From assembly GCF_002949795.1 (NCBI RefSeq), contig NZ_CP026692.1, positions 62,001-126,000 on the forward strand: 64,000 nt of DNA, given 5' to 3'. Positions 1-64,000 of the stretch are shown here, piece by piece; within the stretch, counting starts at the first letter, position 1; each line of letters begins with the position of its first letter. This DNA is from Nostoc sp. 'Lobaria pulmonaria (5183) cyanobiont'. Its GTDB lineage: Bacteria > Cyanobacteriota > Cyanobacteriia > Cyanobacteriales > Nostocaceae. Position numbers and translations under genes: made by a program. Below the pieces are notes generated by a model that saw nothing but the letters and a program-made list of their open reading frames with translations, did not search any database and was not told where the DNA came from.

Positions 1-560
1 GGTCTAAAGCCGCACGACCAGCACGTTCAGTGATAATTCGCCCACCGACAGCATCAGCACCACAGTTAATTTCGTACAGGTTGGCAGCAATCCAAGTTGG
101 GCTTACTTGCGAGTCTCCATCAGTTGAAGCAATTATCCCCCTTGTACGTCCTAAACTACACAAACGGCGGTATGCTTCATCCATCAAAATCTGCCGCACT
201 CGACCAATATAGGCTTGTGCAGGTGGCAGAGTTTTTTCAACTACATGCAGTGCTATATCTGGATGTTGCCCCGCGAAACTCCGGGCTATAGCTGCTGAAT
301 CATCGCTACAATTATTTGCCAACAAAATTATTTCGTAGCGTTTGGGATCTAAAAGCTGTCCTTCGAGATCAACTTGATGTATCAAGGCAGTAAGGGTTGC
401 TACCAATGTCTGAGCTTCATTGCAAACTGGAACAATTACACAAACTTCACAATGTGGTGAAGGTGGTACTTGTACTAAAGTTTGAGAAGAATCTTTATCA
501 AGTTGTACAGATGGAAAGTCAGCAACGAGGAGTGAGCGCTTACTTTCCATAAAAACCATT
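1..560 (-). CDS. Family 2 glycosyltransferase, C-terminus cut by window edge
   Basis: About 186 codons are visible, reading leftwards out of the window, so the C-terminal part is missing. The product starts a GT-A fold: a hydrophobic strand followed by VIVPVCNEAQTL (residues 41-52), LLANNCSDDS (79-88) and a metal/nucleotide-sugar signature STDGDS (145-150). These are hallmarks of GT2 enzymes, which move a sugar from a nucleotide donor to a lipid, polysaccharide or protein acceptor; the acceptor cannot be deduced. The start is the ATG at 560, with GGAG eight bases upstream; a second in-frame ATG lies at 551. No membrane segment is visible in this part. The family call is firm, the substrate is unknown. 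Confidence 0.8.
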
Positions 561-961
561 TTTCCATCTCCAGGAACAGCGACACAGGATATTCATCTAC
601 AATCGGAAATTATTAGTAATTTGTAATACTATTTTGAATGTTCTTTGATTTACTTGGAATCTACCTACAGTAAGTAGATCGAAAACTTTTAGAGTTTGAC
701 GAAATCAGAAAGGTTTGGGCAAATGCTTTTAGACTGACAAAAGCGTTGGTTTGCGATCGCAGAAGAGTCCATTTACAACAGAGTTACTCGAAAAATAGAT
801 TCTAAGTACATTTGAATTAGTATTAATTCTCAGGTAACTCCAAAAATTAAATTACTCAATTCCTCCATCCAAGACGACTATGCAGATATTTTCTTGCCAT
901 GCTCAAGAACAGCTTAACAACATCTCACTTTGCGATTAATTATTTTTAGATTGGGAAGTCC
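561..961. other. Intergenic region between divergent-end genes
   Basis: About 400 bases separate the glycosyltransferase start from the histidine kinase stop. The stretch is AT-rich with one HIP1-like GCGATCGC near 757. No open frame with coding character, RNA gene or strong terminator was recognised. The glycosyltransferase promoter should lie in it. Confidence 0.4.
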
Positions 962-3607
962 CTAACCCCCCCATTCTCCCGCCTTTTTCCAAGGAAGTTT
1001 GACTGTAAATCGACTACCTTTACCTAACTGACTTTCGGCATGGACAGTTCCACCATGCAACTCGACAATTTTTTGCACCATTACTAATCCTAAACCAGTG
1101 CCTGGAGAACGAGGGTTAGAGGCAGTTTCAACCTGTACAAAAGGTTGAAATAATTTGAAAAGGTCATCAGAAAGCATTCCAATACCCGTATCTACCACGC
1201 TAAAAAAGATATATTCATTGGTGGAACTTGGCTGAACTTCAATCCAGACTTCGCCTCCTTCTTTAGTAAACTTGATCGCGTTAGTCAATAAGTTGATAAA
1301 TACTTGGAGGATGCGGGGTTCATCAACTTGAATGGGTTCGAGTTCTTCAGGTACTTCTACCCTCAGCCGGATATTTTTCTGGAATGCCAGATGTTTGACA
1401 AAACTTAGGCTGGAGTCACATAATCCCTGAATCGAAGTAGCAGCTAGTTGCAGCTCTATCTTGCTGGATTCGGTGTCGGTAAAGTCAAGGATTTGGTTAA
1501 TTAATTCTAGTAAGTTTTTACCGCTGGATTCGAGCATATTTAGAGACTGGCGCTGTTCTTCACTCACAGGGCCATACACTTGCTCTTTGAGGAGTGCCTC
1601 TGTGATTCCCAGAATTGAGTTTAAAGGAGTCCTTAAATCGTGGTTGATGTTTCCTAAAAAGGTGCTTTTGGCACGATTTGCCACGTCGGCAGCTTCTTTA
1701 GCCTCACGCAGAGCGGATTCTGCACGTTTGCGATCGCATCCTTCTAAAGTTAGGGCGACAATTTCCGCGATTGAGCTAATGAAGTTTTGCTCGCTCAGTT
1801 CCCATTTCCGGGGAATATCAACCTGTTCAAATAATACTGTTCCCACCATTTGGCCTCCAACCCAAAGGCTGGTATCAAGTAGGGATACAATATTATTTGG
1901 TTCGAGCAATTTATCCCATAATTCTTGTACTCGTGGATCGGTGCGAGTGTCAGAAACGGCAATGGTACGAGAAACCACCAGGGCTTTAAAGTAGATTAAA
2001 TAATCTGCAAGGTTGCGTTCTAAACCTGCCGAATGTCTCTGATTGCTACGTTCATAGAGACTTATACATTGTAGTTTGGTGCGATCGCTATTGAATAACC
2101 ACACACTTACTCGCTCTACTTCTAAGGCATTGGCTGCTTTTTCTGCGATAACTTTGAATGCTGTTTCTAAATTTCCTTCAAAAACTGCTTCGTGATTTGT
2201 CAGTTCTGCTAGTACTTGATGATGCTTTTCCAGTTTTTGCTCGCTGTTAATGCGTTCTTGAATCTCTTGCTGTAATTCTTGAGTTCGCTGCTTAATTTGC
2301 AGTTCTAAATCCTCATTTTTGCTAATCAGTGCAGCAAAGGTTTTGCGTAAATTTTGCGCCATTTCATTAAAAGATCCACCCAGCACCTCTAGTTCTTGAA
2401 TGCCTTGTATCACCACTGAGTCTTCGCTGTTGGTAAAATCAGTTAAATCTTTTGTCGCCCTGCTAAAGTGCAAAATTGGCACAGTAACCCATCGGGCGGT
2501 GATAATCCCCAATATAATAGCTAGTGCCAACGCTCCTAAACAGAGAAAAATTGTAGTTTGAATGTTGCGATTAATTTGTCCCAGAAAGTCTGCTTCTGGG
2601 ACAGCCACGATAATCAACCAGTTGACATTTGGTTCGCCCTCGAAGGGTCTAACTTCTAAAAATTGCCGTTTGCCGTCCAAGGAAAAATCCAGTTGCTGTA
2701 AACTTTGAATTTGGTCAAAGTTACTAAATTTAGTTTTTAAGTATTTAGCGGTTGCTTGAGTCAAAGAATTCCCGCTTTGGGAAGCTGCTAACCTAATAGG
2801 TTTACCATTTTGAAAGCGGAATGGTTCTTCGCTTGTGGAACTTGCCACTAATAGCCCCGATCGCTCGATAATAAAAATTTGCCCAGACTTGCCAACTTTG
2901 ATGTTTTGCAACAAATCCCCAATTTGTGATATGTGAGTGAGAGTGCTGTTGACTCCGAGTAATTCACCTTGGGAGTTATAAATGGGAAGAGAAGCACTAA
3001 TCAGGAGTGTTGGTTCAGTGCGGGGTGTAAAAATTTGACTAAAGCTGAATTTTTTGGCGGTAACTGCTGTTTGATAATCAGGACGCGATCGCGCATCATA
3101 GTTTTTTATCACCTCTGGTAATTGAGTACGTTGACCTTGAGAGTCAATTATGTAGGTGTAGAGATCGTATCCAGTTGACTTTCCGGCTTTTCTGAGTAAA
3201 GATTGGCGATCGTTGAACTTCTCCACCGCTAGATATTCTTGCTCATTGCTTGCAGTTATTGCCAACGCATCTGGATAAATCTTTAACTGCTCTATTAAGT
3301 ATGACTCCCAAGTTGCCAGATTCTCTATTTTCAGCAACCCCATGTTAATCACATTTTGATTACTGCCTAGTACCTGACGCCCAGTTGCCAAATAAGTTTG
3401 TAAATTCTGCTCGACTCGATTGGCAACTTCATGACGCAATTCGCTAGCTACCTCATTGACTGCTTGTTGCCCGTTGTGGATTGATAAGTATGCAGTCAAT
3501 CCCACAGCTAGCAAGATTTGCAGCAGAAACAACGCTACCAAGATGCGACTTAGAGGTACGCCTTTAAACAGGGAAAAAACACTACTTTGCCCAGTATTTT
3601 TATTCAT
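962..3607 (-). CDS. Membrane sensor histidine kinase (Cache-HAMP-GAF-HisKA-HATPase)
   Basis: 881-residue sensor kinase. A membrane segment at about residues 22-42 is followed by a large extracytoplasmic region (about 45-345) of double-Cache type, a second membrane segment (about 348-372), a HAMP linker, a coiled coil rich in Glu/Gln, a GAF domain (about 470-615), the phospho-acceptor helix INHDLRTPLN (His near 656), the N box (INLLTNAIKFT, near 770), G1 (DTGIGM) and G2 (GTGLGL, near 834). There is no receiver domain, so a separate response regulator is needed; none is adjacent. The ATG at 3607 is preferred over the upstream GTG at 3625 because AGGGGGAG sits at the right distance in front of it. 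The ligand is unknown; Cache domains usually bind small extracellular molecules. Confidence 0.9.
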   Translation of the reverse strand: MNKNTGQSSVFSLFKGVPLSRILVALFLLQILLAVGLTAYLSIHNGQQAVNEVASELRHEVANRVEQNLQTYLATGRQVLGSNQNVINMGLLKIENLATWESYLIEQLKIYPDALAITASNEQEYLAVEKFNDRQSLLRKAGKSTGYDLYTYIIDSQGQRTQLPEVIKNYDARSRPDYQTAVTAKKFSFSQIFTPRTEPTLLISASLPIYNSQGELLGVNSTLTHISQIGDLLQNIKVGKSGQIFIIERSGLLVASSTSEEPFRFQNGKPIRLAASQSGNSLTQATAKYLKTKFSNFDQIQSLQQLDFSLDGKRQFLEVRPFEGEPNVNWLIIVAVPEADFLGQINRNIQTTIFLCLGALALAIILGIITARWVTVPILHFSRATKDLTDFTNSEDSVVIQGIQELEVLGGSFNEMAQNLRKTFAALISKNEDLELQIKQRTQELQQEIQERINSEQKLEKHHQVLAELTNHEAVFEGNLETAFKVIAEKAANALEVERVSVWLFNSDRTKLQCISLYERSNQRHSAGLERNLADYLIYFKALVVSRTIAVSDTRTDPRVQELWDKLLEPNNIVSLLDTSLWVGGQMVGTVLFEQVDIPRKWELSEQNFISSIAEIVALTLEGCDRKRAESALREAKEAADVANRAKSTFLGNINHDLRTPLNSILGITEALLKEQVYGPVSEEQRQSLNMLESSGKNLLELINQILDFTDTESSKIELQLAATSIQGLCDSSLSFVKHLAFQKNIRLRVEVPEELEPIQVDEPRILQVFINLLTNAIKFTKEGGEVWIEVQPSSTNEYIFFSVVDTGIGMLSDDLFKLFQPFVQVETASNPRSPGTGLGLVMVQKIVELHGGTVHAESQLGKGSRFTVKLPWKKAGEWGG

Positions 3608-4131
3608 CTGCCCACTCCCCCTCACTATTGTGTAGTATTGAGTACAACACCTAGAGTTTGCTGTCCTGTGGGCTTATGCATAGTTTGTACTCGGTCGGGT
3701 CAAGTGCCAATATATCACTTCTGGTAAAAGAACAAAACGTTACTTAACTGCACCTGTAAATTTTACCAGTCACAAATCGTCCATCACAAAGACAAAAATG
3801 CGGTAAATCACTGTCTCTACAAAGGGCTGATTATTGTAGAGACGGCGATTCATCGCGTTTTGCCTTAATTGTAAATATGAAAGAAATTGATGAAAAGCCG
3901 AATCAATTCGTAGCTAATTAAGATTTATGAGTTCTAACTGGCACTTTTAAAGAAATCTAACTGTAGACAGATGAAATTTGAAACGCTACTGTTATCAGAA
4001 GCGTATTTTTTGGCGTTAAGACTATCTTTTAATCTACGCGCTAAAGAAAAGGAGTTAATCACTTCAAGATTGCTCCTAATTTTACTGCATCCTGCCCACA
4101 GCCATCCCCAAGACAGAGGTTTAGATCGCTC
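3608..4131. other. Intergenic region with a dispersed palindrome
   Basis: About 520 bases between the divergently transcribed kinase and the GH65 gene; both promoters should be here. Apart from the hairpin repeat at 3813-3862 it holds no recognisable gene. A short frame at 3879-3923 (14 codons) has no support. Confidence 0.4.
3813..3862. repeat. Hairpin plus partial copy of the GTAGAGACGCGAT repeat
   Basis: GTCTCTACAA at 3813-3822 pairs with TTGTAGAGAC at 3834-3843 (10-bp stem). It runs into GGCGATTCATCGCG, a degenerate copy of the GTAGAGACGCGATTCATCGCGTCTC palindrome found inside coding sequence at 35454-35481 and 48845-48873. This is the intergenic relative of those insertions. Confidence 0.6.
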
Positions 4132-6405
4132 ATGCTCAACGTATCCACTTACGATTCTCAACAAAATCAGCAATTAATTGACAATACTGACTGGAACGTT
4201 ATTGAAACGGAGTTTAATCCGACGCAGTTACATCATAAAGAAACTGTCTTCACTCTTGGTAATGGGTTGTTAGGAGTGCGAGGTACGTTTGAGGAAGGGT
4301 ATTCCCAAGATTTTCCAGCCACACTCATCCACGGTGTTTATGATGATGTGGCAATTACTTATACTCAACTTGTAAACTGTCCCAACTGGCTGCCATTAGT
4401 GGTAAAATTTGCAGGCGAATCTCCTACGGAGACGCTACGCGAACGCTTTACTATGGACAGTGGTGAGATTCTCAACTATGAACGTCGGCTCGATTTACGT
4501 TTAGGTTTAGTTAGCCGTGATGTGCGGTGGCGTAGTCCTAGTGGTCATACTTTAGATTTTCACTTCGAGCGTTTCACCAGTTTAGCAGACCAACACGTTT
4601 TGGCGATTCGCGCTCAAATCACATCGGTAGACTTTGAGGGTGAAATTACCGTCGAAGCAGGATTTGACAGCGAACCAGATACCCAAGGCGTCAAACATTG
4701 GCGAACCTTAAACCAAGGTGGCATAGATCAGATTATCTGGTTAAACAGTCAAACTCTCCACTCAAATATTCAACTTGGGATGGCAGCCAAGTTAGTGGTA
4801 GATAGTGACGAGACTACACTCGTGAGCATCGAAAATGCTTCTAGTTCTCCCATTTTGACAACCACCTTAGAGTTATATCCCGGAAAAACGGTAACTGTAG
4901 AAAAAATTGTCACCTTGTTTACTTCACGAGAGACAGAAATCCCGATTGCAGCCGCCTTAGAAAGACTTGCTGATGAACCCAGATATACTACCCTATTGGC
5001 AGCTCACATTGCTGCATGGGAGCAAGTGTGGCAAGACAGTGACATTATTATAGAAGGCGATCGCTTGGCTCAATTGAGCGTCCGTTACAATCTCTTCCAA
5101 TTACTAGCGGTGACACCGCGTCACGACAACCGCGTGAGCATTCCTCCCAAAACCCTCTCTGGTTTTGCCTATAGCGGACATATCTTTTGGGATACAGAAA
5201 TATTCATCCTGCCCTTCCTCACCTTAACTCAACCAGCCCTAGCACGTAACTTACTTACCTACCGCTACCACACCCTACCAGGAGCTAGACGCAAAGCTCA
5301 AGAAGCAGGTTATCAAGGAGCGATGTTTGCTTGGGAAAGTGCCACTACTGGCGATGAAGTCACTCCGCGCTGGGTTCCGGCTGCCAACGGTGAATTAATT
5401 CGCATCTGGTGCGGTGACATTGAAGTGCATATCACTGCTGATATCGCTTATGCAATTTTGCATTACTGGCAGACTACTAATGATGATGACTGGATGCGCG
5501 ATTATGGCGCGGAAATTATCCTTGATACGGCTGTTTTCTGGGAAAGTCGGGTGCAGTGGAACCAAGAGCGCCACAGCTATGACATCCTAGATGTAATTGG
5601 TCCGGATGAAAATCACGATCGCGTCGATAATAATGCCTTCACCAATCTTATGGTACAGTGGCACTTGAAGTCAGCTTTGGCACTGTGGGATTGGCTCAAA
5701 CAAGCTTATCCTGAAACTTCAGCACAACTGATGCAAAAACTCAACTTAACCACAGAGCGTCTGCATCGTTGGGTGGAAATCCAAGAGCGTCTATTTGTCA
5801 ATGAAGATGCTCAAACGGGTTTAATTGAGCAATTTGAAGGCTTTTTCCAGCTAGAAGACGTTAACCTCGCTGATTACGAACCGCGCAGCAAATCTCTGCA
5901 AGGTTTGTTGGGAATTGAAGCCACAAACCAAAAGCAGATTCTCAAGCAGCCAGATGTATTGATGCTCTTGTATTTATTGCGCGATCGCTACGACTATAAC
6001 ACCCTCGCCACCAACTGGGACTATTACACCCAACGCACCGACCACAGTTATGGTTCTTCATTAGGCCCAGCCATTAACGCTATCTTAGCTTGCGACCTCA
6101 ATCAACCAACCGAAGCCTATACACACTTTCTGCGATCGGCCTTGGTAGACTTGGAGGATGTGAGGCATAACGCAGCCGAAGGAATTCACGCTGCCAGTGC
6201 TGGAGGAGTATGGCAAGCAGTAGTTTTCGGGTTTGGCGGCATTCGGATGACTCAATTTGGCCCCGTTGCCTGTCCCAACCTACCACCTAACTGGACGCGT
6301 TTGAAGTTTCGTCTGCAATGGCGTAACGAGTGGTATGACTTCGACTTACAAGCCGAAACAGAAGTTAAAATTCCCACCTTGGCAGAATACACGCTCGGAA
6401 ATTAG
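4132..6405 (+). CDS. GH65 disaccharide phosphorylase (kojibiose/maltose/trehalose phosphorylase type)
   Basis: 757-residue glycoside hydrolase family 65 protein. The family splits an alpha-linked glucose disaccharide with phosphate, giving beta-glucose 1-phosphate plus glucose. An N-terminal beta-sandwich (GNGLLGVRGTFEEGY, about residues 43-57) precedes the (alpha/alpha)6 barrel. FWDTEIFILPF (near 355) and GPDENHDRVDN carry the binding loop and the expected general acid, Glu493. Length matches the family. No beta-phosphoglucomutase is fused or adjacent, although it often accompanies such enzymes. The disaccharide cannot be chosen from sequence alone. The start follows AGAGG. A dispersed repeat at 4420-4446 adds SPTETLRER (residues about 97-105) in the N-terminal domain. 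Confidence 0.85.
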   Translation: MLNVSTYDSQQNQQLIDNTDWNVIETEFNPTQLHHKETVFTLGNGLLGVRGTFEEGYSQDFPATLIHGVYDDVAITYTQLVNCPNWLPLVVKFAGESPTETLRERFTMDSGEILNYERRLDLRLGLVSRDVRWRSPSGHTLDFHFERFTSLADQHVLAIRAQITSVDFEGEITVEAGFDSEPDTQGVKHWRTLNQGGIDQIIWLNSQTLHSNIQLGMAAKLVVDSDETTLVSIENASSSPILTTTLELYPGKTVTVEKIVTLFTSRETEIPIAAALERLADEPRYTTLLAAHIAAWEQVWQDSDIIIEGDRLAQLSVRYNLFQLLAVTPRHDNRVSIPPKTLSGFAYSGHIFWDTEIFILPFLTLTQPALARNLLTYRYHTLPGARRKAQEAGYQGAMFAWESATTGDEVTPRWVPAANGELIRIWCGDIEVHITADIAYAILHYWQTTNDDDWMRDYGAEIILDTAVFWESRVQWNQERHSYDILDVIGPDENHDRVDNNAFTNLMVQWHLKSALALWDWLKQAYPETSAQLMQKLNLTTERLHRWVEIQERLFVNEDAQTGLIEQFEGFFQLEDVNLADYEPRSKSLQGLLGIEATNQKQILKQPDVLMLLYLLRDRYDYNTLATNWDYYTQRTDHSYGSSLGPAINAILACDLNQPTEAYTHFLRSALVDLEDVRHNAAEGIHAASAGGVWQAVVFGFGGIRMTQFGPVACPNLPPNWTRLKFRLQWRNEWYDFDLQAETEVKIPTLAEYTLGN
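4420..4446. repeat. In-frame dispersed repeat inside the GH65 gene
   Basis: TCTCCTACGGAGACGCTACG followed by CGAACGC. It includes the imperfect palindrome CTCCTACGGAG. A close relative (GACGAGACGCTGCGCGAATG) lies inside the MITE-like element at 9891-9917. Here it is read as SPTETLRER without breaking the frame. Confidence 0.65.
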
Positions 6406-6426
6406 CTAATAGACTTCTTGCGTGAA

Positions 6427-6532
6427 TCAAAAACCCTCACCCTAAATCCCTCTCCCAAGCTTGGGAGAGGGACTTTGAAATTGGTTTGGCTCCCTTTCTC
6501 CCAAATTGGGAGAAGGGGTTGGGGGATGAGGG
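6427..6532. repeat. Dispersed repeat, copy 1 (second copy at 56131-56231)
   Basis: Begins TCAAAAACCCTCACCC and ends GGGGATGAGGG. It has two internal palindromes, CTCTCCCAAGCTTGGGAGAG and TTCTCCCAAATTGGGAGAA, so it can fold into a double hairpin. The copy at 56131-56231 is nearly identical and in the same orientation. It lies just after the GH65 stop and could act as a transcription or mRNA end, although no U-tract follows. Confidence 0.8.
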
Positions 6533-6694
6533 CAATAAACGCTGGTCTTGTAAAGTGAATTTTCTCCGATGAAAGATTAGATGTTGTAACATCTAAGTAT
6601 GATTCCGTACACAAAGTTTTTATTCTGAATATTTAAGAGATGGGAACTCTAGCTAATAAGCTTAATTACATTATCCCACCGAACACTGCCAATC

Positions 6695-9505
6695 ATGTCC
6701 CATCCTCCTCATCCCACTTTGGGTCAATCTTCTTACCCTCGCTTAACTAGAAGCTTGAGTGCTGTTGAAAGTTGGGGCTTTGGTTTGACAGCTCATATTT
6801 CTTGGACAGCATTGGTTCCAGCGATTCATGCTGCTCTCGGTTCTCAAGCTATTTTTGTCTGGATACCTGCGGTGATTTTTGGAATGCTGCTCAACTATCA
6901 GGTAAAACGCTTAGGTATGCATTTCATCAATGTAGCTGGAGGAACACCTAACTATGTTACCAAGCTACTGCATAACTACCCAGGACTAGCTCGCTATGCA
7001 GCAATTGGATATCTCCTCAATTGGGTTTCTTACCTGTCAGTGAATACAATCGTACTCAGAGATTTAATTAAAGTAAATTTGGAGGCGCTGGGTATTACCT
7101 GTCCAGACATATTTCTGGATATTAGCTTTACACTGTTGCCTTTTATTGTGGCGTTTAGTGGGACTCGCGCCCTGAGTATTTTACATTTGTTTTTTGTAAT
7201 TCCAGCCTTTGCATTACTAATGACCTTCTGTATCCAAGGTCTTGACTGGTTAGCGTTTTCTCCCGTTAGTCCTGGGTTTTTTCCTAGCAGTTGGTCATCT
7301 TTGAGCTTCGTGGATTGGGCAAAGTGGTTCTTTTTCGTTACCTATGCAACCTACAGTTGTGAAACAGCTTCTTCCTTTGTCGCCGATAGCCGCAACCCCA
7401 CTCAAACGCTGCGCTTTCTAGACGTTGCCGCTTGGATGATGCCACCCATCTTTTTGGGAGGGTCTTGGGTAGTGATGCGGTTAGCAACAAATCCCAACCT
7501 TAAAGACAATGCTTTCCTGAATCTGGTGGCAGCTTCCCAGCCCTTTTGGGGAAGATTTGCTGGTGTAAGTGTTTCTTTTTTGCTAGTAGCTGCAAGTCTT
7601 TTAGGTTCGGCAACGGTGGTTTCTAATTGCCCACGAATTTTGTACCAACTGGCGTTAGATAACCACATTTCACCAGTATTTTCTGTGGTCTCCCGTCGGG
7701 GTGTGTTTGTTCCAGCATTGACATTAACACTGGTGTTGTGCTTAATCTATCTGATTTGGGGAGATGTGGCGCGAATCGTGGCTGTTGGTAACATTGGCTG
7801 GTTTATATCCTTTATGTTACTGCATCTGGGGCTTTGGCTTCGGCGCGATCGCCCGGAAGTTTTGTTTCCACGCATATCTTTGGGCATTCTGCTGTTAGAA
7901 GTTGTGGTGCTGTTGGTGGGCGGATTTGCTTGGGGTTGGCTCAACTTGCTGATTGGGTTATTATTTCCCATTGGTGTTATGGGAATAGATGCAGTAATTC
8001 GCCGTATAGATTTCCCTGCTTTCCATCCTGATTGGTGGATGCGGCGATATCGCACGCGCCCTGTAGTAATTATCAAAGATTCAGTAATTCTTCAGGTGAG
8101 CATCCTAATTTTTTTACTGTGCAGCGCCGTGGCAGTTGGCTGGTTATTTGGCGTCAAACTTAATAAAGTGGCGACTGCGGGCGGTGAGAATATATTTGTG
8201 GTGCTACTGATGAGCGTGGCATTTGTGGGAGTAGCGATCGCTTGTTGGACAAGTTTACCGCAAGTGGTAGCGATCGCAGAAGCTAGAGTTGCTGCCGAAC
8301 ACCTATTTACTGTCGCCCAAGATGGTATTTTAGTCGTAGACGATCGAGGCATTATCCGCCAAGCTAACCCAGCCACCGAATCGTTTTTTGGTGTTAACCC
8401 ATCTGAGTTGCCAGGAAATCACCTCAACAAATGGCTACCCGCATTAGTCTACTATCCAGAGCAGTGGACAAAGCGGAGCGAACAAATTTTAATTAGTAAT
8501 GGGAAAAACAGAACTCTGGAAGTTTCCATCTCAGACCGACCCCATCGGGATTTTCAGGAATATGTCGTTATTCTTCATGACATTACCCAGCGCAAACAAG
8601 CAGAGCAGATATTGCGATACTCAGAAGCACAATTGCGCCAAGAGGCAAAGCAGCTAGTATCTCAATTGGTGCATAGTGAAAAAATGTCGAGTTTGGGACA
8701 GTTGGTAGCAGGTGTAGCGCATGAAATCAACAACCCAATCAATTTTATTTATGGCAATGTCGGCTATGCCAATCAATATATGCAAGATTTATTAAAATTG
8801 CTGCAATTATACCAGAAAAACTATCCTAATCCAGCAAAGGAAATTCAAAAAGAAACAGAAGCGATCGACTTAGATTTTCTGATTGCAGACTTGCCAAACT
8901 TGCTAACTTCGATGACAGTTGGTGCGGAACGAATCACAGAAATTGTCTTATCTTTGCGAAACTTTTCTCGGTTAGATGACACAGAAATGAAAGCTGTGAA
9001 TATCCATGAAGGTCTAGATAATACGTTAATGATTCTGGAACATCGCCTCAAACCTAAATCTAACAATCTAGCAATTGAGGTGATTAAAGAGTACGGCGAC
9101 CTGCCATTATTAGAATGTTATGCTGGACAACTGAATCAAGTATTTATGAATCTTCTCGCAAATGCGATCGATGCTTTAGAAGAAGTAGTAGAAAATGGTG
9201 AGTGGGAAGTAAGGGAACAAGCGCTCTCTACTCCCCAGATACGCATTCAGACTAAACTCACTAGCGAAAATCAGGTAGTTATTTGCATTGGCGACAATGG
9301 TACAGGCATTCCAGAAAAGGTACAAAAACAATTATTTGAACCATTTTTTACGACTAAACCAGTTGATAAAGGTACTGGGTTAGGTTTATCTATTAGTCAT
9401 CAGATTATCACCCAAAAACATCAGGGAAAATTAGAATGTATTTCTGCTCTTGGAAAGGGGACAGAATTTGTCATTGTAATTCCGCTAAATCAGGAAGCTA
9501 TCTAA
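6695..9505 (+). CDS. APC-family amino-acid permease fused to a PAS sensor histidine kinase
   Basis: 936 residues. Residues about 15-515 form a polytopic membrane region with about a dozen hydrophobic helices and APC-superfamily features (SAVESWGFGLTAHISWTALVP near the start, GGTPNYV, YATYSCETASSFVADSRNP, SNCPRILYQLALDNHISP). A PAS domain follows (about 535-625, DGILVVDDRGIIRQANPATE), then an HBxxP-type kinase helix GVAHEINNPINF (His near 677), the N box NLLANAIDALEE (near 815), G1 GDNGTGIP (near 866) and G2 GTGLGLSIS (near 893). The layout suggests a sensor that uses a transporter-like domain to read an amino acid or related solute, by analogy with the SSSF-fused kinase CbrA. No response regulator is adjacent. 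Confidence 0.88.
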   Translation: MSHPPHPTLGQSSYPRLTRSLSAVESWGFGLTAHISWTALVPAIHAALGSQAIFVWIPAVIFGMLLNYQVKRLGMHFINVAGGTPNYVTKLLHNYPGLARYAAIGYLLNWVSYLSVNTIVLRDLIKVNLEALGITCPDIFLDISFTLLPFIVAFSGTRALSILHLFFVIPAFALLMTFCIQGLDWLAFSPVSPGFFPSSWSSLSFVDWAKWFFFVTYATYSCETASSFVADSRNPTQTLRFLDVAAWMMPPIFLGGSWVVMRLATNPNLKDNAFLNLVAASQPFWGRFAGVSVSFLLVAASLLGSATVVSNCPRILYQLALDNHISPVFSVVSRRGVFVPALTLTLVLCLIYLIWGDVARIVAVGNIGWFISFMLLHLGLWLRRDRPEVLFPRISLGILLLEVVVLLVGGFAWGWLNLLIGLLFPIGVMGIDAVIRRIDFPAFHPDWWMRRYRTRPVVIIKDSVILQVSILIFLLCSAVAVGWLFGVKLNKVATAGGENIFVVLLMSVAFVGVAIACWTSLPQVVAIAEARVAAEHLFTVAQDGILVVDDRGIIRQANPATESFFGVNPSELPGNHLNKWLPALVYYPEQWTKRSEQILISNGKNRTLEVSISDRPHRDFQEYVVILHDITQRKQAEQILRYSEAQLRQEAKQLVSQLVHSEKMSSLGQLVAGVAHEINNPINFIYGNVGYANQYMQDLLKLLQLYQKNYPNPAKEIQKETEAIDLDFLIADLPNLLTSMTVGAERITEIVLSLRNFSRLDDTEMKAVNIHEGLDNTLMILEHRLKPKSNNLAIEVIKEYGDLPLLECYAGQLNQVFMNLLANAIDALEEVVENGEWEVREQALSTPQIRIQTKLTSENQVVICIGDNGTGIPEKVQKQLFEPFFTTKPVDKGTGLGLSISHQIITQKHQGKLECISALGKGTEFVIVIPLNQEAI

Positions 9506-9588
9506 TTGTCAACATCATCTGACGTAGTTAAATTTTTAATTAAAATAAAATAAACAGGTGCAGTCTTGCGTAAAAGCGTAGCGTTTTT

Positions 9589-9786
9589 AATCCAAGCCAA
9601 CGCACTAACAATCCAAGCCGACGCACTAACAATCCAAGCCGACGCACTAACAATCCAAGCCAACGCACTAACAATCCAAGCCAACGCATTAACAATCCAA
9701 GCCAACGCACTAACAATCCAAGCCAACGCATTAACAATCCAAGCCAACGCATTAACAATCCAAGCCAACGCATTAACAATCCAAGG
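9589..9786. repeat. 21-bp minisatellite, nine full units plus a partial tenth
   Basis: Units of AATCCAAGCCAACGCAYTAAC begin at 9589 and repeat every 21 bp, with the partial last unit at 9778-9786. Variation is limited to A/G at one position and C/T at another. The period is 7 codons, so several frames stay open on both strands. These open frames lack starts or homology that I can recognise and are treated as by-products. Confidence 0.9.
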
Positions 9787-9790
9787 TATC

Positions 9791-9948
9791 TAGGACTTAC
9801 GCAATAACTCTCTGAAACTCTTATTCCTTTGTGACGGCAGTCGCTCATGGGGGAAACCCCCAAGACCGCGCTGCCTCTCCTTTGCGTCCTTCTCTGACGA
9901 GACGCTGCGCGAATGCGGTTCGTTTTTTCATTATTTTGCGTAAGTCCT
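9791..9948. mobile_element. MITE-like element with AGGACTTACGCA termini
   Basis: About 158 bp. AGGACTTACGCAATAA at 9792-9807 is matched by the inverted TTATTTTGCGTAAGTCCT at 9931-9948. The flanks carry a 6-bp direct repeat GGTATC (9785-9790 and 9949-9954), a likely target duplication. There is no transposase, so movement would need one supplied in trans. The element sits in the last unit of the 21-bp minisatellite and contains a copy (9891-9917) of the repeat found in the GH65 gene. Confidence 0.75.
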
Positions 9949-10072
9949 GGTATCGCCAAATTTAATTCGCTATAAATTAACAAAATTCTGTACTAAGCTG
10001 AATCTACTTTTGACATTAGAATAAGAGTCTGGCTATTACTCCGATTTTGGTAGTGAGAGAAAGGATTTGCTC

Positions 10073-13000
10073 ATGGCAAGAGATAAAGCTTATCAAGAAG
10101 CAGAGCAGCGCATTGAAAAGGCACGGCAAGAGGGAGCAATAGAACTCAATCTCAGCAACATAGAACTCACTGAGATACCAGAAGCGATCGCATCCCTGAC
10201 TGGGTTGCAACAGCTTAACCTCGACAATAACCAACTGAGCGAACTGCCAGAAGCGATCGCATCCCTGACTGGGTTGCAACAGCTTAACCTCGACAATAAC
10301 CAACTGAGCGAACTGCCAGAAGCGATCGCATCCCTGACTGGGTTGCAACAGCTTAACCTCGACAATAACCAACTGAGCGAACTGCCAGAAGCGATCGCAT
10401 CCCTGACTGGGTTGCAACAGCTTTACCTCGGCAACAACCAACTGAGCGAACTGCCAGAAGCGATCGCATCCCTGACTGGGTTGCAACGGCTTGACCTCGA
10501 CAATAACCAACTGAGCGAACTGCCAGAAGCGATCGCATCCCTGACTGGGTTGCAACAGCTTAACCTCAACAATAACCAACTGAGCGAACTGCCAGAAGCG
10601 ATCGCATCCCTGACTGGGTTGCAACAGCTTAACCTCAACAATAACCAACTGAGCGAACTGCCAGAAGCGATCGCATCCCTGACTGGGTTGCAACTGCTTA
10701 ACCTCGGCAATAACCAACTGAGCGAACTGCCAGAAGCGATCGCATCCCTGACTGGGTTGCAACTGCTTAACCTCGGCAATAACCAACTGAGCGAACTGCC
10801 AGAAGCGATCGCATCCCTGACTGGGTTGCAACGGCTTGACCTCGGCAACAACCAACTGAGCGAACTGCCAGAAGCGATCGCATCCCTGACTGGGTTGCAA
10901 GAGCTTTACCTCAACAATAACCAACTGAGCGAACTGCCAGAAGCGATCGCATCCCTGACTGGGTTGCAACGGCTTTACCTCGGCGACAACCCTCTTAACC
11001 CTGACCTTGCAGCCGCTTACGAACAAGGCACAGAAGCAGTCTTCCAATACCTGCGGGCAAAGGCAGAAGCCCAGGTGACGCTGAATGAAGCCAAGCTCAT
11101 CCTAATTGGCGAGGGTGAAGTGGGCAAGAGTTGTCTGTTAGGTGCGTTGCGGGGAGATGAATGGGTGGATGGTCGCCCCACAACTCACGGAATTGAGATT
11201 AAGCCTGTAATCGTCACCGCTCCCGACAGTGGTACAGAGATATCACTTAATGCTTGGGATTTTGGCGGTCAACGGGTTTATCGACCAACGCACCAGTTGT
11301 TTTTCAGTGCGCCAGCCGTGTATCTGGTGGTGTGGAAACCACGAGAAGGCCCCCAGCAGGGCTTTGTCAAAGAGTGGATTACGCTGATCAAGAATCGGGA
11401 ACCGGAGGCAAAGGTGCTAGTTGTCGCAACTCACGGTGGCCCCGGACAGCGACAACCAGACATTGACAGACAAGAAATTCTCGATCAATTCGGCAAAGAT
11501 ACGGTAATCGATTTTTTCCATATAGACAGCAAACCCAACCAGGATACGACACATTGCACTGGTCTTGCAGAATTAAAAGATACTATTGCTCGTGTCGCTG
11601 CATCTCTTCCCGAAATGGGGCGTTCCGTTCCCGCAAAGTGGCAACGAGTGCGGGAAACCTTACAGACAAGTGACAAAGCCTATCTACCCTACGATGATGT
11701 CATTGCCATCTGCGCTGAACAGGGAATCGATGAGGAGCAAGCAGAACTGTTCCTTCGCATCTCCCATACACTAGGGCATTTCATCCATTACCATTACGAC
11801 CCAACACTACGCGATATCGTCATCCTCAAACCCGACTGGCTGGCAAAGGCGATCAGCTTCGTGCTAGATGATGAAATGACACGCAAACGCAACGGTTTGG
11901 TAGAATTTCAGCATCTGGGCCAGTTGTGGAGCCATCCGCCGTTTGCAGGCGAAGAAGGCTACCCCTCACAATTGCATCCAATCTTTCTGCGGCTGATGGA
12001 ACGCTTTGATTTATCCTACAAAGTGGTATTAGATCGGTCAGAAACTAGCAATACCAGCCTCATTGCTCAACTCGTTCCCGACACACGCCCGGAGCCATTG
12101 CCCAATTGGGGAGAGCAAGCGGAAGCGGGAGACAGACAACAGATACAAATCTGCCGCATTGTAGACAGTCGCGGACAGTTTGCAGTGGCAGAAGGATTAT
12201 TTTACCAGTTGATTGTCCGGTTGCACAAATACTCACTGGGGCGGACTAATTACGAAAACAGCATTCACTGGCAACGCGGCTTAATGCTTGACAATGACTA
12301 CAACGGTCGGGCATTGCTGGAGTATGGTAGTACAGATGTAAAAATTACAGTGCGGGCAGCTTATCCAGAAAGGTTCCTATCCTATCTAACCCAAGAGATT
12401 AAATGGCTAGTCGAGAATTTCTGGGAAGGGTTGCGTTGTAACGTCATGGTTCCCTGCATTGCACCTTGCAGCATGAATGCCCCTGGAACCGGACTGTTTG
12501 AGGTGCAGAAACTAATTGAAAGTAAAAAGAAAAATCGTGATGAGTATCCATGTCCCATTTCCGGGTGCGGTGAATGGCAAAACATAGATCGACTGCTGAA
12601 TAACGCGCCGACTGCTCAACCCCCATCCCAAGAAATTGGTATTGAGCAGTTCCGATACATTGTGAAAGACGAGTTAAACGTCATCCGCAAAGATTTGGTT
12701 ATGTACGATCGTCTAGATCAAGCACGTTTTCAGGTATTATCTCAGGAGCAACGCACCATTTTAAGCCAGGTCGATCAGCAGTTTGCAGAACTAATGCAGA
12801 TGCTCACTGATGAAGCAAAAGACGGCCCGCGCCTGTTTAGCTTTCAGCCTATCGATCCGAAATTTTTCGATCGCCCCAAATGGATTAGTGCGAAGTTTCA
12901 ACTCACCCTCTGGTGCGAACACGCACGTCAGCCACTTCCAGCCTTAAATCCCAATGACAATAAAAAGGGAGTCTATGAATTAGACTTGCCGCGTGAGTGG

Positions 13001-13366
13001 TTCACCAAGGCAATCCCCTATCTCAGAATTTTGACCGGAACCCTAAGCTTAGTCTTACCTGTGGCAGGTTCGGCAACTAAATTAATACTGGATGATACCA
13101 CCTACAAAGCCATTGAAGAACAACTCGATTTAGGACAGAAAAGCATTGAGTCTACTTTAAAGGGAAGTGATATGGCTTTGGCTGGAAAGTCCAAGAGCGA
13201 TGCCTCCTTCTTGGAAGGCGATGCAATCCGCGCTCAAGGCTCGATTTTGCGAGAATTACACGCCCTTCTGAAAGAAAAAGATCCTAGTTTTGGTGGTTTA
13301 GTGCGGGTGCAAAACAAACGCCGTGAATTTCTCTGGGTTCATCCTCAATTTGTAGGTGAATATTAA
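10073..13366 (+). CDS. Leucine-rich-repeat Roco GTPase (LRR-ROC-COR)
   Basis: 1097 residues. After a short N-terminal helix come twelve 23-residue leucine-rich repeats (about residues 30-310; core SLTGLQQLNLDNNQLSELP). Next is a Ras-like ROC domain with P loop GEGEVGKS (about 346-353), THGIEI, and switch II WDFGGQ (near 395). A COR domain follows (about 510-770), then a C-terminal region with a coiled segment and a hydrophobic stretch (LRILTGTLSLVLPVAGSA). The usual G4 Asp motif is not obvious: ATHGGP occupies its place. Roco proteins are nucleotide-regulated dimers acting as intracellular switches; the bacterial target is unknown. ATG at 10073, preceded by AAAGGA, is preferred to an upstream TTG. 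The repeats are near-identical in DNA as well as protein, pointing to recent expansion. Confidence 0.9.
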   Translation: MARDKAYQEAEQRIEKARQEGAIELNLSNIELTEIPEAIASLTGLQQLNLDNNQLSELPEAIASLTGLQQLNLDNNQLSELPEAIASLTGLQQLNLDNNQLSELPEAIASLTGLQQLYLGNNQLSELPEAIASLTGLQRLDLDNNQLSELPEAIASLTGLQQLNLNNNQLSELPEAIASLTGLQQLNLNNNQLSELPEAIASLTGLQLLNLGNNQLSELPEAIASLTGLQLLNLGNNQLSELPEAIASLTGLQRLDLGNNQLSELPEAIASLTGLQELYLNNNQLSELPEAIASLTGLQRLYLGDNPLNPDLAAAYEQGTEAVFQYLRAKAEAQVTLNEAKLILIGEGEVGKSCLLGALRGDEWVDGRPTTHGIEIKPVIVTAPDSGTEISLNAWDFGGQRVYRPTHQLFFSAPAVYLVVWKPREGPQQGFVKEWITLIKNREPEAKVLVVATHGGPGQRQPDIDRQEILDQFGKDTVIDFFHIDSKPNQDTTHCTGLAELKDTIARVAASLPEMGRSVPAKWQRVRETLQTSDKAYLPYDDVIAICAEQGIDEEQAELFLRISHTLGHFIHYHYDPTLRDIVILKPDWLAKAISFVLDDEMTRKRNGLVEFQHLGQLWSHPPFAGEEGYPSQLHPIFLRLMERFDLSYKVVLDRSETSNTSLIAQLVPDTRPEPLPNWGEQAEAGDRQQIQICRIVDSRGQFAVAEGLFYQLIVRLHKYSLGRTNYENSIHWQRGLMLDNDYNGRALLEYGSTDVKITVRAAYPERFLSYLTQEIKWLVENFWEGLRCNVMVPCIAPCSMNAPGTGLFEVQKLIESKKKNRDEYPCPISGCGEWQNIDRLLNNAPTAQPPSQEIGIEQFRYIVKDELNVIRKDLVMYDRLDQARFQVLSQEQRTILSQVDQQFAELMQMLTDEAKDGPRLFSFQPIDPKFFDRPKWISAKFQLTLWCEHARQPLPALNPNDNKKGVYELDLPREWFTKAIPYLRILTGTLSLVLPVAGSATKLILDDTTYKAIEEQLDLGQKSIESTLKGSDMALAGKSKSDASFLEGDAIRAQGSILRELHALLKEKDPSFGGLVRVQNKRREFLWVHPQFVGEY
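10168..10990 (+). repeat. 69-bp tandem array encoding the leucine-rich repeats, one HIP1 per unit
   Basis: Twelve units of 69 bp lie within the Roco gene. Each carries GCGATCGC at the same place, the first at 10184, the second at 10253 and the last at 10943. Differences cluster in the codons for the solvent-facing residues (D/N/G and Q/R/L/E). The antisense strand is open through the array only because the unit is a multiple of three. Confidence 0.9.
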
Positions 13367-13425
13367 TTGATAACGGATATTAAAGCTATTTCGTAATTTT
13401 TTATGATTATAGAGGAAACAGAGAA

Positions 13426-15576
13426 ATGTTGAAGGTTTTTGCTGACCGAGGTGGTACATTTACAGATATTGTTGCTGTTACTAATAATCAAGCAATTATC
13501 GATAGACTTTCAAAACATCCCGAACGTTTTTTAATTGTGACTCTGCCTAATCAGCAATGGATTATAGTCTATAAACTACTTTCAGAAAATCCCGAACAAT
13601 ATCAAGATGCAGCCATCCAAGGTATTCGAGATATCATGGGTATTGCTCGCAACGAACCCATTCCAACTGAAGCGATAGAAGTAGTGAAAATGGGGACAAC
13701 AGTAGCAACAAACGCGCTGTTAGAAAGAAAGGGAGACAGGGTTGTTCTTCTGATAACCAAAGGGTTTAAAGATGCGCTGCGAATTGGATACCAAAATCGT
13801 CCTAATATCTTTGCGCGCCAGATAATTTTACCAACGATGCTTTACGAACAGGTGATTGAAATAGATGAACGCTACGATGCTAACGGAAATGAATTAATAC
13901 CTATAAAGATTGAACAAGTCAAAAGTGACTTACAAGTAGTTTACCATACAGGAATTCGGAGTTGTGCTATTGTTTTTATGCACAGCGATCGCTATCCCGA
14001 ACACGAACAACAAATAGCCCAGCTTGCCCAAGAGATTGGCTTTACTCAAATATCTGTATCCCATCAAGTTAGTCCATTAATGAAGTTGGTTAGCCGAGGA
14101 GATACAACAGTAGTCGATGCTTATTTAACTCCGATTCTGCGTCGCTACGTCAACCAAGTAGCGAGTCAGTTACCCAGCGTCAAATTAATGTTTATGAAAT
14201 CTGATGGCGGTTTAGTCGCAGCCGAACAATTTCAAGGGAAAGATAGTATTTTAAGTGGCCCGGCTGGCGGTATTGTTGGCGCAGTTCAAACTAGTAAAAG
14301 GGCAGGTTTCGAGTTAGTTATTACTTTTGACATGGGAGGGACAAGTACAGATGTCGCCCACTTTAAAGGAGAGTATGAACGACAACTAGATTCGGAAATT
14401 GCTGGGGCGCGGATGCGAGTTCCTGTATTAGCAATTAATACCATTGCTGCTGGAGGTGGTTCTGTTCTCTTTTTTGATGGTTCTAGTTATCGTGTTGGCC
14501 CTAAATCTGCTGGATCAAATCCTGGGCCTGCTTGTTATCGACGTGGCGGGCCATTAGCGGTTACTGATGCCAATGTAATGTTAGGTAAAATTCACCCACA
14601 ATATTTTCCCTCAGTTTTTGGCATTGATGGTAATTTACCTTTAGATAAAGATATTGTTATTCAAAAATTTACCCAATTAACCCAAGACATTCAAACCGCT
14701 ACATTAAATCATTCTACTCCTGAAGAAGTAGCCGCAGGATTTATGGCGATCGCAGTGGAAAATATGGCGAACGCAATTAAAAAAATCAGTCTGCAACGCG
14801 GTTATGATGTTACCCAATATGTGCTTTGTTGTTTTGGCGGTGCAGGTGGGCAAGTTGCTTGTTTAATTGCCGATACCTTGGGAATGAAAAAAATATTTCT
14901 ACATCCTTATGCTGGAGTTTTATCTGCTTATGGAATGGGATTAGCTGATGTCCGGGCGATTAGAGAAGGAGGAGTTGAGCAACCTTTAACTCAAGCACTA
15001 ATCTCTCAACTACAGCAGTTAATGGAATATTTAGAAAATCAAGCTAGAAGCGAAATACATGAGGCACTGAGTCAAGTAGAAGTAATCCGAAAAGCTCACT
15101 TAAAATATCAGGGTACTAACTCTACCTTGACCGTTAATTTTGCCGATGATTTGGTATTGATGCAACAAGAATTTGAGAGTGAACATCAATCTCGCTATGG
15201 TTTTATTCAATTAGAGAAAAGCTTAATTGTTGAATCCGCTTCAGTGGAAGTAATTCAGAAAATGGATACTCCCGAAGAACCTTTAATTATTCGTACTCGC
15301 CCTTTAAATGAAGTCCCTGTGTCTGTTGAGACAGTAAGGATGTTTACTGCTGATAGATGGCACGATACTCCTGTTTATCGGCGGGAAGATTTACAACCAG
15401 AAGATAGTATTAATGGGCCTGCGATCGTTGTGGAAAAAATTAGCACAATTGTAGTGGAACCTAATTGGCAAGCAAGATTAACTTTACAAAATCATCTAAT
15501 TTTAGAACGCCTTTACACCCGCGCCGGATTCTCTACAATAGGCGAAATTTTGCACATTTCGCTTCCGCCGAAGTAG
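13426..15576 (+). CDS. hyuA: 5-oxoprolinase / hydantoinase A-type subunit
   Basis: 716-residue ATPase-fold subunit of the hydantoinase/oxoprolinase family. 5-Oxoprolinase opens 5-oxoproline to glutamate using ATP. Seen: the N-terminal phosphate-binding motif DRGGTFTDIV (residues 7-16), KMGTTVATNALLERKG (near 89-104), LSGPAGGIVGA, ITFDMGGTSTDVAHF, and VLCCFGGAGGQVAC. All align with the N-terminal half of eukaryotic 5-oxoprolinase as I recall it. The downstream gene supplies the C-terminal half. Start follows GAGGAAACAGAGAA. The last 20 residues, after LILERL, do not look like the rest of the family, as expected if a single-chain gene was split here. A related hydantoin substrate cannot be excluded. 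Confidence 0.88.
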   Translation: MLKVFADRGGTFTDIVAVTNNQAIIDRLSKHPERFLIVTLPNQQWIIVYKLLSENPEQYQDAAIQGIRDIMGIARNEPIPTEAIEVVKMGTTVATNALLERKGDRVVLLITKGFKDALRIGYQNRPNIFARQIILPTMLYEQVIEIDERYDANGNELIPIKIEQVKSDLQVVYHTGIRSCAIVFMHSDRYPEHEQQIAQLAQEIGFTQISVSHQVSPLMKLVSRGDTTVVDAYLTPILRRYVNQVASQLPSVKLMFMKSDGGLVAAEQFQGKDSILSGPAGGIVGAVQTSKRAGFELVITFDMGGTSTDVAHFKGEYERQLDSEIAGARMRVPVLAINTIAAGGGSVLFFDGSSYRVGPKSAGSNPGPACYRRGGPLAVTDANVMLGKIHPQYFPSVFGIDGNLPLDKDIVIQKFTQLTQDIQTATLNHSTPEEVAAGFMAIAVENMANAIKKISLQRGYDVTQYVLCCFGGAGGQVACLIADTLGMKKIFLHPYAGVLSAYGMGLADVRAIREGGVEQPLTQALISQLQQLMEYLENQARSEIHEALSQVEVIRKAHLKYQGTNSTLTVNFADDLVLMQQEFESEHQSRYGFIQLEKSLIVESASVEVIQKMDTPEEPLIIRTRPLNEVPVSVETVRMFTADRWHDTPVYRREDLQPEDSINGPAIVVEKISTIVVEPNWQARLTLQNHLILERLYTRAGFSTIGEILHISLPPK

Positions 15577-15594
15577 ACAGTGATAGCTAGTAGT

Positions 15595-15610
15595 AAACAC
15601 TCAAGTGTTT
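15595..15610. other. Small hairpin in the hyuA-hyuB gap
   Basis: AAACACTCAAGTGTTT (6-bp stem, 4-base loop) is followed by AAAAAA. It sits in the 81-base gap between the two oxoprolinase genes and might weakly attenuate or stabilise the transcript. It is not a convincing terminator. Confidence 0.35.
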
Positions 15611-15657
15611 AAAAAAGTGCTTAAGCGATTACTACACAATTTTTTAAGGAATTAAAA

Positions 15658-17244
15658 ATGTACATAACACCTCAACCCGATCCCGTCCGCTTAGAAATAT
15701 TCAAAAATCTCTATCAATTTATCGCCGAACAAATGGGGATTGTGTTACAAAACACGGCGACATCGGTGAATATCAAAGAGAGGCTGGATTTCTCCTGTGC
15801 TATTTTTGACTCATCGGGATTATTAGTAGCAAATGCTCCCCATATTCCTGTACATTTAGGCTCAATGAGTGAAAGTGTCCGCAGTTTAATTAATCATAAA
15901 TGCGACACTTTCAAACTAGGAAATGTCTATCTATCTAATAATCCCTATAACGGTGGAACACATCTCCCTGATGTCACTGCAATTACCCCTGTTTTTTTGG
16001 AAAGTAGTGAAAATAATCCATCCCCAATGCCCCATGCCCAATGCCCAATACCCCTATTTTTTGTTGCTTCTCGCGGACACCAAGCAGATATTGGTGGAAT
16101 TACTCCCGGTTCTATGCCTCCACACAGTACCACAGTAGAAGAAGAAGGAATTATTTTTGATAATTTTCTGTTGGTTGAAGAGGGCAATTTTCGAGAACTC
16201 GCAGTCAGACAGCACCTTTCAAATCATACTTATCCTGCTCGCAACCCTGACCAAAATATTGCTGATTTTAAAGCACAAATTGCAGCCAATGAACGGGGAG
16301 TACAAGAACTTCGTAAAATGGTTTTCCAATACAAGCTTGATACTGTTCAAGCTTATATGAAGTTTGTGCAAGCTAATGCTGAGGAGTCTGTTAGATGTGC
16401 GATCGCAGTTCTCAAGGATGGGTCATTTACTTATAAAATGGATAATGATGCACAAATTCAAATTAAAGTAACTATTCACCCAGAAAACCGTAGTGCTACT
16501 ATTGATTTTACAGGGACTTCTCTACAACTAAATAGTAATTTTAATGCTCCTAAAGCTGTAACTCAAGCAGCAGTCTTATATGTCTTCCGTACTTTAGTTG
16601 ATGATAATATTCCTCTCAATGCCGGGTGTCTTAATCCTCTAGAAATTATTATCCCGGTTGGCTGTATGCTCAACCCAACCTATCCAGCCGCAGTAGTCGC
16701 GGGTAATGTGGAAACTTCTCAAACTATTGTCGATGCTTTATATGGTGCTTTGGGTGTTATAGCTGCTTCTCAAGGAACGATGAATAATTTTACTTTTGGT
16801 AATGAGCAATATCAATATTATGAAACTATTTGCGGCGGCTCTGGCGCTGGAATTGATTTTGCTGGTACTGATGGTGTACATTCCCACATGACTAACTCCC
16901 GCTTGACCGATCCAGAAGTTTTAGAAACCCGTTATCCTGTACTTTTAGAAAGCTTTAGTCTTCGTCCCGATAGCGGTGGCAAAGGAAAATATTCGGGTGG
17001 TAATGGAGTTGTCCGCCGCATTCGATTTCTAGAACCGATGACAGCTAATATTCTCTCTGGTCATCGCCTGGTTCCTCCCTTTGGATTAAATGGTGGGGAA
17101 GCAGGAAAAGTAGGACGCAACTGGATACAACGACAAAATGGAATTGAAGAAAATTTAGATAGCACAGCAACAGTAGAGATGAAAACTGGAGATATTTTTG
17201 TGATAGAAACTCCTGGCGGCGGTGGATTTGGTAAATTATCTTAA
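15658..17244 (+). CDS. hyuB: 5-oxoprolinase / hydantoinase B-type subunit
   Basis: 528 residues, matching the C-terminal half of single-chain 5-oxoprolinase. Seen: NIKERLDFSCAIFDSSGLL, NAPHIPVHLGSM, FFVASRGHQADIGGITPGSM, MPPHSTTVEEEG, GDGVHSHMTNSRLTDPE-like (TDGVHSHMTNSRLTDPE) and PGGGGFG at the C-terminus. It should form one enzyme with the upstream A subunit and convert 5-oxoproline to glutamate. It starts 81 bases after hyuA with AAGGA before the ATG, so the two are probably co-transcribed. A heptameric repeat at 16021-16055 inserts about a dozen extra residues (including SPMPHAQCPI) between the conserved blocks ITPVF and FFVASRGH. Confidence 0.88.
   Translation: MYITPQPDPVRLEIFKNLYQFIAEQMGIVLQNTATSVNIKERLDFSCAIFDSSGLLVANAPHIPVHLGSMSESVRSLINHKCDTFKLGNVYLSNNPYNGGTHLPDVTAITPVFLESSENNPSPMPHAQCPIPLFFVASRGHQADIGGITPGSMPPHSTTVEEEGIIFDNFLLVEEGNFRELAVRQHLSNHTYPARNPDQNIADFKAQIAANERGVQELRKMVFQYKLDTVQAYMKFVQANAEESVRCAIAVLKDGSFTYKMDNDAQIQIKVTIHPENRSATIDFTGTSLQLNSNFNAPKAVTQAAVLYVFRTLVDDNIPLNAGCLNPLEIIIPVGCMLNPTYPAAVVAGNVETSQTIVDALYGALGVIAASQGTMNNFTFGNEQYQYYETICGGSGAGIDFAGTDGVHSHMTNSRLTDPEVLETRYPVLLESFSLRPDSGGKGKYSGGNGVVRRIRFLEPMTANILSGHRLVPPFGLNGGEAGKVGRNWIQRQNGIEENLDSTATVEMKTGDIFVIETPGGGGFGKLS
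16021..16055. repeat. Heptameric short tandem repeat inside hyuB
   Basis: Units of GCCCAAT/GCCCCAT repeat with a 7-bp period. The same motif appears in intergenic DNA at 61385-61416. In hyuB it stays in frame and lengthens a surface loop. Confidence 0.75.
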
Positions 17245-17247
17245 TAA

Positions 17248-18063
17248 TCAAAAATTGGTATAAGCTGGCTTCAACTTCCCCATAAAATTGAGCATAGCTG
17301 AAACCACAGCATCCGGCGACTCAATCAAGAAGCCATGACCACCACGTTCGATGACTACAAGTTCAGCATTGGGAATACCTTGAGCAAGTTGTTGGGAAAA
17401 CTTTAACGGGGTGAGAATATCTTGTTTACCAACCAAAACTAAGGTAGGACAATGAATTTTTTGGAGGCGGTCTATTGTGTCACTGTTAAGAATGGCTTGG
17501 CTGTGATGATAAAGTGAATGAGGTGCAGGTGGGAAAGGATATCTGATGGCAAATTCAATCAGACCTTCAATCATGTCAGGAATTGAGTAGAAAGCATCTG
17601 TAAATATCCACGGCAATACGACTTTTTCATAAAGTTTTAGGTCTACATTACTAGAAAGTTCGCCCCAAGTCTCGATGATGCTGTTGAATAATGCATCACC
17701 TTTTGCCAAAGATGAAAGTAGCATCAGACTTTTTACTTTTTCAGGATGTGCTAACACTAGTTCTTGGGCTATCTGACTACCCATTGAATGGCCTGCTAGA
17801 TGTACCTGATTAATTCCGATGCGATCGAGCAATGCTGTAACGTCACTAGCCATCTGTTTGAGACTATAGGGGTTTTCGGGAGCAGAACTTCTCCCCATAC
17901 CTCGGTTATCCAAGCGAATGACTTGATACTGCGAAACCAGCGATGGCATAATCAGCGACCAATAAGCATGATCGCAAAGATAGCCAGCTATTAATAGCAA
18001 AGGCTCACCTGTTCCCTTAATGTCATAGAACAAATCAATTCCGTTAATCTGAACCTTGGGCAT
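17248..18063 (-). CDS. Alpha/beta-fold hydrolase
   Basis: 271 residues with a complete serine hydrolase triad. The nucleophile elbow is GHSMGS (Ser near 94), the acid is in GKQDILTP, and the His is in RGGHGFL. DNRGMGRS gives the usual oxyanion-region signature. No signal peptide is visible, so it is cytoplasmic. It lies 54 bases downstream of the AhpD-like gene on the same strand, an order that recalls pcaC-pcaD pairs (carboxymuconolactone decarboxylase plus enol-lactonase). No other aromatic-degradation gene is present, so the substrate remains open. Confidence 0.85.
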   Translation of the reverse strand: MPKVQINGIDLFYDIKGTGEPLLLIAGYLCDHAYWSLIMPSLVSQYQVIRLDNRGMGRSSAPENPYSLKQMASDVTALLDRIGINQVHLAGHSMGSQIAQELVLAHPEKVKSLMLLSSLAKGDALFNSIIETWGELSSNVDLKLYEKVVLPWIFTDAFYSIPDMIEGLIEFAIRYPFPPAPHSLYHHSQAILNSDTIDRLQKIHCPTLVLVGKQDILTPLKFSQQLAQGIPNAELVVIERGGHGFLIESPDAVVSAMLNFMGKLKPAYTNF

Positions 18064-18117
18064 AGTAAATAATTCTGCTAAACCTTATTTTTAAGTAGGA
18101 TAGATTAAGCTAAACTC

Positions 18118-18510
18118 CTACGTCTTGAATTTCTCATCCACCGGAATTTGATAGCCGTTGGCGAGGCGATTGGTCATATTGGCTGTGGCTGCGATCGCCA
18201 TTAGTTCCCCAAACATAGTATCATTCATACCCTTGGCACGTGCTGCTGCTGTGTGCGAGGCGATGCAATACTCACAGCCATTCGTCGCACTCACGGCAAT
18301 ATAAATCAGTTCGCGCATCAGTGGATCAATCTCACCAGGGCTAACCATCACTTCTTTTAACGCTTGCCATGTTCGTTGCAGCGTGGGAGGATGGTTGGCT
18401 ATAGCTTTCCAGAAGTTATTGATGTAGTCATTCTGACGTGTAACGCGGATGTCGTCATACACTGCACGTACTTCATCGCTGGCTTGTTCGTATTCAATCA
18501 GGTTAGTCAT
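18118..18510 (-). CDS. Carboxymuconolactone decarboxylase / AhpD-like protein
   Basis: 130 residues, the normal size for a single CMD domain. The redox motif CEYCIASHTAAA (Cys-x-x-Cys with His three residues on) indicates the AhpD-like peroxidase/disulfide-exchange branch rather than a true decarboxylase. The conserved helix NDTMFGELMAIAATANMTNR follows. GGA lies eight bases before the start. It probably forms a two-gene unit with the downstream alpha/beta hydrolase. Confidence 0.85.
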   Translation of the reverse strand: MTNLIEYEQASDEVRAVYDDIRVTRQNDYINNFWKAIANHPPTLQRTWQALKEVMVSPGEIDPLMRELIYIAVSATNGCEYCIASHTAAARAKGMNDTMFGELMAIAATANMTNRLANGYQIPVDEKFKT

Positions 18511-18812
18511 GTTTTAATTCCATATAGTTTCCCCAGCGAGTGGGAACCCCTAGATTGTAATACTGAGTTGCAATTAAAGATAGTAATAAGCAGAATTCAG
18601 AATTCAGGAGTAAAACACGCTTTATATCTATCTGGGTAACAGACGAATCGTTGTGTACATCACTTTCCTTAAAATCTGCTGTATCATGTCCCCTTGGCAT
18701 TTATATGGTCTATAAATGACTTGGCATAGGCTAGCATTTCTTGGACGTTCTAGTAGAACAGACTAAACAGGAAATTTACACTATCCTGTCAGAGAAATAG
18801 GTAGGGTTATCC
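18511..18812. other. Intergenic region carrying a dispersed repeat
   Basis: About 300 bases between divergent genes. It holds the repeat at 18590-18662 and otherwise nothing recognised. Promoters for both neighbours should lie here. Confidence 0.4.
18590..18662 (+). repeat. Dispersed repeat, copy A (inverted copy at 23462-23536)
   Basis: Starts GCAGAATTCAGAATTCAG, continues through AGTAAAACACGCTTT and a shared GGRTAACAGAC block, and ends with TTGTGTACATCA. The reverse complement of 23462-23536 has the same blocks in the same order. The differences are one extra GAATTC-type heptamer and a three-base gap. Confidence 0.8.
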
Positions 18813-19256
18813 ATGAAGAAATTGCTCCAGCGTCTCAAAGCATTACTCAAACGTATCTTCAAAAGGTTTTCATCCAATTCTCAGCAACCATCGCTCTTAA
18901 TAAATTCTCGCTTGTTAGACACCTCTATTCCCAATGTTTCTCCCCGATGGAAGTCTGGTTTGGTGCTTGTGTGTTCACAATGTGCAAACGAGCGCTCAAA
19001 TAGCTCTCATCGAACTGCTAAAAGCTCAACTGCTTCCGAAGACCTAGAGAATTGGTTGAAATCTCGTTTAAAGTTTGAGGGATTATGGGGTGAATTTAGG
19101 GTCGTTAGCACGAGTTGCTTAGGAGTTTGTCCAAAATCCGGGATTACTGTTGTTCTTGTAAGTAATGGAAGTTGCGGAAATAGTCCATGCTTAATTGTAA
19201 ATCCTCGGAGCGATCGCGAACTTTTCTATTCATACATCAAACAAAATAAAGGCTGA
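18813..19256 (+). CDS. Thioredoxin-like [2Fe-2S] ferredoxin-type protein
   Basis: 147 residues. A basic N-terminal tail (about residues 1-45, rich in Lys/Arg) precedes a domain with the cysteine pattern CSQCANE (near 53), STSCLGVCPKSG (near 110) and CGNSPC. This resembles thioredoxin-fold [2Fe-2S] ferredoxins, in which one Cys lies in the first loop and the CLGxC pair in the second. The spacing of the first cysteines is not fully standard, so cluster binding is inferred. No partner gene suggests a pathway. Start has AGGG nine bases before the ATG. Confidence 0.65.
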   Translation: MKKLLQRLKALLKRIFKRFSSNSQQPSLLINSRLLDTSIPNVSPRWKSGLVLVCSQCANERSNSSHRTAKSSTASEDLENWLKSRLKFEGLWGEFRVVSTSCLGVCPKSGITVVLVSNGSCGNSPCLIVNPRSDRELFYSYIKQNKG

Positions 19257-19563
19257 ATGAAAATAGTTTCTCAAGCTTAAACTTATTGAATGCTAAACTA
19301 TATTTTATTTTCCATTATATTTGTTGGGTTAAGTAGTAAATAAAAAGGGGGGGATATTTGAATTTTTCCCTTATCTTTTTACACTTGCTAATGGAGGTAG
19401 GAAGTCATCATTGCTTGATTGTTTTGAACTGAAATATTTATCGTACCCATCAAATGTTGGGTAGCTAGAAAATTATTAACATTGCGCTTCTGTATCCAGG
19501 GATTGTACATTAAAAAGCATTTCATTGTAATGGAAACTAGTGGCTAAAATCTGACTGTAACTT
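19257..19563. other. Intergenic region, nothing recognised
   Basis: About 300 bases between convergent genes, AT-rich, with an AAAAAGGGGGGG run near 19341-19352. No hairpin with a clear U-tract and no supported open frame. Confidence 0.35.
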
Positions 19564-20100
19564 TTACGCCAACCGCAGATAAGGACATTTTTGTAAAAAT
19601 CCAGATGCTTTACTATGGGCATCCAAATTATGAGTATGCGTTGGCGTAGGTCGAATAATGCCACCAAATAGGTCATCCAATCCGTAAGGTGTAAAAAATT
19701 GCCATTGTCCTTGGGCATCTAGTCGAACTCCCACAGCCGTAGCGGTGTGCAGCCAATCTGTAATGCCATCCTCTGTACTAGTATAAGGTCTGCTACCAAA
19801 ACGCCAGCGAGCAAAACTGGCTTGATTTTTGACATCAAACTCGTCATCAGGAAATTGTTCTGTGAGAGTCGCCTTTGCTGCTAGTTCTTGGGAACGGTTT
19901 CCCTCTATATCAAAGAATGCAATATCAAAATCTTTAATACCTAACCCACAGTCATTGCCAAAAATTGAAGACCAAACGGTGTTTCGGACTGCACCCCCTG
20001 CTAACCACCAGTTAGGTAGATTTAGTTGAGCGATCGCTGTTAATACTGTATTAATACGTGTATCAGCTAAAATCATTTGTAAGCGAGTGTTACTATTCAT
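19564..20100 (-). CDS. Nucleotidyltransferase-fold protein (NTP_transf_6 / DUF925 type)
   Basis: 178 residues. The motif LAGGAVRNTVW (near residue 33) followed by KDFDIAFFD (near 57-65) is the GG...DxD signature of the minimal nucleotidyltransferase fold. FARWRFGSRPY and TATAVGVRL are typical of the DUF925 group. The substrate is unknown for the family. No strong ribosome binding site precedes the ATG. It stands alone between convergent and divergent neighbours. Confidence 0.8.
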   Translation of the reverse strand: MNSNTRLQMILADTRINTVLTAIAQLNLPNWWLAGGAVRNTVWSSIFGNDCGLGIKDFDIAFFDIEGNRSQELAAKATLTEQFPDDEFDVKNQASFARWRFGSRPYTSTEDGITDWLHTATAVGVRLDAQGQWQFFTPYGLDDLFGGIIRPTPTHTHNLDAHSKASGFLQKCPYLRLA

Positions 20101-20294
20101 ATCAAATTTATGGGATTGTCAAGTAAAAGGTGAAAATATTATCATTCATATTTAATTAAACTTACGGTGTTGATAGTCCTGTTGTGACACTTTGCAGTTC
20201 AATGTTTATCAGGAGAAACTCTGTAGTAATAGTATAAATAAAACAGGTTATACAGAAGGTAAAATTGTGAATTTAGAATTTAGAATTTTTATTT

Positions 20295-21563
20295 ATGGAA
20301 GATTTATTTGCGCGACTAGAACGCACACTCAATCCTGAACTGCCTTCCCTAACAGAGTCACAACAAAAATTCCTAGAAGAACTCAGTATTGATGAAAATC
20401 AACCCGGTATGATTCTGCATGACTTTCAAACCCTGATAGATTTCTTACAACCAAATGGAGTAGAAGTTAGTAGTGTTAATAACCTTCTACAGCTAAAAGT
20501 ACTATCAGAAGTTAATTCTCGATTAAGTCACCCAATTGAAACTAAACTCAAACGCCCCGTACAAAAATCATATCCCTACATTAATGGACTATATCTGTTA
20601 TTACGCAGTTCTGGAATAGCCCAAATTAAATCCCAAGGGAAGAAGCAGGTTTTAGTTTTAGACGCAGTAACTTTGCAATCATGGTCAAACCTCAATCCAA
20701 CAGAACGCTATTTCAACTTATTAGAAGCCTGGTTGATTTGGGGAAATAACGAAGTTTTGGGCGAACATCAAGATTCCTTAGGGAATTTATTTAGATGTAT
20801 TCAACTTTGGCCTCGCGTTCCAGATAAAGGTTTAAAATTCCCTCAATATGAAGATCAAAACAATATTAGTTATTACCCCGGACTGCATAATGTTGCTCTA
20901 TTAGAGTTATTTGGATTGTTATCTACCAAACATGGTAAACCACAAGAAGGCAAAGGGTGGCGCATTACTAGTTTACAACGCTTACCCTTTGGTGATGCTC
21001 TGTTGCAATTCCTCTTTCCATTAGGTATACGAGGAGAATTACAGGATGATGTAAATATAACTTTTGGAAAATTGCAGTCACATTTTCAACCATTTTTTCC
21101 TGAATGGGAGCATAATTTACTTGTTCCCAAGCAAGGCTTCACTGATGGTATTTATATTTTCAAAGTATCCCTTTTTAAGGCTTGGCGACGCATTGCCATA
21201 CCAGCAAAAAAACCATTAAGCTGGTTAGCAGAGATAATTCTCGATGCTTTTGACTTTGATTACGATCACCTGTACGAGTTTAGTTATAAAGACCATTTTG
21301 GTCGCATAATAAAAATCGGTCATGCCTACATGGAAACACCGCCATTTGCCGACCAAGTGCAGATTGGTGATTTGTCTTTAGAACCGGGTGGGAAAATGAC
21401 CTATCTTTATGATTTTGGTGACAACTGGAAATTTGATGTGCAGTTAGAAGCAATTAATCCACCTGATAACAAAATTAAGAAGCCGAAGATTTTAGAAGTT
21501 TACGGAAATGCACCTCAACAGTATTGGAGTGAGGATGATGAATTGGATGAAGATGAAGGATGA
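20295..21563 (+). CDS. Plasmid pRiA4b ORF-3-like domain protein
   Basis: 422 residues. The C-terminal third (about 290-410) is a pRiA4b ORF-3-like domain: FKVSLFKAWRRIAIPA, FDYDHLYEFSY and YLYDFGDNWKFDVQLE. The N-terminal two thirds are an uncharacterised helical region found attached to this domain in other bacteria. The tail is acidic (SEDDELDEDEG). The domain is widespread on plasmids and chromosomes, and no biochemical activity is established. Context gives no clue: neighbours are a nucleotidyltransferase-fold gene and a GFA-family gene. Confidence 0.8.
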   Translation: MEDLFARLERTLNPELPSLTESQQKFLEELSIDENQPGMILHDFQTLIDFLQPNGVEVSSVNNLLQLKVLSEVNSRLSHPIETKLKRPVQKSYPYINGLYLLLRSSGIAQIKSQGKKQVLVLDAVTLQSWSNLNPTERYFNLLEAWLIWGNNEVLGEHQDSLGNLFRCIQLWPRVPDKGLKFPQYEDQNNISYYPGLHNVALLELFGLLSTKHGKPQEGKGWRITSLQRLPFGDALLQFLFPLGIRGELQDDVNITFGKLQSHFQPFFPEWEHNLLVPKQGFTDGIYIFKVSLFKAWRRIAIPAKKPLSWLAEIILDAFDFDYDHLYEFSYKDHFGRIIKIGHAYMETPPFADQVQIGDLSLEPGGKMTYLYDFGDNWKFDVQLEAINPPDNKIKKPKILEVYGNAPQQYWSEDDELDEDEG

Positions 21564-21701
21564 GGAAGATTTAGAAAAGTGGAGATAATGAAAATTTCCT
21601 CGTGTCCCCGTGTCTTTTGTTTGTGTCTACTAAAACCCGCTTTAAGATTGAAATAGTTTTAGTTAGAATAAAGTATTACAAATTGTCAGGAGATAAAAGC
21701 T

Positions 21702-22157
21702 GTGAATCTTCCATATACTGGAGGTTGTCAATGTGGACATATTCGTTATGAAATTCATGCTCAACCTTTAACTCTATACTTATGTCACTGCAAAGAGTGT
21801 CAGAAACAATCTTCTAGTGCCTTTGGTATGTCTCTTACAGTATTACGAGATGCTGTTGTGATTGTTCAGGGAAAACCGAAAGCTTGGACTCGAAAAAATG
21901 ATAGCGGACGTGAAGTAAACAACCTGTTCTGTGGCGACTGCGGAACGCGATTGTTCCATGAAAGGACTTACAAGGCAAATACTATCAATGTCAAAGCTGG
22001 AACCTTAGATGATACCAGTTGGTTACGCCCAGTGGGTAATATTTGGACACGTAGTGCCCAGTCATGGGTGATAATTTCAGACAAATTACTCAACTATGAC
22101 GGGCAACCAGAAGATACGCAGGCTTTATGGGAAAAATGGAAACAACAACATCCATAA
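21702..22157 (+). CDS. GFA/CENP-V family zinc protein
   Basis: 151 residues. Zinc ligands are visible as GGCQCGHIRY, LCHCKECQKQSSSAFG and FCGDCGTRLFHE, the signature of the glutathione-dependent formaldehyde-activating enzyme fold. Most family members have no proven formaldehyde activity, so the role is unassigned. The start is GTG at 21702, with CAGGAG nine bases upstream; no in-frame ATG fits as well. Single gene, probably with its own promoter. Confidence 0.85.
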   Translation: MNLPYTGGCQCGHIRYEIHAQPLTLYLCHCKECQKQSSSAFGMSLTVLRDAVVIVQGKPKAWTRKNDSGREVNNLFCGDCGTRLFHERTYKANTINVKAGTLDDTSWLRPVGNIWTRSAQSWVIISDKLLNYDGQPEDTQALWEKWKQQHP

Positions 22158-22514
22158 ATGCATAACTCCTGATATCAGACATCATTTTCCTGATACTTAA
22201 ATCAATGCCCTTGGTTGTTAGTCTAACTCATGACTGTACCAAAGAAGATAATGATAATATTTTACTGGGAAAGTGCTTTAATGAACATATTAAATTATTT
22301 AAAAAAGTAATAGTAAACTCAAATTATAAGTTTAGCTTGTGTATCATATATATTTCCACTTGTCTGCAAATCATTAATAAAGCTAACACACTATTAATAT
22401 TTCACATGAAAACTTACTGGATATTTTCAATCAAGTAATTTAAGTGAAATTAGATAAGTAAGGCGATTTTGGTTCATTTTCAACACTTTTAACAGTTATT
22501 TCTAGACAAGCTTG
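22158..22514. other. Intergenic region upstream of cobO
   Basis: About 350 AT-rich bases. I looked for a cobalamin riboswitch (B12-box-like GCCACTG core) because cobO follows, and saw none. A 77-codon frame at 22205-22438 lacks coding character. Confidence 0.4.
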
Positions 22515-23192
22515 ATGAAAAACGATACACCGCAAGAATTGAACCCAGACCAACAAATTGGGCGCTTGATTGATCAGGTAATGTCTTCATCTCTGACTGA
22601 TGAACAGTACCGCAAAAAGATGCAGCGACGCAAAGAAGTGCAAGACAAGCGCATAGCAGAAGCTGTACCAGAAAAAGGGTTAATTATTGTAAATACTGGT
22701 AACGGTAAGGGTAAAACCACTGCGGCTTTGGGGATGGTGTTGCGATCGCTCGGTCATGGGTATAAAGTAGCGATCATTCAATTCATCAAAGGTAGCTGGG
22801 AACCTTCCGAAAAAAGGGTTTTCAGTTATTGGGAAGACCAGATAGAATTTCACGCAATGGGCGAAGGCTTTACCTGGGAAACTCAAGACCGCGATCGCGA
22901 TCTTGACAAAGCTAGCGCCGCCTGGGAAAAATCATTAGAATACATCCGCAATCCAGACTTTCAACTGGTATTGTTAGACGAAATCAATATCGCCCTCAAA
23001 ATGGCTTACTTACCAGTAGAAGACGTTTTAGCAGGTTTAGCACAAAAACCCGCTAACAAACACGTTATCCTCACAGGTAGAGGCGCACCACCTGCTTTAA
23101 TTGAGCGTGCTGATTTAGTAACCGAAATGACCCTAGTTAAGCACCCTTTCCGCGATCAAGGTGTGAAAGCACAACCGGGAATTGAGTATTAA
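22515..23192 (+). CDS. cobO: Cob(I)yrinic acid a,c-diamide adenosyltransferase
   Basis: 225-residue CobO/BtuR/CobA-type enzyme, which moves the adenosyl group of ATP to cob(I)alamin or cobinamide precursors. The P loop is NTGNGKGKTTAA (near 60-70), followed by GYKVAIIQFIKG, LVLLDEINIAL (Walker-B-like), HVILTGRGAP and the C-terminal KHPFRDQGVKAQPGIEY, all standard for the family. ATG at 22515 is preferred to the TTG just before it. Two strong hairpins follow the stop, so the gene is probably monocistronic. It fits with cobN elsewhere in the window as part of corrinoid synthesis. Confidence 0.93.
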   Translation: MKNDTPQELNPDQQIGRLIDQVMSSSLTDEQYRKKMQRRKEVQDKRIAEAVPEKGLIIVNTGNGKGKTTAALGMVLRSLGHGYKVAIIQFIKGSWEPSEKRVFSYWEDQIEFHAMGEGFTWETQDRDRDLDKASAAWEKSLEYIRNPDFQLVLLDEINIALKMAYLPVEDVLAGLAQKPANKHVILTGRGAPPALIERADLVTEMTLVKHPFRDQGVKAQPGIEY

Positions 23193-23197
23193 ATCAG

Positions 23198-23229
23198 AAT
23201 TGTGAATTCAGAACTCAGAATTCACAATT
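23198..23229. repeat. Perfect 12-bp inverted repeat after cobO
   Basis: AATTGTGAATTC and GAATTCACAATT flank an 8-base loop, six bases past the cobO stop. It is built from GAATTCA-type repeat units and has no U-tract of its own. Confidence 0.6.
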
Positions 23230-23233
23230 GTTA

Positions 23234-23281
23234 AAAAACCAGGTTTCTTACTCATCAGAGATCAGAAACCTGGTTTTTAAT
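23234..23281. terminator. Rho-independent terminator, bidirectional
   Basis: AAAAACCAGGTTTCT (23234-23248) pairs perfectly with AGAAACCTGGTTTTT (23264-23278), a 15-bp stem ending in a U-run on either strand. It should end cobO transcription. Confidence 0.85.
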
Positions 23282-23292
23282 TCTCGTATATC

Positions 23293-23413
23293 ATACCAAT
23301 TTGAAAAAAGAATGCAACACATAGATAATACATCTCACCAACCCTACCCTTACTAAGGGGTGCGCGCCAGCGCGGGTGGGCTTATCTGTCGTAAACATTT
23401 TTTGAATTGGTAT
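23293..23413. mobile_element. MITE-like element with ATACCAATT termini
   Basis: About 121 bp, opened by ATACCAATTTGAAAAAA and closed by TTTTTTGAATTGGTAT, near-perfect terminal inverted repeats. The interior includes GGGTGCGCGCCAGCGCGGGTGG. No transposase and no clear target duplication. A lone AATTGGTATGAGATG end lies near 61617. Confidence 0.55.
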
Positions 23414-23461
23414 CAGATGTGGAAAAGCAGATTACGCTTATATACAGCAGATTTCAAGTTA

Positions 23462-23536
23462 TGAGGTACACAAGCTAAGTCTGTTATCCAGGTAGAAAGC
23501 GTGTTTTACTTCAGAATTCTGAATTCTGAATTCTGC
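23462..23536 (-). repeat. Dispersed repeat, copy B (inverted relative to 18590-18662)
   Basis: Reverse-complement match to copy A, sharing GCAGAATTCAGAATTCAG, AGTAAAACACGCTTT, ATAACAGAC and TTGTGTACCTCA in order. It lies just past the end of the peptidoglycan-binding gene. Confidence 0.8.
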
Positions 23537-23551
23537 TGTAAGTCCCATTTG

Positions 23552-24376
23552 TTACTTCTTATTCCAAAGATTTAAAAATGCTTGAGAGATGGCTGGGGTA
23601 AGCTGACTTTGTAAGTGATTTAGTGCATCACGATGGTTTGCATTATTGTCATCATAATAAGTAAAGAGATTCGTCAGCTTGACAATCTCAGGATTTTGAT
23701 CGTTTGTCCCCCTCCATTTGTTAGTAACTTTGTGTAAAACATCCTTGGGTAAATTTTGTTGTAAGTTATTTAATGCTGCGATGTAAGAAGGATTTTGAGG
23801 ATTCTTTTTGAATTGGACACACAAATCTATCAGCTTGACTTGTGACTGGGGCTGAGGCTTATCTCTTAGACTAGATTGCTGTAGAATTTGGCGCTGTTCA
23901 AAAGTAGCAATACCATTTTCAGTCAAACCCTGAGATTTCTGAAATTTCTTGACTGCTGTATAAGTAGCTGGTCCATAAAAAGGCTTGTCTGGAGGAATTT
24001 CGGCATTGGTTGCAAAACCGTGAAACTTCAATCTATTCTGAAGCCCTTTGACTGTATCTTCCATTACAGTTCGAGTCTCGGAATCAGCGTTACCATTAAC
24101 CGTAAGTTTTTGTGAGTACTGTTTCTGAAACTTTTTAATCGCTTCTTCAGTAGGATCGTCTGTCAAAAAGTCGCTATTCCGCTTCCAGGGAGCAAATTTA
24201 GTGAGATCCGGCTTAGGATCAATCTCAGGAGCTAAATATCCCAATCCAATCAATATATGACGGATGACTTCAGGGCTACTAACGGCCATACGTTTTGGTT
24301 CCTTTGCGACTAAACTACCATTTAATGTATCTTGTTTGACAAAAACTAGGTAAGTAGAAATAAATAAATCTAACAT
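23552..24376 (-). CDS. Protein with two peptidoglycan-binding-like domains
   Basis: 274 residues. Two PGB_1-type modules are visible: one around residues 45-105 (DPTEEAIKKFQKQYSQ, VNGNADSETRTVME) and one around 108-170 (LKFHGFATNAEIP, YGPATYTAVKKFQKSQG, ENGIATFEQRQIL). The C-terminal 100 residues are helical and unassigned. No clear signal peptide is present, although residues 3-14 are hydrophobic. A second in-frame ATG at 24289 begins a more typical MAVSSPEVIRH start, so the first 29 residues may not be translated. Cell-wall association is inferred. Confidence 0.75.
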   Translation of the reverse strand: MLDLFISTYLVFVKQDTLNGSLVAKEPKRMAVSSPEVIRHILIGLGYLAPEIDPKPDLTKFAPWKRNSDFLTDDPTEEAIKKFQKQYSQKLTVNGNADSETRTVMEDTVKGLQNRLKFHGFATNAEIPPDKPFYGPATYTAVKKFQKSQGLTENGIATFEQRQILQQSSLRDKPQPQSQVKLIDLCVQFKKNPQNPSYIAALNNLQQNLPKDVLHKVTNKWRGTNDQNPEIVKLTNLFTYYDDNNANHRDALNHLQSQLTPAISQAFLNLWNKK

Positions 24377-24592
24377 TTCTTGTTAGCAAGGCGTTCTAAA
24401 AGTTAAGCGACGTGTGACGACAAGCTGCAACTCTTTGAGACGTTCGACCTATGCGACTATAGACAGTGAAAAAGAAAGAGATGCGATCGCTTATTCTCAA
24501 CTATTAATGATACTACGTGTTCAGGGCGCACATCTGCGCGCCCCTACTGCTCTACCCACTACAAACGTTATCAAAATTAATCTGGTGAAGTA

Positions 24593-25348
24593 CTAGCTAA
24601 CTGACTCTCTGGCGTTGACAACGTATAAAAACTCATTTTCATTCTTAGGTAAGAAAACGAGTGGTTTTTCTCTCGCTGGCTGCTGCAATTGAGAAGGAAG
24701 TAAAGTATAAATATTTTGGAAATCAACTGTAATTTTCTTAGTAGTGCCATTAACTAAGAAACAAGATGGATTATTACTTCCACTGCTATATTGATCGTAC
24801 AGAGCATCAAGTACTTTTTTACGTAATTCCTCAACAGGAGAAACGTAGATAAAGTAACCTTGGGCATCTAGTTCTTTAGCTCTTTTAGCTGCATTGTCTG
24901 AATCTAGAAATAAATCAATCTGAGTATCTTGAATTTTTAAAGGACATTGCTGCAAAGGTTTTCCAGCTACTACACTATATAGTTTCTCTCCCGAAGGAGC
25001 ATCAACACTAAATAATTTATTGCCAGTACTTTCAGCTTTCGCAGCTTGGAAGTCGAACCAAGCTTTCGTAATAGAACCATCTCCAAGTGCTTTAACCAGT
25101 TGTGGTACTAGTGTTTTATCAAACTCTTCTTTAGTAGCAGGAATCGGTGAATCTGGAGCAAAAGGGGTAGCAATTGCGTATTGAAGTATATCTTTATAGA
25201 CCGTAACTCCTTGTCCTTGTTCTGACGGGGTACTGTAAAGGGTGGTTATACCTAATACTGTTTTGTTATCAGCTAAAGCCGGACTCAGCCCACCTAGCCA
25301 AAGAAGAAAGCTGAGGATAACTATTAAAATGCGACTTAACTTTTTCAC
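24593..25348 (-). CDS. Exported protein of unknown function
   Basis: 251 residues when started at the GTG at 25348. That start gives a textbook signal peptide: KKLSR, then ILIVILSFLLWLGGL and a cleavage-like PALA-D. An upstream TTG at 25405 would add 19 residues and spoil this. The mature part has repeated KEL/KPL-type blocks, such as SGEKLYSVVAGKPLQQCPL, a cysteine pair (CPL and SCFLVNG), and the C-terminal PLVFLPKNENEFLYV. I do not recognise the family with confidence; a Tic22-like fold was considered but key blocks were not seen. A periplasmic or thylakoid-lumen location is inferred. Confidence 0.65.
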   Translation of the reverse strand: MKKLSRILIVILSFLLWLGGLSPALADNKTVLGITTLYSTPSEQGQGVTVYKDILQYAIATPFAPDSPIPATKEEFDKTLVPQLVKALGDGSITKAWFDFQAAKAESTGNKLFSVDAPSGEKLYSVVAGKPLQQCPLKIQDTQIDLFLDSDNAAKRAKELDAQGYFIYVSPVEELRKKVLDALYDQYSSGSNNPSCFLVNGTTKKITVDFQNIYTLLPSQLQQPAREKPLVFLPKNENEFLYVVNARESVS

Positions 25349-25405
25349 TGGATTTCTGAATTGGAAAACTTTTTGTATTTTGCACGTGTAACTCTGCGCT
25401 AACAA

Positions 25406-25795
25406 CCGAAGTTAAGGAACTTAAGAAATAAATTTAAAACTTTTTGGGCGGCAATTTTCCAAAGCTTTGCCCAGTGAGGATTTCATCTACCAACAACTTC
25501 AGCAAAACTTCTGACTCATCTCTAGTAGTTTTACCAAAAATGCATCGTCAGTAACATATAGACATCTGGGGAAATTCAATCTGCGTTATCCAGAACCCTT
25601 GTCGAAACTTAACAGCGCTACGTTTCTACATTCATATTTCTAATATTCATAATATTTAACAAACCTGATTTCAGGAAAAGCACATCTCATCTTTGTAGCA
25701 CCCTCTTAAGTGGAGTAGATATTTGGCGGCATATTACAGGCGCTAACTACTGACTATTACTTTATGAGTGTATGTACAAAACTTAAGGGACAGTA
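25406..25795. other. Intergenic region with a possible gene remnant
   Basis: About 390 bases between divergent genes. On the minus strand, 25434-25545 reads as an open frame without a start and ends DESEVLLKLLVDEILTGQS-type sequence. It looks coding in composition and may be the tail of a lost gene. Otherwise nothing recognised. Confidence 0.3.
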
Positions 25796-27241
25796 ATGAA
25801 TCCACTACAACGCAGGCGCAAACGGGGTGTTATTCTTACACCTGAAGGATTTCAGAAACTTCAAACGGCGAAATGTCAGGCACAAAGTTGGGACAACTTA
25901 GATAAACGTTACACTTTGGAAGATTTAAGCGATCGCACTGGCTTAGATCCAGATACACTGATGAAGGTATTTCATTGCCAAGTAGGAGTTGACAAGCAAA
26001 CTCTAAACATCTGTTTCAGGGCTTTTAATTTATTACTTGAATCAAGTGATTATCAACTACCTCGGACTGATGAAGTAATCACTAATCAGCATTCAATCCA
26101 AAATTTAACTGATTGGGGCGAAGCACCTGATATCTCTGTATTCTTAGGACGCACAACAGAACTAACAACACTAAAACACTGGATTATCGAAGAACACTGC
26201 CGACTAGTGACTTTGTTAGGAATGGATGGGATGGGCAAAACTAGCTTATCAGTAAAGCTAGCAGAGCAAATTCAAGATAAGTTTGAGTTTGTGATTTGGC
26301 GCAGTCTTCGCAATGCTCCACCAGTCAAAGATATGCTAGCCGATCTAATTAAACTTTTATCCAAAGGGCAGGAAACTAATTTATCAAAAACTTTAGACGA
26401 CAGAATTTCCCAGTTGATTCATTATTTAAAAAATACTCGTTGTTTATTGGTATTAGATAATCTAGAGACAATTTTACAAGATGCTTCAGGTAAATATGAT
26501 ATTGGATACTATCAACAAGGTTATGAAGGTTATAGCGAACTTATCAGACGAGTGGCACAAACACTTCATCAAAGTTGCTTAGTGCTTACAAGTCAGGAAA
26601 CGCCGAGAGTAATTAGACGACTGCTAGGAGAAAACTTACCTGTTAGGGCATTGCAACTAAAAGGCTTACAAATCACAGAAGTAGAAGAAATCTTTAAAAC
26701 TAAAGGTGCTTTTTGGGGTTCAACTGGTGATTTGCATCAACTCGTTGAAAGCTATGCCGGTAATCCATTGGCATTAAATATAGCTTTTAACAAAATTGAT
26801 AAATTATTTGATGGTAATATTTCGGAGTTTTTAACCCAAAAAACATTAGTTTTTGGAGAAATTCACCAGCTTTTAAAAGAGCATTTTAAACGCGTGTCAG
26901 TTACAGAAAATATGATTGTTGAGTGGTTAGCAGGTAATTCTCAGCCTGCCTCACTTTCAGAACTGCGATCGAAAATATCACCTACTATACCAACACCACA
27001 ATTACTAAATGCTTTGGAATCTTTACAAGAGCGCTCTCTAGTAGATAATAATGCTAATCTTTTCTCTCTAGCACCCATGACTAGAGAATATATAAATCAC
27101 CAATTAATCCAAAACAAAATTAGATCCAAAATCCAACATCGCCAGCGTCCATCACAAAAATATCCCTCGATTACTACCAGAGAAAAAACTAAACTCTCGT
27201 TTAATATTCCAGCGCTTCCCATCGTGAAGCAGCAAGGTTAA
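25796..27241 (+). CDS. NB-ARC (STAND) ATPase with N-terminal helix-turn-helix domain
   Basis: 481 residues. Residues 1-90 form the helical domain that heads many cyanobacterial NB-ARC/WD40 proteins (RRRKRGVILTPEGFQKL, YTLEDLSDRTGLDPDTLMKVF). The ATPase follows: FLGRTTEL (near 118), P loop GMDGMGKTS (near 142-150), Walker B CLLVLDNLETIL, LVLTSQETPR (sensor), and the GNPLALN motif of the winged-helix region. Relatives usually continue into WD40 or TPR repeats; here the protein stops soon after the winged helix, so it is either a short form or truncated. The final 90 bases overlap the convergent LigT-like gene. Role unknown; STAND ATPases are inducible switches. Confidence 0.82.
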   Translation: MNPLQRRRKRGVILTPEGFQKLQTAKCQAQSWDNLDKRYTLEDLSDRTGLDPDTLMKVFHCQVGVDKQTLNICFRAFNLLLESSDYQLPRTDEVITNQHSIQNLTDWGEAPDISVFLGRTTELTTLKHWIIEEHCRLVTLLGMDGMGKTSLSVKLAEQIQDKFEFVIWRSLRNAPPVKDMLADLIKLLSKGQETNLSKTLDDRISQLIHYLKNTRCLLVLDNLETILQDASGKYDIGYYQQGYEGYSELIRRVAQTLHQSCLVLTSQETPRVIRRLLGENLPVRALQLKGLQITEVEEIFKTKGAFWGSTGDLHQLVESYAGNPLALNIAFNKIDKLFDGNISEFLTQKTLVFGEIHQLLKEHFKRVSVTENMIVEWLAGNSQPASLSELRSKISPTIPTPQLLNALESLQERSLVDNNANLFSLAPMTREYINHQLIQNKIRSKIQHRQRPSQKYPSITTREKTKLSFNIPALPIVKQQG

Positions 27242-27718
27242 TTTGTCAGCAGTAAACTCAAAATGCAACTGACGATTTTCAAATTCTGGCCAAGCAGCTT
27301 TAAAGTTCTGCTTTGTTAAATCCCGAAATGCAACCGTTAAATGGGGTGCAAAAGGGCGGGTTTTAGAAACCTGATCAACAATTCCCAAGTTGCTTTCTGT
27401 ATGAACCATTAAATCAGCTTGCAAAGTTAAAAGCTCTTGACTTCTGACAACATTAATGTATATTACACGAGGTACAAAGCCATCAAACCCTTTAAGTGTA
27501 ATTGCCACTGGCTGTTGTCCACTGGCAAACTCTTTCAAGGATGCTTCTAACAGTGGCAAGTTAGCATCTGCCCATTCAAAGGGCGGTTGCAGGGTAATAT
27601 GAGGCGGAGACTTTAGCGCTCCGCTACTAGCATAGCGATCGGCAAAGTACTGCTTAATCTCGTTGGCGTAGTCTTGAATGTCTTGCGGTGGTAGGAGGGC
27701 GACAAAAAAACGGCTCAT
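27152..27718 (-). CDS. 2'-5' RNA ligase / LigT-like phosphoesterase
   Basis: 188 residues with the two HxTx motifs of the 2H phosphoesterase superfamily, PPHITLQ (near residue 40) and FAPHLTVAF (near 125), on a SRFFVALLPP start typical of bacterial LigT/ThpR proteins. The family hydrolyses or forms 2'-5' or cyclic phosphodiesters in RNA or nucleotides; the substrate here is unknown. Its 3' end overlaps the end of the NB-ARC gene by 90 bases in antiparallel orientation, which is long for convergent genes. Confidence 0.85.
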   Translation of the reverse strand: MSRFFVALLPPQDIQDYANEIKQYFADRYASSGALKSPPHITLQPPFEWADANLPLLEASLKEFASGQQPVAITLKGFDGFVPRVIYINVVRSQELLTLQADLMVHTESNLGIVDQVSKTRPFAPHLTVAFRDLTKQNFKAAWPEFENRQLHFEFTADKLTLLLHDGKRWNIKREFSFFSGSNRGIFL

Positions 27719-27834
27719 CTATCTATATTAATTATTTTTATTGCTTAGTAATTGGTGGTTAGTGGGAAAACTTAGGAAAGGCGGATCGAGTTGGCGCTTG
27801 CTCCGTCATGTTGTTTACCGAAAAAGAAAATTAA

Positions 27835-28170
27835 ATGAGCGATCAAATTATTCTGTCCGATGAGGATGTTGTTTCTATGGCTCAGGATACTAATTTTACT
27901 GAGGCTTCAACATCGACAGGTGAAGAATTGATGGAGACTGTGGCAAATTTGGTATTTAATAACACCAGTTTACAAAAGGACAAGGCTGAAGCCTGGGCTG
28001 CGAATGGGGTGAACTGTAAGATTTTACTGGCTCAGGGTGGCGGCTGGCAGAAAGGTAAAATCCGAATTTGCTTTGAATTTGTTCCTGACAAGCCCACACC
28101 AACAAAACCACTGATTCCCACGAATTCGGCATCTCCACTGGATGATCTGCGATCGCACTTAGAGGTCTAA
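27835..28170 (+). CDS. KGK domain protein
   Basis: 111 residues. The C-terminal half has GWQKGKIRICFEFVPDKP, the signature that names the cyanobacterial KGK family, and ends SPLDDLRSHLEV. The N-terminal half is acidic (SDEDVVSM). The family has no known function. The gene is short but has clear coding character. The ATG is preceded by a purine-rich AAAAAGAAAA stretch rather than a strong Shine-Dalgarno sequence. Confidence 0.75.
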   Translation: MSDQIILSDEDVVSMAQDTNFTEASTSTGEELMETVANLVFNNTSLQKDKAEAWAANGVNCKILLAQGGGWQKGKIRICFEFVPDKPTPTKPLIPTNSASPLDDLRSHLEV

Positions 28171-28311
28171 CATTCACAGATGCGTCGCTTCTGCTGTTTT
28201 GGTGAAATCTTCAGTAAATCGGTGTAGTTAGTGTATATTGCTACTTATTTGCTACTCAAAAATAGTCATAACTAAAGCAGGTTGTTTGTTGTAATTGGAG
28301 TTAAGAAGCAA

Positions 28312-28578
28312 ATGCCGTGGTTTGTAAAAATTGAAGAAGGCAAAGTCGATAAACCTACATTTGACCAATATGTACCTGCTCACAAAGCCTACATTCAGAA
28401 TTTGATTGCTAAAGGACACAAAGCGCGAACAGGCTATTGGGCAGAACAAAGAGGCGGGATGCTGCTGTTTGAGGCAGCCTCAAAGGAGGAAGCAGAAGTG
28501 ATTGTGGCTGATGACCCCTTGGTGAAATACGGCTGCGTCAACTATCAGCTTTATGAATGGCGAATTGTTATGGAATAA
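28312..28578 (+). CDS. YciI-like protein
   Basis: 88 residues with a ferredoxin-like alpha/beta layout. Seen: PWFVKIEEGKVDKPTF, YVPAHKAYIQNLIAKG (the His is typical of YciI), GGMLLFEAASKEEAE and ADDPLVKYG. These small proteins dimerise and may act on small metabolites; function is not assigned. The ATG at 28312 with GGAG upstream is preferred to a TTG at 28282. It lies just before the SRP RNA gene. Confidence 0.78.
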   Translation: MPWFVKIEEGKVDKPTFDQYVPAHKAYIQNLIAKGHKARTGYWAEQRGGMLLFEAASKEEAEVIVADDPLVKYGCVNYQLYEWRIVME

Positions 28579-28602
28579 CACACACTTACTGAATTTTAAT
28601 GT

Positions 28603-28608
28603 TATGCT
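28603..28608 (+). promoter_or_regulatory. Candidate -10 box of the SRP RNA gene
   Basis: TATGCT ends seven bases before the start of the pairing 5' arm of the RNA (28616). No good -35 hexamer at standard spacing was seen. Confidence 0.4.
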
Positions 28609-28615
28609 TATATAA

Positions 28616-28714
28616 GACCTGGATCTATGCGATCGCAACACCCAAATCTTGTCAGAACCGGAAGGTAGCAGCAACACGGGAGGCTTGTGGTAGGCGTAGT
28701 CTCCGGGTCGCCCT
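28616..28714 (+). ncRNA. ffs: Signal recognition particle RNA (4.5S type)
   Basis: The domain IV core GTCAGAACCGGAAGGTAGCA is present (28653-28672), including the GGAA tetraloop and the CAG/AGCAG internal loop that binds Ffh. The ends pair: GACCTGGA (28616-28623) with TCCGGGTC (28702-28709), and the next arm CTATGC with GCGTAG. The RNA is about 98 nt, the short bacterial form. CCCTATTTTT follows the 3' end. The RNA scaffolds co-translational targeting of membrane proteins. Confidence 0.92.
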
Positions 28715-28737
28715 ATTTTTAGGAGCGGTTAGCAACC

Positions 28738-29121
28738 ATGCCTGGTTTTGGAGATATTGTTCAAAAAGCTTTTTACCTCGGTGTTGGATTAGCTTCTTAC
28801 GCAGGTGAGAAAGCAGGGGGAAAATTAGCCGAAGTGCGATCGCAAGTCCAAAAACTGGCAGATGAAATGGTGGCCAAGGGCGAAATGAATACAGAAGAAG
28901 CCCGCCGTTTCGTTGAAGATATGATGAAGCAAGCCCAACAAGCCCAACCATCTGGTGTAGCCTCTGAGAAAACGCCCCCTTCTCAACCTCGCCGCATTGA
29001 AATTTTAGAGGAAGATGAAGAGCCAACGGTGAAAGAGGCGTCAAATGATGAAAATGTAGATAAATTACGCCAAGAAGTGCTAAACCTGCAAGACGAGTTA
29101 AAACGATTGCAACGCGATTAA
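28738..29121 (+). CDS. Phasin-like helical protein
   Basis: 127 residues. A hydrophobic N-terminal segment (FGDIVQKAFYLGVGLASYAG) leads into amphipathic helix (KLAEVRSQVQKLADEMVAKG, EEARRFVEDMMKQAQQ), a Pro-rich acidic linker, and a C-terminal coiled coil (LRQEVLNLQDELKRLQ). This matches the cyanobacterial phasin-like/PhaI group. Members coat polyhydroxyalkanoate granules in some species, but others occur without such genes, so granule binding is inferred only. It starts 24 bases after the SRP RNA with AGGAG in front. Confidence 0.7.
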   Translation: MPGFGDIVQKAFYLGVGLASYAGEKAGGKLAEVRSQVQKLADEMVAKGEMNTEEARRFVEDMMKQAQQAQPSGVASEKTPPSQPRRIEILEEDEEPTVKEASNDENVDKLRQEVLNLQDELKRLQRD

Positions 29122-29280
29122 TAAAAACCATTCTTTGAGCGAAATATCAGTAATAAGTGGCATTTTGACATGACACTTCGGATAAAAACTTGATAAGATA
29201 CATTGCTTAGTGTGTATTTTAGTGCTTCAAGCCAGATAACACAAAGCGTCCTGTTTATAGCCTGCAAAGATGTCAAGTTT

Positions 29281-29682
29281 ATGGAACAGTGGCAAAAAGA
29301 TTTAGTAGAAATCGTCGAAACAGTGGCTGATGAAGTAGAGCGCTTCTTCCTGGGAATGAGTGAAGTGGTAGACGCATTTTTTGAGCTAACGGAAGAAGTC
29401 AGCGAGCAAGTACACAATAATATTGTTACTGAAGTCGATCAGTATCTACAAGATTTGGCTGAACCGATGTTGGAAGCTTACTGGGAACTGGAAGACATTG
29501 TCGCAGATGTCGATCCGGGTTTTCCTTATTCAGTTGAACCCACATCTGAAAAAAATCCTGCCTGTATCGGTTGTAGTCACTACCACGGCCAAGTTTATGG
29601 TGGTAATTTGTTAGTTTGTGCGATGCATCCCCACGGTTGTGAAGATGAGAATTGTCCAGACTGGGAGAAGGAAGAGTATTAA
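29281..29682 (+). CDS. Acidic cyanobacterial protein with Cys/His-rich C-terminus
   Basis: 133 residues from the ATG at 29281; upstream frame extension to 29203 lacks coding character. The N-terminal 85 residues are acidic amphipathic helix (VEIVETVADEVERFFLGM, ELTEEVSEQVHNN). The C-terminus has NPACIGCSHYHGQVYGG, LLVCAMHPHGC and ENCPDWE, five cysteines plus histidines that could bind a metal. I recognise the pattern as a conserved cyanobacterial protein of unknown function. Confidence 0.7.
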   Translation: MEQWQKDLVEIVETVADEVERFFLGMSEVVDAFFELTEEVSEQVHNNIVTEVDQYLQDLAEPMLEAYWELEDIVADVDPGFPYSVEPTSEKNPACIGCSHYHGQVYGGNLLVCAMHPHGCEDENCPDWEKEEY

Positions 29683-29709
29683 GAGACAGAGGGGCAGGGG
29701 GAGTAAATG

Positions 29710-29742
29710 ACAAATTACAAATTACAAATTACAAATTACAAC
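29710..29742. repeat. Heptameric short tandem repeat (ACAAATT)
   Basis: Four ACAAATT units followed by a decaying ACAACTA tail, ending some 20 bases before the queF start. It is typical of Nostoc-type STRR sequences. Confidence 0.85.
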
Positions 29743-29762
29743 TAAAAACTAACAACTGACAA

Positions 29763-30176
29763 ATGACAACTGATAAATTATCTGAAAGTCCATCCCAAAC
29801 CAGCCAAGAAATGAAGTATGGCGAACGCGACATTGCAGAAGGTAAACTAATTACCTTTCCGAATCCGCGTGTGGGCAGGCGATATGACATTAACATTACT
29901 TTGCCGGAATTTACTTGTAAATGTCCGTTTTCCGGCTATCCTGACTTTGCGACAATTTATGTTAGCTATGTGCCTGATGAACGGGTAGTGGAATTGAAGG
30001 CGCTCAAACTTTATATTAATAGTTACCGCGATCGCTACATTTCCCACGAAGAATCTGCTAATCAAATTTTAGATGATTTTGTGGCTGCTTGTGACCCTTT
30101 GGAAGTCACGGTGAAAGCAGATTTTACGCCTCGTGGGAATGTACATACCGTGGTTGAAGTCCGTCACCAAAAGTAA
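29763..30176 (+). CDS. queF: NADPH-dependent 7-cyano-7-deazaguanine reductase
   Basis: 137 residues, the short (type I) QueF. It reduces preQ0 to preQ1 in queuosine synthesis. CPFSGYPDF holds the catalytic Cys that forms the thioimide, with the Asp nearby. ELKALKLYINSYRDR is the family NADPH-binding (QueF) motif. Further signatures are HEESANQI and FTPRGNVHT. No other queuosine gene is adjacent. The upstream region is a heptamer repeat, and no preQ1 riboswitch was seen. Confidence 0.93.
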   Translation: MTTDKLSESPSQTSQEMKYGERDIAEGKLITFPNPRVGRRYDINITLPEFTCKCPFSGYPDFATIYVSYVPDERVVELKALKLYINSYRDRYISHEESANQILDDFVAACDPLEVTVKADFTPRGNVHTVVEVRHQK

Positions 30177-30213
30177 CATTATCATTGATGAATGCAGATG
30201 GCATTAATCAGCT

Positions 30214-31293
30214 TCATTCAGCAATTTTCTTGACAGCAGATTGCACTTGAAGCACAACTTTTTTAGACAAAGGAATATATCCAAGTTCCAAACTGGATTT
30301 TTGCCCGTCAATCACAGCCCAATCGATAAAATTTTTCAGCGCTTGAGCTTTGACTCGGTTAGGATATTGGTGATAAGTTAAAAGCCAGCTGTAAGTGACG
30401 ATAGGATATGACTGAGCATCTATAGGATCGGTGATAAAAGCAATCAAGTTATCATCTGGTAATTTCACAGCTTCTAAAGTTTGTGCTACTGATTTTGGTG
30501 TCGGTGTAATATAATTACCAGATTTATTTTCTAAAGCAGCCACAGGAAGCTTATTTTGTTTGGCGTAAATGTATTCTACATAGCCAATAGCTCCTGGTAT
30601 CTGTTGAATCAGGGCGGTAACACCTTCATTACCCTTTCCACCAATTCCCACTCGCCATGCTACAGATTTACCAGCCCCAATTTTGCTTTTCCATTCTGGA
30701 CTTATAGTGCTTAGGTGTTGCGTTAACACGCTTGTAGTTCCACTACCATCTGTTCGGTGTACAACTTGAATTGGTAAATCGGGCAAACTTACACCTGGAT
30801 TAGCTGCGGCTATTCTAGGATGATTCCAATTCGTAATTTTTCCGAGAAAGATATCTACGTAAACTTGGCGTGGTAGCTTTAGAGCAGTTGGCACATTCAC
30901 TTGAGGCGACTGCTGTGCAACTGATGTAAGGTTATAAGCTAGCACAATAGAACCAGCAGTTATTGGTAAAGCGATGACTCCCCGTTTTATCTTGGCTGCT
31001 TGTTCGCTTGTAATTCCCACATCACTAGCTGCAAAGTCTACAGTACCGTCGATGAGCTGTTGCACTCCGGCACTGCTTCCTATAGCTTGATAGTTAATTT
31101 CTACATTGGGATTTTGCTGGTTGTAATCTGAAAGCCAATGCTCGTACAAAGGTGCGGGAAAACTTGCCCCAGTACCAATAAGAGAAACACGCTTTATATT
31201 TTTCTGCTCGGCAGCGCAAGAAGCAATACTTAACAAGATAGCGATTAAAGGTAGAAGGCAAACCCGTCCCTTAGATTGAAGTTTAGCAGACAT
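30214..31293 (-). CDS. pstS: Phosphate ABC transporter substrate-binding lipoprotein
   Basis: 359 residues. A lipobox (LSIASC, Cys near 27) follows a hydrophobic leader, so the protein is probably a lipoprotein. The fold and phosphate contacts are typical: GTGASFPAPLYEHW, DFAASDVGIT, FLGKITNWNHPRI, HRTDGSGTTSVLTQHL and GYVEYIYA. It delivers phosphate to PstCAB, but no permease or ATPase gene is adjacent. The ATG at 31293 is preferred to the TTG at 31311. No Pho-box-like repeats were recognised upstream. Confidence 0.92.
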   Translation of the reverse strand: MSAKLQSKGRVCLLPLIAILLSIASCAAEQKNIKRVSLIGTGASFPAPLYEHWLSDYNQQNPNVEINYQAIGSSAGVQQLIDGTVDFAASDVGITSEQAAKIKRGVIALPITAGSIVLAYNLTSVAQQSPQVNVPTALKLPRQVYVDIFLGKITNWNHPRIAAANPGVSLPDLPIQVVHRTDGSGTTSVLTQHLSTISPEWKSKIGAGKSVAWRVGIGGKGNEGVTALIQQIPGAIGYVEYIYAKQNKLPVAALENKSGNYITPTPKSVAQTLEAVKLPDDNLIAFITDPIDAQSYPIVTYSWLLTYHQYPNRVKAQALKNFIDWAVIDGQKSSLELGYIPLSKKVVLQVQSAVKKIAE

Positions 31294-31390
31294 AGAAATT
31301 TTTTGTTCCAATGTTTAATAAATACCTCTACTAATTTCCTAATTTGTCGCTGTGTGGGCGTAATTGATTGTAAATAACTTGGAAAAGCAA

Positions 31391-31449
31391 AGGTACGCAA
31401 AGTAATCCTCTGCGTACCTCTGCGATTTCCTTTGCGCCCCTTTGCGTTT
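31391..31449. repeat. GCAAAG/CTTTGCG-rich dispersed repeat at the ccs1 stop
   Basis: Contains alternating GGTACGCAAAG, CTCTGCGTACC and CCTTTGCGCCCCTTTGCG blocks. The last block touches the ccs1 stop. Related sequence is found inside cobN (47181-47214) and inside the MITE at 9791-9948. Confidence 0.6.
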
Positions 31450-32845
31450 AAACTTCAATCGCCGTCTCTTTCTCCTCACCTTTTGGCTGTGAACTCAGCC
31501 GATCTAAAATCTCTAAAACTTCTTGTTCAAAGGCAACTTGAGCGCGATTAGTTTTGCCACCCACATACAAGCGATCGCCTTTTTGCAATGCCCAGATTTG
31601 CGAGTGGGAAAAGTAACTCATTACCACACCCAGCATTAGCAAGCCAAACCCTGTGTAAACAATTGGTATGCCTGGATCGGCTTTAATTTGTAAGCCAGTA
31701 CTACCAATGACATCCAAAATTTTCAGCTTCACGCCATTAACTTCAGTGAACATCCCCGCACGGACTGTATCAACAAGTTTGCCAGTAACATCATAAACTA
31801 ATACCATTCCTTGCAAGTCTTTCGCTAACAGGGAGACACCCTCACTCAAATCCGGTTTAGTCGGAACCCAGGTTCCCCAAATGCGCCCGTTACCGTTAGT
31901 GTTCAATTGCGCCATCGGTAACTGAAAAATCGGGCTGTTGTTAAATTGGACGCGAACACCTGCAATTCCCCAATCAGTTTGATAGAAAGTTATGCCATGA
32001 TAGCGCAGAGGCTCGTTGACAAAAATCTTCTTGTGGTCAATTTCCTTTCCCTGATTATTCAAGACAGACATATCTGAATAAAATTGATTAATGCCGCCAG
32101 ATGGAGTGTAATCAATCCAAAAACGATTGACGCGCACAGACCAATCTTTCGGGATTTTTGCGGCTAAAGGGCCAGCATCGACAATATTTGTCACTTGAAA
32201 TGTATCGCCACTAGCAACCATTTCCTGAGCGAGAAACCCAGTCATCGCCCCCCAAATTCCCCCTAGCAAAATAGCGACGATGCCAATATGAACGATAATT
32301 GGGCCGATGCGTCCAACTATTCCTTTGCGGGCATAAAGGAGATTTTCTTTTTCTTGATTTGGAAAAATTTTATAGCGGTGTTTCTGTAATATTTCGCTGA
32401 GGTAATTCAGGGAACCAGTATCTAGTTCTGTACTTAAAGCTAACTTTTGAAATTGTCGGGGTTCTTCGTAATATTTCCAGCGCTGGGCAGCTTTTAAGGC
32501 TGGTAACTGACGGGTAAATGAACAAGCAGTTAAGCTAGTGCCAAATAAGATGAGTAATGCTAGAAACCACCAGGTACGATATACGTGGTCTAATCCAACT
32601 ACTTGAATTACCTTCCAAGTTAAGAAACCAAATAAAGCTGGATGTTCTGGGTAATTGGCTTGGTAAAATGCGGGTGACTGACCTTGCTCGATTACAGTAC
32701 CGGTGGAGCTAAAGATGGCAATCAATAGCAGTAGTGCGATCGCTAGTCGTAAGTTAGTCAGTACAGGCAAAAGCTCTTGGCGTAAGAACTGCCCAGGTAT
32801 CGCCCACCATTTTAATTCTTTGGACGCCGAATCATCTATTGTCAT
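31448..32845 (-). CDS. ccs1: Cytochrome c biogenesis protein Ccs1 (ResB)
   Basis: 465-residue ResB-family protein of System II cytochrome c assembly. It works with CcsA to move heme across the thylakoid membrane and attach it. Three N-terminal membrane segments ([47 protein letters not shown]) precede a large lumenal domain, with a C-terminal segment ([16 protein letters not shown]). The HIG His in the third segment is the conserved heme-related residue. It lies 29 bases downstream of ccdA on the same strand, the usual cyanobacterial pair. The C-terminus is a charged tail ([11 protein letters not shown]). Confidence 0.93.
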
Positions 32846-32874
32846 TATGTGTAAAATATAACAAAGTATTGATA

Positions 32875-33615
32875 TTAAAAACTGCCGAGGGGAATCCGAG
32901 AAATTAAGGAAAATACACCGAATCCTACCAACAGCGCCCCACTAACTGGGTTAATCCAACCAGACCAGCGACGCAATTCCAGTAATTTTTTAATTGAAGC
33001 TGTAAAAGTACCTGCCAAAATCAATGGTGCTACATAACCAGCTGTGTAAGAAAGTAGCAAAATAGCACCTAAAATTAAGTCTTGTGTATTGGCAATCCAA
33101 CCCAGCAAGCTAGCTAAAACAGGTGTGCTACAAGGAGATGCGACTAAGCCGAAAGTTAGTCCGAGCAAATAGGAACGCAATCCTGCTGGCAAATCCGGCG
33201 AAATCCAATTGGTTTCACCCAAGGATGGAAATTGCAGAGGCAGTGCTTCTAATAAGTTCAGCCCCATGAGAATGGCGATAATGCTGACAATAATCGGCAA
33301 ACCAATTCCCACTTGACCATAGACTTTTCCGACAAAACCTGCTAATATTCCTAGCCCTGCTAGTGTAGTTGCTAAACCTAAAGCAAACCAAGTTGATTGG
33401 GCAGCTGCTTGAAGGCGGCTTTTGGCTTCATAACCGCCGATGTAACCAATGGTAATTGGCAGCATGGAAAGCATACAGGGTGTGAGACTGGTGAGCAAAC
33501 CAGCTGCAAAGATGATACCAATACTCACCACGCTAAGGTGTGTCAGTTGGTTAGAAACGAGGCTGTTGGCAAATTGTTCTAGTTGGTAAATTTGGGTTTG
33601 CAGGTTATCAAACAT
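32875..33615 (-). CDS. ccdA: Thiol-disulfide membrane transporter CcdA
   Basis: 246 residues with six predicted membrane segments. The redox cysteines lie in [13 protein letters not shown] (near residue 47) and [13 protein letters not shown] (near 160), the standard CcdA positions. It carries reducing power across the thylakoid membrane to keep apocytochrome cysteines reduced. It is first of the ccdA-ccs1 unit, spaced 29 bases from ccs1. Confidence 0.93.
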
Positions 33616-33796
33616 GGGGAGTTTCTGAGCGGGAAATGCTTACTCTGCTTGAATTTTAGCTTACTTTTGGTTTTGGAGTCAGCAGAAGTGATTATCCGAA
33701 CCTGATATTATCTAAATTTCATCTGCCCAAGGAAATGTATCTAAAATACAATTAAGCTCGGATTATCCCTGAAGAAGCACGGCTGGAGTATTTGGC

Positions 33797-34218
33797 ATGA
33801 CGATTGCATTACCCGGATTTAAAATTGTCACTTTGTTAAAAGCAGGGGTAAAAGCAGTCATATACCGTGGAATTAAGGTTAAAGATCGGTGTCCGGTAAT
33901 TATCAAAGGGCTACGTCCAGAACAGTGTACACCCAATAATATCGAACAACTTAAACATGAGTATGCGATCGCTCAAAGGTTAAATACTGCCGCCGCACTC
34001 AAAGTCTACGCCTTAGAGATAGATCGGGGAATCCCTTATTTAATTATGGAGGATTTTGAAGGGCGATCGCTTTGACTGCTTATCCTGGTGAGATAGATCG
34101 TCAACAAGCGATCGCTGTGGGATTTCAACAGCATATCTTTAAGCCTGTAGATCCAGAGGAATTGGTGAAGGAGGAAATTCTAAACCTCTCTTTTACTAGG
34201 GAAAAGGAATGGAAGTGA
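33797..34218 (+). pseudogene. Remnant joining a Ser/Thr-kinase N-terminus to a receiver C-terminus at a HIP1 site
   Basis: The first 92 codons (33797-34075) match the start of the large Ser/Thr kinase-ATPase-GAF-histidine kinase family: a glycine-loop region, ALPGFKIVTLL, VIYRGIKVKD, PVIIKGLRPEQ, and YLIMEDFEG. The frame then stops. From 34072, in another frame, it reads LTAYPGEIDRQQAIAVGFQQ and HIFKPVDPEELV, the end of a response-regulator receiver domain, closing at TGA 34216-34218. The switch point is exactly at GCGATCGC (34063-34070). The simplest reading is a deletion between two HIP1 sites that removed the middle of one or two genes. Confidence 0.75.
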
Positions 34219-34234
34219 GGTTTTCCAGATCCGG

Positions 34235-37200
34235 TTAACGATATAGCCAAACACGCAACAGCGACAGCAATTGTTCAGTATCTACGGGTTTAGTAATGTA
34301 GTCTGATGCACCGGCTTCAATACACTTCTCGCGATCGCCTAGCATGGCTTTAGCAGTCAGTGCAATAATCGGCAAAGACTTAAATCGATCGTTTTGACGG
34401 ATTACGCGTGTTGTTTCGTAACCATCCATTTCTGGCATCATTACGTCCATCAAAACGACATCAATATCTGGTGTATTTTCTAACAGGTTAATCCCCTCTC
34501 TGCCATTTTCAGCATATATAACCTCTATTTGATAACGCTCCAACATACTGGTCAGGGCGAAGATATTCCGCATATCGTCGTCTACAATTAGCGCTTTTTT
34601 GCCAGTGAGTAAGTAGTCTTGTGAATGCAGTTGTTCGAGTATTTGGCGCTTCGGTTCAGGTAAATTTGCTTGGACTCGGTGTAAAAATAATGCTGTTTCA
34701 TCGAGGAGACGTTCGGGCGATCGCACATCTTTAATAATGATTGTCTCGGCAATTCGTCTGAGTTCTGTTTCTTGAGCTTTACTAATTTCTCTACCTGTGT
34801 AGACAATAATTGGTAAAGTTTTGCCGTTAGGTAGAAGCTTTATCTGCTCAATCAGTTCAAACCCGGTCATGTCGGGTAGCCCTAAATCGAGAACCAGGCA
34901 ATCAAAATGCTGGCTGCGAATAGCTTCTAGAGCTGCTGCACCGTTAGCCACTGCTGTGGTCAAAACATCGCTGTTACCAATCAACTCAACAATACTCAGC
35001 CGTTGAGTATCATCATCTTCGACTACCAATAAATTTTTCACCTGGCGCTCAACAAAACCTTTAATTTTGGTCAACGCCTCGGATATTGTTTCGCTGGTTA
35101 AGGGCTTTTGCAGATATGCGATCGCACCTAGTTGTAAACCGCGTTGTCTCCCTTCTTCAACGGTCATGATATGTACGGGAATGTGACGGGTATTTGGGTC
35201 ATGTTTGAGACGATCTAATACCGTCCAACCATCCATTTCTGGCAGCCGGATATCTAGCAAAATGGCTGAAGGTAGGAATTGCTGCGCTAACATCAAACCT
35301 GTACTACCGGTTTGGGCAGCTATCACCTTAAATCCTTGTTGTTGCGCCATATCTAGCAGGATACGCGCAAAATTAACGTCATCTTCGACAATTAGTAACA
35401 CGCGATCGCCTCTTTCAATAGTAGTGCGATCGTCATTTATGAGTGAGGAGTGGGTAGAGACGCGATTAATCGCGTCTGTACTGAGTAGGGAGTGGGGAGT
35501 GAGGAGTGGTTTTGATGTCAACTCAGGACTCAGCGCTCGTAACTCAGCACTGAATTGTGGTAGATAGAACGTAAAGGTACTACCTTCACCTGGTAGACTG
35601 ATTAATTTAATTTCGCCGCCGAAGAGACGGGCGATTTCGCGGCTAATTGATAAGCCCAATCCGGTGCCGCCGTATCTGCGACTGGTAGAGCCATCGGCTT
35701 GCTGGAATGCTTCAAAAATCACTTTCTGTTTTTCGGGGGCAATGCCAATGCCTGTATCGCTGACTGAGAAAGCAATCACAATCTCGGCACTATTTAAGGT
35801 TTGATGGTCGTTGCTCCACCCTAGCTTGGCCACCGCAATCCGTAAGCGTACCTCCCCTTGCTCTGTAAATTTAAAAGCGTTGGAGAGGAGATTTTTCAAC
35901 ACTTGTTGTATGCGTTTGACATCTGTAGAGATGCTATTTGGCAATTCGGGAGTAAATTCAATTGCGAAAGCAAGTCCTTTGCTCTGAGCGATTTGTCGGA
36001 AGGTACGCTCAATTTGTTCGCCCAACTCTGCCAATGGCATTTGGGTCATGTCAATGGACATGGTTCCAGATTCAATTTTAGCGAGATCCAGAATGTCATT
36101 AATCAATGCTAACAAATCAGTACCGGCTGAGTAAATTGTTTGGCTATATTCTACTTGCTTGGCGGTGAGGTTGTGATCGATATTATCTGTCAATAATTTC
36201 GCCAAAATCAACAAGCTGTTTAGCGGTGTCCGCAGTTCATGGGACATGTTGGCGAGAAATTCTGATTTGTATTTTGAAGAGAGGGCGAGTTGTTCAGCCT
36301 TGTCTTCTAAAGAGACTCTTGCTTGTTCAATTTCCCGATTTTTGCGCTCAACTTCTTTCTTCTGCATTGCCAACAACTCTGCCTTTTCTTCCAATTCGGC
36401 GTTGGTTTGTTGCAATTCCTCTTGCTGTCCTTTGAGTAAATCCTCAGAGGTTTTGAGTGATTGGGCTTGTTGTTCTAAGCGCTTGTTGGTTTCGCGGAGT
36501 TCGCTTTGCTGAGTTTGGAGTTCTTCAGCCAAAGATTGCGACTGCTTGAGTAATTCTTCAGTTCGCATCGATGCGGCGATCGTGTTGAGGACGATCGCAA
36601 TACTTTCGGTAAGCTGGTCGAAGAATGTCAGATGAATTTCGCTAAAGCGGCGGAAGGATGCTAATTCAATCACGGCTGTCACCTGTCCTTCAAAAAGTAC
36701 AGGTAATACCACAGCATTCAAAGGCGTGGCTTCTCCTAAACCAGAGGAAATTCTGACATAATCACTTGGCACTTCCGTCAGCAGTATCCGCTCTTTTTCT
36801 AAAGCGCATTGTCCCACCAAACCTTCACCCAAGTGGAAGCGGTTAGCTAGATGTCTGCGTTCGCGGTAAGCGTAGCTACTAATTAATTTCAAATAGGGTG
36901 TATGTTCCCCATACTCCATGAGGAAGAATACGCCGTGTTGCGCTCCTACCAAGGGTGCTAGTTCGGAGAGAATTAGTTTAGATACAGTTTCCAAGTCTCG
37001 CTGCCCTTGCAGCATTCGGGTAAACTTGGCTAAGTTAGTTTTCAACCAGTCTTGTTCGGTGTTTTTCTGTGTTGTCTCTCGCAGATTGGCAATCATCTGG
37101 TTGATGTTGTCTTTGAGGATGGCAACTTCCCCTAGTGCCTCGACGGCAATTGAACGAGTTAAATCACCCTTAGTTACAGCTGTAGCAACTTCGGCGAGCG

Positions 37201-40200
37201 ATCGCAACTGAGTTGTCAGTGTAGCAGCGAGTTCGTTGACGTTATCTGTCAAATCTTTCCAAGTTCCAGCCGCCCCAGGTACTCTCGCTTGTCCCCCTAA
37301 TTTCCCTTCAATTCCCACTTCCCGCGCCACTGTGGTTACTTGATTGGCAAAGGTTGCGAGGGTATCAATCATCTCGTTGATTGTCTCTGCCAAGGTTTCA
37401 ATTTCTCCCTTGGCATCTAACATCAGTTTCCGTTTCAAGTCACCGTTAGCAACTGCCGTTACAACTCTGGCGATACCGCGCACTTGTGCCGTTAGGTTCC
37501 CCGCCATCGAGTTCACGTTATCTGTCAAATCTTTCCAAGTCCCCGCGACACCTTGAACTTGCGCTTGTCCGCCCAACTTCCCTTCAGTTCCCACTTCCCG
37601 CGCCACCCGCGTTACTTCACTGGCAAAGGAACTAAGTTGATCTACCATCGTGTTGGTGGTGTTCTTCAAGTCTAAAATTTCGCCTCTGGCATCGACGGTA
37701 ATTTTCTTGGAAAGGTCGCCATTAGCTACTGCTTTCGTAACTTCAGCGATGTTGCGAACTTGTCCGGTGAGGTTCCCTGCCATCGAGTTCACGTTGTCGG
37801 TCAAATCTTTCCAAGTTCCAGCCACTCCTCTGACGTAAGCTTGCACGCCTAATTTACCTTCCGTTCCCACCTCACGGGCAACCCTGGTAACTTCCGATGC
37901 AAAAGAATTCAGCTGATCCACCATTGTATTAATGGTGTTTTTAAGTTCCTGAATTTCACCTTTGACATCGACGGTGATTTTTTTAGATAAGTCGCCGTTA
38001 GCTACGGCGGTGGTAACTTCGGCAATATTTCGTACTTGCGCCGTCAAACTTCCCGCCATGAAGTTTACGCTGTCGGTTAAATCTTTCCAAGTGCCGGCTA
38101 CACCTTTAACTTCTGCTTGTACGCCCAGTTTCCCTTCAGTTCCCACCTCACGCGCAACTCTTGTAACTTCCGATGCAAAGGAATTGAGTTGATCCACCAT
38201 CGTGTTGACGGTGTTTTTCAACTCTAAAATTTCACCTTTGACATCAACGGAGATTTTTTTAGATAAGTCGCCATTAGCTACGGCGGTGGTGACGGCGGCA
38301 ATGTTTCGCACCTGTGCCGTTAAACTTCCCGCCATGAAGTTTACGCTGTCAGTTAAATCTTTCCAAGTGCCAGCCACACCGCGCACATCTGCTTGTACAC
38401 CTAATTTACCCTCACTTCCCACCTCACGGGCAACCCGCGTTACTTCACTTGCAAAGGAATTAAGTTGATCCACCATTATATTGATGGTATTCTTGAGTTC
38501 GAGAATTTCGCCTTTGACAGCAACAGTAATTTTCTTAGATAAGTCACCATTGGCGATCGCAGTTGCAACTTCGGCAATGTTTCGCACTTGGTCAGTGAGG
38601 TTCCCCGCCATTGAATTTACGTTGTCGGTCAAGTCTTTCCAAGTACCTGCTACTCCTCTAACTTCTGCTTGCACACCCAATTTGCCTTCCGTTCCTACCT
38701 CCCGTGCAACCCGCGTCACTTCCGATGCAAAGGAACTGAGTTGATCCACCATTGTGTTGATGGTGTTTTTCAACTCCAAAATTTCGCCTTTGACATCAAC
38801 GGTGATTTTCTTAGATAGGTCGCCATTTGCCACAGCAGTAGTCACTTCCGCAATATTTCGCACCTGAGCCGTCAAGCTTCCAGCCATGAAATTCACGCTG
38901 TCGGTCAAGTCTTTCCAAGTGCCTGCCACACCGCGCACTTCTGCTTGTACGCCCAATTTACCTTCACTTCCCACCTCACGCGCAACCCTTGTTACTTCTG
39001 ATGCAAAGGAATTGAGTTGATCCACCATTGTGTTGATGGTATTTTTGAGTTCTAAAATTTCACCTCTGACATCGACAGTGATTTTCTTAGATAAATCGCC
39101 TGTTGCAACCGCCGTAGTCACTTCGGCAATGTTTCGCACCTGTGCCGTTAAACTTCCCGCCATGAAGTTCACGCTGTCGGTTAAATCTTTCCAAGTGCCA
39201 GCCACACCACGCACATCTGCTTGCACGCCCAGTTTACCTTCACTGCCCACCTCACGCGCAACCCGCGTCACTTCACTTGCAAAAGAACTGAGTTGATCCA
39301 CCATGATATTGATGGTATTCTTGAGTTCAAGAATTTCACCTCTGACATCGACGGTAATTTTCTTAGATAAATCGCCATTGGCGATCGCAGTCGCAACTTC
39401 GGCAATATTTCGCACCTGTCCGGTGAGATTACCCGCCATTAAATTAACGTTATCAGTTAAATCTTTCCAAGTACCTGCTACTCCCCGGACTTCTGCTTGA
39501 ACGCCCAACTTCCCTTCAGTTCCGACCTCACGCGCAACTCTTGTTACTTCCGATGCAAAGGAATTAAGCTGATCCACCATTGTGTTGATGGTATTCTTCA
39601 ACTCCAGAATTTCGCCTTTCACATCCACAGTGATTTTCTTGGATAAGTCGCCATTTGCCACCGCCGTTGTCACTTCCGCAATATTCCGCACTTGTGCCGT
39701 CAAGCTTCCCGCCATGAAATTCACACTATCGGTCAGGTCTTTCCACGTCCCCGCTACCCCGCGAACTTCTGCTTGACCGCCCAATTTTCCTTCTGCACCC
39801 ACCTCACGCGCAACTCTTGTGACTTCCGATGCAAAAGAATTCAGTTGATCCACCATGATGTTGACGGTGTTTTTCAACTCCAAAATTTCACCTTTGACAT
39901 CCACAGTGATTTTCTTAGAAAGGTCGCCATTCGCTACTGCCGTTGTTACTTCCGCAATATTACGGACTTGAGCAGTCAAATTTCCTGCCATCAAGTTAAC
40001 GTTGTCAGTTAAATCCTTCCAAGTTCCGGCGACTCCTTTAACTTCGGCTTGCACGCCCAACTTCCCTTCAGTTCCCACTTCACGCGCAACTCGCGTTACT
40101 TCACTCGCAAAAGAATTCAGTTGATCCACCATCGTGTTGACGGTGTTTTTAAGTTCGAGAATTTCGCCTTTAACATTAACAGTGATTTTTTTGGATAAGT

Positions 40201-40852
40201 CACCATTTGCGATCGCAGTTGCAACTTCGGCAATATTTCGCACCTGTCCGGTAAGATTACCCGCCATCAAGTTAACGTTATCAGTCAAATCTTTCCAAGT
40301 GCCAGCCACACCTTGCACTTCGGCTTGGACACCTAATTTACCCTCGGTTCCCACTTCACGGGCAACCCTTGTAACTTCTGATGCAAAGGAACCGAGCCGA
40401 TCTACCATCGTGTTGACGATATTAGCAGTTTGGAGAAACTCACCTTGCAGGGGTCTGCCATCAATTTCTGTAGCGATCGTTTGGGATAAGTCACCATTGG
40501 CAACTGACCGAATCACCCGCGTAGTTTCAGCTGTTGGTTGAACTAAATCTGTAATTAGAGTATTGACAGAAGTAACACAATCTGACCAAGAACCCCGAAC
40601 ATCTCCGAGAGAGGCGCGATCGGCAATTTTGCCTTCTTTGCCAACAACGTTACCAATCCGTTGTAGTTCGGCCGCCATCCGCTCATTTTGATCGATAATA
40701 TTATTGAGCGTATCAGCTATTTTTCCTGCTACACCAGTATGGTCTATGGGCATCCGAGCAGAGAAGTCACCCTGTTTAACAGCATTCAGCGTTCTTAACA
40801 GCTGATTTAAATCGAGATTGTCGCTGTCTCTAGTTAACTGTTCGGTTGCCAT
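34235..40852 (-). CDS. Giant multi-HAMP hybrid histidine kinase (HAMP array-GAF-HisKA-HATPase-REC3)
   Basis: 2205 residues with no membrane segment, so cytoplasmic. Residues 1-1260 are a HAMP array: two divergent units (GDFSARM, GDLSQTI), ten near-identical 92-residue units ([20 protein letters not shown]), and two more divergent units. A GAF domain follows (about 1281-1430), then a long coiled coil, [10 protein letters not shown] (His near 1538), a HATPase ([15 protein letters not shown]), and three receivers (about 1816-1931, 1938-2054, 2085-2205; [35 protein letters not shown]). It resembles group III kinases (fungal Nik1/Os-1) that sense osmotic stress. The ten units repeat every 276 bp in DNA. 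A palindromic repeat (35454-35481) adds DAINRVST before the first receiver. AAGGATAAGG precedes the start. Confidence 0.92.
35454..35481. repeat. In-frame palindromic repeat inside the multi-HAMP kinase gene
   Basis: GTAGAGACGCGATTAATCGC followed by GTCTGTAC, with the perfect core AGACGCGATTAATCGCGTCT. On the minus strand it reads TDAINRVST. It is embedded in a linker that also holds GAGTGAGGAGTGG-type tandem repeats on either side, between the ATPase and first receiver domains. Confidence 0.85.
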
Positions 40853-41253
40853 AGCCTTATCCTTAATCTTGAATCTTGAGGAATTTTTTGTATTTTTTGC
40901 ACCCCGTACCTAGTGAGATAACTTTTAGGTAATGCGTATCACAATACAGAGCAGGGAATAGAAAGTGGATCAAACTAATTTTTATGGGTGCGAGTGTAAG
41001 CAGTTGACAAAGACTGCTAACTAAATGGTATTGCCATCGATGTATCTGGCATCCCACTTAGCCAATGATAGCGAGTTGGCGTCTGTTATGCAGCATCAAT
41101 TGTCGGCGATGCCTAACTTGGGCAAGTAAGCGATCGCACAGTAGAACAGACGATGACAATTAACATTACATTTTATGATTTTTGGAATTTGAGGAAAGCA
41201 GCAAATCAATAAATCCTAACTGATAACAGAGGTTTGCTAAAGTCAAAAGTATC
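40853..41253. other. Intergenic region upstream of the multi-HAMP kinase
   Basis: About 400 bases with one HIP1-like GCGATCGC near 41130. No supported gene. The kinase promoter should be here. Confidence 0.35.
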
Positions 41254-41263
41254 CGGCAACTCC

Positions 41264-41397
41264 TAATACGGTTCGGATAAGATCCCCCCGCCTGCGGCGA
41301 CCCCCTTTTTAAGGGGGTAAAGATTAGAAAAAGCCCCCCTTTTTAAGGGGGGTTGGGGGGATCTTCGAGAGAAAAACAGGTTAACCGAACCGTATTG
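41264..41397. mobile_element. MITE-like element with AATACGGTTCGG termini and 10-bp flanking repeat
   Basis: About 134 bp. AATACGGTTCGG at 41265-41276 is matched by CCGAACCGTATT at 41385-41396. Inside, GATCCCCCC and GGGGGGATC and two CCCCCTTTTTAAGGGGG-type hairpins extend the symmetry. The direct repeat CGGCAACTCC flanks it (41254-41263 and 41398-41407), as expected of a target duplication. No coding capacity. Confidence 0.8.
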
Positions 41398-41419
41398 CGG
41401 CAACTCCAAGGATTGGCAA

Positions 41420-41623
41420 ATGGTTAGAGAGTACTCACCCCAGAGACATCTGCCTCCGCTTGAAAGTGGCGATCGCCTAACTCGCCCTGAATTTGAACGG
41501 CGTTATGCGGCTGCACCTCATATCAAGAAAGCAGAACTGATTGAAGGAATCGTTTACATCGCATCTCCTGTAAGACATGAGCAACATGGCAAACCCCACA
41601 GTCGGGTGATAACGCGTAAATAA
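41420..41623 (+). pseudogene. Uma2-family endonuclease remnant (N-terminal fragment)
   Basis: 67 codons matching the start of cyanobacterial Uma2/DUF820 proteins: [36 protein letters not shown] and KPHSRVIT. Intact members are about 190-230 residues and carry the PD-(D/E)XK core further on; here the frame ends straight after RVITRK, and downstream DNA shows heptamer repeats. The family is abundant in cyanobacteria, with unclear targets. The fragment starts 12 bases after the MITE-like element duplication. Confidence 0.75.
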
Positions 41624-41661
41624 ACAGACCATTGAAAAGCCCTAAAGAGCTTATTCCATAA

Positions 41662-41704
41662 TACTTTTGACTTTTGACTTTTGACTTTTGACTTTTGACT
41701 TCCG
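41662..41704. repeat. Heptameric short tandem repeat (TTTTGAC)
   Basis: Five consecutive TTTTGAC units followed by TTCCGCCTTGCGG. It sits between the Uma2 remnant and the NACHT gene stop. Confidence 0.9.
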
Positions 41705-41714
41705 CCTTGCGGTA

Positions 41715-44375
41715 CTAGCTAGGTTCATTCCAAGCCCTAATCGCTTCAATCGCAATACCAGCAGGAGCAAATAAAATCTTTACAGTTTCAATACCTGCTG
41801 CTGTCACTGCTCTTTGCAAACGTACTTTGAGCATTGGATTATTTTTGATAACTTGCTCAATCGCTTGCCTATTTTTAAGTACTGGATGACTCTCAACAGC
41901 TTGAGCAACAATAGGTTGAGCATCGATTACAGTCGGTTTATCCTGCTCCATTTTCTCAAGCAACTGCTCAAGCACAGTTTCTAATTTAGCAATATCTTTT
42001 GTAGACGCGTAATTGTTTTGAGTGCCAATGTTATCACCTTGGATATTTCCTGTAACACTGCCTACGATAGTGCCAAAGGTAGCGCCTGTGAAATCATTTT
42101 TAGGAGTTTCTGACATATTTTTGAGTGTTTGATTAAGTGTGTTTAGAGTATTGAGTAAATTATTGGACGGATTCTCTTCCGAAAGTGAAGAAGTCACAAT
42201 AGTATCGTTGTAGTAACCACGCTTCTCTTGGATTTGAGAAATTTTAGTAAGTACACCATCTATTAATTCTTTTGTACATGTTGAAGTCATTAATAAATTT
42301 TTCGACAAGAGAGTAAGTAACTCAGGTTTAATAATTTGCTTTAAAGCATTTACCGAACTACTAATTACTTCATCATCTTCATCTTCTAAAGTTTGACATA
42401 AAGTAGGTATTGCTGCTTCATTGCCTATTAAACCTAATATTGACACAGCACAGTTACGAATATCAGGGGATTGATCTACTAAAGCTTCAAATAGTAAATA
42501 ATTTGCCCGTTCAATACCAACTCGTTCTATTACACTGTCATCCACTCCAAACCAAAAGCAGTCTTCTAACTCATATCCAAATGGTCTTCCTTTATAAACA
42601 AGAGAAGAAATTGCAGAGTGCCTAATGCTTTCTTCAGATGCAGCGAATGACTTAGACCAACCAGAATTGTTGGAATTAATTTGCGTGTAACCTTGAAACT
42701 TATTTATTTTTGTATTGCAAATAATCCCATCTTCTGGGATTTGTTCGGTAGAGGTAATACTAACTTCAATATCACCAGCAAGTTTTTGTAAATTTAGAAC
42801 AAAGATGGGATTATGACTACTTTCACCTTTTGCATTAAGAAGAATATAACGGCAGTAGATTTCATGTCCATTTGTCATTAACACTTGGCGTAAGTGTAAT
42901 CTTGCTATGTCAGAGTGTGTTATGCATAAAAGCCGAATTTTGAGTTCTTGGTCAACTTCTAACTGAGCAACTAAACCAACCGTTTGAGCTTGATACTCTC
43001 GCTTTACCTCTCCTGCCAACCTTGCGCCTAACCTTAAATCCACATCTAAGGCTAACTTCACCACTCGCACTGCTTGCCTTTCATCATTCACCAACCCCAA
43101 CATCAATGCCACGGGTTCTGTCCACTTCAAATAATTCAGATAATCCCGTTTTAACTTCTCATCACTAACATTATCAAGGTGTTGGAGTAGAAATTCTGCG
43201 GCGTAGTATTCCTGAATCAACTGGTGACGAAATTCAATCTGGTCGTCTGTTCGCAATTGAATTAAGTGATACTTGAGCAAATCTTCTAGCCATTCTCTTG
43301 CACAATTCTCACTAAAAGCTACTTTGTTCTGTAAAAATGCCGCTAAAACATTCCTAGCTTGCTGTTTAGAAATAGTTAATCGCAACTCAGTCAAATTATC
43401 GCCTTGCATCATTACAAATGCTAGATGCTGCAATAAATCAGCCTCCCACTCAGGTAACCCTTCAGCAATTGGTACATTTTCCTTGAGTTTGTGATACTCT
43501 CCAGAGAACCAACGAAACAGCTCACCTAAACTAGTAGGAATTTGTTTAGCATCATTAAATACTTCACACAGCATCCACAATAACAGCGGCGTTTCCGCCA
43601 ATTCTCGCAAGCGTCCAGCCAACTGTCGCAGCATTTCATCACCCACCTCTGAATAGGCGCGGACAAAATGCTGCATCTGCGCTTCTGTGAGAGGTTGCAT
43701 TTCCAGTTTTTTTTCAATACCTAAATCACCCCCCACCCCCAAATACCGCGTAGTAAAAATCATCGGCGTTCGGCGGTATTTCTGCCTAAATCCGTCTAAA
43801 TCTCGCCTAGCTTCATCGTTGGATAATTCATTCAAACCGTCTACAATTAACAAAAATCGCCCTGTAAACAGTAGATTTTCAATCTCTATCCTGTTGAGGT
43901 TTAAATTATAGCGAGTCAAAAAGTCCCGAATTAAATCCAGCACCGAAGTTTTGTAGCGCCTTAACTCCACTAGCACGGGAATCCTTGTCAGCTTTTCCGC
44001 TTCTCCTCTGCTCCTCTGCTCCCATGCTCCCTTGCACTTTTCGGCTTCTTCCCACAACAAACGTTCTAAAGCTGTAGATTTGCCTGAACCCGGTCTTCCT
44101 ACTAGCAATACATGGACGGGTGCATACTTCAGTAACCCTTCGAGGATATTCAACCGTTCAATTTTTTCTCTGTCTGGTGCTTCACCTTCTCGTTGCTGTG
44201 GTACTGTTTGCACCATCAAACTCAAATCTAAGCGTCTGCGCGATTTTTTGGGTTCAAGTCTTTGACGGTCTATGGCATCAGTTGGCGTGTATAAATCTTG
44301 CCAATCTCTATATGTGTCATCCTCGCTCAGAGATTCTAGATACGTTTGAAAATCTATGCTGTGGTCTGCAACCAT
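41715..44375 (-). CDS. NACHT-domain STAND ATPase with HEAT-like repeats
   Basis: 886 residues from the ATG at 44375 (a TTG at 44384 is the alternative). A 60-residue N-terminal region precedes the NACHT ATPase: P loop [15 protein letters not shown] (near 90-100), Walker [12 protein letters not shown] (near 172), MIFTTRY (sensor) and [16 protein letters not shown]. The middle has HEAT-like helices ([20 protein letters not shown]). The C-terminus has a Gly-rich stretch [19 protein letters not shown] ending GTQNNY (near 760), then helices. NACHT ATPases act as signal-triggered switches, and several bacterial ones defend against phage; no effector domain is evident here, so that role is inferred. 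An 8-bp tandem repeat (44003-44036) adds [10 protein letters not shown] just after the P loop. Confidence 0.85.
44003..44036. repeat. 8-bp tandem repeat inside the NACHT gene
   Basis: CTCCTCTG CTCCTCTG CTCCCATG CTCCCTTG, read on the minus strand as part of [12 protein letters not shown]. Closely related to the 8-bp repeat in the double-kinase gene at 58771-58806. Confidence 0.75.
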
Positions 44376-44569
44376 AGTAGTCAATTGACCGAGGACTTTT
44401 AAGCGCTCTTTTATATACTACACAATAAAACGCTCAATCCTTTTTATGATGCCCGTCCTACAAACGAAGTAATTGGCGGGCTGCGCTCAACTTGAAGAAT
44501 ATCTGATAAGCATTTCAAAATTTTTTGATGTACTACCTAGATTTTCGATCCTCCCTAACCCCCCTTGCC

Positions 44570-44870
44570 AAGGCTACAGTGTATACACAAGTCTGAAATA
44601 GTTTACTCACCTGGTTTTTCGCGTCAGTTTTACCCCACCCTAACCCTCCCCTTGGAAAGGCTACGGTGTACACACAAGTTATCGAATCACTACAAGTTCT
44701 CAAATTACCCCACCCTAACCCTCCCCTTGGAAAGGGGAGGGAACTAGATTTTCTTGTTTCCCCCCTTTCTAAGGGGGGATTAAGGGGGGTAATTCAACTT
44801 GTGTATACACACACCGTAGCCTTAAAAAGGGGGGAACTAGTGCCCCCTTTTTAAGGGGGTTGGGGGATCT
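44570..44870. repeat. Composite intergenic repeat zone
   Basis: Three copies of AAGGCTACGGTGTRYACACA plus AGT: direct at 44570-44592 and 44657-44680, inverted at 44796-44823. Each abuts a C/G-rich repeat (CCACCCTAACCCTCCCCTTG, or CCCCTTTTTAAGGGGG). The arrangement looks like a small element inserted repeatedly at the same point of a longer repeat. No gene was recognised in the 555 bases between the NACHT start and the next gene. Confidence 0.65.
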
Positions 44871-44930
44871 CAAACCAGGGTAAATTGAGTGTTTGAGCTT
44901 AAGTTGACACTAAACCCTATTGGATTTTAC

Positions 44931-45371
44931 TCAACTGACGATCGCACCCGATACCCCATTCATAGATCCATTTGCAGAAGAAACCTCAACAGAATTGGCT
45001 GCTAAAGAATTGGTGGGTTTGGAATTGCCTAGTACGCTTCGCTTCTTCTTGGTATTACCTCGTCTAGCACCACCCGCCATCTCGTATTCTGGGCTGATTT
45101 TACCATAACGGCTGCCAACTCCTAGTAACATTTGTTCTGACATCGCTATTACAACCTTTTCGGCGTTATTCACGTCATCTGTAAGTTTGTCAATGGTAGA
45201 TAATGCAGTGTTGTAAGCAGCAAGCTTAGACCGGAGATCGTTAATTGTCACCGTGTAAGCTTGTATAGTCAATCCTTGTCCAAAGTCAAGTTCTACACTG
45301 ATAGATTGTAAACTTTCAATCCGGCGATCGGCTCGTTCTAAAACGGTGGAATTTCTTTTACGACGTGCCAT
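44931..45371 (-). CDS. Small basic protein of unknown function
   Basis: 146 residues. The N-terminus is basic (MARRKRNSTVLERADRRIES). It is followed by a region of mixed beta/helix (SISVELDFGQGLTIQAYTVT), a coiled-coil-like segment (LRSKLAAYNTALSTIDKLTD) and a low-complexity basic tail (RRGNTKKKRS, then Ser/Asn-rich). Codon use and the clean start (AGAG upstream) support it. I do not recognise a named family, though the central segment looks like a conserved cyanobacterial protein. No operon partner. Confidence 0.65.
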   Translation of the reverse strand: MARRKRNSTVLERADRRIESLQSISVELDFGQGLTIQAYTVTINDLRSKLAAYNTALSTIDKLTDDVNNAEKVVIAMSEQMLLGVGSRYGKISPEYEMAGGARRGNTKKKRSVLGNSKPTNSLAANSVEVSSANGSMNGVSGAIVS

Positions 45372-45514
45372 AATGCATCTCTGCTACTAAGTTAGTAGTA
45401 CTGTTTTATACCACTATTTTTTAATTGTCATGGGAAAATATAGCAAATCAGTTGCGATCGCATCTCAAAAAATTTAGTTAATTTCACTTAGACTATATTT
45501 TATTCCAGGTAATA

Positions 45515-45745
45515 AATAGATTCATAAGTTTGTTACAACAATTGCTGCAATGATTTAAGCCTTTCTTATACATGGAAGAACATTTGTTGCAAAGTATTAA
45601 ACATTTGCAGCAACGACTTATACATTTGCAAGAAAAACTTAAGCCTTTCTTATACATGGAAAAGCATTTGTTGCAAAGTATTAAGCGTTTGCAGCAATGA
45701 CTTATACATTTACAAGAAAAACTTAAGCCTTTCTTATACATGAAG
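45515..45745. repeat. 21-bp heptad-type minisatellite with 84-bp higher-order unit
   Basis: AAGCCTTTCTTATACATGGA begins a unit at 45557, again at 45641 (84 bp on), and partly at 45725. Each 84-bp unit is four 21-bp subunits of the form xAxCATTTGYWGCAAAGxxTT. On the plus strand it reads as heptads (HLLQSIK, HLQQRLI, HLQEKLK, PFLYMEE) interrupted by TGA codons. On the minus strand, 45493-45741 is an open Cys-rich frame without recognisable homology. It could be a decayed coiled-coil gene or a pure minisatellite. Confidence 0.8.
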
Positions 45746-45762
45746 TAATCTTAGCTGCAAAG

Positions 45763-45864
45763 GTTTAAATTTTTATAGTCTCAAGCGTAAGAGCCATCGC
45801 TTTATTACTAAACGTTTAAATTTTCACAGTCTCAAGCGTAAGAGCGATCGCTTTATTACTAAAC
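45763..45864. repeat. 51-bp tandem duplication reaching into the cobN stop
   Basis: Two copies (45763-45813, 45814-45864) of GTTTAAATTTTYAYAGTCTC followed by AAGCGTAAGAG and a CGCTTTATTACTAAAC tail. The second copy includes the cobN stop codon (45859-45861), so the duplication appears to have copied the very end of the gene outward. Confidence 0.85.
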
Positions 45865-48800
45865 CGTCACTCCTTCCAACTCTTCATCTGTCAACTCATA
45901 CAACTGGCGCAACTTATCTAACTTCTTATCATCAGCTTCCCAGAAACCCCGCCCATGCGCCTCCAACATTCTGCCTAAAATATTGCGAAAAGCTTCAGGA
46001 TTTGCCTTACGTAATTTCTCCGCCATCTCTGCATCTAACGCATAAGTCTCTGCGGCTTGATCGTATACCCAATCATCGGTAAAATCGGCAGTACCACCCC
46101 AACCAATCAACGCCGTCATCCGTTGGGAAATTTCAAAAGCACCACCAGAACCTTGATTTGCCATCGCTTGCGCCCATTTGGGATTTACCAACTTGGTGCG
46201 GTACTCCATTCGCAGTAAATCATCTAAATTGCGCGGTGTAGTATCCTTCGAGAAACTTTCCACAAAACTGGTTGTAACCTTCTTCCCGCCTTGTTTTTCT
46301 GCCGCCCTTTTCAAACCGCCGGTATTGGCGTAATATTCTTGAATATCAGTTAAACCATATTCTACCGAATCGATTTCTTGAACAATGCGATCGCTAGTTT
46401 TTAACAAAGTATTCAACACTTCCGGTCTAGCTTGACCTTTATCTTCTCTGCCATAGCTAAACACATTGCGACTTTGCCAAGTATTCCCCAACTCCTCACC
46501 AGATTCCCAATTCCCATCAACCACTCTATCATTCACCAAAGAACCAAAATCACCCGCCGGATTAGAAAACAATCTCGCCGATGCATTTTCCACACCTTGG
46601 GCTTTCAAAGCTAAGGCGTGTCTTCTAATAAAATTTTGATCTTCCGGTTCCTCAGCATCAGCCGCCCGTTGAAATAAATCATCCAACAATTCGATAATAT
46701 TCACAAAACTATCCCGGAAAATCCCAGACAAATTACCCAACACATCAATGCGGGGATGTCCAACCTCCGCCAACGGCTTCAACTCATAACGAACAACTCT
46801 ACCAGTTCCTTCCTTAACAGGTTCAGCCCCCACCAACTCCAACAGAATCCCCAAAGATTCACCCTTAGTTTTAATCGCATCCAATCCCCATAACATTACC
46901 GCCACCGTTTCGGGATATTTACCATATTCATCCAAATGCTGGACAATAATTTTTTGAGCAATTTCTCGTCCCCGTTCATACGCCGCAGGTGAAGGCATCC
47001 GATAGGGATCTAAAGCATGAATATTCCTCCCAGTCGGCAAAACACCAGCCCCATCCCGCAACAAATCCCCACCAGGCGCAGGCGGAATATATTCCCCATT
47101 CAACCCCCTTAACAAATTCGTTAACTCATCCGTAGATTGCATCAACAAATCCCTTATTACTCTTCCTTCTTCTTCTCTTTCTTCTTTGCGTTCTTTGCGC
47201 CTTTGCGGTTCGTTTACTTCTTCCTCCCCCCCAAAATAAGCCTCCAAATACGACCCCAACTCCTCCTCATTCGGCTTTTCCCCCAAAGTATGCAACCCAG
47301 AAGAAAACAACCGATTTTCTAAAACTTGCAAATATTCATACAACCCCACCAAATAATCATCAAAAGCACGAACACTAAACATCCGCACATTCTCCGGCGT
47401 AAACGCAATACCCAACCGTTTAGCATCCTCAAACGGACAATCAGCATCCAACCCAGAGTCCACAATTTTTTTACAAATTCCTTCCTTTAAGACATAATTC
47501 TTTTGTGGATCTTCACGATACTCTGAAATCAAATCTCGCAACGCCACCAATTCCTTATACAAACCTGCCCGCCCATAAGGAGGCACATTATGAGAAATCA
47601 ACACACCATAACCGCGACGTTTTGCCAACATCGACTCAGAGGGATTATTCGCCGCATATATATATAGATTAGGCAAATTTCCTAACAGAATATCCGACCA
47701 AGAATAACCCGTATTCCCCAACGGAGAACCAGGCAACCATTCCACCGTCCCATGCATTCCAAAGTGAACTAAAGCATCAGCTTGAAACTCATTTTGCAAC
47801 CATTTATAATAAGCAGCATATTGCGGATGGGGCGTTAAATCTCGTTCAAACATTAAGCGCATGGGATCACCTTGTATCCCCAAAGGTGGTTGTACACCTA
47901 TCCACACATTGCCTAATTGCACACCGCCAATTTGGAATTCATCGCCATAAGTTTTAATTCCAGTTCCCGTGAGAGATTTCCATTGTTTTTCGATGCGGGA
48001 GGTTTGCAGATATCCCAGCCATTTTTCTAGAGTGTGGGCGTTAACAGACGTAGGGATATTTTTTGTATCATCAATTTCATCCGCTTCTTTCACCCAGCGA
48101 ATCAATTCTTCCCCATCTTCTGGTAAATCCCCCACGGTGTAACCTTGTTCTTTGAGTGCATGGAGAAACTTCAGCAAACTACGCGGCACATTTAATAATG
48201 CAGCTGTCCCCGCAGCACCATAACCGGGAGGAAACCCATATAAAATGATCGCAATCTTGCGTTCTGATGCAGGTTTTTGCCGCAAAGCCACCCAAGTTTT
48301 TACCCTACCAATTAATCGCTCCACCCGTTCGGGAACCAGATAAATATTTTCACCTACCAAACCACCAAGGGGAACAGTATCAATAGCCCCATCCAATTCG
48401 GGTAAGGCGTATAACACCACACTTTGCAATCCGCCGATACCTTGGCGCGTCCATGAGTGAATATCTTGAATTAATAGTGGTGCGGCAACAATATAAGGTA
48501 CATTCTTGGCAGTGAGGATGCGCTTTGCTACTTCCACCTGACGCCCTGCTTCCATTGAACCAGCCGGGCCACCCACCAAAGGAAAGCCAATTGTGGAAAC
48601 GATCGCATCCACTTTTACTGCTTCATTAGATAGTGAGGGAGTCTCTATATTACCTAGTTGTCGTTGTTGAATTTCATAGTTGGTTGTCATTAAATCTCGT
48701 ACCGCCACGTGTCCTTCTACGCCGTTGATGAAAATGGGCAAAGGAGTTAACCCAGCTTTTTCAAAACTGCGAATTAGTTGGGGAATGTAGGGTTGTTTGG

Positions 48801-49548
48801 TGATGACGTGTTTTCGGTAGAGTAAAATCCCGATAATCGGTTTTGTAGAGACGCGATTCATCGCGTCTCCACAATAGGTTTTATACCATTCCAAATATTC
48901 GCGGGGTGATTCAAAAAACCCTTGATAGTCGGGGTGGAGTAATCCGATGTTAGGGGTTTCGACTAGCGGGGGAATATCGCCGACTTTTAAACCTAAGTAT
49001 TTTTCTGCCAGTGTCCAGAATAATGAAGCGACGTTTTCTGAACCCCCAGCATTCCAGTAACCATAGATAATTAACCAGTTGCGTAAGTCTTGGACTTTTT
49101 GCACTGGTATATATTTCAGTAGTTTGGGGCCAATTTTTAAGAAGCTGATGTAACCAGCAAGTTTGTCTTCTTCGCGTCCATTGCTAAATTTGTCGAGGAT
49201 GAATTTAACTGGTTTGGGCATTCCTTTGGGTTTGTCGCCAATGGCAAAGTCACCCAGCTTGGTTAAACTCATCAATTCCAAGGCTGACTCAAAGACTAGA
49301 CGGATGGGAATTTGGGAAATGCGATCGCGCAACCACACAACCTGGTCATAATCAAATAGTAGGCTACCAAAAAACACATCAGCGCCATCAAGTGCTGTTT
49401 CTACCTCAGTGCGTTTGTTGGTAAGATCGCGATCGCTAAATACTCGAATATCCAACTCAGGACAGCGAGAGTTAGCCAAAAAGGCTGCTTTTCTGTACAA
49501 GTCAGCGTTGAATGATTCAAACCCAGCAATCAAGACGATGCGTTTCAT
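45859..49548 (-). CDS. cobN: Cobaltochelatase subunit CobN (ChlH-like)
   Basis: 1229 residues, close in length to the cyanobacterial CobN-type paralogue and about 100 shorter than ChlH. The N-terminus is the ChlH-type lead domain (KRIVLIAGFESFNADLYRKA). Core blocks include YWNAGGSENVASLF, GFPLVGGPAGSMEAGRQ, YGFPPGYGAAGTAALLNVPR, HFGMHGTVEWLPG and MLWGLDAIKTKGES. It would insert Co into hydrogenobyrinate a,c-diamide, using ATPase partners such as ChlI/ChlD. A second Mg-chelatase H is the alternative. Two dispersed repeats lie inside the frame: one adds GDAMNRVSTK (48845-48873) and one adds EPQRRKERKEER (47181-47214). No chelatase partner is adjacent. Confidence 0.82.
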   Translation of the reverse strand: MKRIVLIAGFESFNADLYRKAAFLANSRCPELDIRVFSDRDLTNKRTEVETALDGADVFFGSLLFDYDQVVWLRDRISQIPIRLVFESALELMSLTKLGDFAIGDKPKGMPKPVKFILDKFSNGREEDKLAGYISFLKIGPKLLKYIPVQKVQDLRNWLIIYGYWNAGGSENVASLFWTLAEKYLGLKVGDIPPLVETPNIGLLHPDYQGFFESPREYLEWYKTYCGDAMNRVSTKPIIGILLYRKHVITKQPYIPQLIRSFEKAGLTPLPIFINGVEGHVAVRDLMTTNYEIQQRQLGNIETPSLSNEAVKVDAIVSTIGFPLVGGPAGSMEAGRQVEVAKRILTAKNVPYIVAAPLLIQDIHSWTRQGIGGLQSVVLYALPELDGAIDTVPLGGLVGENIYLVPERVERLIGRVKTWVALRQKPASERKIAIILYGFPPGYGAAGTAALLNVPRSLLKFLHALKEQGYTVGDLPEDGEELIRWVKEADEIDDTKNIPTSVNAHTLEKWLGYLQTSRIEKQWKSLTGTGIKTYGDEFQIGGVQLGNVWIGVQPPLGIQGDPMRLMFERDLTPHPQYAAYYKWLQNEFQADALVHFGMHGTVEWLPGSPLGNTGYSWSDILLGNLPNLYIYAANNPSESMLAKRRGYGVLISHNVPPYGRAGLYKELVALRDLISEYREDPQKNYVLKEGICKKIVDSGLDADCPFEDAKRLGIAFTPENVRMFSVRAFDDYLVGLYEYLQVLENRLFSSGLHTLGEKPNEEELGSYLEAYFGGEEEVNEPQRRKERKEEREEEGRVIRDLLMQSTDELTNLLRGLNGEYIPPAPGGDLLRDGAGVLPTGRNIHALDPYRMPSPAAYERGREIAQKIIVQHLDEYGKYPETVAVMLWGLDAIKTKGESLGILLELVGAEPVKEGTGRVVRYELKPLAEVGHPRIDVLGNLSGIFRDSFVNIIELLDDLFQRAADAEEPEDQNFIRRHALALKAQGVENASARLFSNPAGDFGSLVNDRVVDGNWESGEELGNTWQSRNVFSYGREDKGQARPEVLNTLLKTSDRIVQEIDSVEYGLTDIQEYYANTGGLKRAAEKQGGKKVTTSFVESFSKDTTPRNLDDLLRMEYRTKLVNPKWAQAMANQGSGGAFEISQRMTALIGWGGTADFTDDWVYDQAAETYALDAEMAEKLRKANPEAFRNILGRMLEAHGRGFWEADDKKLDKLRQLYELTDEELEGVTV
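47181..47214. repeat. In-frame dispersed repeat in cobN (CTTTGCGTTCTTTGCGCC)
   Basis: Read on the minus strand as NEPQRRKERKEER, a highly charged loop near residue 780, next to an acidic GGEEEV stretch. The DNA belongs to the CTTTGCG family seen at 31391-31449. Confidence 0.7.
48845..48873. repeat. In-frame palindromic repeat in cobN
   Basis: GTAGAGACGCGATTCATCGC followed by GTCTCCACA, nearly identical to 35454-35481. The minus-strand reading is CGDAMNRVSTK near residue 230, in the same strand and frame relation as in the multi-HAMP kinase. Confidence 0.85.
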
Positions 49549-49635
49549 GCCTGTAAGCTACGAAATATTTCTTTACTTTGATCTTAAACGTGCTTTCAGG
49601 CTGATTGTTAAATATCTACCCAGAGATTGCGGTGA

Positions 49636-50244
49636 TTAATTCCTCAAAGGAGTTAGGACTTCACTATCACCACTGCCTTTAGGATATTTTGATTGCAAAA
49701 AAGTTGTGATATGTTGAGTTAAATTAAGTGCATCATTGAACTCTTTTGACTGCTGTAGCGCTTCGTATAGCAAACGAATTTCTTGTGATGACAAATTTGT
49801 GAATGTACGCAACTCGGTAATATCTAATCTTCGGTTAAACTCATTAGCAGTATGCCGCCATTGATGTATAAGCGAAAACAACTCTCTATCTTGACGTTCT
49901 GCAAAGACATCAGAAGCGATCGCTATTTCGGTAACTGATATAATTAATCGCGGAAAAACTATCGGTCGTCCCGGTCTGTGTGAGTTTGGATTAAATCGCT
50001 CATCAGATAAAATTACGTCATTTGATCTGCATTCATTCAGTAAGGCACGCAGAAATTCTATCCTCTTTTCGTTAGCTGATGCCCATCGTTCGCCAAAAAT
50101 CCCGGTAATTGTGGCTAATAATCCCAGACCTGTTAGTATTGGTTCCAAATTTTTTTCATCTCTAGTCCACCAGACGGCGGCTAGAAGAAATCCCAGAAGT
50201 AGAGGGAAAAACGTGATAAAACTCACTAGGTTTTTCATACTCAT
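49636..50244 (-). CDS. Two-TM membrane protein of unknown function
   Basis: 202 residues. Two N-terminal membrane segments (LVSFITFFPLLLGFLLAAVW and PILTGLGLLATITGIFG) are followed by a cytoplasmic helical region of about 150 residues (RIEFLRALLNECRSND, FSLIHQWRHTANEFNRRLD). The start at 50244 has AAAAGGT upstream. It lies eight bases after the EgtD-like methyltransferase gene, so the two are almost certainly co-transcribed. The layout resembles small membrane partners in signalling or defence pairs, but I recognise no named family. Confidence 0.72.
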   Translation of the reverse strand: MSMKNLVSFITFFPLLLGFLLAAVWWTRDEKNLEPILTGLGLLATITGIFGERWASANEKRIEFLRALLNECRSNDVILSDERFNPNSHRPGRPIVFPRLIISVTEIAIASDVFAERQDRELFSLIHQWRHTANEFNRRLDITELRTFTNLSSQEIRLLYEALQQSKEFNDALNLTQHITTFLQSKYPKGSGDSEVLTPLRN

Positions 50245-50252
50245 ATCACATT

Positions 50253-51407
50253 TTACCTTTTAGACCATATATCATTTGCTACAGAAGGATTCTTGTTAAT
50301 TCCTGAAGAGTCAGGGGCAATTAAGATTAAATCCATGCCAAATCCATTCTTTAAACGTGGTTCTAATACTGTGTGTAGCCTATCAACAAGCACCAGGTTG
50401 CAGTCTGATATAGTTTTCTCGATGCCATTAGAAGTATATTTCCGAGTCAGATATAAACGAATCGTATCTTGGTCTTCAAAATTCATTACCGACCGATCAG
50501 GTAACGTTACTTCAATTTTGTTTCCAGTTAGATTGCGATAGAGGATTTTTATTAAAATTCCTCTATCAGCTTCTACAATACCTTCAAAAAATACACTATT
50601 TAAGTCGATATGTAAATCACTATTTTGCAGCAACGCGCTGGTGACAAACTCTTTAAATGATTTAGTTTTTGCATATTCTTTCGCTGCATTTTGTGCCGCT
50701 TCTTCGCTTAATTCCTCAGTGATAGCTACTTCTAAGAGTAGCCTATCTTCACTTCGCATTAGTTTAGAAATAGTTCGCAAAAGTTCTGTGTCTTGTTGAA
50801 AATTAGCTAATGTGTTCCCCAATAGCGAAAATAGCACGGAACCGTTATTGATAACTCTATCTAGTAGTTTTCGTAACTCGTCAACATTTCTCTCAATTGA
50901 GAAGTCAACTTGAATTGGCAACACATGGCTACCTTGCAATTGCGATCCTCTAGTTGCCCGTTGTACACCTAACCTTAACATCTCCGAACTCATATCAACT
51001 GGAAAGTAGAGGAAATCGGGATTTGCGTGAAACAATAAACTTAAAATGTGTTGGTCTTTTTCACCCGTGCCTACGCCTAAACTTACATAATGATATTTTT
51101 GATCTTTGATATTATTAGCATTAATTTGATGCCATCGATATCTAAAAGATTCTATACTCTCTTTCATCACGAGATAGAATCGATCGTTACAGGCATGATC
51201 CCAGGCGATCGTTGGGCCTATTCCCCAATAGGAAAAACCTGACAAAATCTCTTTTCCATCGCCTGTCGCAGAAAATTCTCCTCTCAATTCCTGCGTGAGT
51301 TCTGCAAGTTTGTTAGATTGATCTTCCCCTATAAAGCAGAGAGTCCACCCTAAGCCGGGTTCATTGATGGAATTCTCCAGTAGCTTCACAAAATTTAAAG
51401 ATCCCAT
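50253..51407 (-). CDS. EgtD-like (histidine-specific type) SAM-dependent methyltransferase
   Basis: 384 residues. The Rossmann SAM site is YVSLGVGTGEKDQHILSLL (near 100-118), then FPVDMSSEMLRLGVQ (acidic residue binding the ribose) and VLFSLLGNTLANF, the usual EgtD/Methyltransf_33 blocks. EgtD trimethylates histidine in ergothioneine synthesis, but no EgtB gene is nearby and the N- and C-terminal regions diverge, so the substrate is unknown. CGAGG precedes the start. It is the first gene of a pair with the two-TM protein. Confidence 0.75.
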   Translation of the reverse strand: MGSLNFVKLLENSINEPGLGWTLCFIGEDQSNKLAELTQELRGEFSATGDGKEILSGFSYWGIGPTIAWDHACNDRFYLVMKESIESFRYRWHQINANNIKDQKYHYVSLGVGTGEKDQHILSLLFHANPDFLYFPVDMSSEMLRLGVQRATRGSQLQGSHVLPIQVDFSIERNVDELRKLLDRVINNGSVLFSLLGNTLANFQQDTELLRTISKLMRSEDRLLLEVAITEELSEEAAQNAAKEYAKTKSFKEFVTSALLQNSDLHIDLNSVFFEGIVEADRGILIKILYRNLTGNKIEVTLPDRSVMNFEDQDTIRLYLTRKYTSNGIEKTISDCNLVLVDRLHTVLEPRLKNGFGMDLILIAPDSSGINKNPSVANDIWSKR

Positions 51408-51976
51408 GTTGAGCCTCGTTTCTTGAGCAGTTTATTTGATAAATCTCGCACAGGTGTCTAGAAGCGATCGCGTATTCATTAATACTGTAAAGCATTATGT
51501 GTTAAGCTGCTCAGGGTTAACAAGAAGCCAAGGTTAGAGTCTGTCAAGGGTTTACGACCTTATAAACCCAGCTTCACATCAGGGAGCGCGTTCGGTTTCG
51601 GGATTTGGGCATTTAACTAAGTACTTTTGTCATGGCTTTCCACTTTTAGAAAGCGTTATTATCTAAAGAATGGTAGGCAATTGCTAGATTTCAATTTATT
51701 GCAATAATTGCAATAAATTACTGGTTATTCTCGATATTGATAAATTATAATAGTTGTGTTTTTGGTTAAAATATAGCTTTGAATTAGTAGATTTTACCAA
51801 ATAAAAGTTGCTGTTCAGGTTCGGACAAAAACTTCTTTGGTTTAATAGCGTAGGAATGCTGAAAAGAATGCAGCCATTGCTAACAAGTATTTAAACAAAG
51901 CTATTCACCAAACTTTGTTTATATAATTATAAGAGTTTTGGACTAGTGTAAAAACAAGTAAATTGAGGATGAAATC
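51408..51976. other. AT-rich intergenic region
   Basis: About 570 bases between divergent genes. A small hairpin GGGTTTACGACCTTATAAACCC lies at about 51548-51569 and an ATTGCAATAATTGCAATAAAT repeat-like stretch near 51700. No gene recognised. Confidence 0.35.
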
Positions 51977-52933
51977 ATGAAATTCGGAATTGATAGCGGG
52001 CACAATTGTCCACCAGACACAGGAGCTAGAGGAATTAAATTTGAGGATAATTTAACTCTAGATGTAGGTAATAGAGTTATAGCCAAGTTAAGAGCTTTAG
52101 GAAATGAAGTCGTAGTATGTAGACCAAGTAGTGCTAGTACAGTCCGTGACTCCCTCTCAAAAAGATGTTCTACAGCTAATGGAAGTAAAGTAGATATTTA
52201 CGTCTCGATTCATTTTAACTCCTTTAACGGGCAAGCTAATGGCACCGAAGTATTTGCAACTAGCGAGACAGGTAGAAAAATCGCTAAACCTGTATTAGAT
52301 GAAATCGTCAAGTTAGGATTTTTTAATCGTGGTGTTAAGAGTGGTTCCCACTTGTTTGTTCTGAAAAATACAGATATGCCTGCGATTCTTGTAGAAGGTT
52401 GCTTTGTGGATTCGCAAAAAGATATGAATCTTTATAATCCAGAAGCAATGGCTAATGCGATTGTCAAAGGCTTAACTGGTAAAGTGGCAAGTGTTCCTGT
52501 TAACCCTGTACCAGATGAAGAAGATAATGTAGATACCACGATTATCAGACTGCAAAAAGCCTTAAATCAACTAAAAATAACTGATAAAAATGGTAAGGCG
52601 TTAATGGAAGATGGCTTCACAGGGGCTAACACCAAATCTGCTGTAGAAAAATTTCAGACTATTGTTGGGGTTCAGTCAACTGGAATTGCTGACTCAGCTA
52701 CATGGAATGCCATAAATCAAATTTTGGCAAAACGAATACTTAGACCAAACCATGCTGGTAATGCAGTTGTCAGATACTTGCAATACCGTTTAGGTGTTGA
52801 TAATGATGGCGTCTACGGCCCGCAAACAGAAGTTGTAGTTAAGAACTTTCAAAAGCAAAATGGTTTAGATGCTGATGGAATTATCGGGCCTGCTAGCTGG
52901 CAGAAATTAATTGGTTCGGCTGATGGGAACTAG
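51977..52933 (+). CDS. N-acetylmuramoyl-L-alanine amidase with two peptidoglycan-binding domains
   Basis: 318 residues. The Amidase_3 domain (about 1-168) has the zinc ligands His9 (GIDSGHN), Glu23 (KFEDN) and a His in VSIHFNSF (near 78), plus catalytic Glu in ILVEGCFVD (near 139). It cuts the bond between muramic acid and the stem peptide. Two PGB_1 modules follow (about 185-245, GFTGANTKSAVEKFQ; 250-315, GVYGPQTEVVVKNFQKQNG). There is no signal peptide, which is unusual for a wall enzyme and more like phage or non-classically exported amidases. GAGGATGAAATC precedes the start. Confidence 0.9.
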   Translation: MKFGIDSGHNCPPDTGARGIKFEDNLTLDVGNRVIAKLRALGNEVVVCRPSSASTVRDSLSKRCSTANGSKVDIYVSIHFNSFNGQANGTEVFATSETGRKIAKPVLDEIVKLGFFNRGVKSGSHLFVLKNTDMPAILVEGCFVDSQKDMNLYNPEAMANAIVKGLTGKVASVPVNPVPDEEDNVDTTIIRLQKALNQLKITDKNGKALMEDGFTGANTKSAVEKFQTIVGVQSTGIADSATWNAINQILAKRILRPNHAGNAVVRYLQYRLGVDNDGVYGPQTEVVVKNFQKQNGLDADGIIGPASWQKLIGSADGN

Positions 52934-53186
52934 AGACTAGAGACTGGGGTAGTAGGAGTGCTGAGTAAAGAAGTTGGGAATCTGACTTCTTTACTCAGAA
53001 CTCGGAACGGGCTAAACCCTAGCTATCCACTAACAGAAATGTTTTGCTTAATGAATAAGTGAAGGGGATAATTTTAGCAAACTTACAATTATATCTTTGG
53101 CAAGCACCCAAACTGTCAATCATTCTGGCACAATTTGTAATTCTTAAATCATTGCCTATGTGCTAAATAATCCCAATAAAAAATGA
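52934..53186. other. Intergenic region after the amidase
   Basis: Contains a short TAGAGAC repeat (52931-52944) and the hairpin listed separately. No gene recognised before the small minus-strand frame at 53187-53342. Confidence 0.35.
52961..52998. terminator. Hairpin after the amidase gene
   Basis: CTGAGTAAAGAAGT pairs perfectly with ACTTCTTTACTCAG across a 10-base loop (14-bp stem), 28 bases past the stop. There is no U-tract, so it may protect the mRNA end rather than terminate. Confidence 0.5.
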
Positions 53187-53342
53187 TTAGTAAGAGTGCG
53201 TTGTCTTTTCAGAAATAGGAAATTCAACACTTTCAGCCCGCACAGGAATTACAATACCTTCCCGAAGCAGTGCATTCTTAAAAATCTTCCGAAGAACGCG
53301 CTGAATCTGAAGATGTTTTCCGGGTTTCACCTTTCTGAACAT
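53187..53342 (-). CDS. Small open frame, possible C-terminal remnant
   Basis: 51 codons starting MFRKVKPGKHLQIQRVLRKI and ending with IVIPVRAESVEFPISEK and HSY. The composition looks coding, and the block ALLREGIVIPVRAE resembles C-terminal tails of membrane channel proteins. It may be the leftover end of a lost gene. No strong ribosome binding site. Function not assigned. Confidence 0.4.
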   Translation of the reverse strand: MFRKVKPGKHLQIQRVLRKIFKNALLREGIVIPVRAESVEFPISEKTTHSY

Positions 53343-53535
53343 AAAACTGAATTATTTTAACGGTTGTATATCAGAATCTACTGAGATTATCAAGGTATCT
53401 CTAAAATGATAATTATTTCATATAATTATGGATTGTCAAGCCATAAACATTTTACTTAGGCGTTAATTTTTCGTGTGAATTGTATGGTCTATATTTTGCC
53501 CAAGTAAACTTCGGTGCAGAATAAAAGAGCATAGC

Positions 53536-55758
53536 TTATCTAGCATCAGCATCCTGACAATCCATCTGCACCACACAATTTCTTCCTTGTGCTTTTGCTT
53601 CGTAGAGTCCTTGGTCAGCAGCAGCAATTAAGGTTGCAGGAGATAATTGGCTATCAGGAGTAATGGTTGCCACACCAAGACTTAGGGTAATAAATTCACT
53701 GACCTGAGAATGGGGATGAGGCATTTGTAATCCACTAATATTGGTCTGAATATCTCTTGCAACTGCAATGGCCCCTTCAATATCAGTATTCGGCAAAATG
53801 ACTGCAAACTCTTCTCCGCCATAACGAGCAACTAAATCAGCGGGGTGTTTAACTGTCTGAGAGATTGCCTTAGCAACCTGTCTAAGTGCATCATCTCCTG
53901 CCAGATGCCCATGCGTATCGTTGTAAAGCTTAAAGTAATCGACATCACACAAAATCAAAGATAGCGAACCTTGCTCTCGTGCCAACCATTGCCACTGCGT
54001 GTTTAACGTCTCATCAAAGCAGCGTCGATTTGCCACTTGGGTTAGACCATCCGAACAGGCAAGGCGCTGTAATTCCTGGTTTGCTTGTTGTAATTGGTGG
54101 TAAAGTTCTGATTGCTGAATAGCGATCGCAGCTTGACCTGCTAACTGGTTAAACAAGTTAATCTCCGATTGCTGCCATTGTCTGGGATGACGGCATTGGT
54201 GAGCAATCAATAGTCCCCACAAACACCCTTGCTGCAAAATGGGCACGACAAGGTTTGCCCGGATTTGCAGACTTTTGAGGAGGTGAATATGACATGGCGA
54301 TAATCCCGCAGTTTCAATGTTTTCGATCGCTCTGGTGTTACCTTGTTGATAGTAAGCTGCACGCGTGGATTTAAAGCAGGTATCCATGACGTGAAATCCC
54401 AAAATCGACATACACCCTTCTGCTAAAGATTCTACAACAACTAACCCACTCCAGTCTGGCTTAAACTGATACATCACCACTCGATCTACCTCAAACAGTT
54501 GTCGCACCTCGGCTACCGTGGTTTGCAAAATCTCGTCTAACTCCAAGGATTGGCGAATGCGCTGCGTCACATCTGCGACAATTCGCTCAGGTTCGCTTTG
54601 GTGTCGGACAACACGCTGTTCAACCTGCTGAGAATATGTCGATGCTACAGTTAACACGATCGGATCAAAGTAAGGGGTTGTAGTGACAGGCACTGCACTG
54701 GGTTTACCAATCAAATAGCCTTGAGCAAAATTTGCACCTCGTTCTCGCAACCAATTCAGTTCCTCAATGCATTCAATTCCTTCAGCAACAGTCTGGATGT
54801 TTAACTTTTGAGTAATCTCTAGAAGTTTCTCGGTAATTGAAGCTTTGTAAAGGTCTTGATGTACATCTCGAATTAACTCCATATCCAGCTTGATAAAGTC
54901 TGGACGTAACTGATGCAGCAAGTTTAGGCTGGAATAGCCAGAACCAAGGTCATCAAGAGCGACTAAAAACCCAGCATCCCGGTAGTATTTAAGCACTGTC
55001 TTCAGATGGGTTAAATCTTGAGGATTGTCTGATTCTACAACTTCAAAAACAACGCGATCGTGGGAAATTCCGGCAGTATCAATTGCCTCTACCGTACTAC
55101 GTAGGCAAAAAGCTGGGTCATAAAGTGATGTTGGGGCAAAATTGATGAAGATGTGCCCACTCACTTCATATCGGCTGAATTGAGTGATTGTGCTGAGGCG
55201 AGCAACTTGGTCTACTTGTGGTAGAAGTCCGGCTTCGGTTGCTAACTCCACAATTGGTGTCGGTAACACTAAATTGCCTTGTTCATCCAGTCCCCGCAAA
55301 AGCGATTCATATCCAAAAATCTGCGATGTATCGTTAATTGAGACAATTGGTTGGAAGTAACTGGTGAATCGTTCTGTTGCCAGCATTTCAACCAGCCAGC
55401 CGGATTGGTTCAACTTAATGAAGCGTTGTAATGAGGCTATGTCACTAAAATCATGGAGTTGAGGTTGGAAAGTGCCTTGAATGAAAAGGACTTGCGTCTC
55501 TTTTAATTCTCTTGGTGCAAGTAGTTTGGCCAGGTTACGAGCAATTTCTAGGGACTGTCCGGGTCTACACTCCAAACTCAAACCTGGTCGCTCCTGCATC
55601 AGTTCATACTTAAAGGCAAACTGTTGTAGGTAGGAAGTGACTTTTTTTAGGGTATGTGGAACGGGGAACCAGAGAAAGAGCCTACCTGCCTCTTTAGTCC
55701 GGCAGCGTGCAACATTACGACAAGCACAGGTTTTGGAGATAGGATATATTTGGCTCAT
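53536..55758 (-). CDS. EAL-cyanobacteriochrome GAF-GGDEF protein (light-regulated c-di-GMP enzyme)
   Basis: 740 residues. After a Cys-rich N-terminal region (CACRNVARC) comes an EAL domain (about 115-355) with the catalytic set intact: GYESLLR, FINFAP, FEVVES, LDDLGSGYSS, FIKLD and VAEGIE. Next is a GAF domain (about 395-555) with both cyanobacteriochrome cysteines: DTCF (near 460), the DXCF motif, and SPCHIHLL (near 488), the canonical bilin-binding Cys-His. A GGDEF domain closes it (RYGGEEF near 649), with no RxxD inhibitory site (HPAD instead). It should bind a bilin, sense blue/green light and both make and break c-di-GMP. The output balance is unknown. The upstream sequence lacks a clear Shine-Dalgarno site. 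Confidence 0.88.
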   Translation of the reverse strand: MSQIYPISKTCACRNVARCRTKEAGRLFLWFPVPHTLKKVTSYLQQFAFKYELMQERPGLSLECRPGQSLEIARNLAKLLAPRELKETQVLFIQGTFQPQLHDFSDIASLQRFIKLNQSGWLVEMLATERFTSYFQPIVSINDTSQIFGYESLLRGLDEQGNLVLPTPIVELATEAGLLPQVDQVARLSTITQFSRYEVSGHIFINFAPTSLYDPAFCLRSTVEAIDTAGISHDRVVFEVVESDNPQDLTHLKTVLKYYRDAGFLVALDDLGSGYSSLNLLHQLRPDFIKLDMELIRDVHQDLYKASITEKLLEITQKLNIQTVAEGIECIEELNWLRERGANFAQGYLIGKPSAVPVTTTPYFDPIVLTVASTYSQQVEQRVVRHQSEPERIVADVTQRIRQSLELDEILQTTVAEVRQLFEVDRVVMYQFKPDWSGLVVVESLAEGCMSILGFHVMDTCFKSTRAAYYQQGNTRAIENIETAGLSPCHIHLLKSLQIRANLVVPILQQGCLWGLLIAHQCRHPRQWQQSEINLFNQLAGQAAIAIQQSELYHQLQQANQELQRLACSDGLTQVANRRCFDETLNTQWQWLAREQGSLSLILCDVDYFKLYNDTHGHLAGDDALRQVAKAISQTVKHPADLVARYGGEEFAVILPNTDIEGAIAVARDIQTNISGLQMPHPHSQVSEFITLSLGVATITPDSQLSPATLIAAADQGLYEAKAQGRNCVVQMDCQDADAR

Positions 55759-56130
55759 AGCTAAATAATTTGCTCAATCTGATTTATTCTATTATTCCCA
55801 CTATTTTTACTGTAAAAGATAAACTACACTTCAAATACGTGAAGATTTGATGAGTTAAGTAAACTGAATAATTTAGCTGAGTAAGTGACTTTGCAACATA
55901 TACCAAAATTTATACTAAAACCACAAGTAATTGCCGATGTTTTTGTGCAATTAAGCAACAGAACGAGGAGTTATATTAACAATTTAAGTTACAAAATAAA
56001 GGCAAAATTAGCCAGTTTAGGAACAGCTTTTAGCTAGATTAATTCAGATATAAATATATCTTTTGGAAGAGTGAATCTACCTCAATAAACAACAAAACTT
56101 TTGAGAAAATTTAATAAATTAAGCCATTAA
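55759..56130. other. Intergenic region upstream of the c-di-GMP enzyme
   Basis: About 370 AT-rich bases. No gene or RNA recognised. The promoter of the minus-strand gene should lie here. Confidence 0.35.
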
Positions 56131-56231
56131 TCAAAAACCCTCACCCTAAATCCCTCTCCCAATTTTGGGAGAGGGACTTTGAAATTAGCTCCCTTCTCCT
56201 AATTTTGGGAGAAGGGGTTGAGGGATGAGGG
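56131..56231. repeat. Dispersed repeat, copy 2 (copy 1 at 6427-6532)
   Basis: Same TCAAAAACCCTCACCC start and GGGATGAGGG end, with CTCTCCCAATTTTGGGAGAG and a second hairpin. It lies about 140 bases past the double-kinase stop, in the same relative position to a gene end as copy 1. Confidence 0.8.
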
Positions 56232-56370
56232 CGAATTTTGCATTTGTGCAAGTGGTCTATTGAATGGTTTGGGGGAAATAAATATCTAATGTTAATATTT
56301 CTTCCACGAATAAATTTATCAATTCCTCGTGTAGAGACATTTATATAGTTTATGCACTGCAACTGAATAC

Positions 56371-59300
56371 TCAGACATTCCCACTTCGACCAATTAGAGT
56401 TGCAATTGCCTTGACTAACTCATCTGGTTCAACGGGTTTGGAGAGATGCTTTTGAAACCCTGATTCAAGCGCTTGTTGCTGATTGATTTCTCCGGCATAA
56501 GCAGTTAAAGCGATCGCCAGAATTTGTTTGGCTTGGTTTGCCTGTAATGCTTTAACTTGGCGCATTAGCATATAGCCATCCATCTCTGGCATCCCAATAT
56601 CACTGAGCAGCGTATCTGGTTCTGACTCTGCCAAAATTTGTAATGCTTCTTTTGCTGATGTGACTGCTGTCACCATTGCTCCAGCCTGTTCTAGTACAAA
56701 TGTGTGGAAGTCACGGGTATCATCGTCATCATCTACAACTAAGATTTGGATGCCTGCAAGGATTTCAGTCGGAGAAGAAGGATTTAATGCCGCAATATCT
56801 ATGTGTTGTTTTGGAGTTAAATCTTTTTTAATTAGTGGTATCATGACTCTAAAAGTAGCTCCTTGCCCTTCACCTAAACTTTCTGCCCAAATTGTGCCGC
56901 CATGTAATTCTACCAAATGACGGACAATTGCTAACCCTAACCCCAAGCCACCAAATTTTCGGGTTATTGTACTATCAGCCTGACGAAAATATTCAAACAC
57001 ATAAGGCAGAAAGTCAGGGCTGATTCCCTTACCTGTGTCACTGACGGTAATCTGAGCTTGAGTGTCAACGCGCTCTAGTTGAATATCAATTTTTCCTCCT
57101 TCAGGAGTGAATTTAACGGCATTCGTTAAGAGATTCCAGATAACTTGTTGTAAACGACCGGAATCACCCAAAACTTCCCCAAAAGAAGCATCCAGCATCG
57201 TCTGAATTTGAATATTTTTAGCTTCTGCTGCCAAACGCACTGTTTCCAATCCCCCCTCAATCACAAATACTAGGTTGACAGGTAACATCTTCAGGTTGAG
57301 CTTACCTTGTAATATCCGAGAGACATCGAGCAAATCTTCAATTAGTTGAGCTTGTAATTTAGCATTCCGCTCGATAGTTGCGATCGCTTTCTTCAGGGCT
57401 GCTGGTTCAAACTCACGAGTCTGCAAGAGTCTCGCCCAACCAAGAATCGGATTGAGAGGCGATCGCAATTCATGGGAAAGTACCGCCAAAAACTCATCTT
57501 TAATTCGGTTGGCTCTTTCGGCTTCAGTTCTGGCAGCTTGCTCAAGTTCTAGGAGGCGATCGCGTTCGGCTTCTGCTACTTTGCGTTCTGTAATATCAAT
57601 TACTGAGCCGATGTAACCTTTAAACTGACCGTCCACCCCAAACCACGGATTAGCGGCATCGATGCAAGAGCGATATTTGCCATCTTTGCGCCGCAAGCGG
57701 TACTCCAAACGGAAGGCCGAGTAACTTTTATTAGCTTCCAGAAAAACATTCCTAGCGTCATTGTAGTCTTCTGGATGCACAGCATTTAACCAGCCAAATC
57801 CCAGACCCATTTCCTCGCTCTGACCTGTAAAATCGTACCAGCTTTGACTGAGATAGGTGCAGTAGCCATCGCTGTCTGTTACCCAAACCATGAAGGGGGC
57901 ATTGTCAGCCATGTTGCGGAACTTTTCTTCGCTTTCCCGAAGTGCTTTTTCTGCCTGTTTGCGATCGCTGATGTCTGTAACAAAAATGCTTACTCCTTCT
58001 GCAAAGGGGTAGATGCGATTTTCAAACCAGCGTTGCCAAGCCGGATAAAAGTATTCAAACTGAACGACAGTGTTTTGTGCGTTCGCCAAAGGCGTTGGTA
58101 GAGCCATCGCCCGATGAACCTCGGTATCAAACTCGCTGTTAATCACATCTGGAAAAACTTCCCAAACGATCCTACCTATTAATTCTTCTTTTGGGATGCC
58201 AACAATTTCTGCTACTTGATCGTTGACAAAGGTATAACGCCACTCTCGATCCAATACAAAGAATTGGTCTTGGATACCAGCGATGACAGTCTCTAGGTGT
58301 GCTTTTGCTACCTCAGCTTCAATTCGCAGCCCTTGCTCACGTTCCATTGCCTCTTGGCGGAGACGAGCCATTTTTAGAGCTGCCTCTACCCGCGCCAACA
58401 ATTCACGGGCAGAGAAAGGTTTAATCAGATAATCATCGGCTCCCGCTTCTAACCCTTCCACCCGTGCCTCTTCTCCCGCCCGTGCCGACAACAGGATGAT
58501 CGGAACTTTTTGTGTCTGCGGATTGGCTCGTAATGCTTGCAGCAGTCCAAAGCCATCTAATCCAGGCATCATCACATCTGTCAGTACCAAATCTGGGACA
58601 CGTCCACGAGCAGAATCTAAAGCAGCTAAACCGTCCGGCACTGATTCCACTTCATACTGCTGACTTAATAGCCGATTGACATAATCACGCATATCTGCGT
58701 TGTCATCAGCTAGGAGAATTCTCGCAGAGGGTGCAGAGGGGTACAGAGGCAGAAGGGAAAATACTTCCTTCTCCCCTGCTCCCCTGCTCCCCTGCTCCCC
58801 TGCTTCTTGTGGTAGCCACCGCAGGGCTTCTTCTAGATAAGGTGTTGCCCCTAATGCGGTTGAAGCTAAAGTTCGCGGGGCACTAATCCGGTCTGGAGGC
58901 AAATGAGTATATCCTGTTGGAATTGACACAGTAAAGCAACTGCCTACTCCGAGAAGACTGGTAACATCAACTCTTCCACCATGCATTTGCACCAATTCTT
59001 GCACCAGTGACAATCCAATTCCTGACCCTTCAAAAGTGCGTCCTTGCGCCCCTTTGACCCGATGAAATCGTTCAAAAAGGTGGGGGATTTCTGCTGCTGG
59101 GATACCGATGCCTGTGTCTTTAACTGCGAACTCAATACGATCGTTTGACCAGTGCAAACTAACTGTAATTTTTCCAGCCATTGTGAACTTGAAGGCATTC
59201 GAGAGCAGATTAAGAACAATCTTTTCCCACATCTCTCGATCTACATACACTGGTTCTGGCAGGGAAGGACAATTGACTGATAACTGCATCCCTGCTCGTT

Positions 59301-60636
59301 CTACCGTTGAACGAAATACACTAGCTAGTTCTGCGGTGAAGGTGGCAAGGTTGGTGGGTTCATAAGATGCTTCAACCCTTCCGGCTTCAATGCGTGAAAA
59401 ATCTAGTAAGCTGTTGACCAGTTTCAGCAGCCGAAGTCCGTTGCGTTGCACCATTTCTAGCTGCTCTCGTTCTTTGGCTGGAAGCAGAGTAGCACAAGTG
59501 GTTAAGGTGTCCTCTAATGGCCCCAACATCAAAGTAAGTGGGGTACGGAACTCGTGGCTGACGTTACTGAAAAAGACGGTTTTCGCGCGATCGATTTCTG
59601 CCAAGGCTTCAGCGCGTTTGCGTTCTTCCTCGTAAGCTTGGGCGTTAGCGATGCTGGCTGCAATTTGAGCCGCAACTAAATCAATGAATCCTTGATAATT
59701 GTCGTCGAATAGCCTGAAGGGGTTCAAACCAACGATTAATATACCAGCTTTTCCGGTTTGACCGGATGGGGCAATGGGTACTGCGATCGCTTGATGGGGC
59801 GATCGCTGCCAAACACCACAGGGTAGACTACTAAAAGACACTTCCAAATCGGAAATTAGTTTGGCTTGATGCTTTCTGATCACTTCCGCAAAGGGCCAAA
59901 CGCAATCAGCATCGAGAGCCACTGTTTCTGGAACTGCTACGTGGTTTTGCCCAATGCGGCACGTTCCAGCCAGGAAAACTTCCTGCTTATCGGGATCAAC
60001 CAGATAAATCATGGCGAAAGGGAGATCGTAAGGGTTGCTCTCCAGACAACTCGCACTTAGCGTACAGGCTTCATCGAATGTTCGCGCGTCTACTGTCCTC
60101 GCCGCTAATTCGCGCAAAAGTGCCAACTGACGCTCACTGATAATCCGTTGCGTGTCCTCTGTGTTGGCGCAAATGATCCCACCTGTGTCGCCCTGGTCAT
60201 TAGGAACCGGGCTATATGAAAAAGTATAATAAGTTTCTTCTGGGTAGCCATTGCGCTCCATAATTAGCAGCAGCGCTTCGTCGTAAGTACCCTCATTTTT
60301 CAGCATCGCAGATTCAGCTCTCGGCCCAACCTGATCCCATATTTCCCGCCACACGTATGAAGCTGGCTGTCCAAATGCTGCTGGATGTTTGCCACCAATA
60401 ATAGTCTTATAAGCGTCATTGTAAAGGTTAATCAGTTCCTCACCCCACCAAACAAACATAGGTTGACGGGAAGTTAGCATAATTCGCACGGCAGTCTTCA
60501 AACTCTGTGGCCACTGCTGTGTTGGGCCGAGGGATGTTTTTGACCAATCCTGTTCTCGCATCCTAGCACCCATTTCACCCCCACCGATAAGGAAATTTAC
60601 GTCGGCGTTGCTTGCTAACGTTGACTCGTTCTTCAT
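56371..60636 (-). CDS. Double hybrid histidine kinase (PAS-GAF-HK-REC-PAS-PAS-HK-REC)
   Basis: 1421 residues. Two complete kinase cores lie in one chain. Order: PAS-like input (about 25-160), GAF (about 180-340), first HisKA (VSHEFRTPL, His near 360) and HATPase (DTGIGIP, GSGIGLSLV), receiver (about 645-758, LTDVMMPGLDG), two PAS domains (from about 782 and 902), second HisKA (LSHELRSPL, near 1054) and HATPase (DTGKGI, GLGLGLAIV), and a terminal receiver (about 1297-1418, LSDIGMPEMDG). No membrane segments. The ATG at 60636, seven codons inside the longest frame, follows AGAGGA at ideal spacing. An 8-bp repeat (58771-58806) lengthens the linker before the first receiver. Confidence 0.9.
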   Translation of the reverse strand: MKNESTLASNADVNFLIGGGEMGARMREQDWSKTSLGPTQQWPQSLKTAVRIMLTSRQPMFVWWGEELINLYNDAYKTIIGGKHPAAFGQPASYVWREIWDQVGPRAESAMLKNEGTYDEALLLIMERNGYPEETYYTFSYSPVPNDQGDTGGIICANTEDTQRIISERQLALLRELAARTVDARTFDEACTLSASCLESNPYDLPFAMIYLVDPDKQEVFLAGTCRIGQNHVAVPETVALDADCVWPFAEVIRKHQAKLISDLEVSFSSLPCGVWQRSPHQAIAVPIAPSGQTGKAGILIVGLNPFRLFDDNYQGFIDLVAAQIAASIANAQAYEEERKRAEALAEIDRAKTVFFSNVSHEFRTPLTLMLGPLEDTLTTCATLLPAKEREQLEMVQRNGLRLLKLVNSLLDFSRIEAGRVEASYEPTNLATFTAELASVFRSTVERAGMQLSVNCPSLPEPVYVDREMWEKIVLNLLSNAFKFTMAGKITVSLHWSNDRIEFAVKDTGIGIPAAEIPHLFERFHRVKGAQGRTFEGSGIGLSLVQELVQMHGGRVDVTSLLGVGSCFTVSIPTGYTHLPPDRISAPRTLASTALGATPYLEEALRWLPQEAGEQGSRGAGEKEVFSLLPLYPSAPSARILLADDNADMRDYVNRLLSQQYEVESVPDGLAALDSARGRVPDLVLTDVMMPGLDGFGLLQALRANPQTQKVPIILLSARAGEEARVEGLEAGADDYLIKPFSARELLARVEAALKMARLRQEAMEREQGLRIEAEVAKAHLETVIAGIQDQFFVLDREWRYTFVNDQVAEIVGIPKEELIGRIVWEVFPDVINSEFDTEVHRAMALPTPLANAQNTVVQFEYFYPAWQRWFENRIYPFAEGVSIFVTDISDRKQAEKALRESEEKFRNMADNAPFMVWVTDSDGYCTYLSQSWYDFTGQSEEMGLGFGWLNAVHPEDYNDARNVFLEANKSYSAFRLEYRLRRKDGKYRSCIDAANPWFGVDGQFKGYIGSVIDITERKVAEAERDRLLELEQAARTEAERANRIKDEFLAVLSHELRSPLNPILGWARLLQTREFEPAALKKAIATIERNAKLQAQLIEDLLDVSRILQGKLNLKMLPVNLVFVIEGGLETVRLAAEAKNIQIQTMLDASFGEVLGDSGRLQQVIWNLLTNAVKFTPEGGKIDIQLERVDTQAQITVSDTGKGISPDFLPYVFEYFRQADSTITRKFGGLGLGLAIVRHLVELHGGTIWAESLGEGQGATFRVMIPLIKKDLTPKQHIDIAALNPSSPTEILAGIQILVVDDDDDTRDFHTFVLEQAGAMVTAVTSAKEALQILAESEPDTLLSDIGMPEMDGYMLMRQVKALQANQAKQILAIALTAYAGEINQQQALESGFQKHLSKPVEPDELVKAIATLIGRSGNV
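58771..58806. repeat. 8-bp tandem repeat inside the double-kinase gene
   Basis: Four CTCCCCTG units, read on the minus strand as AGEQGSRGAGEKE. The peptide EQGSRGAGEK is strikingly like [10 protein letters not shown] from the repeat in the NACHT gene (44003-44036). Confidence 0.8.
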
Positions 60637-60976
60637 TAATTCCTCTCGATTGGTCATGTGTTGGTTACAGGCTACATCGGTGGTTGTCTGTTAGGAAAAA
60701 TCCTCTATAAATTAGACCTTTACGCTTCTAAACATTGATTTTAGAGGATATTCAAAGGCATATACATACAGCGTGAGATGCCAATGCTGTGACTTTTCAA
60801 AGCATTGAAATTGCCTTTTCGGGGCAAGTTTCTACTTTTGCTATTTTTATTGTCTCCTTTATATCATCGATATTTAAAGTTACCAAGGGCGATTCTCATT
60901 AGACTATTTTTTGGAAGTCCCTACCCACAAGTGTTTGGTACGCTGTAGGTCAAGCAAACGGGTTTTAATAGGTTGC

Positions 60977-61023
60977 GCTATAATTCCCCTCCTTACGAAA
61001 CTTTGAAGGAGGGAAATTATAGC
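60977..61023. repeat. Long imperfect hairpin repeat
   Basis: GCTATAATTCCCCTCCTT pairs with AAGGAGGGAAATTATAGC across an 11-base loop, with one mismatch. It resembles a small dispersed palindromic element rather than a terminator. Confidence 0.6.
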
Positions 61024-61384
61024 ATTCTAAGTATTTAAATCGTTTCTGTAAACATACCGGTTCGGGCAAATTCTTCTTCAGGGGTGAAGAGTGGAGGTTT
61101 ATCCACAAGGCTAGGTTCAAAGTAGTATGTTTATTGCAGAAACTGTCCGCTAATGACAGCTTCCTCAGTTTTCTATCTCCCCTTATAAAAACTCCTTTGC
61201 CTTATTTCCAGTGTTGGGAATAGGGCCAATTTCTATTTTGCTGAACACTCCATGCATGATCCCATTGACAAAAATTAGGTCTATCCACAAAGCTCAAAGG
61301 TTCATCCTAGAGCATAATTTACTAGATGCAAAAGTCCGATACCCCATTGGGCATAATCACAGCCAACAACAAATATCTCTGTGT

Positions 61385-61416
61385 CTAATGCCCGATGCCC
61401 CATGCCCAATTCCCAG
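61385..61416. repeat. Heptameric repeat (GCCCAAT/GCCCCAT type)
   Basis: TAATGCCCGATGCCCCATGC followed by CCAATTCCC, the same heptamer family as inside hyuB (16021-16055). Confidence 0.65.
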
Positions 61417-61607
61417 TCCCTTGTATTTGCGATCGCAAACTAACTTAACCTAAATATATGCCTTTAGCAGAGGTAAATTCAAAAACTATGTTCGATATTT
61501 AAGTAAATAGTAAGTATCAAGAACAACTGAACTCAGTTTTAACCCTACTTGCGATCGCCTCAATTTGTGGATGGGATTACATCACCTCCGCTTTATTAAG
61601 TGCAACT

Positions 61608-61892
61608 TCATAGAGAATTGGTATGAGATGAATTTAAGTGAGTGTCTATCTCATTCTGCCATTCTTTTCCTGCTCAAATTTTGCGATCATGCCATTCTGT
61701 AATCACTCCTTCCCGTCTTAAAAGAGTGAGGTGCTTTTCTAGTTTGTCGCGAAGTTTTTCATCTTCATGAGCATAAGAATAAAACACTTCAATAGCTTGA
61801 TCAGGTTGCAATGACATAAGTTGCTTTATGACCCGAATCTCGGAAAGTAGGTTTAAATCTTTATCAAAGTTGTCTGCTAAAACTTGCAGCTT
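61608..61892 (-). pseudogene. TIR-domain gene remnant with in-frame stop
   Basis: Open from 61892, the frame reads LQVLADNFDKDLNLLSEIRV, then from the ATG at 61817 MSLQPDQA and EVFYSYAHEDEKLRDKL, EKHLTLLRREG and ITEWHDRKI, the first half of a TIR domain of the cyanobacterial type. A TGA at 61674-61676 interrupts it. The same frame then continues AGKEWQNEIDTHLNSSH, the expected next block of the domain, to a second stop at 61608-61610. A single-base change of Gly (GGA) to TGA explains the first stop. The catalytic Glu region and everything beyond are lost. Intact relatives pair TIR with NACHT, EAD or repeat domains. Confidence 0.75.
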
Positions 61893-61991
61893 TTATTTGA
61901 AGGTAGAAGGGATCACAAGATTGATTTAAATTTACAGAATAGTTCTTTATAAGACTCTACCATATAGCAGTACTAAAGTAATAGCACTTGT

Positions 61992-63038
61992 TCATCTATT
62001 CAAACTCTTTACCGACACTATTTTATCAGCTTCATCTACTGTTATTTGCGCCAGCCCAAACTGTTCAATAACCGCTGCATTTGTCGTCAGATGCCTACTC
62101 ACCTCAGCGACTCGATACTGACTTTCTTGTGAAGCTAAAGCAGCTGGCAATAATAACTGATCTGCTAAATGTTCATCCACTGCTGCGCCGGTGTAATGAA
62201 ACTCAAGCAGTTGCTGACAAGCAATCTCTGCAACTGTTTCCGCCGACAACCGCAAACGCCCAAATCCACCAAAGCCAGTTAAGCTATTCTGATACTCAGC
62301 AGTGAGGAAAATACCCGCCCCAGGTGCGACACCTCTTTCTCGCAAGGTCTGTACAGCAACTTTTAAATGGGCTGACCGTAACAAATTCTCGGCACGATTC
62401 GCCATGCGTTGCGGAATATGAGAAGGCAATTCCGTCACCACTGCTAGCCCCCGCACCTGTTGTAAATCGCCCCGTTCCAACAAGTCGATCCCACCGAGTT
62501 TACCACCGCCATGCACCTGTAACTTTACCTCTCCCCCACCTTGGGGATACCACCCCCAAGCGCCTAACTTGACTTGGGCCTCTATACCCATGCGTTGCAG
62601 TATGGGCAGATAAACTTGCTCAATGTACGTCGCTGTCGGGCTAAAGTTCACATGAGTTCCACCCTTTAGTGTCACCAGGGAATTGCCAGATGCTAGCGCC
62701 AAAGGTAAGAGAATTGTTTGAAGAACTAGAGCGATCGCACCCGCAGAACCACCTTGTTGTGCTTTACTAACATCAAAGGTATAAATTCCAGCTTGCACAG
62801 CACTACCTGGGATGAATTCCAGCAGCATTGAACCCAAAGCATCACCTCGTAGTTGGGCATTACAAATTCTACCCGCCGCCCGAACTGCTGTTAAATGTTG
62901 TGCTGCTAATCCTGGCTTTTTACGTCCAGCGCGAATGCCAGTAATTCGTATGGGTTCACCGGTGATGGCGGCTAGACTTAAGGAAGTACGAAGAACTTGT
63001 CCGCCTCCCTCTCCGTAGGAACCGTCAATTTCAATCAT
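61992..63038 (-). CDS. rtcA: RNA 3'-terminal phosphate cyclase
   Basis: 348 residues from the ATG at 63038, which gives the family start MIEIDGSYGEGGGQVLRTSL; a longer frame from 63113 adds 25 residues with no family match. Conserved blocks: KKPGLAAQHLTAVRA, GGSAGAIALVLQTILLPLAL, GGTHVNFSPTATYIEQV, and the catalytic His in VDEHLADQLLLPAAL (near 288). The enzyme uses ATP to turn a 3'-phosphate RNA end into a 2',3'-cyclic phosphate through an adenylated histidine. No RtcB or RtcR partner is in view. Confidence 0.93.
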   Translation of the reverse strand: MIEIDGSYGEGGGQVLRTSLSLAAITGEPIRITGIRAGRKKPGLAAQHLTAVRAAGRICNAQLRGDALGSMLLEFIPGSAVQAGIYTFDVSKAQQGGSAGAIALVLQTILLPLALASGNSLVTLKGGTHVNFSPTATYIEQVYLPILQRMGIEAQVKLGAWGWYPQGGGEVKLQVHGGGKLGGIDLLERGDLQQVRGLAVVTELPSHIPQRMANRAENLLRSAHLKVAVQTLRERGVAPGAGIFLTAEYQNSLTGFGGFGRLRLSAETVAEIACQQLLEFHYTGAAVDEHLADQLLLPAALASQESQYRVAEVSRHLTTNAAVIEQFGLAQITVDEADKIVSVKSLNR

Positions 63039-63182
63039 GGGCGATTTTGAGATGTTGGATTTTGGGTTATCCCCACGGCTGTTAAAATCAAACCACAAAT
63101 TATAAACGCCCAACAGCTAGCTTTTTAGAGGGAGGTTACACAAATATACAGAGAAATTTCTGATATGTATTTCTCTAGTTTG

Positions 63183-64000
63183 CTAATTTTGAATTTGGAA
63201 TTGAATAACCTTGCTTTTACCAGGGTTCATCAACCCATAAGGATCGACTATTTCTTTAAATTTTAACTGCTCGCGATCGATAACTTTTCTGCCGCCGTCT
63301 TCAATAATATACGTATGAGGATTGGCAATACTCACACCCTGTTCTTCGTGATAGCGGATAATTTCATTGAGGCGTTCTTCTGTGGTGTAGCGCACAAGTT
63401 GCAATGCACCAGGAACTACGACACCATTCACCCGAAAAAACTCTAAATGCATCATTACCTCATCGCCGAAGTAATTATACATCTGCTCTACTAGTTGCAA
63501 ACTGCGTAGGCGCAGCCCGCCAGAGGCATCACTAGGAAAGAGACTTTGTAAGTATGTAATACCAGTATCTACACTCCGGGCAAGTAAAGTGGTATGATTC
63601 CAGGAAAATTCTGCTAAATGTGTACCTTTGGCTGCTTCCTCATCTAGTTTTTTATATGTAATTTGTCCGCCGTATTGCTGCACCAAAGTCGGTAAAAATT
63701 CCAAACTTGGCTCGGAAATTATCAAAAAGACTGAGTGAGTCCCTTCAGGAATATACTCTTGTAAAGCGTGAAAGTACTGAGAAATTTGGGATGCAAAGAC
63801 AGAAATCAACTTCTTAATCATGCCATCAGCATTGCCAATTGCCTGACCAAACTTTGCTGCTGTCATAAAGTCGTCAAAGGTGACAATGACTTCTGCCCAA
63901 GGATAAGCTGGCCCTAAAGGAATTTCGACTTCAGTGATGATGCCATTAATTCCCCAAGCATGATTTACCTTTTGGACATCATCGCCGCGTAATGCGATCG
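63183..64000 (-). CDS. FAD-binding oxidase/dehydrogenase, N-terminus cut by window edge
   Basis: 271 residues of the C-terminal part are visible; the frame runs open to the window end (IALRGDDVQKVNHAWGINGI, ITEVEIPLGPAYPWAEVI). The pattern fits the FAD/FMN-containing dehydrogenase group (GlcD/lactate-oxidase-like): the end of the FAD domain (GINGIITEVEI) and the C-terminal DPYGLMNPGKSK. The substrate is unknown. A dispersed repeat (63502-63532) is read as DASGGLRLRS in a loop. Confidence 0.8.
   Translation of the reverse strand, partial: IALRGDDVQKVNHAWGINGIITEVEIPLGPAYPWAEVIVTFDDFMTAAKFGQAIGNADGMIKKLISVFASQISQYFHALQEYIPEGTHSVFLIISEPSLEFLPTLVQQYGGQITYKKLDEEAAKGTHLAEFSWNHTTLLARSVDTGITYLQSLFPSDASGGLRLRSLQLVEQMYNYFGDEVMMHLEFFRVNGVVVPGALQLVRYTTEERLNEIIRYHEEQGVSIANPHTYIIEDGGRKVIDREQLKFKEIVDPYGLMNPGKSKVIQFQIQN
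63502..63532. repeat. In-frame dispersed repeat in the FAD oxidase gene
   Basis: CTGCGTAGGCGCAGCCCGCC followed by AGAGGCATCAC, read on the minus strand as DASGGLRLRS. The sequence belongs to a type of repeat I associate with Nostoc genomes (established knowledge by recollection, not searched). Confidence 0.6.

Follow-up and report, generated by a model that had tools for sequence, protein, structure and literature searches.

A GTAG-tagged REP palindrome read in frame in two unrelated ORFs of Nostoc, and a chelatase loop that holds different repeats in different species

Two unrelated ORFs in the window (the whole 64-kb stretch of DNA analyzed here) each contain a near-identical palindrome that is read as protein, which raises the question of whether these peptides are inserted or ancestral and, if inserted, how the palindrome came to be there. 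On the plus strand the palindromes are GTAGAGACGCGATTAATCGCGTCTGTAC (35454-35481) and GTAGAGACGCGATTCATCGCGTCTCCAC (48845-48873, with the letters spanning 48845-48872), and minus-strand translation in a shared phase gives TDAINRVST in a kinase and GDAMNRVST in a chelatase. A pattern search of the window returned 2 copies, as 4 strand matches, whereas 100 dinucleotide-shuffled versions of the window gave no match; these data confirm a sequence-only reading that had reported near-identical palindromes in frame within two ORFs. The decayed intergenic relative that it had placed at 3836-3862 was also confirmed: it carries a single additional base, one of its arms is broken, and it gave no match in the ungapped pattern search of the window. 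The features are as follows.

3836..3862, plus strand: decayed relative of the palindrome, between ORFs
34235..40852, minus strand: 2205-aa multi-HAMP GAF hybrid histidine kinase, with a REP in the linker that follows the HATPase domain
35454..35481, plus strand: REP copy in the kinase ORF, with a GTAG foot, a AGACGCGAT/ATCGCGTCT stem and a TA loop (from the sequence and the pattern search)
35482..35510, strand not given: heptamer-type (GAGTAGG/GAGTGGG) repeat DNA adjoining the kinase copy (from the sequence)
45859..49548, minus strand: 1229-aa ChlH/BchH-like chelatase large subunit (from family models and alignment)
47158..47217, minus strand: low-complexity, insert-like stretch of that chelatase ORF (the VNEPQRRKERKEEREEEGRV region)
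48845..48873, plus strand: REP copy in the ChlH/BchH-like ORF ("site 1"), with a TTCA centre; its minus strand encodes GDAMNRVST

The ORF at 45859-49548 had been taken for cobN, and this assignment was replaced: the ORF scores 1618 bits against TIGR02025 BchH (cut-off 829) and falls under the cut-off for all six CobN models listed, as well as for two other Mg-chelatase H models listed. The ORF that exceeds a CobN cut-off (TIGR02257, 1569 bits) lies elsewhere in the genome and holds two REP copies. By sequence alignment to PDB 4zhj, the chelatase copy occupies a loop between EWY and PIIGILLYRKH; modelling a 480-aa chelatase fragment with AlphaFold gave a poor result (mean pLDDT 43), which was set aside. 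The suggestion that the palindromes lie inside conserved genes holds for the ORFs, which are conserved, but not for the place of the kinase copy, which sits in a linker with heptamer repeats, outside conserved domains. Similar heptamer-type DNA was also observed immediately ahead of the kinase copy.

When the whole genome was searched with up to 2 mismatches, 93 forward and 97 reverse matches were obtained, and the reversed-pattern control gave 0; the palindrome usually matches on both strands, so that these counts overlap and the copy number is roughly 90-100. The element has a 9-bp stem and a 2-base loop, within the 5-13 bp stem and short loop of GTAG REPs, and the foot among 73 examined copies is GTAG in 48, GGAG in 11 and another sequence in 14. 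On the 3' side of these copies, CTAC follows 4, CCAC follows 2 and GTAC follows 23; the full double-foot form, defined by a 5' GT[AG]G and a 3' C[TC]AC, is seen in many palindromes of other genomes. Heptamer-type motifs are enriched next to REP copies, and neither a target site nor a target duplication could be defined for the REP. Altogether, these data show that the window palindrome is a GTAG-tagged REP element. Literature text searches returned only papers unrelated by title for the DNA words of the repeat and no match for its peptide.

Elhai et al. reportedly described small dispersed repeats (SDR) of Nostoc in 2008, and Ogata et al. are said to have described, in 2002, Rickettsia palindromic elements read in frame in unrelated proteins. 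The window REP is similar to the latter in being an in-frame palindrome in unrelated proteins; however, the Rickettsia elements are described in the portion of PMC3733652 considered here as tagged with CGTC and lacking a dedicated transposase, and their sequence is also different. The foot counts of the 73 copies do not give the window REP a CGTC tag, and the proposed resemblance to the Rickettsia elements, as a distinct sequence, was upheld in kind, with another sequence and another tag. Likenesses are also found in families GTAG-12, -15 and -16 (Di Nocera et al. 2013; same portion of PMC3733652), which were compared by description: they have GTAG at one end and a short stem, commonly with loops of 2-3 bp, and they occur in filamentous cyanobacteria, inside genes and in association with RAYTs, although GTAG-15 has loops of 9-15 bp, unlike the window REP. 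The SDR, likewise compared by description only, are very small dispersed cyanobacterial repeats, and for one of them insertion at an exact position within another repeat is reported (PMC4390886, in part).

A candidate RAYT of 209 aa is encoded in the same genome as the window (G000:C1:6900539-6901168, locus L085), and was found because a REP copy lay inside its gene. It carries the motifs NHIH, WQ and YIINNP, and scores 49 bits against NF047646 (below the cut-off of 80) and 31 bits against PF01797 (above the cut-off of 23); the gene is absent from the list returned by the PF01797 genome search. REPs stand on both sides of it (L085 2501-2524 and 3273-3296), and a further one is read in frame between the HuH and Y motifs as EEDAMNRVST (L085 2786-2809). 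In the part of Quentin et al. 2018 considered (PMC6006769), TnpA_REP subclass 2.4 is abundant in Cyanobacteria, has the motifs NH[IFV]H, WQ and YIxNNP, all shared by the RAYT of the window genome, and consists of genes flanked by REPs with a REP in frame between the HuH and Y motifs. By motifs and layout, the arrangement of the 209-aa RAYT matches this subclass, and the kind of system is thus already known; the same part of that paper neither names the window RAYT/REP pair nor describes REP exchange at a fixed host-gene site. The RAYT-like loci L034 and L035, which PF01797 did find, were rejected as mobilizers because no REP copy lies within 1.5 kb, and there was none at the IS200-type gene loci L031-L033.

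Relatives of the 209-aa RAYT are present in 29 genomes out of a set of 50 that had been selected in part because they hold the REP. Thirty RAYT loci were analyzed, and their stems vary from one RAYT to another. A palindrome occupies a mid-ORF position at 20 of them (19 genes), and the other 10 lack an intact one there. For 15 of the 20, a copy with the same stem is also present in the flank or at the edge of the ORF, and a matching flanking copy is missing at L177, L178, L184, L191 and L192. Another palindrome of this kind occurs in 6 of 18 genomes and is absent from that of the window. Many copies are present where no RAYT relative was detected in genomes G008 (132 forward matches) and G065 (64), and the RAYT detected in G304 has a stem unlike the TTCCATGGAA stem that is abundant there.

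Taken together, these data favor, at a probability of roughly 0.8, a palindrome that is a REP probably spread by a subclass 2.4-type RAYT and kept in genes at tolerant, stop-free places. Related enzymes are reported to transpose single-stranded DNA, and by analogy this RAYT would nick the GTAG foot and paste the hairpin elsewhere; most insertions into genes would be lost, and survivors would be those that combine a tolerant stretch with one of two stop-free frames, which in the window would be the kinase linker and the loop of the ChlH-like chelatase. We infer from sequence that the candidate 209-aa RAYT moved the window copies and that the chelatase site was refreshed by insertion or conversion. 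Orthologues without the REP confirm insertion, with empty or different loops in relatives and short or different ones in outgroups; the view of the element as an inserted, dispersed and probably mobile palindrome tolerated in frame is supported.

The new observation is that one chelatase loop is occupied by different REP families, or by unrelated repeats, depending on the species, with a stem that is nearly invariant at silent sites between variable flanks. The REP families at the loop include GATNNATC, TGCATG, CCATGG, ACATGT, TACATG and others, nearly always in the same codon phase, and relatives that share position and phase have different inner stems. Westiellopsis has CCATGG and Fischerella muscicola a TTAA centre within a flanking core that is 96.0% identical, and the stems of Calothrix NIES-4105 and Dulcicalothrix differ within a core that is 89.2% identical. 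The stem at the site need not mirror the current REP pool, because genomes G445, G446, G448 and G450 have a TGCATG-type stem there while that family numbers only 3-5 copies in each, and the GATNNATC family is commoner; in G447, the TGCATG-type family has 66 copies. Re-insertion, conversion or hairpin selection could lie behind this pattern. As a tentative extension, some host-gene loops may be reusable docking sites for REP hairpins, with the Nostocales chelatase loop reloaded by different REP families and at times by unrelated repeats: RAYTs may excise and re-insert hairpins precisely there, copies may convert one another at that spot, or the gene may have recruited the hairpin.

An unlikely explanation, although one to which several results lend weight, is that the chelatase palindrome of the Nostocales is now a selected DNA or mRNA hairpin, for example a translation pause; different REPs and inverted repeats would then share the loop because any strong hairpin would do. 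On a tree of a protein-chosen set, from a search that listed the best 80 of 324 relatives found, silent codons in the stem show 1 change over 4 columns against a mean of 5.5 per comparable flank column. In a fuzzy check the stem is exact in 35 of 36 type-A ORFs, with one mismatch in the remaining ORF, while its two centre bases change many times; zero stem steps in an ORF set picked by exact stem is true by construction and hence no evidence. GACG-N10-CGTC elements are fully paired outside the centre in 45 of 47 cases. The window stretch folds strongly as RNA (-28.1 kcal/mol, z -6.4), and so do the replacement repeats G and K (z < -2.5 in 7 of 8). The same REP decays in the kinase linker, where 4 of 11 are perfect versus 23 of 23 in the chelatase, but the two sets cover different taxa and contain related, non-independent rows. 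However, no unusual fold was present in 43 of 45 unique chelatase orthologues without a listed repeat, and a generally required chelatase hairpin was rejected because these orthologues fold ordinarily.

Plain tolerance, with one old harmless insertion per gene and no continuing process at the DNA level, is distinctly improbable. It agrees with the decay of the kinase-linker copies and with the copies in genes, which occupy open frames and, in those cases that could be placed, fall in linkers or loops. In the window genome, 17 of the 73 examined copies lie inside 13 recognizable genes (PutA; SMC, 2 copies; GH65; MoeA; the RAYT; GH38; NRPS; PKS; CobN, 2 copies; MutL; UbiA, 3 copies; and the window kinase and chelatase). 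With ORFs making up 71% of the DNA examined, only these 17 copies lie well within one, so that insertions into genes seem mostly to be lost. Yet this account leaves unexplained both the near-absence of silent change in the chelatase stem and the symmetric stem differences between relatives.

It is still harder to credit that the palindrome was selected for protein compatibility, as proposed for Rickettsia palindromic elements, and the corresponding suggestion of the sequence-only reading was not borne out. The stop-free readings are DAINRVST and QTRLIASL, and the 17 copies in genes use the DA frame 13 times, the TRL frame 4 times and the third frame never. The palindrome leaves 4 of its 6 frames open when the centre is TTAA and 3 of 6 when it is TTCA or TTTA; among random palindromes, 4 open frames is the most frequent number (47%, or 61% given a TGTAG foot). 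The scarcity of copies within ORFs also argues against such selection. In its favor, RAYT genes hold their own REP in frame (also in the part of PMC6006769 considered), so that an unreadable REP would be costly there and there may be some constraint on readability.

That the peptide is ancestral and the palindrome arose within it by chance has next to no probability: many Nostoc orthologues share the peptide at one position, but it is missing from the outgroup loops, the REP is found in 12 other genes of the same genome, other palindromes occupy the same place in relatives, and among 105 unique chelatase ORFs the peptide occurs without a recognizable stem only at L231, where a nested insert splits the REP. 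The outgroup loops and the 105-ORF survey speak against this origin, which was rejected, and the same peptide in repeat-free orthologues, which would have spoken against insertion, was not encountered in either.

RAYT-driven REP movement has been deduced from genome patterns and is not known to have been observed directly. Chelatase relatives with 89 to 96% identity around the site but different stems are a natural record of REP exchange, and the site is a defined place for testing excision, re-insertion or conversion. Core proteins gain peptides from short mobile hairpins in this way, and DAINRVST-like stretches in cyanobacterial proteins may be derived from such inserts.

Two palindromes reported by the sequence-only reading, each inside a long minus-strand ORF and both in the same phase, were borne out, and 100 shuffles of the window gave 0 matches to the palindrome pattern. 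The relative placed at 3836-3862 stands as an intergenic, decayed copy between ORFs; the label cobN does not stand, as the ORF so named encodes a ChlH/BchH-like chelatase subunit, scoring above the cut-off for TIGR02025 and below those for both other Mg-chelatase H models and all six CobN models listed. The kinase ORF encodes HAMP, GAF, HisKA, HATPase and receiver domains, and its copy lies in the linker beyond the HATPase.

34235-40852, minus strand: 2205-aa multi-HAMP hybrid kinase ORF
35454-35481: palindrome within the kinase ORF
45493-45741, minus strand: small ORF built of repeated MYKKGLSFSCKCISHCCK-like units
45859-49548, minus strand: 1229-aa chelatase ORF
47158-47217, minus strand: second low-complexity insert-like stretch in the chelatase ORF, NEPQRRKERKEEREEEGR
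48845-48873: palindrome within a loop of the chelatase ORF (site 1)

Across the 7.34 Mb and 5 contigs of this genome (G000), the element was matched 93 times forward and 97 times in reverse at up to 2 mismatches; a reversed-pattern control gave 0 matches in the same search. Among 73 distinct copies sampled from 57 fetched regions and the window, the foot was GTAG in 48 and GGAG in 11, and the centre TTAA in 39, TTCA in 18 and TTTA in 8. GGAGT/ACTCC motifs were found within 25 nt of 25/73 copies, compared to 100/1403 random positions. Seventeen of the 73 copies lay over 90 nt within ORFs of at least 150 aa, even though such ORFs make up 71% of the DNA examined. A looser count placed 24 copies within any ORF of at least 120 aa, of which 7 were excluded from the genic set because each sits at the edge of an ORF or in a short, doubtful one. 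The 17 genic copies, distributed over 13 genes, read as DAINRVST in 13 cases and QTRLIASL in 4; 0/17 were read in the third frame, where the foot supplies a TAG.

Genic copies of the element in G000
PutA: one, between its two enzyme domains
SMC: copies at two sites
MutL: one, in an interdomain position
UbiA: three, upstream of the Pfam domain; true start uncertain
CobN: two
GH65, MoeA, GH38, NRPS, PKS, RAYT (L085): genic copy
Kinase and ChlH/BchH-like chelatase of the window: one each

The CobN double copy, in an ORF that exceeds the CobN cut-off (L113, G000:C1:2398900-2403900), consists of a pair of neighbouring REP copies, read as TDAIHRVSPLSTDAMNRVST.

The identification of the element as a REP with a RAYT (REP-associated tyrosine transposase) is well supported. 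Locus L085 encodes, at G000:C1:6900539-6901168, a 209-aa RAYT bearing NHIH, WQ and YIINNP motifs, which scores 49 bits to NCBIfam REP_Tyr_transpos, below the model cut-off; one element copy flanks the gene on each side and a further copy lies in frame inside it. A tandem array of half REPs (CGCGTCTTCTTGTATTTGATTCAT) is found immediately downstream (L085 ~2360-2500). Relatives of this RAYT were found in 29/50 genomes, a figure that is not a prevalence because these genomes were chosen partly for holding the element. A palindrome lay mid-ORF in 20/30 RAYT loci analysed (19 genes, L176 and L202 being one); in 15 of these the same stem was seen again next to the gene or at the edge of the ORF, and in L177, L178, L184, L191 and L192 it was not. 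The palindrome was only outside the ORF in L179, L180, L182, L190 and L196, only at the ORF end in L183 and L195, and at a stop terminating the frame in L187; none was seen in L198 or L201. Stem sequence varies from RAYT to RAYT, and one RAYT-associated stem, GAGACGTTCCATGGAACGTCTC, occurs in 6/18 genomes (one from another family, with 2 copies) and is absent from G000. Copy number and RAYT presence are not strictly coupled across genomes: forward matches number 273 in G076, which has a close RAYT, and 132 in G008, where no RAYT relative was detected. In the phylum sample, the element was matched, with no more than 1 mismatch, in 35/386 genomes. We infer that the L085 RAYT moved the G000 copies.

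The chelatase loop was read in 50 of 59 genomes and in 80 named loci, 4 of which were not parsed at first; a looser rule drops 2/130 loci (L142, L270). Outgroup loops were short or unlike the element-bearing loop. Loop contents comprised the window's repeat, tandem half-element growth, dimers, GTAG palindromes of other kinds and unrelated repeats. NRVSP, from half of the window's repeat, occurs in tandem up to nine times; the 15-bp half element is in frame at site 1 as nine NRVSP units in L126 and L238 and six D/NRVSP units in L233. Two of the unrelated repeat types are dispersed in their genomes, with 42 to 93 matches in the four genomes having the GGGCGGGC type in the loop and 46 to 79 in three genomes for the KGG type, and both types also occur in genomes without them in the loop. 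G049, from another family, carries the same palindrome in the other frame (VETRYIASLP), and in L231 (Dendronalium) a second inverted repeat is nested in frame within the REP (CRDATPVATTGETPATRWLINRVST). The kinase linker has the repeat in 11/30 genomes, in both frames, amid heptamer arrays. Four further chelatase-gene sites have palindromes in some species. Calothrix HK-06 (L280) has a REP (VETRFIAS) at a later point in the gene, which may fall in the region of the 47158-47217 stretch, and Okeania ORFs (L256-L258, L265, L268, L272) have other in-frame palindromes (RGEWHSP or SPLSKGG-like) in other places. In L123 (G002) the chelatase reading frame breaks into pieces of 301 and 1016 aa close to query position 82, and the loop reads through.

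GACG-N10-CGTC was present at site 1 in 47/105 unique chelatase ORFs, as 14 different 18-mers, with stems fully paired outside the centre in 45/47; codon phase was identical in 46/48. Between relatives the inner stem differs, but the boundaries and frame do not.

Relatives with differing inner stems at site 1
Westiellopsis (CGCCATGGCG) and Fischerella muscicola (CGATTAATCG): core identity 96.0%
Calothrix NIES-4105 and Dulcicalothrix: identity 89.2%
Atlanticothrix and Nostoc MG11: identity 85.7%

The stem lies 39 nt from the next strand in 13 of the 19 chelatase ORFs listed, and 33 nt in both Calothrix NIES-4105 and Dulcicalothrix. On a flanking-codon tree, loop type changed at least 27 times, compared to a mean of 50 with shuffled labels. 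Copies of the CCATGG family number 27 in the genome of Westiellopsis, compared to 2 in the F. muscicola genome.

Silent sites were compared in chelatase ORFs picked on the basis of a protein pattern. Within the element, D, A, R and V codons deviate in 1/144 cells, and the flanks in 130/797 and 251/1174, although rows share ancestry, picking ORFs with an intact peptide favours younger copies, and the codon bias of inserts may differ. The four stem columns required 1 tree step, whereas the 82 D/A/R/V flank columns averaged 5.5 each, and none of 100,000 random four-column draws was as low; within Nostoc alone, one third of flank third positions are likewise unchanged. A fuzzy stem search of the 105 ORFs revealed no class of half-decayed copies: 35 stems were exact, one (L227) had one mismatch, and 5 ORFs at 2 or 4 mismatches held symmetric stem variants.

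Three mechanisms remain for site 1: repeated insertion at one spot, copy-to-copy conversion, or hairpin selection. Refreshment by REP movement or conversion is judged a little ahead. Simple genome-wide homogenisation fails to explain the intact chelatase stem, because 4/11 kinase-linker copies are perfect compared to 23/23 chelatase copies from within the genus (Fisher p 6e-5, with rows not independent and taxa differing). Re-insertion from the current REP pool is weakened by the rarity of the site-1 TGCATG-type stem family, which has only 3 to 5 copies in G445, G446, G448 and G450, two of them within the same chelatase gene in at least three of these genomes; G447 has 66 copies. Selection on the hairpin is likewise weakened, since 43/45 chelatase orthologues that lack a listed repeat show no unusual folding.

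Genic REPs, RAYTs, and RAYTs that contain a REP of their own have already been published; the L085 arrangement matches that given for TnpA_REP subclass 2.4 in PMC6006769, and is therefore not new. In the literature searched, whose coverage is partial, REP exchange at a single coding site is nowhere described. What appears new is that different REP stems occupy one chelatase site among relatives, with boundaries and frame unchanged.
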